Notes under the pieces: model-generated
The model's database searches: none
What the model was told of the DNA's origin: nothing
The model's input: only the letters and a program-made list of their open reading frames with translations
Made by a program: the position numbers and the translations under genes
Shown here: piece by piece, positions 1 through 33,250 of the stretch
How the letters are laid out: every line of letters starts with the position of its first letter
How positions within the stretch are numbered: the first letter of the stretch is position 1
IMG/VR virus record: IMGVR_UViG_3300009149_003803
Span: 1 to 33,250 of that record
Source: a virus
Direction: 5' to 3' (one strand)
Length of the DNA stretch: 33,250 nt

Positions 1-28
1 AATGTTGGAAAAAACAGAAATAAGATGA
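1..28 (+). CDS. 3' end of an upstream gene (partial)
   Basis: Frame 2 is open from the window edge to a TGA at 26-28, and the next gene starts at 25 in an ATGA overlap. Such overlaps are usual between translationally coupled phage genes, so this is probably the tail of a gene lying mainly outside the window. Only eight codons are visible and nothing can be said about function. Confidence 0.35.
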
Positions 29-414
29 AATTAGATTTTTACAGATTTGGAAAGAACTCCCTATTCCTTATACCTACGATTGCAATTAGTTGGGGGTGGT
101 ATAAATCTATAGATATTACATGGATACAATGGGTGTTAGAGTTGGACTTTAGTACTCCTACAGAAGAAGACGGTGATAATGAAACTCTTGTCTTTGACTT
201 ACTTGAGAAAGAAGAGAAAGAAGCAAAGAAGGAATTTGGAAAAGCCTTTACAGAAGTTTATCTATTTGGTTTACAGAAAGAGAAAGAATCCTACGCCAAA
301 GAACAAGTGGTAAAGGAGTTGGAGTATATATCAATTAATGGTTTCGATAAAATAGAAAGAATGGTAAACGATAGAATCCAAGAACTAAAACAGAAAAAGA
401 ACTTCAGAAGTTAA
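25..414 (+). CDS. Hypothetical protein, N-terminal hydrophobic segment and charged helical tail
   Basis: A 129-residue protein I do not recognise. Residues about 12-28 are hydrophobic (NSLFLIPTIAISWGW) and could be one membrane anchor or a buried helix. From about residue 45 onward it is very rich in Glu and Lys, with a likely coiled coil around 58-80 and another helix at 95-127. It starts inside the stop codon of an upstream gene (ATGA), which supports the start and suggests an operon entering from the left. About 120 nt without a gene follow before the convergent ParB-like gene. Confidence 0.6.
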   Translation: MKLDFYRFGKNSLFLIPTIAISWGWYKSIDITWIQWVLELDFSTPTEEDGDNETLVFDLLEKEEKEAKKEFGKAFTEVYLFGLQKEKESYAKEQVVKELEYISINGFDKIERMVNDRIQELKQKKNFRS

Positions 415-492
415 ATCACTACAGTAATCTCCAACCATTATGGGATGAGGATAATATTAAAAAAGGTGATAAGATACTTGAGTCCATCCTCA

Positions 493-1154
493 AATTTTCC
501 TAAAAAATTTCCAGAAATTTCTATCTCACTATTTTAACCCCTTTTCAAAATAGGGGTCTTGTATTAATAAAATAAAATAGATTTAATTCGATTGATGTTT
601 TCAACAATTGGGTTGTTGACCACATTATTTAAATCTCCAATAAAAACCTTTGGGTTCATTCCCATGGCGGCAGCAGTGGATAATCGAGTATTACCTGAAA
701 CCAAATGGTACCTATCACCAAACTTAACAATCATCGGTCTTTCATAATCACCCGATTCTAATTTTCTTTTCAGTTTGTTTGGGTCACTCTTTCCATAATG
801 GTTGGCAATATTAAAAACGGAATCAAAGTCACCGACCTCAATCTCGTTTGATTCGGTGTTTTCCAAGTTCGACCATAACTCATCAGATAATACAACCTCA
901 TCAGAATGCTCCAATGAAGAAATAACATCATAAACAGACACAGGGAAATCTTCATTCCTTGTTAGATATTGCGAGACCCTTTTAATCTCATCCATCTCAC
1001 CTTCGATGTTGGGGTAATATACTTTAGGGTTTTCCATATTCATAAATACCCAATTTTCCCAATTTTTTCCAGAAAATCTTTTTACCTTTTTACCCCTTTT
1101 TCAGGAACACCCCCCCCTTGTTTCAGAAACAACCCTAATTTTCCTAAAAAATTT
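493..1154. repeat. 18-bp direct repeat flanking the ParB-like gene (493-510 and 1137-1154)
   Basis: The 18-mer AATTTTCCTAAAAAATTT occurs at 493-510 and again at 1137-1154, in the same orientation, on either side of the ParB-like gene. A looser relative (CCAATTTTTTCCAG) lies near 1058. The word is AT-rich, so chance is not negligible, but an exact 18-mer this close to both gene ends is suggestive of a recombination footprint or a shared binding site. Confidence 0.5.
564..1043 (-). CDS. ParB/sulfiredoxin-like nuclease domain protein
   Basis: A 159-residue protein whose C-terminal half resembles the ParB N-terminal (ParB/Srx) fold. Residues about 100-137 read PMIVKFGDRYHLVSGNTRLS followed by TAAAMGMNPKVFIGDL, which matches the family pattern of a beta strand with Y-L-V-S-G-N-T-R-L, a helix and a second strand. 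In ParB proteins this region binds CTP, and several phage members are annotated as nucleases. There is no helix-turn-helix DNA-binding domain, so it is not a full partition ParB. The N-terminal 90 residues are acidic and unassigned. A second in-frame ATG lies two codons in. The gene stands alone between direct repeats and faces the plus-strand gene at its left. Confidence 0.75.
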   Translation of the reverse strand: MNMENPKVYYPNIEGEMDEIKRVSQYLTRNEDFPVSVYDVISSLEHSDEVVLSDELWSNLENTESNEIEVGDFDSVFNIANHYGKSDPNKLKRKLESGDYERPMIVKFGDRYHLVSGNTRLSTAAAMGMNPKVFIGDLNNVVNNPIVENINRIKSILFY

Positions 1155-1441
1155 TATAAACATTTTTACATTAAAAAGTGTATACGTTTCGTTTGGAGTA
1201 TTGAACCCCCTTTTTGACCCCAAAAACCCCCCAGGGGGAGGGGGGATACGGGACCCCTACAGGAGGGGGGGACCCTATAAGGGGGGTATATAGGGTTATT
1301 TGACCACCACCCCCTATACAGGGAGGGGATAGTAGAAACCTCCTCTAAGAGAGTCATGTCAGAACAACTTACTACACAAGTATATGGGGGGAAAGTTATG
1401 AACATGACATAGTGTCTGTTGATAACTTTATGGTGTGGGGG

Positions 1442-1500
1442 TTAGGTAGTGTCAATTATTATACGTATCTTTGTGTTGACGCCCTACATTTTATATAGGG
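1442..1500 (+). promoter_or_regulatory. Promoter-like unit 1 with downstream hairpin
   Basis: A -7 element TATCTTTG at 1466-1473 fits the Bacteroidetes TAnnTTTG consensus. The -33 position, 20 nt upstream, holds TTAG, a weak match. It is followed by TGTTGACGCCCT and a hairpin CCCTA (1482-1486) / TAGGG (1496-1500). The same arrangement recurs at 1537-1594 and 1750-1831. Confidence 0.45.
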
Positions 1501-1536
1501 GTGATATCATAAGTGGACATATTGTCATGGTATATA

Positions 1537-1594
1537 TTTGGTGGTCTAATATATTATATGTATCTTTGTATTGGTGCCCTGCCCTGAGGGAGGG
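1537..1594 (+). promoter_or_regulatory. Promoter-like unit 2, full consensus, with downstream hairpin
   Basis: TTTG at 1537-1540, a 20-nt spacer and TATCTTTG at 1561-1568 match the Bacteroidetes sigma-70 consensus at both elements. TATTGGTGCCCT follows, then a GC hairpin CCCT (1577-1580) / AGGG (1591-1594). No gene starts close downstream on this strand, so the transcript would be non-coding or have a very long leader. Confidence 0.55.
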
Positions 1595-1749
1595 AGGAGA
1601 GTATAAGGCAGGTTGGAGTATACTCTTCCAGATAATTACATTACCTAAGCCCGTTTCGGTACTACCACCAACACCACAAAGATACGGAAATAATAGTTAT
1701 CCATGGCATGTTATAGTGGAAAATAATAATAATAATAGTGGGGTTATTA

Positions 1750-1831
1750 TTTGGTGGTGTGGATTTTATGTCGTACCTTTATGTTGACGCTCTGGAGTGT
1801 AGGGGATTGTTTGGTATACTTCCCACCCTAC
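1750..1831 (+). promoter_or_regulatory. Promoter-like unit 3 with downstream hairpin
   Basis: TTTGGTGG at 1750, a 20-nt spacer and TACCTTTA at 1774-1781 (one mismatch from TAnnTTTG) are followed by TGTTGACGCTCT and a hairpin GTAGGG (1799-1804) / CCCTAC (1826-1831). This is the third copy of the same composite unit within 400 bp. The TTTGGTGG-type -33 sequence is shared with unit 2. Confidence 0.45.
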
Positions 1832-1883
1832 TACCACCCTAAAGGTACCACTTTTTTTGTTAAGAAACAATATAAATAAGGGA

Positions 1884-1916
1884 ATGTTATCTGCACAGAT
1901 TAAATGTTATCCGCAC
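1884..1916 (+). repeat. Two direct repeats ATGTTATCYGCAC, 20 bp apart
   Basis: ATGTTATCTGCAC (1884-1896) and ATGTTATCCGCAC (1904-1916) differ at one base and are spaced two helical turns apart. They resemble DnaA boxes (TTATCCACA) with an extra G. An exact TTATCCACA lies nearby at 2109-2117, within the 3' end of the next gene. These could be initiator or regulator binding sites. Confidence 0.5.
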
Positions 1917-2080
1917 CATTATAAAGAAAGTCGAGCCCTTTTTTGGTTAGTTATGATATATATTGGGGTTCCAAACCCCCTTAATTTACCCTGATTTGAG
2001 ACCTCAAAAACTTATAGGTTCAAATATTACACACAAATATACACCTTTAGGTTAAATAATGAACAAATATGACGATTAGG

Positions 2081-2416
2081 TCACTCATTAGGTTCACCTT
2101 TAGTATGTTTATCCACAGTGTCCATCCCTATGTCAATAAACATCCTTCTTATATCGTGGTAGTTACTCTCATCCAATTGGTAGTATCTATTTAAGAATGT
2201 TAATACGTGGGATAACTCAGCGTCAACAATTATATATCTGTTTGTAGATAGGGGTTTGTTACTCCATCCCCTCTTAGCAGGTTCAAACCATATAGTACCA
2301 TCTCCCACCGTTGAGGTGAATATTACCTTGATACCATTCATGTCTTCTTCTACCCTTGGGGTGAAACTTTTTTCTATTAACTCCCTGATTTCTTCCATAC
2401 CCTTAAATATATACAC
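2081..2416 (-). CDS. Hypothetical protein
   Basis: A protein of 105-111 residues that I do not recognise. It starts at GTG 2416 or, more likely, at ATG 2398 (MEEIRELIEKSFTPR). It has mixed helices and strands, with a short patch TVGDGTIWFEPAKRGW and an acidic C-terminus, and no signal peptide or membrane segment. TATATATTTA sits just before the ATG. It is the only gene between 1044 and 3238, and an exact DnaA-box sequence (TTATCCACA, 2109-2117) lies in its 3' end. Codon usage looks normal for the window. Confidence 0.55.
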   Translation of the reverse strand: MYIFKGMEEIRELIEKSFTPRVEEDMNGIKVIFTSTVGDGTIWFEPAKRGWSNKPLSTNRYIIVDAELSHVLTFLNRYYQLDESNYHDIRRMFIDIGMDTVDKHTKGEPNE

Positions 2417-3238
2417 CTTTGAATAGTTGTGAACACCTCATGTTGATAACTTTTTAACAAAGGGTACTGTTAATAACCCCCTTAAAATTGTTAATAACTT
2501 TTTGTAAACCCCTACTGACATATCGTCAGGGGACATTTTGTTAATAACTTTATACGAATTTATTAGGATTTGTCAGAATGTCAGGTGGACGTTAGGGACA
2601 GCACAATCCCTTTCCCCACTTTCTACCACCGTCCTGTAGTAGTGTAAAACAAGATAATCCTTTATTTCACCGATGGAATCCACAATTAATCCTTGTTTAG
2701 GGGTTAATAGAGGGTATTAATTTACTAGGTACGTATTCTAGCAAATAGTGATAGTTAATTCCCTATAGCGGGGGAGACGTAGTCTTAAGAGATTAAATAA
2801 GTAAACCTCAACGTATCTGTAGGACTATATTTTTAAAACCATGACAAAATGACCTCAAAGAATAAGGTCTTTAGTGACTTACAAAAGTGGGAGAAAGTGG
2901 TAGAAGTATTGTTAATTAACCCTATGGGTTATTGTTTATATACTATAGTATTCTTTCTCTTATAGTATAATGTTTTCATATACATACATATACCCTTTAG
3001 GGTACAATACTATGTGTATATTGTTTAGTTATACCCTTACAGGTATATTAGTATAAGTCTTTAGATGACCTTCTTCAGGGGAATAGGGTAATGGATTAAT
3101 TTCAGACACTGAAAGTGAACGATAGTGAACGTCCCTTAATCTTCTCCGTAACGTAGTGGAGGGGAAGTTAGGGTGAGGGGATGGAATTAATCTATTACCT
3201 TTATTTCCTTTCTTAATAAAATAACTTATATTGTATGT
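2417..3238. other. Gene-free region with GTTRATAAC repeats and palindromes
   Basis: No credible gene is visible. The left part holds the GTTRATAAC cluster and an imperfect hairpin at about 2507-2533 (CCCCT...AGGGG around GAC/GTC). The right part has short AT palindromes such as ATACTATAGTAT near 2939 and ACCCTTTAGGGT near 2994. It ends at the start of the plus-strand operon at 3239, so it probably contains that operon's promoter, but I cannot point to a convincing one; TACCTTTA at 3196-3203 is the best candidate -7. Confidence 0.5.
2442..2548 (+). repeat. GTTRATAAC repeat cluster
   Basis: GTTGATAAC (2442-2450), GTTAATAAC (2469-2477), GTTAATAAC (2490-2498) and GTTAATAAC (2540-2548) lie within 107 bp, three of them followed by CTTT or TTTTT. 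A further GTTGATAAC is at 1418-1426, and a copy on the other strand is at 23112-23120 just before thyA. The core is an interrupted palindrome (GTTA-A-TAAC), as expected of a dimeric regulator's site. Confidence 0.5.
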
Positions 3239-3868
3239 ATGTTTAAATTTAATTATAAAGTTGGGAAGGCTATACCTCGTGTAGAGTGTCAAGTAATCTT
3301 AAGGGATTTAGAGAGACAGAGTGATAAGTTCTCTGTTACTGATTCCTTTGGTAATATCTCTCTTTCTGTTTATGAGTCCGATTATGATGATATCGAGATG
3401 TGTGATGGTAAGAAACTTATGAACTATAGGATTAAACAGTTAGAGAAAGATTTGGGCGTTAAGTTTAATAAGGATAGATTCATTATTAAGTATACAGGTG
3501 ACCGTCTCGAAATGGAACCTCATTACGATGGGAGTTATACTACTACCCTTATTTATTTGAATACTAATTTTGAAGGTGGTTCCACTAATTTCCCTCTTGC
3601 TAATTTAGAGCATAGACCACAAGATTTTAAGCCAGGACATTACATACATTATAACTCTAACCATATATTGTCTTACCATGGAGGTATGCCCGTTACAAAC
3701 GGTAATAAGACAGTTATAGTCTTAAGGAGTTTTAAGATAACCCTATGGACTATGTTAACTATACTTCCTTGGCGTTTGTTTAGAGATGTCTTTTTTGAGA
3801 GGTTTATTCTTGATTGGGTAGTAAAGAGATTCTTTACGTGTATTAACTGTAAAAGAAATAAAAAATAA
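3239..3868 (+). CDS. 2OG-Fe(II) oxygenase (prolyl-4-hydroxylase-like)
   Basis: A 209-residue protein with the metal triad of Fe(II)/2-oxoglutarate dioxygenases: H95-x-D97 in MEPHYDGSY and distal H147 in SYHGG, followed by R163 for 2-oxoglutarate. GGSTNFP (about 113-119) and KPGHYIHYNS are typical of the prolyl 4-hydroxylase-like branch. The substrate could be a protein or a small molecule; the sequence does not tell. The C-terminal 40 residues (TLWTMLTILPWRLFRDVFF, then a Cys- and Lys-rich end) are hydrophobic and unusual for the family, suggesting membrane attachment. It is the first gene of a plus-strand operon. Its stop overlaps the start of a tiny gene (TAATG at 3866). Confidence 0.8.
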   Translation: MFKFNYKVGKAIPRVECQVILRDLERQSDKFSVTDSFGNISLSVYESDYDDIEMCDGKKLMNYRIKQLEKDLGVKFNKDRFIIKYTGDRLEMEPHYDGSYTTTLIYLNTNFEGGSTNFPLANLEHRPQDFKPGHYIHYNSNHILSYHGGMPVTNGNKTVIVLRSFKITLWTMLTILPWRLFRDVFFERFILDWVVKRFFTCINCKRNKK

Positions 3869-3951
3869 TGGTAATAGGTTTAGTGGGTTGCTCCCTCGTG
3901 TATATCGGTATCGCTATAAAACAAAGAATGAAGAGTAGAAGTAATTGGTAA
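3868..3951 (+). CDS. 27-residue single-span membrane peptide
   Basis: A short frame starting in a TAATG overlap with the oxygenase gene and ending 3 nt before the RmlD-like gene. The peptide is about 27 residues: a hydrophobic stretch VIGLVGCSLVYIGIAI followed by a basic tail KQRMKSRSNW. The tight spacing on both sides and the positive-inside membrane design argue for a real gene, but its length gives little statistical weight. Function unknown. Confidence 0.5.
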   Translation: MVIGLVGCSLVYIGIAIKQRMKSRSNW

Positions 3952-3954
3952 GTT

Positions 3955-4638
3955 ATGATTAATAAAACTGTATTAGTACTTGGTGACGGACTATTAGGTC
4001 GTGAGTTAGTTAAACAAACTGAATGGGACTATGTGTCCCGTGGTAAGGATGGTTTTAATATTGATAATATTGGTGAGTTCATCACTGATAAGTACGATGT
4101 AATCATTAACTGTATCGGACATACTGATACCTATACAGACTACAAAGATATCCATTGGGATGTTAACTGTAAGTTTGTTGATAAGTTAATTGATTATTGT
4201 AATGATAACATTATTAAACTTGTTCATATCTCTACCGATTATGTTTATTCTAATTCCACCTCTTCTGCCAGTGAGGAAGATGTCCCTGTTCATAATAATA
4301 CTTGGTATGGTTATACTAAATTATTGTCTGATGGATTAGTACAGTTAAGATGTGATGACTACCTTGTTGTTCGTTGTTCACACAAACCTTATCCTTTTGA
4401 ATACGATAACGCTTGGATTGATTATATTGGTAACTTCGATTATGTGGATAGAATATCTAATTTAATTATTAAATGCGTAATAGAGAATCTTAACGGAGTC
4501 TATAATGTCGGTACAGAGATTAAGACGATGTTTGAGTTGGCAACTGAGGAAAGTATGGTCGATAGGACTTTAACTCCTCCACACGTACCTAAAAACCTTT
4601 CTATGGACATAACTAAACTTATGAACTCATTACGGTGA
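3955..4638 (+). CDS. NAD(P)-dependent sugar reductase, RmlD-like
   Basis: A 227-residue short-chain dehydrogenase of the RmlD (dTDP-4-dehydrorhamnose reductase) branch. The N-terminal Rossmann motif is GDGLLG (G10, G12, G15). The active-site region shows HISTDYVY (91-98) and Y118-x3-K122 in WYGYTK. It is shorter than RmlD proteins (about 290), mainly in the C-terminal substrate domain. With the RmlC-like gene at 7832-8287 it could make dTDP-L-rhamnose or a related deoxysugar, though RmlA and RmlB are not in the window and could come from the host. It starts 3 nt after the small peptide gene and overlaps the next start (GTGA). Confidence 0.75.
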   Translation: MINKTVLVLGDGLLGRELVKQTEWDYVSRGKDGFNIDNIGEFITDKYDVIINCIGHTDTYTDYKDIHWDVNCKFVDKLIDYCNDNIIKLVHISTDYVYSNSTSSASEEDVPVHNNTWYGYTKLLSDGLVQLRCDDYLVVRCSHKPYPFEYDNAWIDYIGNFDYVDRISNLIIKCVIENLNGVYNVGTEIKTMFELATEESMVDRTLTPPHVPKNLSMDITKLMNSLR

Positions 4639-4955
4639 TAACTTCAGTAGATACCGTACCACATGAACTTATTGAAGTCTTATTCGATAAGCTTATCTAC
4701 CCTAAACATCCCGAACTTACAGATTGGGACATACATGAAGAAACTCTTTTATTATTTGTAGACACTAACCTGATTGATTTTACGATGAGTGACATCATCG
4801 AGTTTGAAACTTATATACAGTTGGAAGAAGAATATGATTGTTATACTTCTGATTACTTCTACGAGATTCTTTCGTCTGATATCATTGATACCGTTAACCG
4901 CTCTTTTGATTTAATTGACAATCGTTATAAAATTGAGTTGGTTTTATCTTCTTAA
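4635..4955 (+). CDS. Hypothetical acidic protein (GTG start)
   Basis: A 106-residue, very acidic protein with no recognised domain. The proposed GTG start at 4635 overlaps the stop of the upstream reductase gene (GTGA). No ATG occurs until about residue 51, so GTG is the best start. There are two or three predicted helices, with Ile, Asp and Glu rich segments, no signal peptide and no membrane span. It lies in the same operon as the oxygenase and reductase. Confidence 0.55.
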   Translation: MITSVDTVPHELIEVLFDKLIYPKHPELTDWDIHEETLLLFVDTNLIDFTMSDIIEFETYIQLEEEYDCYTSDYFYEILSSDIIDTVNRSFDLIDNRYKIELVLSS

Positions 4956-4968
4956 ACTATTTATAACT

Positions 4969-5325
4969 ATGAAATATGTTATAAGTGAATCACAACTTTT
5001 TGAATTGGTTGAGAATTTTATGAGTGAACGAATGAAAGGTGGTAAAGTAAACAAAGGTGAGACCACTCAGTTCGGTACGACACGATGGGACCTTTACGAT
5101 AAAGATGGTAAATGGATTATGTATTATTACCACACAGGACAACAACACCATGCAGATGGTTCAAAAGCCGAAGATGAATGGACATCAGTATCGATAGATG
5201 AAAGATTAGTGACTTTATTTGGTAGAAACTTAAGATTTAGGGAAAGTAAAGTAATGGACCTTATGGCTGATTGGTTTACTAAAACTTTTAACTTAGATGT
5301 TGACGATGTTAGTATCTATAAATAA
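4969..5325 (+). CDS. Hypothetical protein with ISESQL-type N-terminal leader
   Basis: A 118-residue protein starting at ATG 4969; a TTG-initiated upstream extension would overlap the preceding gene and is unlikely. It opens with MKYVISESQLFELVENFMSE, an amphipathic leader shared in style with other proteins in this window (see findings). The body (about 40-118) has aromatic-rich strands (DGKWIMYYYHTGQQHH) and a short helix, a compact alpha/beta domain I cannot name. It is the last gene of the plus-strand operon; a 31-bp repeat follows 9 nt after its stop. Confidence 0.6.
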   Translation: MKYVISESQLFELVENFMSERMKGGKVNKGETTQFGTTRWDLYDKDGKWIMYYYHTGQQHHADGSKAEDEWTSVSIDERLVTLFGRNLRFRESKVMDLMADWFTKTFNLDVDDVSIYK

Positions 5326-5334
5326 TGTCTCTGT

Positions 5335-6389
5335 TAGTGGCTCGCACTTATTTCTCCCATCCCTCAAAAACTTTTACTATGAGGATATTAATTATTTGTG
5401 TCGATAATACTCTTAAACTTATCTAAATAGATTTCCCTTTCAGAATCAACATTAATAAGTTGTGTGTTATCTACCATATAACCATCCTTAACTTTAATAT
5501 AATAAGTATCGTCATCGTATATACCTAACTTTTTTATGAAGTTATCGGCATACTCTTTATCTATTTTATTTTTCTCCAATAAACCTTCTAACCCTTCTTT
5601 TGTTAAGTACGTTGTTGGGTCACCTTTTGTCACATCAGGGATTTCTTTAGTGGCCACAAACTTCCCAAGATACTGGTCTAACACAACCTTTGGATTTCTA
5701 TTATCGGTTTTATTATTATTATTATTTCTATCTCCAACATTCTGTAATAAAATATATAATGGAGCATGTAATAATATATTATGTTTAACGTCAGGAATAT
5801 ATTTTAAAATATCAGTACCTATATCATCAAAGATAACTTTCTTCCACGGACCTGTTTTGTATTCCTCAGCCATGTACCATACCCTTGAATCTGTACCGTC
5901 TATGTATTCATTTTCTTTCGGGTTAGGAGGCACTTCTTTACCCTCTTTCCTATATATACCAGATACAATACCCGTGTCATTACCTTTAGCCCAATCCCTT
6001 ATACTTGGTGGGTCTAATTTTAATCTATTTTTTTCACCTTCACCACCCATACCAGCAAAATCATCACTACCAATTATAACCCACTGATTAGGGTCAGTTG
6101 CTTTGTCCAACGGAACGGCATTTAGTAACTTACTTGTGTAAGATTTACCCGCCGATGAAGTACCATCTAATAAGATAGCAATTTTACCATCTGTTTGTTC
6201 AGTAAGTAAACCCGTTAAAGAGTTACACCTATTTTCACCCAATAACCTTATATTAGCGTCGTTAATTGATTGTCTTTTTAATTTTCCTATCCTACTCATA
6301 ATTTTGTTATTTATTTATAAATATCCCATATGAAAGTTATTTAATGTCTTCATCCCGATAGTGGCTCGCACTTATTCCTCCCAGCCCTC
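5335..6389. repeat. 31-bp direct repeats (5335-5365 and 6359-6389) flanking a kinase gene
   Basis: TAGTGGCTCGCACTTATT begins a 31-bp word found at 5335-5365 and 6359-6389 with two mismatches. On the minus strand each copy codes for the end of a protein (EGWE-K/E-stop) followed by a small hairpin AGTG-CGAGC-CACT. In the right copy this is the true C-terminus of the gene at 6372-6818; in the left copy it has no intact gene in front of it and looks like a gene remnant. The kinase gene lies exactly between the copies. Confidence 0.75.
5388..6299 (-). CDS. P-loop kinase, chloramphenicol phosphotransferase-like
   Basis: A 303-residue protein with a Walker A motif GTSSAGKS (46-53) preceded by AILLD, and a following strand ending IIGSDDF. 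This is the arrangement of chloramphenicol 3-O-phosphotransferase, where an Asp in that second position is catalytic. It is longer than classical CPT (about 178 residues) and shares only the N-terminal core, so the substrate is unknown. The first 34 residues are a separate basic leader ending LTE. An AAT microsatellite encodes five Asn around residue 195. TATAAATA lies at 6312-6319 (minus strand), 12 nt before the start. The gene sits between the 31-bp direct repeats. Confidence 0.65.
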   Translation of the reverse strand: MSRIGKLKRQSINDANIRLLGENRCNSLTGLLTEQTDGKIAILLDGTSSAGKSYTSKLLNAVPLDKATDPNQWVIIGSDDFAGMGGEGEKNRLKLDPPSIRDWAKGNDTGIVSGIYRKEGKEVPPNPKENEYIDGTDSRVWYMAEEYKTGPWKKVIFDDIGTDILKYIPDVKHNILLHAPLYILLQNVGDRNNNNNKTDNRNPKVVLDQYLGKFVATKEIPDVTKGDPTTYLTKEGLEGLLEKNKIDKEYADNFIKKLGIYDDDTYYIKVKDGYMVDNTQLINVDSEREIYLDKFKSIIDTNN

Positions 6390-6818
6390 TTCATCTAAAC
6401 TTCTAATGTAATTCCATCTTTCGATTTCATCCTTAATTGAATCTTGTTTAGTGTAGATATATAACTCACCCTCAACATCAAAAAACCAATCTATTATATT
6501 AGAATCGTTATCTAACGAATCAGTATTAATATAAAAAACCATAGTATCACTTAAATCTATATTGTAAACTATTGGGTGTTTATTACTCTTCGGTATAACC
6601 CTAACACTATCACCGTAAATAACTGTAGACTGACTACTTGATGGTTTAGGAACTGTGGGGTGTTTAACATTAGTCCAAGAATCTTTGATGCTGTTATGTT
6701 TTTTTATAACCTTCTCAATATAACTTAACTCATCACCTGTTTGTCGTATAACTATTTGTCGTACAATGATTAACGTTATTAAAATAGTAGGAATTAACCA
6801 TAAATATTTTCTTTTCAT
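6372..6818 (-). CDS. Single-pass membrane-anchored hypothetical protein
   Basis: A 148-residue protein read from ATG 6818, 1 nt after the upstream lipoprotein's stop; the longer frame from 6944 would overlap that gene by over 120 nt and is rejected. The N-terminus MKRKYLWLIPTILITLIIV is a signal anchor, so the rest probably faces the periplasm. The soluble part is Ser, Asp and Ile rich with no domain I know (DSVRVIP, YNIDLSDTMVFYINTDSL). Its last codons are part of the 31-bp repeat. It is coupled to the lipoprotein gene. Confidence 0.6.
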   Translation of the reverse strand: MKRKYLWLIPTILITLIIVRQIVIRQTGDELSYIEKVIKKHNSIKDSWTNVKHPTVPKPSSSQSTVIYGDSVRVIPKSNKHPIVYNIDLSDTMVFYINTDSLDNDSNIIDWFFDVEGELYIYTKQDSIKDEIERWNYIRSLDEEGWEE

Positions 6819-6819
6819 A

Positions 6820-7845
6820 TTACCAATTTTTAAATGCGTCCTCAACACTCCATATCCCTGTATTCGATTGATTGGGGAATGTTGCTTTAAACTTTTTATT
6901 AAACTCCATAAATTCTTTTTGTTTCCAAACATATTTTTTCTCACCGAACATAGGCGCGTCGAAATGTGGTGACCCTTCTAAATCAGAATAGGTAAAGATA
7001 AAGAAAACATTATTACCTACCATATTTTTCTGAACTTCCATTGCTGGTTTCATATATTTAATTAAGGTATCCGCTCTACCAACACTATATTTGTTATAAC
7101 CACCTAAATAAGGGTACTTATATGCCATATCATACATCTGAGCGTAATAGTAATCAATACCTTCCCAATTAGTCCAATTAGGTACCCAATCACTCGTGGT
7201 TGATAACTTAACATTAGGGTCCTTAATAAACTTTTTTACTTTAGGGAATAATGAATCTTTAGTTTGCCATTTTATAAGTGAATCCTTTTTATGTCCAATA
7301 ATTGTATCATAAGACATAAAATAAGCGTTTTCAGTCTCAATCATTAACTCACTAAACTTATTTCCCTTTGGTAATGAATCTTGTATTTGATTAAAATATG
7401 TAACGTAAACTTTCCAACTATCATTACCTTTTATTGTGTCTATCTTTGGTAATCCCTTCTTACCATTCCAATCGTGTTGGTATTCCTCTTTCGCACAGTC
7501 AGGATGCATTACTAATTTACCATTCCATCCATTTGTTCTCAAATACTTTATGAATACCTGTAACTCTTTTAATGTGGGACCAGTATTAATCTTATCAAAA
7601 GACCCTGGTCCGTCCATATTCAACACAAATTTATCAGGATTAATCGAGATAATATTATCAGCAAAACCTAAACTATGGTATGACTCATTTTCCCATAATA
7701 CGTTAACTTTATTTAAAGTAGTACTATCAATTTCATTTTCACTATTATTACACGAAGATATAAAAATTATGGACCACAAAGTAGTGAGTAAAACTATAGA
7801 GATTCTTAAAAATATTTGGTGAGTTGTTAATTTATTTTCCTTCAT
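6820..7845 (-). CDS. Predicted lipoprotein, possible TIM-barrel glycosidase-like fold
   Basis: A 341-residue protein with a lipoprotein signal: hydrophobic ISIVLLTTLWSIIFISSC with Cys32 as the lipidated residue. In the mature part several segments recall the strand ends of GH18-type barrels: KLVMHPD, ELMIETENAYFMSYD, DYYYAQMYDM and a final GIWSVEDAF. The GH18 catalytic DxxDxDxE motif is not obvious, so it may be an inactive relative or a different barrel. It overlaps the RmlC-like gene by 14 nt upstream and abuts the membrane-anchored gene downstream, so the three look like one operon. Confidence 0.6.
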   Translation of the reverse strand: MKENKLTTHQIFLRISIVLLTTLWSIIFISSCNNSENEIDSTTLNKVNVLWENESYHSLGFADNIISINPDKFVLNMDGPGSFDKINTGPTLKELQVFIKYLRTNGWNGKLVMHPDCAKEEYQHDWNGKKGLPKIDTIKGNDSWKVYVTYFNQIQDSLPKGNKFSELMIETENAYFMSYDTIIGHKKDSLIKWQTKDSLFPKVKKFIKDPNVKLSTTSDWVPNWTNWEGIDYYYAQMYDMAYKYPYLGGYNKYSVGRADTLIKYMKPAMEVQKNMVGNNVFFIFTYSDLEGSPHFDAPMFGEKKYVWKQKEFMEFNKKFKATFPNQSNTGIWSVEDAFKNW

Positions 7846-8287
7846 TATCTTTGTCTGAGATTATTGGGTTATCGGTAAACTCTTCTATAATAGATTTAAC
7901 TTCAGGAATGTCTTTCCATACGATTGAATGTTCTGACTCAGGTGAGTATTCTCCCTTAACCATATAGACAACGATTGTGTCAGGTTCTAAAGTTAAGAAC
8001 CCGTGAGCATACTCATCATGTAAGTAAACTGCGTTCCCTTCATTTACAATTACGTGTTGTGTCTTATGAGTTTCTAAATCATAAGCGATGTCTATGATTG
8101 AACCACGAATAACCTTAACGTATTTCTCTTGTGGTGGGTCTGTTTGGTAATGTAAACCTCTAAAGGTATATCTACCATCATTAATTGAAATAGAACATTG
8201 TGTCCATTCTTTTCCCATTATGTCTAACACCATCGGAGTATAACTTCCTCTATTATCTTTAAATGTTTTGTGGTCGACTACTATCAT
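7832..8287 (-). CDS. rmlC: dTDP-4-dehydrorhamnose 3,5-epimerase-like protein (RmlC family)
   Basis: A 151-residue cupin with clear RmlC motifs: FRGLHYQTDPPQEKYVKV, with H46 as the expected general base, a G-S-I-I-D-I-A-Y-D strand, AHGFLTL (94-100), and YSPESEHSIVWKD near the C-terminus. It is about 30 residues shorter than typical RmlC, mostly at the C-terminal end. In rhamnose synthesis this enzyme acts before RmlD, which here is encoded in another operon at 3955-4638. The start is ATG 8287. The gene is coupled to the downstream lipoprotein gene by overlap. Confidence 0.82.
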   Translation of the reverse strand: MIVVDHKTFKDNRGSYTPMVLDIMGKEWTQCSISINDGRYTFRGLHYQTDPPQEKYVKVIRGSIIDIAYDLETHKTQHVIVNEGNAVYLHDEYAHGFLTLEPDTIVVYMVKGEYSPESEHSIVWKDIPEVKSIIEEFTDNPIISDKDNEGK

Positions 8288-8299
8288 ATGTTAAGTATA

Positions 8300-9115
8300 T
8301 TAATCTTTTCTTCTATTGTCAACTTTATTAGTTCTACTTGGTCGAACTGTTGGTCGACTATTATTAATTATGGGTCTTGTATTGTTAACAGGACGACTAT
8401 TATTAATTACAGGTCTTGTATTGTTAACAGGACGACTATTATTAATTACAGGTCTTGTGTTATTAACTCTTGGTTTAATAACATTAACTCTTGGTTTAGT
8501 TGACTCAATCATCGCCCCTTGTCCTATTCTATCTCGTATACTCATAGTACTACCTCTTCGGCCATTGACGTATGATACATTGTTTCTACCTCGTCTTCCG
8601 TACCAATTATTTTGACCGTAATTATTCCACCCATAGTAATTCCATCCATTACTGTAGTATCCATTATAACCCCATCCGTGGTTATTCCAACCATAGTGTA
8701 GATTATATCCCCATCTATCATATCCAAATGGTGACCATCGATGAGGAGAAACCCAAGAATTCCAACCATCATATCCCCATACCCAATCCATCCACATCTG
8801 GTCTCTATTCCAATATGAGTTGTAACCAAACCCATATGGACTATAAAAATTATATCTATTACCCAATACTCTATTGTTCCAATCGAATGAACTAGGTTGT
8901 CGTAGGGCATATTGAGCAAAGTCGTACCTAAAATTAAAATCCGTTCTAAGTTTATTTCTAAATTGGAATTCATTTAATGTATCTACATTTACATTGTTCT
9001 CAACCACATAGTAATTTTCATCATCGTATATTGGGTCATGGTTTAATGTTGATACTGTGAATGTCGCACAACTTGTCGTTAGAAGTACGATTAATAATAG
9101 TAATAAATTTTTCAT
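8300..9115 (-). CDS. Lipoprotein with Gly/Trp/Tyr/Asn-rich core and tandem C-terminal repeats
   Basis: A 271-residue predicted lipoprotein: MKNLLLLLIVLLTTSC with Cys16 lipidated. The central part (about 85-175) is a low-complexity region of W, Y, G and N (NGWNYYGWNNYGQNNWYG). The C-terminal third carries tandem 13-residue units of the form RPVINNSRPVNNT, encoded by a 39-bp DNA repeat, and ends in a basic tail. Trp/Tyr/Gly-rich lipoproteins of this type occur in Bacteroidetes without known function. The composition suggests an adhesive or cell-surface structural role. It is the first surface gene upstream of the RmlC-like gene. Confidence 0.7.
   Translation of the reverse strand: MKNLLLLLIVLLTTSCATFTVSTLNHDPIYDDENYYVVENNVNVDTLNEFQFRNKLRTDFNFRYDFAQYALRQPSSFDWNNRVLGNRYNFYSPYGFGYNSYWNRDQMWMDWVWGYDGWNSWVSPHRWSPFGYDRWGYNLHYGWNNHGWGYNGYYSNGWNYYGWNNYGQNNWYGRRGRNNVSYVNGRRGSTMSIRDRIGQGAMIESTKPRVNVIKPRVNNTRPVINNSRPVNNTRPVINNSRPVNNTRPIINNSRPTVRPSRTNKVDNRRKD
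8355..8471 (-). repeat. 39-bp tandem repeat, three units, inside a coding region
   Basis: Units at 8355-8393, 8394-8432 and 8433-8471; the first two are nearly identical and the third diverges at its end. Each encodes 13 residues of the lipoprotein C-terminus (RPVINNSRPVNNT). The length is a multiple of three, so copy number could vary without breaking the frame. Confidence 0.85.
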
Positions 9116-9128
9116 ATTTTTTTATTGT

Positions 9129-9506
9129 TTAAAAGTTGTAGTTATAAATCTTACATTGAGGATTCAACCTACTTAGATTAGGAAACGTTACATCCCCAAT
9201 TTCATTATTATCGATATGAGATATATGTAACTCCGTAAATGATTCACAAAATCTCTCATATGTTCTTTTACCTCCTATACACCAATCAGAGTCATAATAG
9301 TGTAATATTGAACTATCTCGTCTATCAACAATAACTAAATCTCTACCTGGTAGTGTCGGTAAGGCCTTTGAGGTTCTGTAACCTACTAATAACGTATCAC
9401 CATGTGTCATACGTTTAAAATGAATTAAATCTTTTTTATTGTGCCAAAGTAACTTATCACCTAACCCAATAAAACCAAGATTATTAACCGCTATTATTGC
9501 CTTCAT
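9129..9506 (-). CDS. folA: Dihydrofolate reductase, short form
   Basis: A 125-residue DHFR that makes tetrahydrofolate and would partner the ThyA encoded at 22125-23105. Visible landmarks are the N-terminal strand AIIAVN, W21 and D26 in LLWHNKKDLIHFKRMT (equivalent to W22 and D27 of the E. coli enzyme), GYRTSKALPTLPGR for the NADPH-side loop, and IGGKRTYERF for the later glycine pair. It is about 35 residues shorter than the usual 160, chiefly between the PGR loop and the IGG motif. It may be a minimal active form. It lies 5 nt downstream of the preceding gene. Confidence 0.82.
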   Translation of the reverse strand: MKAIIAVNNLGFIGLGDKLLWHNKKDLIHFKRMTHGDTLLVGYRTSKALPTLPGRDLVIVDRRDSSILHYYDSDWCIGGKRTYERFCESFTELHISHIDNNEIGDVTFPNLSRLNPQCKIYNYNF

Positions 9507-9511
9507 TTAGT

Positions 9512-9793
9512 TTAATCAATTGTTGTACCGAAGCATCCAATCTCAGGTATTAAATTTTCTTTAATTAGTTTTATCTTTAAATTATCTAACTTCAAAATAA
9601 ATTTGTCAATATCCTTAGTTAAATACATACTATATAATACTAATAAACTAAAGCGCATTAAAAAGTCACCATTAATATAGTGACTAACAATCTTACTCGC
9701 CTCTTCTCTACAATCGGACTCAATCACTTCATTGACGATTGTTGTGAAGTTAATTTCTTCAATATCAGACAATTTTAATATTAGTTCTTCCAT
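9512..9793 (-). CDS. Hypothetical helical protein
   Basis: A 93-residue protein starting at ATG 9793 (MEELILKLSDIEEINF). The longer reading from 9811 would place the -7 promoter element inside the gene. It is mostly helical, with alternating Leu/Ile and charged residues and no membrane segment. I do not recognise the family. It is the first gene of a unit that includes DHFR, 5 nt downstream. Confidence 0.55.
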   Translation of the reverse strand: MEELILKLSDIEEINFTTIVNEVIESDCREEASKIVSHYINGDFLMRFSLLVLYSMYLTKDIDKFILKLDNLKIKLIKENLIPEIGCFGTTID

Positions 9794-9800
9794 AATAAAA

Positions 9801-9808
9801 CAAAGATA
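9801..9808 (-). promoter_or_regulatory. TATCTTTG -7 promoter element for the 9793 gene and DHFR
   Basis: On the minus strand TATCTTTG ends 7 nt before ATG 9793, matching the TAnnTTTG consensus. The -33 region holds only TTAACA. Transcription would start almost at the start codon, giving a leaderless or near-leaderless mRNA, and this position is why the 9793 start is preferred. Confidence 0.5.
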
Positions 9809-9833
9809 CACATTATCCTTTAATTGTTAACTA

Positions 9834-10121
9834 TTAACGATACTTTAATCTATCATTTTCTCTTTCTAAAAAATCTAATTTAACTCTAATTGACGCTAAT
9901 TCAGAACTCAAATCTCTTAATGAAGTTGTGCACTCATCTTTATCGTTTTCAAGTTTTTCAACTCTTGTACGTAAATCGTCACGGTACATATTCTGTTCAG
10001 ACAATTCTTCTTTATGTTTTTCTCTCTTATTACGAATTAAAAACTCATAGAATTTCCATGCTCCTGCTCCTCCAGCAACTGTTAATGTAGTAATAATAAT
10101 AGTCGTTAATTGTTCACTCAT
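9834..10121 (-). CDS. Membrane-anchored coiled-coil protein (spanin- or holin-like?)
   Basis: A 95-residue protein with one N-terminal membrane span (about 5-26, TTIIITTLTVAGGAGAWKF), then a long charged coiled coil to the C-terminus (KLENDKDECTTSLRDLSSEL). This layout is that of inner-membrane spanins (Rz) and of several small phage membrane proteins. With the multi-span protein encoded just upstream and overlapping it by ATGA, it could be part of a lysis or membrane module. Its distance from the lysozyme gene (30 kb) weakens that idea. Confidence 0.6.
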   Translation of the reverse strand: MSEQLTTIIITTLTVAGGAGAWKFYEFLIRNKREKHKEELSEQNMYRDDLRTRVEKLENDKDECTTSLRDLSSELASIRVKLDFLERENDRLKYR

Positions 10122-10540
10122 TTCTTTAATGATTTATATAAGATTTCTCTTTTTAATTTAAACAATATCCATGACCACATAAACGCATACCACATAGTAA
10201 TTATTAAATTCTTAACATCCATAACCCCAAAAGGTTCACCTGAATCACTAAAAATATTTACAACGTATCTTATCGTTGAGAATAACGTAAGTAAAAGGTA
10301 ACCTGTAACCGCTCTTGATAACCATTTGATACTATTCAAAGTCACTAACATCGATAAACTTAAAACAAAATAAGACATATACAACCAATAAGTGTTAGGT
10401 TGTCCGGCATCTTCCCAATAGGTGGGTGTTGTCCATAACACCATATTATTTAATAAATCACTCGCTATCCAAAAAAATAACAGTGGTTGTATATCGTAAT
10501 ATAAAAGTGTTTCTTTTATCTTTATAAAATATGACTTCAT
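10118..10540 (-). CDS. Four-span membrane protein
   Basis: A 140-residue protein with hydrophobic segments at about 17-33, 51-68, 78-97 and 111-127, and a basic C-terminus (FKLKREILYKSLKK). No family recognised. The stop overlaps the start of the coiled-coil gene (ATGA), so the two are co-translated. A holin-like role is possible but not shown by any motif. A rho-independent terminator for the receptor gene lies just upstream (10565-10595), so this gene pair needs its own promoter. Confidence 0.6.
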   Translation of the reverse strand: MKSYFIKIKETLLYYDIQPLLFFWIASDLLNNMVLWTTPTYWEDAGQPNTYWLYMSYFVLSLSMLVTLNSIKWLSRAVTGYLLLTLFSTIRYVVNIFSDSGEPFGVMDVKNLIITMWYAFMWSWILFKLKREILYKSLKK

Positions 10541-10564
10541 ACCAATAAATATACCAACAAAAGA

Positions 10565-10596
10565 AAACCCCCACCATTTCTGATGAGGGGTTTATA
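10565..10596 (-). terminator. Terminator after the TonB receptor gene (copy 1 of a repeated hairpin)
   Basis: On the minus strand a hairpin with CCCC and GGGG stem ends and an internal CAGAAATG loop region runs into TTTTC. It contains a 21-nt word (10570-10590) identical to that of the terminator at 14293-14313, and similar to the hairpin at 15346-15365. Confidence 0.75.
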
Positions 10597-10621
10597 TATT
10601 TATGTATAAAAAAGTGAGGTT

Positions 10622-13048
10622 TTAGAACTTATATGTAATTCTAATAGATGCATCTATCCCATTTGTAAATGTATTGGTTATCACATTACCAATATCAGTT
10701 TGTTGTTCTAATTTAAATGGAGTATTCAATACATTATTCAATCTCATAGATAAATTAAATTTATCCCTTTCCAAATTCCAAATCAAATTTAAAAAATGCT
10801 GAGGGGATTGGTAGATATCACCTAATCCAAATATTCCAACTGAAGATAATTTCTTACCAACATAATTGTAAGTGAAACCTAAATTAGATTGTTCTGATAT
10901 ATTATGGAATATATCCAAGTTAGATAAGATAGGAGTAGAACCTTGTAAAGGTCTATTCAAATTAGTTACCACAACCGATGAACCATTACTTTCGGCAATT
11001 TCAATATCTGAATGAAGTAGAGATAAATTATAATCAACATTCCAATCACCCCATTTCTTTTTCATCTCAAATTCTAACCCATATACATTAGACCCTATGG
11101 AATTTTGATATGTTTCCAATCTACCACTAGCAGTAGCAACATTAACTCTTTCTATGGGGTTTACAATTCGTTTACCAAATAGAGTTAAAGCTATTACCTC
11201 ACTACGAGTTGGAAAGAATTCAAAAGTTAAATCACCATTGTAAACTTTGGAGTTAATAAGATTTGGGTTTCCTTGAATCTTAGAACCAGCAAACACCTCA
11301 GTATAAATAAAAGGAGTTAGTTCTCTAAACCTCGGTCTGATAGTTGTTATTGATGTAGATGTTTTTAATTGAATCTTTTCACTAAGTTTAATCTTAGAGT
11401 TTAGATAAGGGAGAATCTCAATATCATTAAGTACACTTTGGCGAGTAAAAGTTGGAGAGAATTGGTCTTTGTAGGTTACAATTTGTATTGGATTCTCAAT
11501 TCTAATACCTCCACTTAAATCTAATTTATCTGATGTAAAATCTCCTTTATAGAATCCACCATTAATCATTGTATATCCATCTACTTTAGAAGCCGGATTA
11601 TTTACCAACAAGTTTATTGTGTTTGGATTATTAATATATTCTGAATAGTTATTTGGGTCAATTTCATATAATGCATTAATATTATTTAAATCATAATATT
11701 GTTGTGTATAATCAAATGAATTTAAAGCTATTTGATTAAACGCACCAAACAAATGATTTAGTTTATCCCCATCTAAATTTACTTCCAATGTAGTATTAAA
11801 TCTATTCTCAATATTTGTATTGCTAAAAAGATGATTATCTAACCTATCAATGTTATTGAATTGATATGTACCATCATATAAGAAAACATATTGCTCTCTA
11901 TCCTTTTCACCACTTTGTACTCTACTGTATGATGTCTTTAAATCAAAGATATCGTATCCAATTTTTAGTTGGTTGGTAAATAATGTGTGTTGTGTTGGTG
12001 TAATTCTAATTGTTTTTAAATCATTAGAATAATCAAAATGCCTTCCAAATGTTTCTCTATCTGATTTGCCGATTTGGGTAATAAAGATTGTAGAGTTTTT
12101 AATATCAAACTTATTCTTCATATAGTTCAATACTAAAATAGATGATGGAATGAGTTGAGTCCTCTTTTCATTAAAGTTGTAATCCAATAAATTACTACCT
12201 TGTTTATTTACTAATCGGATTATACCATCTCTATTCTGATTATCATGTAATAAATTAAATCCATAATAGATTCCGAAATCACCATCCTTACCCCATTGTA
12301 AAGAAAGATTAGAATTGGGTGTTGGTGTTTGTGAGTTAAGTGATACCCTATATCCTACATCAAATACATTTCTGATATTAACAGATGATATATCAATTTG
12401 AGCTCCACCAATATTACTCCATTGTTCTGATGAATATGATTTTTTAACTTTAATATTATCACTTAGTGCAGTTGGTAGAATATTTAAATCTATATTCTTC
12501 TTATCTGAATTGTTAGAAGGTAGTGGCATACCATTTAAGGTGATTTGATTGTATCTATCATCTAACCCTCTTACATTGATTCTATTGTTATCAAATGTAA
12601 TGCCTGATACTTTCTTCAATCCATCTTCTATATTAGATATCCCCTTCTTAGAGAGTTCTTCACCACCAATAGATGTTTCCACACCAACAACGTTCTTCTT
12701 CTCTAAAACCATAACAGTTTCACTTCTGGTGTTTCTTCTTGCTCTAATAATTACTTCATCTATTTGAGAAGATAATTTTATTAACGTAACATCTAATAAT
12801 CCACCACTTGTTGTTATTTCTTTAGTTTCATATCCTATAAAAGAAAAAATAACTACAACATTTTCCGATGGTAAATCTAAAGAATATAATCCATCAAAAT
12901 CAGATATAGTTCCGGTTACAGTTCCTTTTATTATAATATTAGAAAAAAGTATTGGTTGATTTTCCTCATCCAATACCTTTCCACTTATCGTTTGAGCGAA
13001 GGTTGGGGCTGATAATAATATCAGTAATCCCATTAAAAGTTTTTTCAT
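10622..13048 (-). CDS. TonB-dependent outer-membrane receptor
   Basis: An 808-residue outer-membrane transporter, read from ATG 13048. A signal peptide (MKKLLMGLLILLSAPTFAQ) is followed by a carboxypeptidase-regulatory-like domain (about 22-105; KVLDEENQPILFSNIIIKGT, FDGLYSL). Then comes a plug domain (about 130-230; INVRGLDDRYNQITLNGMPL) and a 22-strand-type beta barrel ending in aromatic ITYKF, as needed for outer-membrane insertion. Full length, no frameshift. Such receptors import large ligands using TonB energy from the host. It is 1 nt downstream of a beta-helix lipoprotein gene, its probable surface partner. The pair is bracketed by matching terminators. A complete receptor among phage genes is exceptional; substrate unknown. 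Confidence 0.93.
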   Translation of the reverse strand: MKKLLMGLLILLSAPTFAQTISGKVLDEENQPILFSNIIIKGTVTGTISDFDGLYSLDLPSENVVVIFSFIGYETKEITTSGGLLDVTLIKLSSQIDEVIIRARRNTRSETVMVLEKKNVVGVETSIGGEELSKKGISNIEDGLKKVSGITFDNNRINVRGLDDRYNQITLNGMPLPSNNSDKKNIDLNILPTALSDNIKVKKSYSSEQWSNIGGAQIDISSVNIRNVFDVGYRVSLNSQTPTPNSNLSLQWGKDGDFGIYYGFNLLHDNQNRDGIIRLVNKQGSNLLDYNFNEKRTQLIPSSILVLNYMKNKFDIKNSTIFITQIGKSDRETFGRHFDYSNDLKTIRITPTQHTLFTNQLKIGYDIFDLKTSYSRVQSGEKDREQYVFLYDGTYQFNNIDRLDNHLFSNTNIENRFNTTLEVNLDGDKLNHLFGAFNQIALNSFDYTQQYYDLNNINALYEIDPNNYSEYINNPNTINLLVNNPASKVDGYTMINGGFYKGDFTSDKLDLSGGIRIENPIQIVTYKDQFSPTFTRQSVLNDIEILPYLNSKIKLSEKIQLKTSTSITTIRPRFRELTPFIYTEVFAGSKIQGNPNLINSKVYNGDLTFEFFPTRSEVIALTLFGKRIVNPIERVNVATASGRLETYQNSIGSNVYGLEFEMKKKWGDWNVDYNLSLLHSDIEIAESNGSSVVVTNLNRPLQGSTPILSNLDIFHNISEQSNLGFTYNYVGKKLSSVGIFGLGDIYQSPQHFLNLIWNLERDKFNLSMRLNNVLNTPFKLEQQTDIGNVITNTFTNGIDASIRITYKF

Positions 13049-13049
13049 A

Positions 13050-14195
13050 TTATTTAATCCAACCAATCATCCATTCGGTACCTGAACCAATTGTTATATC
13101 GTTTATGAACCAAGAATCATCTAAAGTTGATGTTGTTTGTGAGAAATCACAATCTTTGAAATTAGTTCCATTGTTAGTAACTTCTGAATTTGCCACAAAT
13201 AGTTCACCACTACTAACATTATTTAAAGTGATTTGGTCTGAAACTCTAACTCCATACTTAGGGAATCCACTAATCGATGCATAATAAATTTTACCTTTAG
13301 TACCTTCTCTCAATCTCATACCAGTATTAGAACCATCTCCATCATCAACCCCAATTAAAGTAATGTTTGAAAGAGTTGGATTTGAGTAAGGAGATAAAGT
13401 ATTATCATCACCATTGTTATCGGCTTCAATACCTCTATCACCACCATCTGGTCCTTGCTGAACATACCAATATTGTCCTTTACCTCTCCAACCATGAGTC
13501 CAATCAAATGAATCATCTTGACTGTGAGTAGAAACCGCATATCTTACATTTACAGTTCCACCGAAGAATTCAATACCATCATCTGCTCCTTTATAGGATT
13601 GGATATATTCTACATCAGTTCCACTACCAACACCATTAAATGAGAATCCATTTAATTCATTATCAGTACCTAAGATTTTTCCAGCATACTCAACTCTAAC
13701 ATATCTTAAAGTACCTGAGTTATCCGAATCATCATCACCACCATAAATACCAGTACCACCTTCTCCTTCAGCAGTAAGACCTGTGTTTAATTTAGCAAAC
13801 CCATTGATGATAATTCCACCCCAAGTTCCATATGTTGGATTGTTTGAAAGAGGTGTGAATATGATTGGATTGTTTTGCGAACCTTGAATGTTTACTTTAC
13901 CTCCTTGCTGAACTGATAGGAAAGTTGTAACATTAGTATCTGCGTAAATTGTTTGTCCATCTAAGATAGAAAGTGTAAATCCATCTTCAACGAAAACACC
14001 GCCTGATAATAACCACTTATCAGAACTTGATAAAACCAAATCAATGTTGATGTTACCTTCTAATTTTTTATATAGAATACCATCAATATTCACATCCGAT
14101 ACGATGTAAGTTGTATTTTCTATTTCAATAATTTCTGGAGTACATGCCGTAAAAAAAGTTACTACGGTAATGAGGGTAAATAATAATTGTTTCAT
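13050..14195 (-). CDS. Surface lipoprotein with right-handed beta-helix, partner of the TonB receptor
   Basis: A 381-residue predicted lipoprotein: MKQLLFTLITVVTFFTAC with Cys18. The mature part is rich in short strands and turns (GGVFVEDGFTLSILDGQTIY, GGKVNIQGSQNNPIIF) typical of parallel beta-helices. It also has acidic Ca-binding-like stretches (GGDDDSDNSG, EADNNGDDN, GVDDGDGSN). In Bacteroidetes such lipoproteins are often encoded next to a TonB-dependent receptor and are thought to capture its ligand. Its stop is 1 nt from the receptor start, so the two genes form one transcript. Function beyond that is unknown. Confidence 0.8.
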   Translation of the reverse strand: MKQLLFTLITVVTFFTACTPEIIEIENTTYIVSDVNIDGILYKKLEGNINIDLVLSSSDKWLLSGGVFVEDGFTLSILDGQTIYADTNVTTFLSVQQGGKVNIQGSQNNPIIFTPLSNNPTYGTWGGIIINGFAKLNTGLTAEGEGGTGIYGGDDDSDNSGTLRYVRVEYAGKILGTDNELNGFSFNGVGSGTDVEYIQSYKGADDGIEFFGGTVNVRYAVSTHSQDDSFDWTHGWRGKGQYWYVQQGPDGGDRGIEADNNGDDNTLSPYSNPTLSNITLIGVDDGDGSNTGMRLREGTKGKIYYASISGFPKYGVRVSDQITLNNVSSGELFVANSEVTNNGTNFKDCDFSQTTSTLDDSWFINDITIGSGTEWMIGWIK

Positions 14196-14283
14196 ATAAT
14201 TGTATAATTGTAAAATTTATTTCTTACAATACATACTATCCCATATTAGTTTGTATGTTAACTAATCGTTATCATTTAATTAT

Positions 14284-14318
14284 ATAAAAAAACCCCACCA
14301 TTTCTGATGAGGGTCTTA
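14284..14318 (-). terminator. Terminator after the cyclophilin gene (copy 2 of a repeated hairpin)
   Basis: On the minus strand the hairpin CCCTCATCAG-AAATGGTGGGG is followed by TTTTTTTAT, a convincing rho-independent terminator. The 21-nt core at 14293-14313 is identical to that at 10570-10590, at the other end of the receptor cassette. Confidence 0.8.
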
Positions 14319-14347
14319 AAATTCATAATCAGTTACGTATACATTAT

Positions 14348-14776
14348 TTAGATAAGTGAAATACTAAAAGTATCTCCTTGACCAATAGTATCTAAGATAT
14401 CTAACCCTTCAACTACAGTACCAAACGCGGTATGTTGTCCGTCTAAATGCTGTGTACCTTGTCGGTTATGACAAATGAAGAATTGTGAACTACCTGTGTT
14501 TGGTCCCGCATGTGCCATCGATAATGTTCCTCTATCATGTCGTTGTTTGTCCGCACCTCTATGTTCACACATTATTTTAGTTCCTGAACCACCAGTACCG
14601 TTACCTTGTGGACATCCTCCCTGTACCATGAAGTTTGGTATTACTCTGTGGAATTTCATATCATTATAAAATCCTTCACTAATTAGTTTTGTAAAGTTAG
14701 CAACTGTCTTTGGTGTTGCGTCATTAAATAGTTCGGCAACCATGTCACCTTTACTTGTTGTAAATTTTACTTTCAT
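14348..14776 (-). CDS. Cyclophilin-type peptidyl-prolyl isomerase
   Basis: A 142-residue cyclophilin, the short bacterial type. Active-site residues are present: R44 and F49 in FHRVIPNFMVQGG, Q52, Q98 and F100 in GSSQFFI, and H115 in LDGQHTAFG. It catalyses cis-trans isomerisation of prolyl bonds. There is no signal peptide, so it acts in the cytoplasm, perhaps helping fold phage proteins. It has its own terminator and precedes the receptor cassette. Cyclophilin genes are uncommon in phages but known in large ones. Confidence 0.93.
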   Translation of the reverse strand: MKVKFTTSKGDMVAELFNDATPKTVANFTKLISEGFYNDMKFHRVIPNFMVQGGCPQGNGTGGSGTKIMCEHRGADKQRHDRGTLSMAHAGPNTGSSQFFICHNRQGTQHLDGQHTAFGTVVEGLDILDTIGQGDTFSISLI

Positions 14777-14817
14777 TTGTTTTGTTTAAGTTATTATTTT
14801 TTATTGTGTCTAATCCA

Positions 14818-15384
14818 TTAATCCCACCATCCTCGGATGTTATGAGATATAAATTCCCATACTAATTTCTCAGCACGTTTCTGTTTATCTTGTGATTGTT
14901 TAAATAGTTTATCAAAGGTCTCTTTAACTTCATCTTTGTTCTCCCACTTTTCGTATTCATATTTAAGATATGAAGACTTATCTCCTTTTCCAGTATCTTC
15001 AAACCACCATTTCAATACATTATCACCGTATATTGATTTCATTTGTTCTTGATACTCTGACCCGTATTCTTCATCGTAAACTTTATCAAGAAGTTCAATA
15101 GCAGTTTTAATTCTTTTAGCTCTTTCATTAGCGTTTACCGTTATTGAAGTAGGGGAACACATATGTTTCTCAGTGCGTATTAATTGATATTTAAATAAAT
15201 CAATCGCATAACTATAATCAAAATCATATCCTTTCCAAATCATTGGTAGGAAATCTATCACTCTTTTGATTTGTCTATATTTTCTTTTAAACCAGTACAC
15301 CATAATCATAATGATAGTAAATACATTTGTAATAAACAACAAAAACCCCCACATTTCTGTGAGGGTTTTAGAATTCATAATCAA
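14818..15384 (-). CDS. Membrane-anchored conserved phage-type hypothetical protein
   Basis: A 188-residue protein with an N-terminal membrane span (about 11-30, MWGFLLFITNVFTIIMIMVY) then a basic stretch WFKRKYRQIKR. The body is helical with conserved-looking patches DYSYAIDLFKYQLIRTEKHM, RIKTAIELLDKV and KWWFEDTGKG, and ends FISHNIRGWWD. I have the impression of a family widespread in large phages but cannot name it. A terminator hairpin (15346-15365) overlaps codons 7-13, so translation may instead begin at an internal ATG near residue 25, removing most of the span. Confidence 0.65.
   Translation of the reverse strand: MIMNSKTLTEMWGFLLFITNVFTIIMIMVYWFKRKYRQIKRVIDFLPMIWKGYDFDYSYAIDLFKYQLIRTEKHMCSPTSITVNANERAKRIKTAIELLDKVYDEEYGSEYQEQMKSIYGDNVLKWWFEDTGKGDKSSYLKYEYEKWENKDEVKETFDKLFKQSQDKQKRAEKLVWEFISHNIRGWWD
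15344..15370 (-). terminator. Terminator hairpin overlapping the 5' end of the next gene (copy 3)
   Basis: On the minus strand CCCTCACAG-AAATGTGGGGG followed by TTTTTG is a terminator-like hairpin directly after the lipoprotein gene (ends 15391). It is related in sequence to the hairpins at 10570 and 14293 and lies within the start of the 14818-15384 frame. It could act as terminator or attenuator. Confidence 0.6.
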
Positions 15385-15390
15385 TTGAAC

Positions 15391-16791
15391 TTATAATTGA
15401 GATTCCGCAGTAACAACTAAATTAGAGAAACTCCATCCTCCACCTTTATATTCAACTGAATCTTTAGTGTAATTACATAGAGTACCGTGTGAACATTCAC
15501 CTCCATTATCTTTGTACCACTTAGTAGGTTCGTCATCACCAGGTGACCAATCACCATGATAAGAAGGTGTAAACCACCATCCGACTTCCATCCCATCTTT
15601 CAACATAGACATATCTAAAGAAGAGCCATCACCAACAGATGAGTCAGTCATATCAAATACTTTAACACTACTATCTCCTTGAGAAAGTGTAATTACCATA
15701 TTAGTATAGTCATCATTAAAAACTGTTACCATATGAAATGGTTTAGTTGGGTCAATCTTACCAACTAAACTATGAACTCCACCAAGTGTTGATGATGTCA
15801 TTTCATCCCAATTCCAACAGTCAGTATTCGCAGCTTCGGTATATGAGACTTCCCATCTTTGTTTACCTTTTTTAACTGTGTCTAAATGTAACGTATGTTG
15901 AAACATTTTATTACCATTAGTTTCTAATAAATCAATCTCATTACAAAAATCACATTTTTCATATTCTGCATCACAGTATTTATCACCAATAGGTTGTACA
16001 TCACTAGTAACTAAGTACATCGCAGCATTTAAGTAATCACCAGTCCACCCGTCATTTTGTTGTAACCCTGATAAGTCAATGTCAACTTCAATTTTACTGA
16101 TATTTTTATATCCATTTTTTGAACACACTCTACCCGCAGCAGGATTTCCTTCTGTACCGAAACTTACACCTCCAGAACTAACTACCGGGTTAGACCCACA
16201 TTTTTGATAATCAACATCAAATTCAGGTATAAAAGTAGTTTGAGTTAATTCCTCAGGACATATACACGGGTCTTTAAATGGACACGGACACCCTTCTAAA
16301 CCAACAGGTGTAACTTTACCTGTCGTAGCCTCTACACTTACAAATCCCTTACTTGTTGTGAAGATATATTGAGCAACATTGAATCCTGGTTCTAATGGTC
16401 TTCTTAATACTACCTCAGACCAATCAGCCACCCCTTCAACTCCTGTACCATATCCCGCATCTAATAATAATTGTTCAGCGTCCTCTAGTGTAAGCTTTAC
16501 AGGTAACTTAATCACCTCATCTTCCATAAAAGGTTCATTGATAACTTTGGTTACCACTTTACCTTTGGATGTACATACCACTTCAATTGTAGTGTTTTTT
16601 ACACCTTCAAATACTGACCTTACTTGATTAAGTTCTTTAGTCGCATTTGATTCATAGAATAACGCAGCTTCGTTAATTTCTTTAGCAGAAAACTCTGTTT
16701 TTTCAACCATCTCATTGAAGGTTAACTTTTCTTTAGGATTACAACTCATAATGAGTAATCCACATACTAATGTTAATAATGTTTTGTTCAT
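15391..16791 (-). CDS. Lipoprotein with PepSY-like region and glycosidase-like ExDxxE domain
   Basis: A 466-residue predicted lipoprotein (MNKTLLTLVCGLLIMSC, Cys17). Residues about 95-163 resemble a PepSY-type repeat (LTLEDAEQLLLDAGY ... KGFVSVEATTGKVTPV). A Cys-rich hinge GCPCPFKDPCICP (168-179) follows. The C-terminal part looks like a lectin-type beta sandwich: NAAMYLVTSD, KYCDAEYEKC and CNEIDLLETNG, with E285, D287 and E290 in the ExDxxE arrangement of clan GH-B glycosidases (GH7 and GH16), then WSFSNLVV at the end. The YCDA and CNEID combination recalls GH7. The glycosidase reading is tentative. It is the last gene of a three-gene unit with 16812-17531 and 17562-18098. Confidence 0.7.
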   Translation of the reverse strand: MNKTLLTLVCGLLIMSCNPKEKLTFNEMVEKTEFSAKEINEAALFYESNATKELNQVRSVFEGVKNTTIEVVCTSKGKVVTKVINEPFMEDEVIKLPVKLTLEDAEQLLLDAGYGTGVEGVADWSEVVLRRPLEPGFNVAQYIFTTSKGFVSVEATTGKVTPVGLEGCPCPFKDPCICPEELTQTTFIPEFDVDYQKCGSNPVVSSGGVSFGTEGNPAAGRVCSKNGYKNISKIEVDIDLSGLQQNDGWTGDYLNAAMYLVTSDVQPIGDKYCDAEYEKCDFCNEIDLLETNGNKMFQHTLHLDTVKKGKQRWEVSYTEAANTDCWNWDEMTSSTLGGVHSLVGKIDPTKPFHMVTVFNDDYTNMVITLSQGDSSVKVFDMTDSSVGDGSSLDMSMLKDGMEVGWWFTPSYHGDWSPGDDEPTKWYKDNGGECSHGTLCNYTKDSVEYKGGGWSFSNLVVTAESQL

Positions 16792-16811
16792 TTATTTAAT
16801 CATTTTTTATT

Positions 16812-17531
16812 TTATTTTTCTTTAGAGCAACATTCTGATGATTCTCCACCTTCAGGAATTGGTGTACCTACCGGATACGGTGAACCTTCTTTAGCTGCCG
16901 TAACTGATTTTTCACCGTTCTTTACTGGAACCGCTTTACGTAACGGAACTGCCGCTTCATTAAGTGGACCATATACTTTAGCTAATACAATACCTGTTGA
17001 TGTAGTATCAAAAATAACACCTGGCATCGCAAACATATTACTTTCACTTGTTTGTGCCGAATCCATATTGATGATGAATGAACGATTTACCGGTGCTGAC
17101 CATTCCCAATCTTTAGTCTTAGGATTAAATTGTGGTATAGTATCTGATGAATCAAAATACCAAAAGTAGGACCACACATATTTTTCATTCCATATAGTAC
17201 TCCCATCGTTTCCTGGGTATTCAAAATCTTTCTTTGTATTAAACTCACCGTTAGTACCCGTTACTTTAGCCCAACTAGGACTGACACCTTCCATCGCTAA
17301 ACTAGCTATTGACGGCCCATCTAACACAGGACAGATAGCGCAACCTTCATCATATTCTACTCCCTGTACTATAATTTTCTTACCTGTTGGTACCGCACTT
17401 GATGCTCCACAGAATGCGTACGCTCCATTATGTATTCTTAATACACCTCTATCTCCATTATGATTTTCATCATTTTTATTACAACCTAATAACATTAAGG
17501 TTGCTGCAATTGTTAATAATATACTTTTCAT
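16812..17531 (-). CDS. Cys-containing predicted lipoprotein
   Basis: A 239-residue predicted lipoprotein: MKSILLTIAATLMLLGC with Cys17. The mature part opens with GVLRIHNGAYAFCGASSAVP and EGCAICPVLDGPS, which hold three Cys and look like a small beta domain. A Trp- and Tyr-rich segment (WNEKYVWSYFWYF) follows, and the end is a Pro/Gly-rich tail finishing SSECCSKEK. No family recognised. It lies 20 nt upstream of the ExDxxE lipoprotein gene, so the two are probably co-transcribed and both surface or periplasmic. Confidence 0.65.
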   Translation of the reverse strand: MKSILLTIAATLMLLGCNKNDENHNGDRGVLRIHNGAYAFCGASSAVPTGKKIIVQGVEYDEGCAICPVLDGPSIASLAMEGVSPSWAKVTGTNGEFNTKKDFEYPGNDGSTIWNEKYVWSYFWYFDSSDTIPQFNPKTKDWEWSAPVNRSFIINMDSAQTSESNMFAMPGVIFDTTSTGIVLAKVYGPLNEAAVPLRKAVPVKNGEKSVTAAKEGSPYPVGTPIPEGGESSECCSKEK

Positions 17532-17561
17532 TTTAATTTTAATTTATTTTTATTTTTATTT

Positions 17562-18098
17562 TTATGCTGAACGATAGACTAAAAAGTCTTGTGCTGCGTT
17601 TTCACTGTCAGGTCTTGCAATTTTCCATAACGTAGATGCATCATCTTTTAGGAATACAGGACCACCCATAAATTCAATATGTCTAGTATTAGTACCAGCC
17701 CAACTAAAAGATGGACAAACATTAGAACATAACCCTTCTCCAAACGTGCTAGTTATTTCACCATCTGACATTACGTCAAAATCACCTCTGTCTAAATTAC
17801 CTTCATGCCATTTTTCAAAACCTCCATCATTATCGTAGAAGTCTTTCATTTCAAGTTCACCAGGGAAATCAGGTTTACTGTTATTGGTTTTAGTCCATTC
17901 GTGATTATCCCCATCACCTGTTGTAATACCCATAACAAAGTAGTCACCAATAGTAACGTGCCACTCATCCCATGATTTGGTTTCACCAGGTTTTAAAACA
18001 CCATTTTTTGTAGGTTTATCATTTAATTTAGGTGACTCATAAAGTGCGTACTCTACAGGTACCTGTGTCTTGTTTGTAATTTTTAATTCTACACTCAT
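17562..18098 (-). CDS. Hypothetical beta-rich protein without signal peptide
   Basis: A 178-residue protein starting MSVELKITNKTQVPVEYALY. The pattern of N- and T-rich strands, with LKPGETKSWDEWHV and GDYFVMGITTGDGDNHEW, suggests an immunoglobulin-like or aegerolysin/thaumatin-like beta sandwich, but I cannot assign it. It has two Cys close together (GLCSNVCPSF). There is no signal peptide or lipobox although its two downstream neighbours are lipoproteins. It may act in the cytoplasm or be released by lysis. Confidence 0.6.
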   Translation of the reverse strand: MSVELKITNKTQVPVEYALYESPKLNDKPTKNGVLKPGETKSWDEWHVTIGDYFVMGITTGDGDNHEWTKTNNSKPDFPGELEMKDFYDNDGGFEKWHEGNLDRGDFDVMSDGEITSTFGEGLCSNVCPSFSWAGTNTRHIEFMGGPVFLKDDASTLWKIARPDSENAAQDFLVYRSA

Positions 18099-18122
18099 AA
18101 TTTTATTTATTTAATCGTTTAA

Positions 18123-18350
18123 TTATTGATTATTATTAGTTAATTTACCATAAATATACATACTCGCAAATATCAAGAATATTATCCCAATAATTGGACT
18201 GTCAATAACTCGAATGAATCCCCACGGCATATCCTCAGGTGTTTGGGTATAAGCTAATCCTATGGTAAAACCAATAAGTCCCGTTATTAATAAATGTACT
18301 ACTTTTGCAATTACGAATGACAGTAAACCTGCCCAAAATCCTTTTTTCAT
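18123..18350 (-). CDS. Small two-span membrane protein
   Basis: A 75-residue protein with two hydrophobic segments (about 5-33 and 50-68) and a short polar tail KLTNNNQ. Its ATG overlaps the stop of a 46-residue membrane protein gene (ATGA at 18347-18350), so the two are probably made together. No family recognised; a holin-like or membrane-accessory role is possible. Confidence 0.6.
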   Translation of the reverse strand: MKKGFWAGLLSFVIAKVVHLLITGLIGFTIGLAYTQTPEDMPWGFIRVIDSPIIGIIFLIFASMYIYGKLTNNNQ

Positions 18351-18487
18351 TTTTTTTGTTTTTTTTGTTTTTTATCTTTATTAATTATGTTTCCGTACTC
18401 GTCACATAAAGGTGCTGTAACAATTTCGTAGATAAGGAATACCCACGATATTAAAAGTCCACTTACAACTATTTTAACAAATACCAT
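18347..18487 (-). CDS. 46-residue membrane protein with Lys/Gln tail
   Basis: A short gene read from ATG 18487 to TGA 18349-18347. The protein starts MVFVKIVVSGLLISWVFLIY (one membrane span), continues EIVTAPLCDEYGNII and ends in a run of K and Q. It overlaps the next start by ATGA. The membrane span plus the coupled overlap make it credible despite its size. TATAAATA is found on this strand at 18566-18573, about 80 nt upstream. Confidence 0.6.
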   Translation of the reverse strand: MVFVKIVVSGLLISWVFLIYEIVTAPLCDEYGNIINKDKKQKKQKK

Positions 18488-18599
18488 ACTTTATGTTTTT
18501 TAAAATATATAAAACAGCGTAGGTTAATCCATAGTTAATTACCTATAAAGGACCTATTTATTGTTTATTTATATATATCACCAACTATTATTAAAGTCT

Positions 18600-18953
18600 A
18601 TGGCGCACCCTATTTTACATTCTAAATCTTCCGCTAAACAGTTTGGTGGAAATCCTGAAGATTACTTACATATTCATAATTGGTTTGATGAGACTAAATC
18701 ATGGATTGGTACATCTTTTCATAGAGTATTTAGACACCACTCTGAAGGCATATTTGAATGTGAGAAAGTTTTTGGTGAGTCATTTTTAAATTCGGACGGT
18801 AAAGAAGTTTACGTTCGTTACATCGGTGAACAACACGTTAAGGAAGATTGTAATAACTACATTCCATCAGCAAAAGAATGGGTAGATGCATTAAATTCTA
18901 ATGAAAAACCTATATGGATGATGAAAACTATAAAATTAAAGTTCACTGACTAA
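18600..18953 (+). CDS. DUF6915 family protein
   Basis: A 117-residue protein starting MAHPILHSKSSAKQFGGNPE (ATG 18600; the frame upstream to 18561 is unlikely). The pattern H-P-x-x-H-S-K-S-S-A-K-x-F-G-G-x-P-E-D-Y, IHNWFDETKSW, FRHHSEGIF and VRYIGEQHVKED matches my memory of DUF6915, found in many phages and some bacteria. The many conserved His, Asp and Glu suggest metal binding, but the role is unknown. It starts a short plus-strand unit with the gene at 18975. Confidence 0.82.
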   Translation: MAHPILHSKSSAKQFGGNPEDYLHIHNWFDETKSWIGTSFHRVFRHHSEGIFECEKVFGESFLNSDGKEVYVRYIGEQHVKEDCNNYIPSAKEWVDALNSNEKPIWMMKTIKLKFTD

Positions 18954-18974
18954 TATTTATATATAAAAACTATC

Positions 18975-19640
18975 ATGGAACAGAAATATAAAGTACTATT
19001 TAATTTAATTAACCCTTCGTTTATAAAGTCGGGATGTAAAAGAATATCCATTGAATTTGGGGACGACTTTAATAGTTACCATAATGGTTACGAATGTGGT
19101 AGTAACTCAAAAACAATACCCTTTTTAATCCCTGTTGAGCGTGAATTAAGTGAGTATATGGAAGAATCGGTAGGTGATGACACTTGGAATGAAGAGGCTG
19201 ACCAAGAATATTACAGTTATGAATTAGTGATAAATCCTGAATTTAGAAGTGTTGAGATATTTGGTATTTATACCGCTTACGGTACTGAACCAATTGAGGA
19301 AACCGTAATTGAGATGGAAGAAGAACCTGAAGAATTTAAACCTATCTTTGATTACCTAAACGATGAAAGGTCCGACATATTAGAAGTTAATGTAGACGCT
19401 GGTGGGGATAGTGGTTGGATTCATGACACAAATGATGACGTAAATGGTAAGAGTATTACCACTTCAAACCAAATGGAAGAAGTATGTCTTAGATTACTAA
19501 ACCAACATCCTGGTTGGGAGATTAATGAAGGTTCTCACGCTAAGTTTACATTTGACCCACACAGAAATATACTCATTTTTGAATTCGCATATAATACTGA
19601 AGAACAAGGTAGTGAATTAATATCTTCAGAGAAATTTTAG
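18975..19640 (+). CDS. Hypothetical acidic protein
   Basis: A 221-residue, strongly acidic protein (for example VIEMEEEPEEFKP). The N-terminal part has FNLINPSFIKSGCKRISIEF. A C-terminal piece LEVNVDAGGDSGWIHDTNDD and KFTFDPHRNILIFEFAYNTE looks like a beta domain. No family recognised, no signal or membrane segment. It lies 21 nt after the DUF6915 gene and ends 3 nt before the convergent gene at 19644. Confidence 0.6.
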   Translation: MEQKYKVLFNLINPSFIKSGCKRISIEFGDDFNSYHNGYECGSNSKTIPFLIPVERELSEYMEESVGDDTWNEEADQEYYSYELVINPEFRSVEIFGIYTAYGTEPIEETVIEMEEEPEEFKPIFDYLNDERSDILEVNVDAGGDSGWIHDTNDDVNGKSITTSNQMEEVCLRLLNQHPGWEINEGSHAKFTFDPHRNILIFEFAYNTEEQGSELISSEKF

Positions 19641-19643
19641 TGA

Positions 19644-20054
19644 TTATACAATTTTATCTCCAAACATTAACTCTCGTTTCCATTTAAGGTCTTTGGACTT
19701 ATAACTTAAATAACTTGTTATTCCTGAAATTAAGGCTTCCTCATATGTTTCATAATCTAAATCTGATACTCCCAAGTTTGTTTCATCACATAAGATATCA
19801 TCTTCTTTTTCGAAATCGTTAACATCTATAACTGAATAATAATAATATAATTTTGGTCCTTCACTACCGTTTCTAAATGGTAATGATGTTATATATACAT
19901 GTTGTCGTCTTAGCCATGAAAGTATATCTTCATAATCTGGATACTTTTCCAATACTTTAGTACCTCCAACATCGATAGTTCGAAACGGATACATACAAGT
20001 TTGTAGTTGTTTTAAAATTTCAGGAGTAATTTGCATATAATTAGTTTTATTCAA
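19644..20054 (-). CDS. Hypothetical protein with YEEAL-GI pattern
   Basis: A 136-residue protein starting MNKTNYMQITPEILKQLQTC (a second ATG is at residue 7). It has WLRRQHVYITSLPF in the middle and YETYEEALISGITSYLSYKS at the C-terminus. The YEEAL-x-x-GI helix is frequent in small Bacteroidetes phage and prophage proteins of unknown function. No catalytic motif seen. Convergent with the plus-strand gene ending at 19640. Confidence 0.6.
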   Translation of the reverse strand: MNKTNYMQITPEILKQLQTCMYPFRTIDVGGTKVLEKYPDYEDILSWLRRQHVYITSLPFRNGSEGPKLYYYYSVIDVNDFEKEDDILCDETNLGVSDLDYETYEEALISGITSYLSYKSKDLKWKRELMFGDKIV

Positions 20055-20082
20055 AGTTAAACTAAAAAATAAGATTAATCAA

Positions 20083-20883
20083 CTATTCTACCGATTTTTT
20101 AAATTCTTCACCACCTACTACGTTGTAGTCTGCCGTATCACATAGGAAACCAAGTATGTTATAAATTTTACTATCAACATAATTTCTTAATACATCACCA
20201 ATTTCGTAACCTATCTCCTCTACGATACCCTCGTCTAAATCGGTATTATTATTCCATAAATCACCTAACATATAATCTTCTCCTGTAGTGAGTAATGTAA
20301 CTGAAGATGTTTCCCCATTAATTACAGCATCAACTTCATAATAAATCTCTTTACCCTTAACCTTTGATGTTTCATTATTAAAACTAATAATAATTCCATT
20401 GATTTCGAACCCACCACTGAAATATCTAAAAGGTTTACCTATTTCTAACCTATCTTCGAGTACCTTCATCATGTTTTCTAAACCACCAAAATACTCTAAC
20501 TTATAATCAAATATCGTTTCAGTGTCATCACTATTACTATCATCTAAATCTAAATAATGGTAAATTGGTTTAGCATCAATACCTTTGTCATCCCAATATT
20601 TAAATAATGTCTCCTTTTTAGTGTCACCTTCCTGTAAATTTTCCTCACTCTTTAAAAACTGTTCTTGATTTTTAATTATAAACTCATAAAAGTAATCTAA
20701 AGGTTTTTGTGTTTGAGTGTCTTTATATTTTATAGATAAGACCTGGTAATCCTTGTCCATCGTACCTTGTTTCAAACTCTTTATTAAGATACTAAAAATA
20801 TGAGAAAATAACGCAAACATCCTTATGTCTACACCTGTGTAGTTTTCTTTGATTATATTCTCAAGAATTGATAATAGTTTCAT
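20083..20883 (-). CDS. Hypothetical protein with short leader ending IKE
   Basis: A 266-residue acidic protein. It opens MKLLSILENIIKENYTGVDI, a short amphipathic leader containing ILE and IKE like several other proteins here. The middle has the pattern KLEYFGGLENMMKVLEDRL and beta strands (EINGIIISFNNE, YYEVDAVING). There is a helical C-terminal section. No known domain. TATATTTA ends 6 nt before the start codon. The gene is followed 15 nt upstream (5') by the P-loop gene in the same orientation. Confidence 0.6.
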   Translation of the reverse strand: MKLLSILENIIKENYTGVDIRMFALFSHIFSILIKSLKQGTMDKDYQVLSIKYKDTQTQKPLDYFYEFIIKNQEQFLKSEENLQEGDTKKETLFKYWDDKGIDAKPIYHYLDLDDSNSDDTETIFDYKLEYFGGLENMMKVLEDRLEIGKPFRYFSGGFEINGIIISFNNETSKVKGKEIYYEVDAVINGETSSVTLLTTGEDYMLGDLWNNNTDLDEGIVEEIGYEIGDVLRNYVDSKIYNILGFLCDTADYNVVGGEEFKKSVE

Positions 20884-20898
20884 TACAGATAAATATAC

Positions 20899-21489
20899 TT
20901 AAATCTTAGTTTGTTGCTCTGTAAAATCTTTTCTATCCTCTTTATTTACCCATAATTCGTGACCTTCCAATGAACTATGATTTAATTCAATCCAGTTTGG
21001 TACTAATTCTCTTTGGTGGTTCTCCCAAATATGATACGTTAATTGTTCAATACTTTTACTGAGGTATGTCGCGCTATGGGGGAAGTCTTCCATCACCATT
21101 TGATTATAGACGCTCCACTCATATTTGTGACTCTGTTCCTTAACAAATGGGTTTCTTTCTGAGTAACGCTCTATCGTACTCATATCTTTGTACATAAAAA
21201 CCACTAACACATCTTTTAACGTATTATTTATTCTATGTAAGTGACAGGACTGTGATGGTCCAAATGAAACAAACTTATTATCTTTATTCTTATCATAAAA
21301 CTTAAGTAAACCATCATCATCATTATATCCATCTAAGCTCCAAGCGTCTTCTCCTCTTTTTTCTTCCAATTTAAAATCATGAGATATTATCTTAGTCGCT
21401 ATTTTATTACCTGCACCATGAGGACCTGTAACTATAATTTTTTTATAGTCACCAATAATTAATTTTAAATGTTTATAATCTTTAGTCAT
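20899..21489 (-). CDS. P-loop NTPase or sulfotransferase-like protein with altered Walker A
   Basis: A 196-residue protein with an early strand KKIIVTGPHGAGNKIATKII (16-35). This looks like a P-loop, but with an extra residue and no Ser/Thr after the Lys (GPHGAGNKI rather than GxxxxGKS). A second strand VLVVFMYKDMSTIERYSER resembles the Arg-containing lid region of small kinases and sulfotransferases. The end HELWVNKEDRKDFTEQQTK recalls the C-terminal helix of sulfotransferase-like phage proteins. The substrate is unknown. It overlaps the upstream gene by 8 nt. Confidence 0.6.
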   Translation of the reverse strand: MTKDYKHLKLIIGDYKKIIVTGPHGAGNKIATKIISHDFKLEEKRGEDAWSLDGYNDDDGLLKFYDKNKDNKFVSFGPSQSCHLHRINNTLKDVLVVFMYKDMSTIERYSERNPFVKEQSHKYEWSVYNQMVMEDFPHSATYLSKSIEQLTYHIWENHQRELVPNWIELNHSSLEGHELWVNKEDRKDFTEQQTKI

Positions 21490-21907
21490 TTTTTTTATTA
21501 TTTTCAGATATTATCTTACCCAAATTATCTCCGTATAAATTAGGGAACTCATATTTAATTTCTTTTAAAGGAATAACTAAACCTTTATGTTGGTTTATCC
21601 TCTCTACTCCTCGTATTTCATTCAACATAAACTCGTAAAAATCCATACTTTGTTTAGACCTAAAAACCTCTTTTATTATTTTTTGTATATAAGTGTATTC
21701 TTTATTTTGCAAATCTACACCAGTAACACTTTTAGCTCTACCCCAAATAAATTCAACTTTATCAGTTATTTCTATCGAGTACGTTTCAGAGTCATCTTCA
21801 AATATGTCCCTTAGAAAAATTTGTTTGTTACCATGAAAAATTTGTTTGTTACCATTTATTTCAATACTATAGTATTTTTGAATAAAATTAACTATATTCT
21901 TCTCCAT
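21482..21907 (-). CDS. Hypothetical protein with an internal 7-residue duplication
   Basis: A 141-residue protein of unknown function. An exact 21-bp tandem duplication (21814-21834 and 21835-21855) produces the doubled segment NGNKQIF-HGNKQIF near residue 18-31. The rest includes VEFIWGRAKSVTGVDLQNKE and FYEFMLNEIRGVERINQHKG. No signal or membrane span. It overlaps both neighbours (20 nt at its start, 8 nt at its end), so the three genes are tightly coupled. Confidence 0.55.
   Translation of the reverse strand: MEKNIVNFIQKYYSIEINGNKQIFHGNKQIFLRDIFEDDSETYSIEITDKVEFIWGRAKSVTGVDLQNKEYTYIQKIIKEVFRSKQSMDFYEFMLNEIRGVERINQHKGLVIPLKEIKYEFPNLYGDNLGKIISENNKKND
21814..21855 (-). repeat. 21-bp exact tandem duplication
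   Basis: Two identical 21-bp units, 21814-21834 and 21835-21855, inside the gene at 21482-21907, adding seven residues in frame. Probably a recent slippage or unequal-crossover event. Confidence 0.9.
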
Positions 21908-22088
21908 TATTAGTTTCTTTTAATATTGAACAATAATAATAATCACCTGTTGTTTTAGATTTATTCCTCAAGTACTTTCTAACTGATTCTGAGTCATACT
22001 CCTTTAATAACCTATCTGCGTACACATATTTATATTTATCCCATACGTCTTCTCTTTCAATATTTTCAATGAGTCTTTTACGTTCCAT
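21888..22088 (-). CDS. Small basic hypothetical protein
   Basis: A 66-residue charged, helical protein (MERKRLIENIEREDVWDKYK) with a central KEYDSESVRKYLRNKSKTTG and a short C-terminal patch YYYCSIL. I do not recognise it. It overlaps the next gene by 20 nt and is 36 nt downstream of thyA, so it is likely part of the thyA transcript. Confidence 0.5.
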   Translation of the reverse strand: MERKRLIENIEREDVWDKYKYVYADRLLKEYDSESVRKYLRNKSKTTGDYYYCSILKETNNGEEYS

Positions 22089-22124
22089 ATTTTAATGCTT
22101 TCTTTTATGTTGTATCAAATAATT

Positions 22125-23105
22125 CTAATTGGACAGCGGTGCTTTAATACTTGGGTGAAATTCATATCCTTTTATTTCATAATCAAATTCACCATTTAAT
22201 ATATCTACATTAGATACTTTTATTTTTGGTAAATCAAATGAGGTTCTTTCCATTTGTTCTTTAGCTTGTTCAATATGATTCAAATATAAATGAGTGTCAC
22301 CTAAATTACCAATCAATTCATCAGGAATCATGTTAACCTCTTCCGCAATTAAACATAGTAGAGCAGCATAGCTTGCAATATTAAATGGAAGACCTAAGAA
22401 CGTATCAACACTTCTTTGATTCCACATTAAAGAGATTGCTCTATATTTTCCAGGATTTACAATCTTTTCATATCTAGTGGTTAATCTTGTATATACTTGA
22501 AATCCATAATGACATGGAGGTAAGGTCATTAAATTTAATTCACCCATATTCCAAGCGTTAACCATAAGTCTACGCGAGTCAGGATTTGTTTTAATATCAT
22601 CAATAAGTGTTTTAATTTGGTCAATACCTTTTTCAGTATAACTTTGCAAAGTATCACCTTCAAATATTTGCTCACCTTCTTGAAACCAATTTCTCCATTG
22701 TGCCCCATATACCGGACCTAATTCTCCCCATTTTTTAGCAAACTCATCATCGGTTTTGATTTTGTTGATGAATTCTTCTTGACTGGGTAACGATGATTGA
22801 ATACCTATCATTGGTGAAAATGTGTTCTTAAATGATTTGTAACAGTCCCCATCCCAAATATGACAATTATTATCAACCAAATATTTAATATTAGTGTCAC
22901 CTTTTAAGAACCACTTTAATTCAGTCATCATAGTTTTGACTGCCATCTTCTTTGTGGTTAACAAAGGAAACCCATCTTTCATATTATGTCTGATAGTGTA
23001 TCCAAAAATAGATTTAGTACCTGTCCCTGTTCTATCAGATTTTTCTATACCATACTCTAATATCGACTCTAAAAGTTTCTTATATTGATTATCTAATGAA
23101 TTCAT
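22125..23105 (-). CDS. thyA: Thymidylate synthase
   Basis: A 326-residue ThyA that methylates dUMP to dTMP with methylene-tetrahydrofolate. Diagnostic parts: SDRTGTGTKSIFGYTIRHNM near the N-terminus, GPVYGAQWRNW (130-140), DSRRLMVNAWN for phosphate binding, catalytic C198 in LPPCHYGFQVY, and MWNQRSVDTFLGLPFNIASY. There are two inserted stretches (after CYKSF and after NW) relative to the 264-residue E. coli form. The oxidised folate it produces would be recycled by the DHFR at 9129-9506. A GTTAATAAC element (minus strand) sits at 23112-23120 just before the start. Confidence 0.96.
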   Translation of the reverse strand: MNSLDNQYKKLLESILEYGIEKSDRTGTGTKSIFGYTIRHNMKDGFPLLTTKKMAVKTMMTELKWFLKGDTNIKYLVDNNCHIWDGDCYKSFKNTFSPMIGIQSSLPSQEEFINKIKTDDEFAKKWGELGPVYGAQWRNWFQEGEQIFEGDTLQSYTEKGIDQIKTLIDDIKTNPDSRRLMVNAWNMGELNLMTLPPCHYGFQVYTRLTTRYEKIVNPGKYRAISLMWNQRSVDTFLGLPFNIASYAALLCLIAEEVNMIPDELIGNLGDTHLYLNHIEQAKEQMERTSFDLPKIKVSNVDILNGEFDYEIKGYEFHPSIKAPLSN

Positions 23106-23115
23106 AGGTTAGTTA

Positions 23116-23328
23116 TTAACTGTGTATATACTCAATTATCGTTGATTTAATAGGTACCCTAATAATCGGTACACTCGCACCTGTTGATGGTTGTTTTTGT
23201 CTTACCTCATAATAGTTATCGTAATCTTTAATTGTTGTAACGTTTGGATATTCTATTATATGTGTTTTATCCATATCAGGTTTATAAACCATCGTATGTT
23301 TACTTGTGTTAAATGTTAGTTTTATCAT
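23116..23328 (-). CDS. Small hypothetical protein (start moved downstream of a terminator)
   Basis: A 70-residue protein from ATG 23328 (MIKLTFNTSKHTMVYKPDMD). The longer frame from 23397 begins inside a strong terminator hairpin (23357-23385) that belongs to the upstream gene, so that start is rejected. It is a small beta-rich protein with DYDNYYEVRQKQP and VPIIRVPIKSTIIEYIHS, similar in style to tiny phage proteins of unknown function. It lies 10 nt before thyA. Confidence 0.6.
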   Translation of the reverse strand: MIKLTFNTSKHTMVYKPDMDKTHIIEYPNVTTIKDYDNYYEVRQKQPSTGASVPIIRVPIKSTIIEYIHS

Positions 23329-23356
23329 AATTTTATATTTTTTTAAGGCATTAAAA

Positions 23357-23385
23357 AACCTTTCCTCTAAAATAGAAGAAAGGTT
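23357..23385 (-). terminator. Rho-independent terminator after the 23411-23710 gene
   Basis: On the minus strand AACCTTTC at 23385-23378 pairs with GAAAGGTT at 23364-23357 around a partly paired loop, then a run of T follows. The hairpin is close behind the stop at 23411 and decides the start of the next gene. Confidence 0.8.
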
Positions 23386-23410
23386 ATAATTTGTCAATGA
23401 AATACGTTAT

Positions 23411-23710
23411 TTATGTTCCAATAACTAACTCATCATAATTTAATTTTTCCATACCCTGTAAACCTTCCTCAGCCTCATCGTACATAAAAGATTTAACAAC
23501 TGAAACTAAACTCTGTTCTGATTGAGCAACTTTACTTTCCATCCAATCATCAATTTGTTCACAGTCTTCCATCTGTTCCCACATTTTATAGGCTAATGTC
23601 GCAATAGTAAATAATTGTTGTTTGGCCATATAAGAACCTTTGTGGGACTTCTCGTTAATATTTGATTTTAACTTACGTAGTTGGGTTTCCGTTATAATAA
23701 TATTTGACAT
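23411..23710 (-). CDS. Conserved phage-type helical protein with IITETQL leader
   Basis: A 99-residue protein. It opens with MSNIIITETQLRKLKSNINE, an amphipathic leader ending INE. The body begins KGSYMAKQQLFTIATLAYKM and continues EQIDDWMESKVAQSEQSLVS, VKSFMYDE. The S-x-M-A-x-x-Q-L and D-D-W-x-x-x-K-V-x-x-S patterns occur in small proteins of cyanophages and other large marine phages. The clear break between leader and body fits a removable leader. It stands between two terminators, so it is probably a single-gene transcript. Confidence 0.65.
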   Translation of the reverse strand: MSNIIITETQLRKLKSNINEKSHKGSYMAKQQLFTIATLAYKMWEQMEDCEQIDDWMESKVAQSEQSLVSVVKSFMYDEAEEGLQGMEKLNYDELVIGT

Positions 23711-23900
23711 GTCTTGTTTTCTTTTATTATAAATATAAGTAATAACATAAAATATCGTTTATAAAAATAAAAAAGGTGAAGATTTCTCCTCACCCTTTAT
23801 GGGACCGACCTTAATTTTGGCTGTCGGACAAACTCCACCACCCTATTTAATCTAATAGGGAAATCTATCTTTCCTTAACCTTCTCATATTTTATCTATTA
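23711..23900 (-). other. Structured intergenic stretch with terminator
   Basis: A 190-nt gap without a gene. On the minus strand, downstream of the nucleotidyltransferase gene, three hairpins follow one another: CCCTAT/ATAGGG (23841-23846 with 23855-23860), CCGAC/GTCGG (23805-23809 with 23823-23827), and a terminator GGTGA/TCACC (23775-23779 with 23790-23794) running into a T-rich tract. It could be a stable 3' UTR or a small RNA. Confidence 0.45.
23772..23798 (-). terminator. Rho-independent terminator after the nucleotidyltransferase gene
   Basis: On the minus strand GGTGA (23794-23790) pairs with TCACC (23779-23775), flanked by A/T pairs, followed by a T-rich tract. It ends the transcript that includes the cytidylyltransferase-like gene and its structured 3' region. 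Confidence 0.7.
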
Positions 23901-24380
23901 TTAATCATCCATCCCTAATTTACGTTCAAAATAATTTGCTTCTTGTACCACTTCAGGATTTTGTTTGATTGTCTGCATCGCAATCATGTCTTTCATTCTC
24001 GTTGTTGACCATCCATGAGCTCGACTTGTATATATTACTTTAGGTGGTAAGTCATCGCCTGTAAAAGATTTACCTATATAGTCTTCACCTAAAATTCTTA
24101 TATCAGGCTTAAAATAATTAATTAACCCATATAACTCTTCTTCAGTTTGGTAAACATATACTTCGTCAATATATTGAATCGCCATTAATGTTCTATATCT
24201 TTCATATAATGGCACTACTGGCTTATACTTAGATTTCCTGTGTAGTGACGGGTCCTTTTGTAAAAATACTATGAATTTATCACAATGTTTTTTCGCGTCT
24301 TCAAATGTATAGATGTAACCAGGGTGCATTAAATCAAAATTACCGGCAGTAAACCCTATAATCTCTTTCTTTTCACTCAT
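23901..24380 (-). CDS. Cytidylyltransferase-like nucleotidyltransferase
   Basis: A 159-residue enzyme of the HIGH-motif nucleotidyltransferase superfamily (TagD / RfaE-like). The first motif is TAGNFDLMHPGY (11-22), with HPGY in place of HxGH. The middle has ERYRTLMAIQYIDEVYVY and KPDIRILGEDYIG, and the C-terminal motif is HGWSTTRMKD in place of RTxGISTT. Such enzymes activate a small polyol or sugar phosphate as its CDP or ADP derivative. The substrate is not deducible, but glycerol-3-phosphate is the usual one for this size. It may feed glycan building together with the RmlC, RmlD and GT11-like genes. It overlaps the upstream gene by 4 nt. Confidence 0.82.
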   Translation of the reverse strand: MSEKKEIIGFTAGNFDLMHPGYIYTFEDAKKHCDKFIVFLQKDPSLHRKSKYKPVVPLYERYRTLMAIQYIDEVYVYQTEEELYGLINYFKPDIRILGEDYIGKSFTGDDLPPKVIYTSRAHGWSTTRMKDMIAMQTIKQNPEVVQEANYFERKLGMDD

Positions 24381-24568
24381 AATTTAAAACTTTTTTTATA
24401 ATTTTTTTCTTCTTTAACTACTTCATCGATAGTCATAATTTGTTTTATATGATAAGAAGTATTATCGGTCATGTAAAGTATTAACTCACCAAAAATATCC
24501 TCTATTTCATGAATAACTTTAATTACCTTCTCATCTTTGGGTACTACATAATCACCTACCTTAAACAT
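24377..24568 (-). CDS. Small hypothetical protein
   Basis: A 63-residue protein, MFKVGDYVVPKDEKVIKVIH, that reads like a small SH3-like barrel (VGDYV, ELILYMTDN) with a basic C-terminal tail. No family assigned. It overlaps the gene before it by 8 nt and the nucleotidyltransferase after it by 4 nt, so it is part of a coupled run of genes from 25427 to 23901. Confidence 0.55.
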   Translation of the reverse strand: MFKVGDYVVPKDEKVIKVIHEIEDIFGELILYMTDNTSYHIKQIMTIDEVVKEEKNYKKSFKL

Positions 24569-24914
24569 TTCTAAGTTGCTTTAGTTTAATACCTAAAAGG
24601 TCTAATGTATTTTTATCCTTTATCGTTTTCTTAGTCTTTTTCTTAATCTCATTGATTAATCCTTCAATATATTTAACCTCAGGATTTATTTCCTCAACAA
24701 CTTTAACTGTTTTATCCACTTTAAAACCGTTTATCTTGTTTTTAAGGTACACTGATAATAAATCTATGACTTTGTATGATAAGTAGAATCCGAGACAAAT
24801 AAGACCTACCTCTACAAGTTTATCTGTACCAACAAACTTAACTGTGATTAACATAAAGATTAAGATTAGAACCATCTTAATCATACTCCATAAATTATTA
24901 ATTATTTTTACCAT
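24561..24914 (-). CDS. Two-span membrane protein with basic cytoplasmic tail
   Basis: A 117-residue protein with hydrophobic segments at about 9-26 (SMIKMVLILIFMLITVKFV) and 33-55 (LVEVGLICLGFYLSYKVIDL). A long Lys-rich helical tail follows (INEIKKKTKKTIKDKNTL). The positive-inside rule puts the tail in the cytoplasm. No family recognised. It lies 2 nt downstream of the 24917-25171 gene. Confidence 0.55.
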   Translation of the reverse strand: MVKIINNLWSMIKMVLILIFMLITVKFVGTDKLVEVGLICLGFYLSYKVIDLLSVYLKNKINGFKVDKTVKVVEEINPEVKYIEGLINEIKKKTKKTIKDKNTLDLLGIKLKQLRNV

Positions 24915-24916
24915 TT

Positions 24917-25171
24917 TTAATGTGTTTTAGATTTTTGAATTGCGTACTCAGCTAAACTAATTTTTTCGACATTACCTATTACCATTGAAGACCTTAATAA
25001 TTCGTATGGTATGTGAAGAAGAAAATCTTTACCGTTGGAAGTGGTTAAATCCTCTTTAAGTTCCAAACAAGAGTGAACCATCTTAATATAAATCTTAAAT
25101 TGTATATCATCATCAAAACTTTTTGCTTGAAGGATTCCGTACTTTGGGTGTTCAATTTTTATCGTTTTCAT
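24917..25171 (-). CDS. Small hypothetical protein
   Basis: An 84-residue alpha/beta protein (MKTIKIEHPKYGILQAKSFD ... HIPYELLRSSMVIGNVEKIS). No motif, signal or membrane segment. Its start overlaps the preceding gene by 20 nt and it ends 2 nt before the next one. I do not recognise it. Confidence 0.5.
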   Translation of the reverse strand: MKTIKIEHPKYGILQAKSFDDDIQFKIYIKMVHSCLELKEDLTTSNGKDFLLHIPYELLRSSMVIGNVEKISLAEYAIQKSKTH

Positions 25172-25427
25172 ATTTTTCTTTTAATTTATTAAAATACTCT
25201 TGATACGGTTTAACGTATGTCTCCGTTAAATAATCATCTATAATTTCAGGGTTATTAGTTAGAACTTCTTTAAGCTCATCACACATTTTAAATTCACACA
25301 CATCTTTAATCGGTAAACATTTACTGTCCTCAGTAAAAATTACAGTGTCCCCATCAAATGATTCAATAGATTCAATAATGTGTGTTGAACCGTTTTTAAT
25401 ATCTTTTATTTTATCCCCTTTTTCCAT
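25152..25427 (-). CDS. Small hypothetical protein with near-leaderless start
   Basis: A 91-residue protein: a beta-rich N-terminus (MEKGDKIKDIKNGSTHIIES) followed by an acidic helical C-terminus (ELKEVLTNNPEIIDDYLTET). No known domain. On the minus strand TATATTTG (25439-25432) fits a TAnnTTTG -7 element and ends only 4 nt before the ATG, so the mRNA would be leaderless if that promoter is used. First gene of the coupled run down to 23901. Confidence 0.55.
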   Translation of the reverse strand: MEKGDKIKDIKNGSTHIIESIESFDGDTVIFTEDSKCLPIKDVCEFKMCDELKEVLTNNPEIIDDYLTETYVKPYQEYFNKLKEKYENDKN

Positions 25428-25475
25428 ATTCCAAATATACGTTTAATTATTGATTTATCCTATTACTTTCGGTTA

Positions 25476-25781
25476 TTATTTATTATCAACGTACTCATTA
25501 CCGTTCCATTTATAACCGTAACCGTCATACATAATAACACCATCATCATCAAGAGTAGCACCAACAGCACCTGTCTCCTCTATAAAATGTTCTACAGAAC
25601 CATGCTCTACAGGTTTAGGTGAAAACACCATAGTCTTTAATAAGAACAAAACTAAAATAATTCCAATTATCCAACCTCCAACCCTACCCGACATTGAGAA
25701 TATATTCCCAATACCTTTTAGTAGTTGTGAACCAAATGTTAAAACGAAACCGATAACGACTAATGTGATAATTCCTTCCAT
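25476..25781 (-). CDS. Two-span membrane protein
   Basis: A 101-residue protein with spans at about 4-20 (IITLVVIGFVLTFGSQL) and 33-53 (VGGWIIGIILVLFLLKTMVF). A soluble tail rich in Gly and acidic residues follows, ending DGYGYKWNGNEYVDNK. The tail with GYKWNGNEYV resembles short repeats of surface or cell-wall-binding proteins but is a single copy. It sits directly downstream of the large RNA's terminator. TATATTTG (25802-25809) and TATAAATA (25794-25801), both on the minus strand, lie just before its start. Confidence 0.6.
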   Translation of the reverse strand: MEGIITLVVIGFVLTFGSQLLKGIGNIFSMSGRVGGWIIGIILVLFLLKTMVFSPKPVEHGSVEHFIEETGAVGATLDDDGVIMYDGYGYKWNGNEYVDNK

Positions 25782-25843
25782 AATTTATTTTTTTATTTAT
25801 ACAAATATAAGCAATATTTTACACATATACTAATTATTGAGCA

Positions 25844-25875
25844 TAAAAAAACCTCAGTCGGTTAGGACTGAGGTT
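25844..25875 (-). terminator. Terminator of the large RNA
   Basis: On the minus strand a perfect 10-bp stem, AACCTCAGTC (25875-25866) with GACTGAGGTT (25859-25850), and a 6-nt loop, is followed by seven T. It is a textbook rho-independent terminator and fixes the RNA's 3' end near 25844. Confidence 0.92.
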
Positions 25876-26760
25876 AAGGAAGATATATAATAGAGTATAG
25901 AACGCTGAGATTATACGTTTATAACGACTTGTCTTTAGTGAGATTACCCTATATCGGTTGCTCATGTATCCACTCTCGTTGCCGAAAGTATCAAGTCAGT
26001 GTCGGTTATTTGAGTGAACCACTCTTATCGTTAACAACCACTCAACTACTACTTTACTCTGTTAAACCTTGCGAGTTCACTAAGGGATTGCTATCCCACC
26101 AGGTATTTTGTAATCAACATCGGAAGACTTGCGGTCTTACAATGACTTCGTTAGTCTGACGACTCGAAGTGTTAGACACCTTTCGTTGTTAACGCCCGAA
26201 GAACTTTAGCTCTCTTTTATGTTTATATAAAAGTAACTATGGAAATTTGAAAGATGTGCTTCGGGAGAAGTTTCGTTTCTTTTGAAAACAAAATGCTTCA
26301 CACCTCTCTGTAAGTCTGTCAACCTACGGTATTTCAGGAACACGTTAACTTAACGTATCGGAATCCCCTCATACTGGTACTCAGCCCTACAACACCTGAC
26401 AGGGTGTGTCGAACCGTCACCTGTAGCTTTTCCTATTGATATCACTATCGCAACTCTGATATTCCATGGATTCAGAGTGGTCTCATCCCCTTAGCAGTTG
26501 CCCTTAGGGTCTCGACCGTAGCCACTTTGTTTAGTTGTCAGAGTAAACTCTGCGGATATTCACGGTATACTATTCCCGTTTCAATCCCTTTAGTCCCATT
26601 GCTGGGGTTATCTAACGACGCTAAACCGCCGGTAAATGTCTCACTTAACCTTTTAAGAAAAAAAGGGGTTAATCTTTTAAATTTCTTCCACAAACTGTGT
26701 TAGTTAAGATTGACATTAATAATATTTCAAAGAACATTTTCAGTACTCTTACTGATTTCT
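25844..26760 (-). ncRNA. Large structured non-coding RNA, about 915 nt
   Basis: No gene fits this stretch on either strand, yet it has higher GC, sharp ends and many short hairpins. The promoter is at 26766-26797 and the terminator at 25850-25875. Hairpins visible on the minus strand include: CCCA-GCAA-TGGG, a GNRA-type loop (26595-26606); CAGAG-TTTA-CTCTG (26539-26552); ACACC/GGTGT (26392-26407); ACGTTA/TAACGT (26342-26356); CTTC/GAAG (26255-26266); GGGAT/ATCCC (26084-26097); GAGTG/CACTC (26012-26024); TCAGT/ACTGA near the 5' end (26740-26755). A 7-nt word GGTTAAG near the 5' part (26650-26644) can pair with CTTAACC near the 3' end (25878-25872), closing the molecule. Size, shape and phage setting resemble the giant ornate RNAs GOLLD and ROOL. 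I cannot assign a family by eye. Confidence 0.8.
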
Positions 26761-26765
26761 TATGA

Positions 26766-26797
26766 CAAATGTAAAACAATTTTTTTAATCTGTCAAA
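26766..26797 (-). promoter_or_regulatory. Bacteroidetes-type promoter of the large RNA
   Basis: Minus strand: TTTG at 26797-26794, a 20-nt spacer, and TACATTTG at 26773-26766 match the Bacteroidetes consensus TTTG / TAnnTTTG at every fixed position. Transcription should begin near 26760, at the edge of the structured region. Confidence 0.85.
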
Positions 26798-26882
26798 CTT
26801 TTTTTTAAAAACTTTTATAAAATTCAGTAGGGTAAGATATAAATACTCCCATAAACTCTAAAAGTAATACAAACATACAAAA

Positions 26883-26918
26883 AAATTCCCTTCAGACAAG
26901 CCCTTTAAGGGTTTTTTT
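26883..26918. terminator. Bidirectional terminator
   Basis: CCCTT (26888-26892) pairs with AAGGG (26907-26911). Seven T follow on the plus strand and AATTTTTTT follows on the minus strand. On the minus strand it ends the transcript of the 26945-27172 gene, isolating the large RNA's own promoter. Confidence 0.7.
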
Positions 26919-26944
26919 CATATTTTACTTTAAAATAGTTAAAT

Positions 26945-27172
26945 TTAAAGGATGTTACCATCAATTTTAGTACTAAAGTATTTCTCTAACGCACCTAATC
27001 TATCGTCAGCATCTACCAACATCACTAGTGCTTCTTCAGCATTTTTATAGAAGTCACCTGTTGAGTGGTCTCCGATTCCTACCCCATTGTTACCAAGTAA
27101 TTCAAGAGATAATAATGCCTTTGCTTTATCTGCCTGTGCAGATGTTCTTAACATGTTTACTAATTTGTTCAT
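26945..27172 (-). CDS. Small hypothetical protein
   Basis: A 75-residue helical protein: MNKLVNMLRTSAQADKAKAL, a Gly-rich middle NNGVGIGDHSTGDFYKN, then AEEALVMLVDADDRLGALEK. The pattern of a D-H-S-x-G-D-F-Y loop with an acidic helix is reminiscent of small proteins in T4-like phages, but I cannot name it. Overlaps the upstream Nudix gene by 4 nt. Confidence 0.6.
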   Translation of the reverse strand: MNKLVNMLRTSAQADKAKALLSLELLGNNGVGIGDHSTGDFYKNAEEALVMLVDADDRLGALEKYFSTKIDGNIL

Positions 27173-27576
27173 TTTAAAATTATATTTATAAGTTTATTAA
27201 ATTGTTTAGTCATTGGTTGTGGTAACTCATCTTTACCAAAATATCCGAATTCAGTATGTTCGTCACCATCAGGTGCATTTTCTAAGTCAGGGTAAATTTC
27301 CTCATTAACATCCATTAAGTAACAATAGAACGTCCCTTTCTTTTTAGACCCATCTCTATTATATCTTTTGATAATCGCAGCAAAATCAATATCTTCAATA
27401 ACAGGTAAATTCGTTTCTTCTGTAAATTCTCTCACAGCACCATCCTTAGTATTTTCACCTTCCTCTACACTTCCTGCCGGACAGGACCAAAACCCTGGTA
27501 ACGTTGTTTCTGAATTCCTCTTACAAAGTAAAACTTTGTTATCACATCTTACGATAATTCCCGCGTATTTTTTCAT
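27169..27576 (-). CDS. Nudix hydrolase
   Basis: A 135-residue Nudix protein. The Nudix box is G35-x5-E41-x7-R49-E50-F-T-E53-E54-T-N-L, complete except that the usual Gly near its end is Asn. It is preceded by LLCKRNSETTLPGFWSCPAG, as in MutT-like nucleotide hydrolases. It would hydrolyse a nucleoside diphosphate linked to another group, perhaps damaged dNTPs or an RNA cap. It is divergent from the DUF192 gene (start 27606). TATAAATA lies at 27594-27601 on its strand, 17 nt before the start. Confidence 0.9.
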   Translation of the reverse strand: MKKYAGIIVRCDNKVLLCKRNSETTLPGFWSCPAGSVEEGENTKDGAVREFTEETNLPVIEDIDFAAIIKRYNRDGSKKKGTFYCYLMDVNEEIYPDLENAPDGDEHTEFGYFGKDELPQPMTKQFNKLINIILK

Positions 27577-27605
27577 TTATTACTTGTTATGTATATTTAT
27601 ATGGT

Positions 27606-27962
27606 ATGAAAGTAATTATAAAAAATAATATTTTAAAAGTCAAAGTTTCTTCCACTAAAAAATCCATAACTGATGGAATGATGGGAAAAAGATTTGACGA
27701 GTCCTTTGATGGTATGTTATTTTTTATGCCTGAACTTACCGAACAAAGTTTTTGGATGTATAATTGTATCATACCATTAGACATTATTTTCATAGATGGA
27801 ACAACAATAACTAAAATTCATTCTAACTGTCAACCATGTAATGATAAGAAAAATTGTGAATCATATCAAGGATTTGGTAATACTGTTTTAGAGGTTGAAG
27901 GTGGATTCTGTGAAAATCACGGCATAAAAAAAGGAGACAACGTCTCCTTCTCTTTAATATAA
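27606..27962 (+). CDS. DUF192 family protein
   Basis: A 118-residue DUF192 protein: ITDGMMGKRFDESFDGMLFF, then SFWMYNCIIPLDIIFIDG, a Cys pair in SNCQPCNDKKNC, and VLEVEGGFCENHGIKKGDNV near the end. The family is a small beta barrel of unknown function, common in bacteria and sometimes in phages; most have a signal peptide, which this one lacks. Its last codons (DNV-S) form the stem of a terminator serving the opposing gene. The three or four extra Cys are unusual for the family. Confidence 0.88.
   Translation: MKVIIKNNILKVKVSSTKKSITDGMMGKRFDESFDGMLFFMPELTEQSFWMYNCIIPLDIIFIDGTTITKIHSNCQPCNDKKNCESYQGFGNTVLEVEGGFCENHGIKKGDNVSFSLI
27926..27955. terminator. Terminator embedded in the DUF192 coding end
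   Basis: GGAGAC (27933-27938), loop AAC, GTCTCC (27942-27947). On the minus strand it is followed by seven T, a strong terminator for the 750-residue gene ending at 27972. On the plus strand it is followed by a weaker TTCTCTTT. The hairpin lies within codons of the DUF192 gene. Confidence 0.85.
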
Positions 27963-27971
27963 TTTAGATTA

Positions 27972-30224
27972 TTACCTATTAAGTGCTGTTGAGGTTTCAA
28001 TACCAACAATACCATCTATTAAATTAAGTCCTTCATCTTTTTGAAATTTTTTAATTGCTTTCATAGTCATCGTACCAAATATACCATCAATACCCTCTTC
28101 ACCTAAGTCGTAATTCTTTTCATCTAAAATCTTTTGAATTTCTTCAACGCCTTCCCCTCTAGAACCCATAGATATTAGTTCAGAATTATCTCCATTACTA
28201 ATTATATCCTTAATAGTAATCTCGGCATTACTAACGTTACCCTCAATTTTATCAACTACTTGGTTTGGTTCAATAATAATTAATTCACCCCCTTCAAGAC
28301 TAGATTTTAAATATGGCCAAGGGTCAATCGTTCCACTTGTATAACCTCTTCTTTTTTCATACATAGAGAAATGTAAGTGTGGATGAGTTCCTTTAGCGTT
28401 ACCAGTATTACCTACTGTACCAATAAACGTACCTATATTTATTTTATCACCTTTTTTAATTTCGTTAGATACTGAATCTAAATGACAATAGTAATATACG
28501 ATACCGTTAGTAAGTACACTAACAGCTCTACCACCAACACCTATATCTTTTCTTTGGATTTTATATACCTCACCATTCGTTGCAGAAATTAGTGGTGTAC
28601 CTTTAGGTGCAAATATATCAACACCTAAATGACCTCCTCTATGTTGATGTTTAGCGTCTCCTGAACCATAATCACTGTTGTGAATTGCTTCATCTTTATT
28701 TAATACCTTTTTTTTACCTCTACCTAAACCAGACTCATCATACCCTACATTGAATTCTTCATTACCTATTGGAAAAATAAATCCAGCAACCTCATTTAAA
28801 ACTGACTCATTTAACCCTTTAGACTCATTGATTTTTTCCTTAAGTTTTCTTACGAATTCTTTTTGTATCATTTTAACAAACTTAACATACGGTGAATCAC
28901 CTCTGTCTTTATTGTATGAGTATTTACCTTGAGGTTTTCTCTTTCCTCTTCCAAAGTAGTTTAGTGCCGATATATTTGTAATACATTTGTGACCACCTGA
29001 GTTCGCTTGAATCATTTCCCATGCTGGTACACCTAACTTATCTAATATTGCCCATTCGTCTTCAGTTAACTTAGTTGAAGGTTTGTCCATTATGACTTTT
29101 AGTTTTTCCATGTAGGCTTCTCCACCATCCATAGAACGAACTTTATCACCGTAAAAAGCCTCTAAATCTGCATTTGTAAACCCAACTGACTCCTCACCAA
29201 ATTGTTTATTACCTTCAGATATCCATTTGATAGTCGATAAAGGAATTATCTTTTCTCTTAATTGACTCTCCCATTTACTTAATACTTCTTGGGCTATATC
29301 CCCTAAGTTAACACCTTTTAATTCTCTTTCACCTTTGAATGGATTACATGATGCTTGTACTAATCCCATTGGCCAAGCAATAACTATAAAGTCCGCTTCA
29401 GGATTATTTTTGAATGGAGTATAACGGTCATAAGAACCAGGTTTAAACATTGAACCACCTCCGTATTGTACTATAATACCATCATCAACATAAACTTTAT
29501 CACTATCTTTTTGTTTCTGAACGTAGTCTTTCTGATGTAACGCCATCTCTTCTGGTAAGGCATAACCTTTTTCCGCAGCTAATCTATTAATATTTTGGAA
29601 TATGTTTAAAAGTGAAGGTTGCGAAGACATAACTAAATCTTCCATAAATCCTGGTTTATTTTTATACGCTAACATAAGTTTGTTAGTCGCTAAACCTAAC
29701 GCCATTTTATTTTTCTGTAATGACTTATCTTTTTGTAGTTTAAATACAAAATTCATAATATCTTGTGGTTCCAACCCATATTTAGCAAAATCGGCAGAAT
29801 CAACTGTAGATATTAACCTGATATCATCAGATGTGAAGATATCTTTTGGTGACATTATTTGCGATAATGTTTCTACATTAGACCGTGATGACCTAAATGA
29901 TGTTGAAGTATCACCTTCTACCCCAGTTTGACTATCATGGTGGTCAGTATGTACAACAAACATTGGTTTACCGTGAGCGAAGTCAACTAAAACCGGCATT
30001 GTGTCATCTTGTGCGTCTTGTTTTTTAACTGCAAACTCCTTATCCCCATATTGTATTATTTCAGAATCAACTACTTTAATTCCGTTATTCTCTAAATAAT
30101 TTTTCATAGCTAAGGCAGTTGTTACACCATCTAAATCTTGATGAAAATATATTTTAGCTTTCTCATATCTTTTAGATAAGTCGTTGATGTTTCTTAACCC
30201 CGATTCTTTAATTATTTTTTTCAT
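27972..30224 (-). CDS. Fusion: DHH phosphoesterase + M23 peptidase + peptidoglycan-binding domain
   Basis: A 750-residue three-part protein. Part 1 (about 22-425) is a DHH-family phosphoesterase: D30-x-D32 in FHQDLDGVTTA, D81 in VLVDFAHG, D94-H95-H96 in VHTDHHDS, D142, and G410-G411-H412 in SGGHKC as in the DHHA1 subdomain. Part 2 (about 485-640) is an M23 endopeptidase with Zn ligands H532 and D536 (GHLGVD) and H616-x-H618 (HPHLHF). Part 3 (684-749) is a PG_binding_1 domain (GSRGEGVEEIQKIL, GIFGTMTMKAIKKFQ). The linker 464-479 holds INE, LNE and LNE, like phage prohead-protease sites. It starts in an ATGA overlap with the lysozyme gene. DHH enzymes act on nucleic acids or cyclic dinucleotides; joining one to a lytic enzyme is very unusual. 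Confidence 0.92.
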   Translation of the reverse strand: MKKIIKESGLRNINDLSKRYEKAKIYFHQDLDGVTTALAMKNYLENNGIKVVDSEIIQYGDKEFAVKKQDAQDDTMPVLVDFAHGKPMFVVHTDHHDSQTGVEGDTSTSFRSSRSNVETLSQIMSPKDIFTSDDIRLISTVDSADFAKYGLEPQDIMNFVFKLQKDKSLQKNKMALGLATNKLMLAYKNKPGFMEDLVMSSQPSLLNIFQNINRLAAEKGYALPEEMALHQKDYVQKQKDSDKVYVDDGIIVQYGGGSMFKPGSYDRYTPFKNNPEADFIVIAWPMGLVQASCNPFKGERELKGVNLGDIAQEVLSKWESQLREKIIPLSTIKWISEGNKQFGEESVGFTNADLEAFYGDKVRSMDGGEAYMEKLKVIMDKPSTKLTEDEWAILDKLGVPAWEMIQANSGGHKCITNISALNYFGRGKRKPQGKYSYNKDRGDSPYVKFVKMIQKEFVRKLKEKINESKGLNESVLNEVAGFIFPIGNEEFNVGYDESGLGRGKKKVLNKDEAIHNSDYGSGDAKHQHRGGHLGVDIFAPKGTPLISATNGEVYKIQRKDIGVGGRAVSVLTNGIVYYYCHLDSVSNEIKKGDKINIGTFIGTVGNTGNAKGTHPHLHFSMYEKRRGYTSGTIDPWPYLKSSLEGGELIIIEPNQVVDKIEGNVSNAEITIKDIISNGDNSELISMGSRGEGVEEIQKILDEKNYDLGEEGIDGIFGTMTMKAIKKFQKDEGLNLIDGIVGIETSTALNR

Positions 30225-30790
30225 GATATAAACATATTACTTTCTTTTTTTCTTCTATTCTTAAGACCATTATTCGAAGCCTTGTATTTTAGAATACTTT
30301 CAGTTGCTTTTTTATTTTGACCCAATTTGACGTACTGTATGAATCTTGACATCCTAACAGAGTCACATCCACTATTAAAAACTAAAGACACTAACGAATC
30401 AAATTGTCCTTGTGTCAACATATAAGTCTCTAAACCCTTATCTTTCCATTCCCCTAAAAATCTTCTAACACAGTCAGCCGCCTCCGACGCATCTTTATAA
30501 AGTAAGTCTAAGGACTGTTCTTTATTTATCACTAACCCTGGTTTTACGTCTTTACCGGTATGACCATAACCTATTGTCCATACGTCGCTAGTGTCTTTAT
30601 ATGCCTTTAAAACGGGTTCTTTTATTGAACCGTTAGGTTTTTCTGGGTCACCTTCTTCAAACTTAATAAAGTCCCAAAAAACTTGGCTAGCCTTCATAGT
30701 CGTCCCATCTTTCTTGTCTTCTGCGTTCTCAATTAGATACATTTTACGTATTTTAGATGATTCCGATTCTTTTATTATTAATCTTGACAT
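30221..30790 (-). CDS. Phage lysozyme (GH24) with leader peptide
   Basis: A 189-residue muramidase of the T4 type, cutting glycan strands of peptidoglycan. The catalytic triad region is present: E45/E46 in FIKFEEG, D66 in AYKDTSDVW and T72 in TIGYGH. QGQFDSLVSLVFNSGC is the second family signature. The first 30 residues (MSRLIIKESESSKIRKMYLIEN) are an extra leader with LIE, not part of GH24, and not a secretion signal. The gene is coupled by ATGA to the M23 fusion, so both wall-cutting enzymes are made together. They may be packaged in the virion. Confidence 0.93.
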   Translation of the reverse strand: MSRLIIKESESSKIRKMYLIENAEDKKDGTTMKASQVFWDFIKFEEGDPEKPNGSIKEPVLKAYKDTSDVWTIGYGHTGKDVKPGLVINKEQSLDLLYKDASEAADCVRRFLGEWKDKGLETYMLTQGQFDSLVSLVFNSGCDSVRMSRFIQYVKLGQNKKATESILKYKASNNGLKNRRKKESNMFIS

Positions 30791-30824
30791 AAAACTTTTA
30801 TTAATAAATATCTACAATAACAAA

Positions 30825-30848
30825 AAACCCCTCACTTTGTAGGGGTTT
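30825..30848 (-). terminator. Terminator after the methyltransferase unit
   Basis: AAACCCCT (30825-30832) pairs with AGGGGTTT (30841-30848), an 8-bp stem with an 8-nt loop, followed on the minus strand by TTTTTTG. The stop codon of the 56-residue gene lies at the edge of the stem. Confidence 0.88.
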
Positions 30849-31002
30849 CATGAATTAATGATATTGAACATGCGATTACATTATCAAACCATGTTCTTTG
30901 TAGTCCATTTAGGTTTTCTTTTTTAAATGTTTTAATATGGTTATCTATAGTTACAATAGTGATACTATTCTTGTTATTAATTCTAATCTCTCGAATGTTC
31001 AT
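30832..31002 (-). CDS. 56-residue hypothetical protein
   Basis: A short gene read from ATG 31002 to TGA 30834-30832, overlapping the end of the methyltransferase gene by 20 nt. The protein starts MNIREIRINNKNSITIVTID and continues HIKTFKKENLNGLQRTWFDN, ending SLIHETPTK. It fills the otherwise empty space before the terminator, and its strand pattern is that of a small beta-alpha protein. No family recognised. Confidence 0.6.
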   Translation of the reverse strand: MNIREIRINNKNSITIVTIDNHIKTFKKENLNGLQRTWFDNVIACSISLIHETPTK

Positions 31003-31852
31003 CTAACACTAATTTTAACTGTTTTTGTTCGGTCTGATACGTTTTAATACGTTCCCTAGCGACATCACAATAACCTTTACTAATGTCGATACCAATCCAT
31101 GGTCTACCTAACATCTCAGCAGCTAAACACGTTGTACCACTTCCGTTAAATGGGTCCATAATCACATCTTCTTTATAAGATAGGATTTTAATTGCTCTAT
31201 ATGGTATATCTAATGAGAAAGTAGCCTTTGTTTTTTGTCTTGTATCCGCAAAATAATTCCATTGGCCAAATACTAAAGACATAAAATCTTTCTTATCTTT
31301 ATCCTCATAAACTAATTTTTTTCTAAATTCTCCCTCTATTTTTTCATTAGGTACCATCTGAAACTCTCCTTTCCATTGGGGCGTTCCCTTTATATCTTTC
31401 TTATGTTTTTTCTTATACGCAAGTATTACACACTCCTTAGGGTTATATATGTATGGTGAAGATGGACTCATCCAACTTCCCCAAGCAGTTGTCTTTGAAC
31501 GGTGAGGGGAGTCTTCCTCTAAATCAACAATACCAAAGAAACCAAATCCAATTTCCTTCATAATCATCCAAAACTCAGCAGAAAAATAAATTCTACCACC
31601 TTTAGTTTGTCTATTTATTTCATAAGGAATATTTAAAGCCACACGACCATCATCTTTAAGCACCCTATAGGTCTCTCTTAACCATTCTCTAGTAAATTTC
31701 CAATACTCGGCAATTTCTTTATCGTCATCCCAACTATCATAATCAATACCAACACCATAAGGTGGGCTAGTAACCACTAAATCTATTGATTTTTCATTCA
31801 TTTCTGACATCAGTTTTCTTCCGTCACCTGAATATATTTTATTTTTTTCCAT
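30983..31852 (-). CDS. DNA methyltransferase (N4-cytosine or N6-adenine, DNA-methylase class)
   Basis: A 289-residue amino-methyltransferase with motif IV TSPPY (28-32) near the N-terminus and motif I DPFNGSGTT (233-241) near the C-terminus, the beta-class order. TSPPY favours N4-methylcytosine, though some N6-adenine enzymes have it. The target recognition part lies between (about 100-210). No restriction endonuclease gene is next to it, so it is likely an orphan enzyme protecting phage DNA or marking it. It lies 3 nt after the 31856-32074 gene. Confidence 0.92.
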   Translation of the reverse strand: MEKNKIYSGDGRKLMSEMNEKSIDLVVTSPPYGVGIDYDSWDDDKEIAEYWKFTREWLRETYRVLKDDGRVALNIPYEINRQTKGGRIYFSAEFWMIMKEIGFGFFGIVDLEEDSPHRSKTTAWGSWMSPSSPYIYNPKECVILAYKKKHKKDIKGTPQWKGEFQMVPNEKIEGEFRKKLVYEDKDKKDFMSLVFGQWNYFADTRQKTKATFSLDIPYRAIKILSYKEDVIMDPFNGSGTTCLAAEMLGRPWIGIDISKGYCDVARERIKTYQTEQKQLKLVLDEHSRD

Positions 31853-31855
31853 TTT

Positions 31856-32074
31856 TTAACAAGGTATTTCTTTTATAGTTAATAATTCATCTTTTAAGTT
31901 TTGTAAGGCGATTTGATACCCTAAATTTATAGATAATTGCATTAATAGAAAATCATTGGTACCATTATTTGCTTCAGTAAAAGATTCTAAATATTCTCTT
32001 GTTGGTGTGGCCACAATTCCTCTATCGAGTTTAGTTAATTCTTGTTCGATGTAATCTAATGTTGTCTGATTCAT
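31856..32074 (-). CDS. Small hypothetical protein
   Basis: A 72-residue helical protein (MNQTTLDYIEQELTKLDRGI ... LLMQLSINLGYQIALQNLKD). No motif. It is 3 nt from both neighbours (DUF3310 before, methyltransferase after), so it belongs to the same transcript. I do not recognise it. Confidence 0.55.
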   Translation of the reverse strand: MNQTTLDYIEQELTKLDRGIVATPTREYLESFTEANNGTNDFLLMQLSINLGYQIALQNLKDELLTIKEIPC

Positions 32075-32077
32075 AAT

Positions 32078-32311
32078 TTAATTTTGGGTTTCTATTGTTT
32101 TAATTCTTCTATCTAAATACCATAAAGCTTTTTTCAAATCTTGAACAGGTGGGTTATCGTCTTTCTTACCACTTCTTATAATATATTTTAATACATTAAA
32201 AAGATACGCATCTTTATCTATTCCGGTCGCTTCAGCAATTTTAACGACCTCATACGGATTATCTTCACCCCCATAATGTTCAGGATGTGTTACTAGTTCT
32301 TTTTTATTCAT
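32078..32311 (-). CDS. DUF3310 (SaV-like) protein
   Basis: A 77-residue protein with the DUF3310 pattern: THPEHYGGEDNPYEVVKIAE, FNVLKYIIRSGKKD, DLKKALWYLDRRIK. The family is common in phages, often near nucleotide-metabolism or DNA-modification genes; its biochemical role is not settled. It lies next to the gene ending at 32312 and 3 nt before the 72-residue gene. Confidence 0.88.
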   Translation of the reverse strand: MNKKELVTHPEHYGGEDNPYEVVKIAEATGIDKDAYLFNVLKYIIRSGKKDDNPPVQDLKKALWYLDRRIKTIETQN

Positions 32312-32515
32312 CTACTTTTTATTTGACTTTAAGACATAATAACCCTTACCGTTCTCACTTTCAATAACAATATTATCATCAATTAATTTATCTAATAATA
32401 CCTTAGTTTTTTCAATAGAGTCTTTTACTATGAAACTTGCAATATAGTTAATATGGATAGGTATTCTAAGTTTACCTTCGATTTTACTCATAATTGTTTT
32501 TGGTATATCATTCAT
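32312..32515 (-). CDS. Small winged-helix-like hypothetical protein
   Basis: A 67-residue protein: MNDIPKTIMSKIEGKLRIPI, then HINYIASFIVKDSIEKTKVL, DKLIDDNIVIESENGKGYYVL. The helix-helix-hairpin pattern with D-D-N-I-V-I-E-S and G-Y-Y-V-L is that of a winged helix, so it may bind DNA. It directly abuts the DUF3310 gene. Confidence 0.5.
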   Translation of the reverse strand: MNDIPKTIMSKIEGKLRIPIHINYIASFIVKDSIEKTKVLLDKLIDDNIVIESENGKGYYVLKSNKK

Positions 32516-32527
32516 AATTTTTTATAT

Positions 32528-33250
32528 TTAATAATTAATTTTCCATTTATCGTAAGGTATCATACTGTAAGGATGTCTTTCGAAAAAAGTCTCATGTATG
32601 AAAGTATACTCATTTTCTTGCTTCTTATCAAGGTATGCCCCCCAAAATGATAGTGTCGAGTTAGATAAAATATGTCTATCACACATGCTCATCATATGAA
32701 CCGCAATATAGGGGTCTTCATCAATATAAACAAATTTATGATTAGGGAAACCTAAAGTGTCTACGAAATTTTTGGCTAACTCTAAGTTATCTGAAAACAC
32801 TAACACTTTATGGTCCTCCCCATACTCATTTAATATTTTACCAACCCACTCACCAGGTATTTTAGGTATATTAAAAAAGTTATCTTGTCTACCACCACCC
32901 ATTCGTAAATGTAATGAAATACTTTTATCAAATAATTCCCCATAATTATATTCAATATAATTGGTTATATTTTTATCTGGATTAAATAAATTTAAGATGT
33001 AATCTCGTTGATGGTGCCAGTATAATTTATTAAAAAAATAACCTTGAAATAGATATGGTGGTTTAACTTTTTGTTTTAAGTCATAATAAACTCCTCCCTC
33101 ACCTGTATCAATATCCCATCCAAGACTTTGGTCAAACCACCAATCAAAGGCGTTAGGTCTACTATCGAACCAAGGAAGTTGAGGGTAGACATCTCCAAAT
33201 GAGATATGTGGGTCTTTTAATATGTGTCCACCCCATGGGTCAAAATGTAT
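32528..33250 (-). CDS. GT11-like glycosyltransferase (5' end outside the window)
   Basis: The frame is open from the window's right edge to the stop at 32528, 240 residues visible. The visible part has KPPYLFQGYFFNKLYWHHQR then SISLHLRMGGGRQDN, the H-x-R-x-G pattern of alpha-1,2-fucosyltransferases (GT11). It continues HKVLVFSDNLELAKNF, PYIAVHMMSMCDRHILSNST and LSFWGAYL, matching the family's donor-binding C-terminal half. An apparent ATG at 32902 is internal. The donor would be GDP-fucose or a similar sugar. It supports the idea of a glycan-modifying set with the RmlC/RmlD-like genes. Confidence 0.82.
   Translation of the reverse strand: MHFDPWGGHILKDPHISFGDVYPQLPWFDSRPNAFDWWFDQSLGWDIDTGEGGVYYDLKQKVKPPYLFQGYFFNKLYWHHQRDYILNLFNPDKNITNYIEYNYGELFDKSISLHLRMGGGRQDNFFNIPKIPGEWVGKILNEYGEDHKVLVFSDNLELAKNFVDTLGFPNHKFVYIDEDPYIAVHMMSMCDRHILSNSTLSFWGAYLDKKQENEYTFIHETFFERHPYSMIPYDKWKINY

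Follow-up and report, generated by a model that had tools for sequence, protein, structure and literature searches.

A divergent GOLLD RNA gene of a phage, with its own promoter, a boxA-like leader and its own terminator

Which RNA is made from a stretch of about 915 nt in which a viral genome holds no gene, and how would so long an untranslated RNA be transcribed to its end? The stretch lies in a 33,250-base virus fragment of IMG/VR (record IMGVR_UViG_3300009149_003803), the whole of which is referred to here as the window. A preliminary description of the locus proposed a giant structured noncoding RNA of the GOLLD and ROOL class, possibly a new family, with its own promoter and terminator. 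The window holds one GOLLD, and its RNA carries a leader element resembling the boxA of ribosomal RNA operons.

Family, transcription unit and phage context

The Rfam scan suggested in that description (for GOLLD, ROOL, OLE and HEARO) was run with cmscan on the whole window against Rfam 15. GOLLD (RF02032, gathering score 150 bits) is the sole match above the gathering score in the entire window, and it extends over the full model (positions 1-416) at 26308-25902 on the minus strand, with 298.4 bits and an E-value of 1.1e-84, delimiting the 3′ domain of the RNA. At thresholds as loose as E ≤ 10, no other family gave a convincing match in the interval, and ROOL, OLE and HEARO gave none. The placement among the giant structured RNAs therefore stood, whereas the possible new family was rejected by the match over the full model, the kind of confident hit that the description itself had named as refuting novelty, and since the RNA belongs to a known family, the claim of a new giant RNA falls. 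The size is normal at about 900 nt, the family having 'many members exceeding 800 nucleotides' (PMC12286853). That the RNA represents a giant family unrelated to GOLLD is extremely improbable: Rfam has no model for the 5′ half and the match is confined to the 3′ half, but it reaches twice the gathering score, the 5′ half can partly be aligned with its counterparts in other GOLLDs, and variability in this half is known for the family (PMC12286853). Within the already known GOLLD family, this RNA is a new member that falls in a divergent branch.

The gene is a single promoter-to-terminator unit on the minus strand, running from 26761 to about 25844 and specifying a noncoding RNA of about 918 nt. 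It is preceded at 26797-26766 (minus strand) by an exact consensus of the Bacteroidota sigma-A promoter (TTTG-N20-TACATTTG). This consensus occurs three times in 33 kb as compared to 0.85 expected, which is weak evidence taken alone; its -7 element, TAnnTTTG, is conserved upstream of the boxA-like element discussed below in 46 of 48 relatives as compared to 14% of control windows, at a distance of 13-92 nt in those 46 loci. Given the position of the -7 box determined in Flavobacterium (-12 to -5; PMC9723704), transcription is predicted to start at about 26761, where the host sigma-A RNA polymerase would initiate. The unit is closed on the minus strand by an intrinsic terminator at 25875-25850, a 10-bp stem followed by a T run, and the stem varies by compensation among relatives (CTCAGT/ACTGAG versus CTCGGTG/CACCGAG). 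No conserved reading frame was found across this unit in the window and its relatives. The longest stop-free run of the window's copy measures 91 codons (shuffles: median 77, 95th percentile 115), and the longest runs switch frame and strand from relative to relative; because these runs are shuffle-like in length and shift in this way, no conserved protein is encoded, and a protein-coding origin was rejected. Promoter, terminator and the absence of a gene, all three claimed beforehand, were borne out.

The RNA is phage-encoded, the virus record containing lysozyme, endolysin and thymidylate synthase genes. Upstream of the GOLLD lie genes for a NUDIX hydrolase, an M23/peptidoglycan-binding endolysin and a phage lysozyme (27169-30790, likewise on the minus strand), and downstream lies thymidylate synthase. 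The GOLLDs of Acinetobacter phages and the abundant noncoding RNA of ICP1 are likewise found near lysis genes. tRNA genes, a usual but non-defining neighbour of GOLLD, are absent from the 33-kb window. Elsewhere in the window (10622-13066, minus strand), an 814-aa protein is encoded that combines a CarboxypepD_reg-like domain with a TonB-dependent receptor plug domain; phages seldom carry such a gene, and it hints at a Bacteroidota host.

Relatives came from pattern scans of IMG/VR and from thymidylate-synthase neighbours; their records were then searched with RF02032, and a GOLLD above the cut-off was found in 27 of 50, 25 of 43 and 48 of 50 records in three sets. The closest relative, on a 57-kb contig, carries an RNA that is identical throughout. 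Most relatives of the same branch share 72-93% identity in the 3′ domain and 69-91% in the 5′ domain, and one (L195) shares 65% in both; for L144, L295 and others, which form a second branch, identity is about 53% in the 3′ domain (L144) and 44-49% in the 5′ domain. Named phages gave no DNA match to the RNA, and the Flavobacterium immuto phages, whose thymidylate synthase is the closest among isolated phages (51-58%), have no GOLLD. The sole pattern match in a bacterial genome, a Saprospirales MAG (L294), was dismissed as a chance match.

Several records stood out during the survey. A 59-kb phage contig (L218) contains two different GOLLDs (G113:19736-20149 and 36280-36673; 312 and 322 bits). 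The GOLLD of L190 is identical to that of L178 in its upstream part and L157-like in its downstream part, with the switch at -240 to -100 in the 5′ domain, and is either a recombinant or an assembly chimera. Full-length matches of 207-222 bits are present in the Acinetobacter phages Bestia (L325), AM24 (L327) and vB_AciJM_313 (L326), within tRNA arrays, unannotated in GenBank and without boxA. Two uncultured phage genomes of about 640 kb (LR756502.1 and LR745206.1; L328 and L329) have a GOLLD adjoining tRNAs.

The 5′ domain and the pairing across the linker

As in other GOLLDs, a less conserved yet structured 5′ domain of about 400 nt lies upstream of the 3′ domain. Its core (26309-26630, minus strand) is outside the Rfam model and would be the cap domain by analogy with the env-38 GOLLD, which assembles in vitro into a hollow 14-mer cage of solved structure (PMC12286853). 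The core was aligned with 16 diverged relatives (17 sequences, alignment A2), and the RNAalifold consensus comprises 85 pairs, 33 of them with changes on both sides. Paired cells amount to 98.6%, the covariation score is 0.312 as compared to 0.148 in shuffles, and none of 500 shuffles reaches any of the five observed measures. These shuffles break the relatedness among the sequences; in a second control that preserves it, sliding the partner by one base, pairing falls to about 39%. By these measures, the 5′ half is conserved and structured. The GCAA tetraloop noticed earlier likewise belongs to a conserved hairpin (26607-26595, minus strand), with GNRA variants and covarying closing pairs among relatives.

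Between the core and the boxA-like element lies the P1 arm (26636-26716, minus strand), whose hairpin persists while its sequence varies: individual folds show it as a local, strongly compensated hairpin in all 17 sequences, if weakly in L195. The heptamer GGTTAAG (26650-26644), for which a closing helix with CTTAACC near the 3′ end had been suggested, is part of the 3′ strand of P1 and is paired locally. The closing helix was given up, as many relatives lack GGTTAAG, and the trailer CTTCCTTAACC is conserved also in those.

The 3′ domain contains the variable linker characteristic of GOLLD, an A+U-rich segment (26256-26204, minus strand) that is its most length-variable stretch (alignment A1); the env-38 GOLLD has a disordered linker at the same place (PMC12286853). 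The linker is flanked on the minus strand by CCCGAAG (26259-26265) and CTTCGGG (26195-26201), the 5′ and 3′ strands of a long-range pairing that the Rfam structure line for this match does not show. Complementarity across the linker is kept in 42 distinct GOLLDs in many sequence versions, among them CCTGAAG/CTTCAGG, CTCGAAG/CTTCGAG, CCGACAG/CTGTCGG, GACGGAC/GTCCGTC and GGTAGAC/GTCTACC, and the mean pairing score is 18.9 as compared to 13.8 when partners are exchanged among the sequences (15.1 at most in 300 exchanges). This pairing may coincide with, or lie close to, the L20-J13/15 kissing contact in the cage of env-38, and could form within or between chains.

A boxA-like element at the 5′ end

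About +27 to +41 of the RNA (26721-26735, minus strand) is occupied by the boxA-like element GTTCTTTGAAATATT, a putative NusB-S10 site. Of 47 non-redundant GOLLD loci, 45 have the string GTTCTTTGA at the 5′ end of the RNA, where it precedes the Rfam match by 360-520 nt; of 580 flanking control windows, 3 contain it. In one locus (L322), GTTCTTACA stands in its place. The element sits just after the promoter, at a varying distance from the 5′ domain, and in some relatives it begins a few bases at most from where transcription is predicted to start. We take the form of GTTCTTTGA to agree with the boxA of rRNA leaders from other phyla.

The survey covered GOLLDs outside the Lactobacillales. Nearly all GOLLDs with their own promoter start with GTTCTTTGA, and most of those seen inside tRNA arrays are without the element; it is absent from the tRNA-array GOLLDs of the Acinetobacter phages and from the megaphage record LR756502, so that boxA as a requirement of all GOLLDs was rejected. 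The order in LR745206 is tRNA-boxA-GOLLD. A link between GOLLD and boxA was not found in the literature searched (open-licence papers, with subscription journals mostly outside), and the boxA leader looks like a new part of GOLLD, the same leader being present in most relatives.

The same element precedes ribosomal RNA in the presumed host phylum. With the one-base variant GTTCTTTGG allowed, GTTCTTTGA occurs in 13 of 25 Bacteroidota 16S leaders (≤200 nt) as compared to 1 of 94 upstream windows, the exact string being present in only about half of the sampled leaders, and across the phylum it lies mostly 81-188 nt before the mature 16S, where boxA is expected. Two features of an rrn-type boxA unit, the boxA core of the host phylum and a promoter-proximal position before an untranslated RNA, are found at the GOLLD gene. 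A scan of the collected phage DNA for the promoter followed by GTTCTTTGA gave 59 distinct places associated with GOLLD and 19 further ones. Among the latter are phage tmRNA genes, tRNA arrays, one noncoding RNA, a few mRNAs and two GOLLDs truncated where their contigs end. Five of the tmRNA loci (L199:3906-4312 on the plus strand, L219 on the minus strand, L245:6495-6896, L204:847-1249 and L242:3542-3990) were confirmed by Rfam (RF00023, 72-117 bits), with the module 15-30 nt upstream. The distribution of GTTCTTTGA is more in keeping with a transcription element than with a component of the folded RNA.

The noncoding RNA returned by the scan (L131:5349-5780, plus strand) is about 430 nt long, has its own promoter and boxA, and directly follows a tRNA array. 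It has no Rfam match at the gathering score, and a motif like AATAATCC...GGGGGATAAGGTACA, resembling part of the GOLLD 5′ domain, is present in it twice.

Proposed mechanism and comparison with known systems

Promoter, boxA-like element, 5′ domain, 3′ domain and terminator follow one another in this order and are conserved. The reading that we favour, with somewhat better than even confidence, is that of a GOLLD gene of a Bacteroidota phage, probably a marine flavobacterial one, that is led by boxA via NusB-S10 and whose product assembles into a hollow cage. boxA recruits NusB-S10; it is both required for the rRNA antitermination complex and sufficient for it, and it renders the polymerase resistant to Rho (PMC10250234, PMC10931766). 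Antitermination by boxA is proposed for GOLLD because an untranslated RNA of about 900 nt faces the same problem as rRNA. The host sigma-A polymerase would start at about 26761, and NusB-S10 (NusE) would bind the nascent GUUCUUUGA in the way known from rRNA operons, so that the polymerase would resist Rho over the long untranslated RNA, perhaps with a benefit to folding. The product of about 918 nt would fold into two domains, a cap from the 5′ part and a ring from the 3′ part, and, going by homology, its copies could assemble into a cage, as the env-38 RNA does in vitro. We infer NusB binding, Rho protection, RNA abundance and cage formation for this copy, which most likely is present as a stable and abundant RNA during the lytic phase. 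A Lactobacillus GOLLD accumulates in lytic infection yet is dispensable for phage production, according to work cited in PMC7567579, and proposed roles of the cage are the holding of tRNAs, ribosomes or other cargo (PMC12286853).

Two other readings accept the RNA as a GOLLD and assign the leader differently. Instead of a NusB site, GTTCTTTGA could be a structural or processing element (a pairing partner, a subunit contact or an RNase site), which is unlikely but carries real weight: the string is conserved as strongly as the RNA core, and in predicted folds it is hardly more single-stranded than the domain (mean unpaired probabilities of 0.45 and 0.41). The GOLLDs of tRNA arrays, however, manage without it, the same string heads the unrelated tmRNA, tRNA-array and 16S transcripts, and its place just past the promoter, with variable spacing to the domain, also counts against this reading. 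Still less probable is a main action on host translation, in which the boxA RNA would titrate NusB-S10 or hold ribosomes or tRNAs and so divert rRNA synthesis or translation. NusE is S10 (PMC10931766), GOLLDs often adjoin tRNAs, and GOLLD has reportedly been pulled down with ribosomes, as stated in PMC12286853; against this, several GOLLDs have no boxA, the window has no tRNA, and the Lactobacillus GOLLD is dispensable as cited above.

More broadly, it seems fairly likely that Bacteroidota phages place the rRNA boxA of the host before GOLLD, tmRNA and tRNA arrays, and thereby borrow antitermination for transcribing, and perhaps folding, RNA nanocages. The analysis adds to GOLLD a divergent branch from Bacteroidota phages whose 5′ domain lies outside the Rfam model and is supported by covariation, a covarying long-range pairing beside the linker, and a boxA leader common to the GOLLD, tmRNA and tRNA units of these phages. 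If the boxA works, it would explain how some 900 untranslated nucleotides escape Rho, and an orphan RNA cage would be tied directly to the host ribosome-synthesis factors NusB and ribosomal protein S10.

Among known systems, ROOL, OLE and HEARO are likewise large, ornate noncoding RNAs, and ROOL also forms a cage, but none of the three is matched in the interval. The env-38 GOLLD shares with the present RNA the full 3′ domain, a structured 5′ domain (about 450 nt), the place of the linker and the phage setting; it is shorter (833 nt as compared to about 918 nt), whereas the window's GOLLD differs in having its own promoter with boxA, its own terminator and no tRNA nearby. The 5′ domain in the window is 44-49% identical to those of the other phage GOLLDs tested and is likened to that of env-38 by description, not sequence; a homo-14-mer cage is so far described only for env-38. 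The leader resembles the rRNA boxA that binds NusB-S10, as GTTCTTTGA occurs in Bacteroidota 16S leaders, is promoter-proximal and heads a long untranslated RNA in both settings; in the window, it heads a phage noncoding RNA, with a putative role in antitermination.
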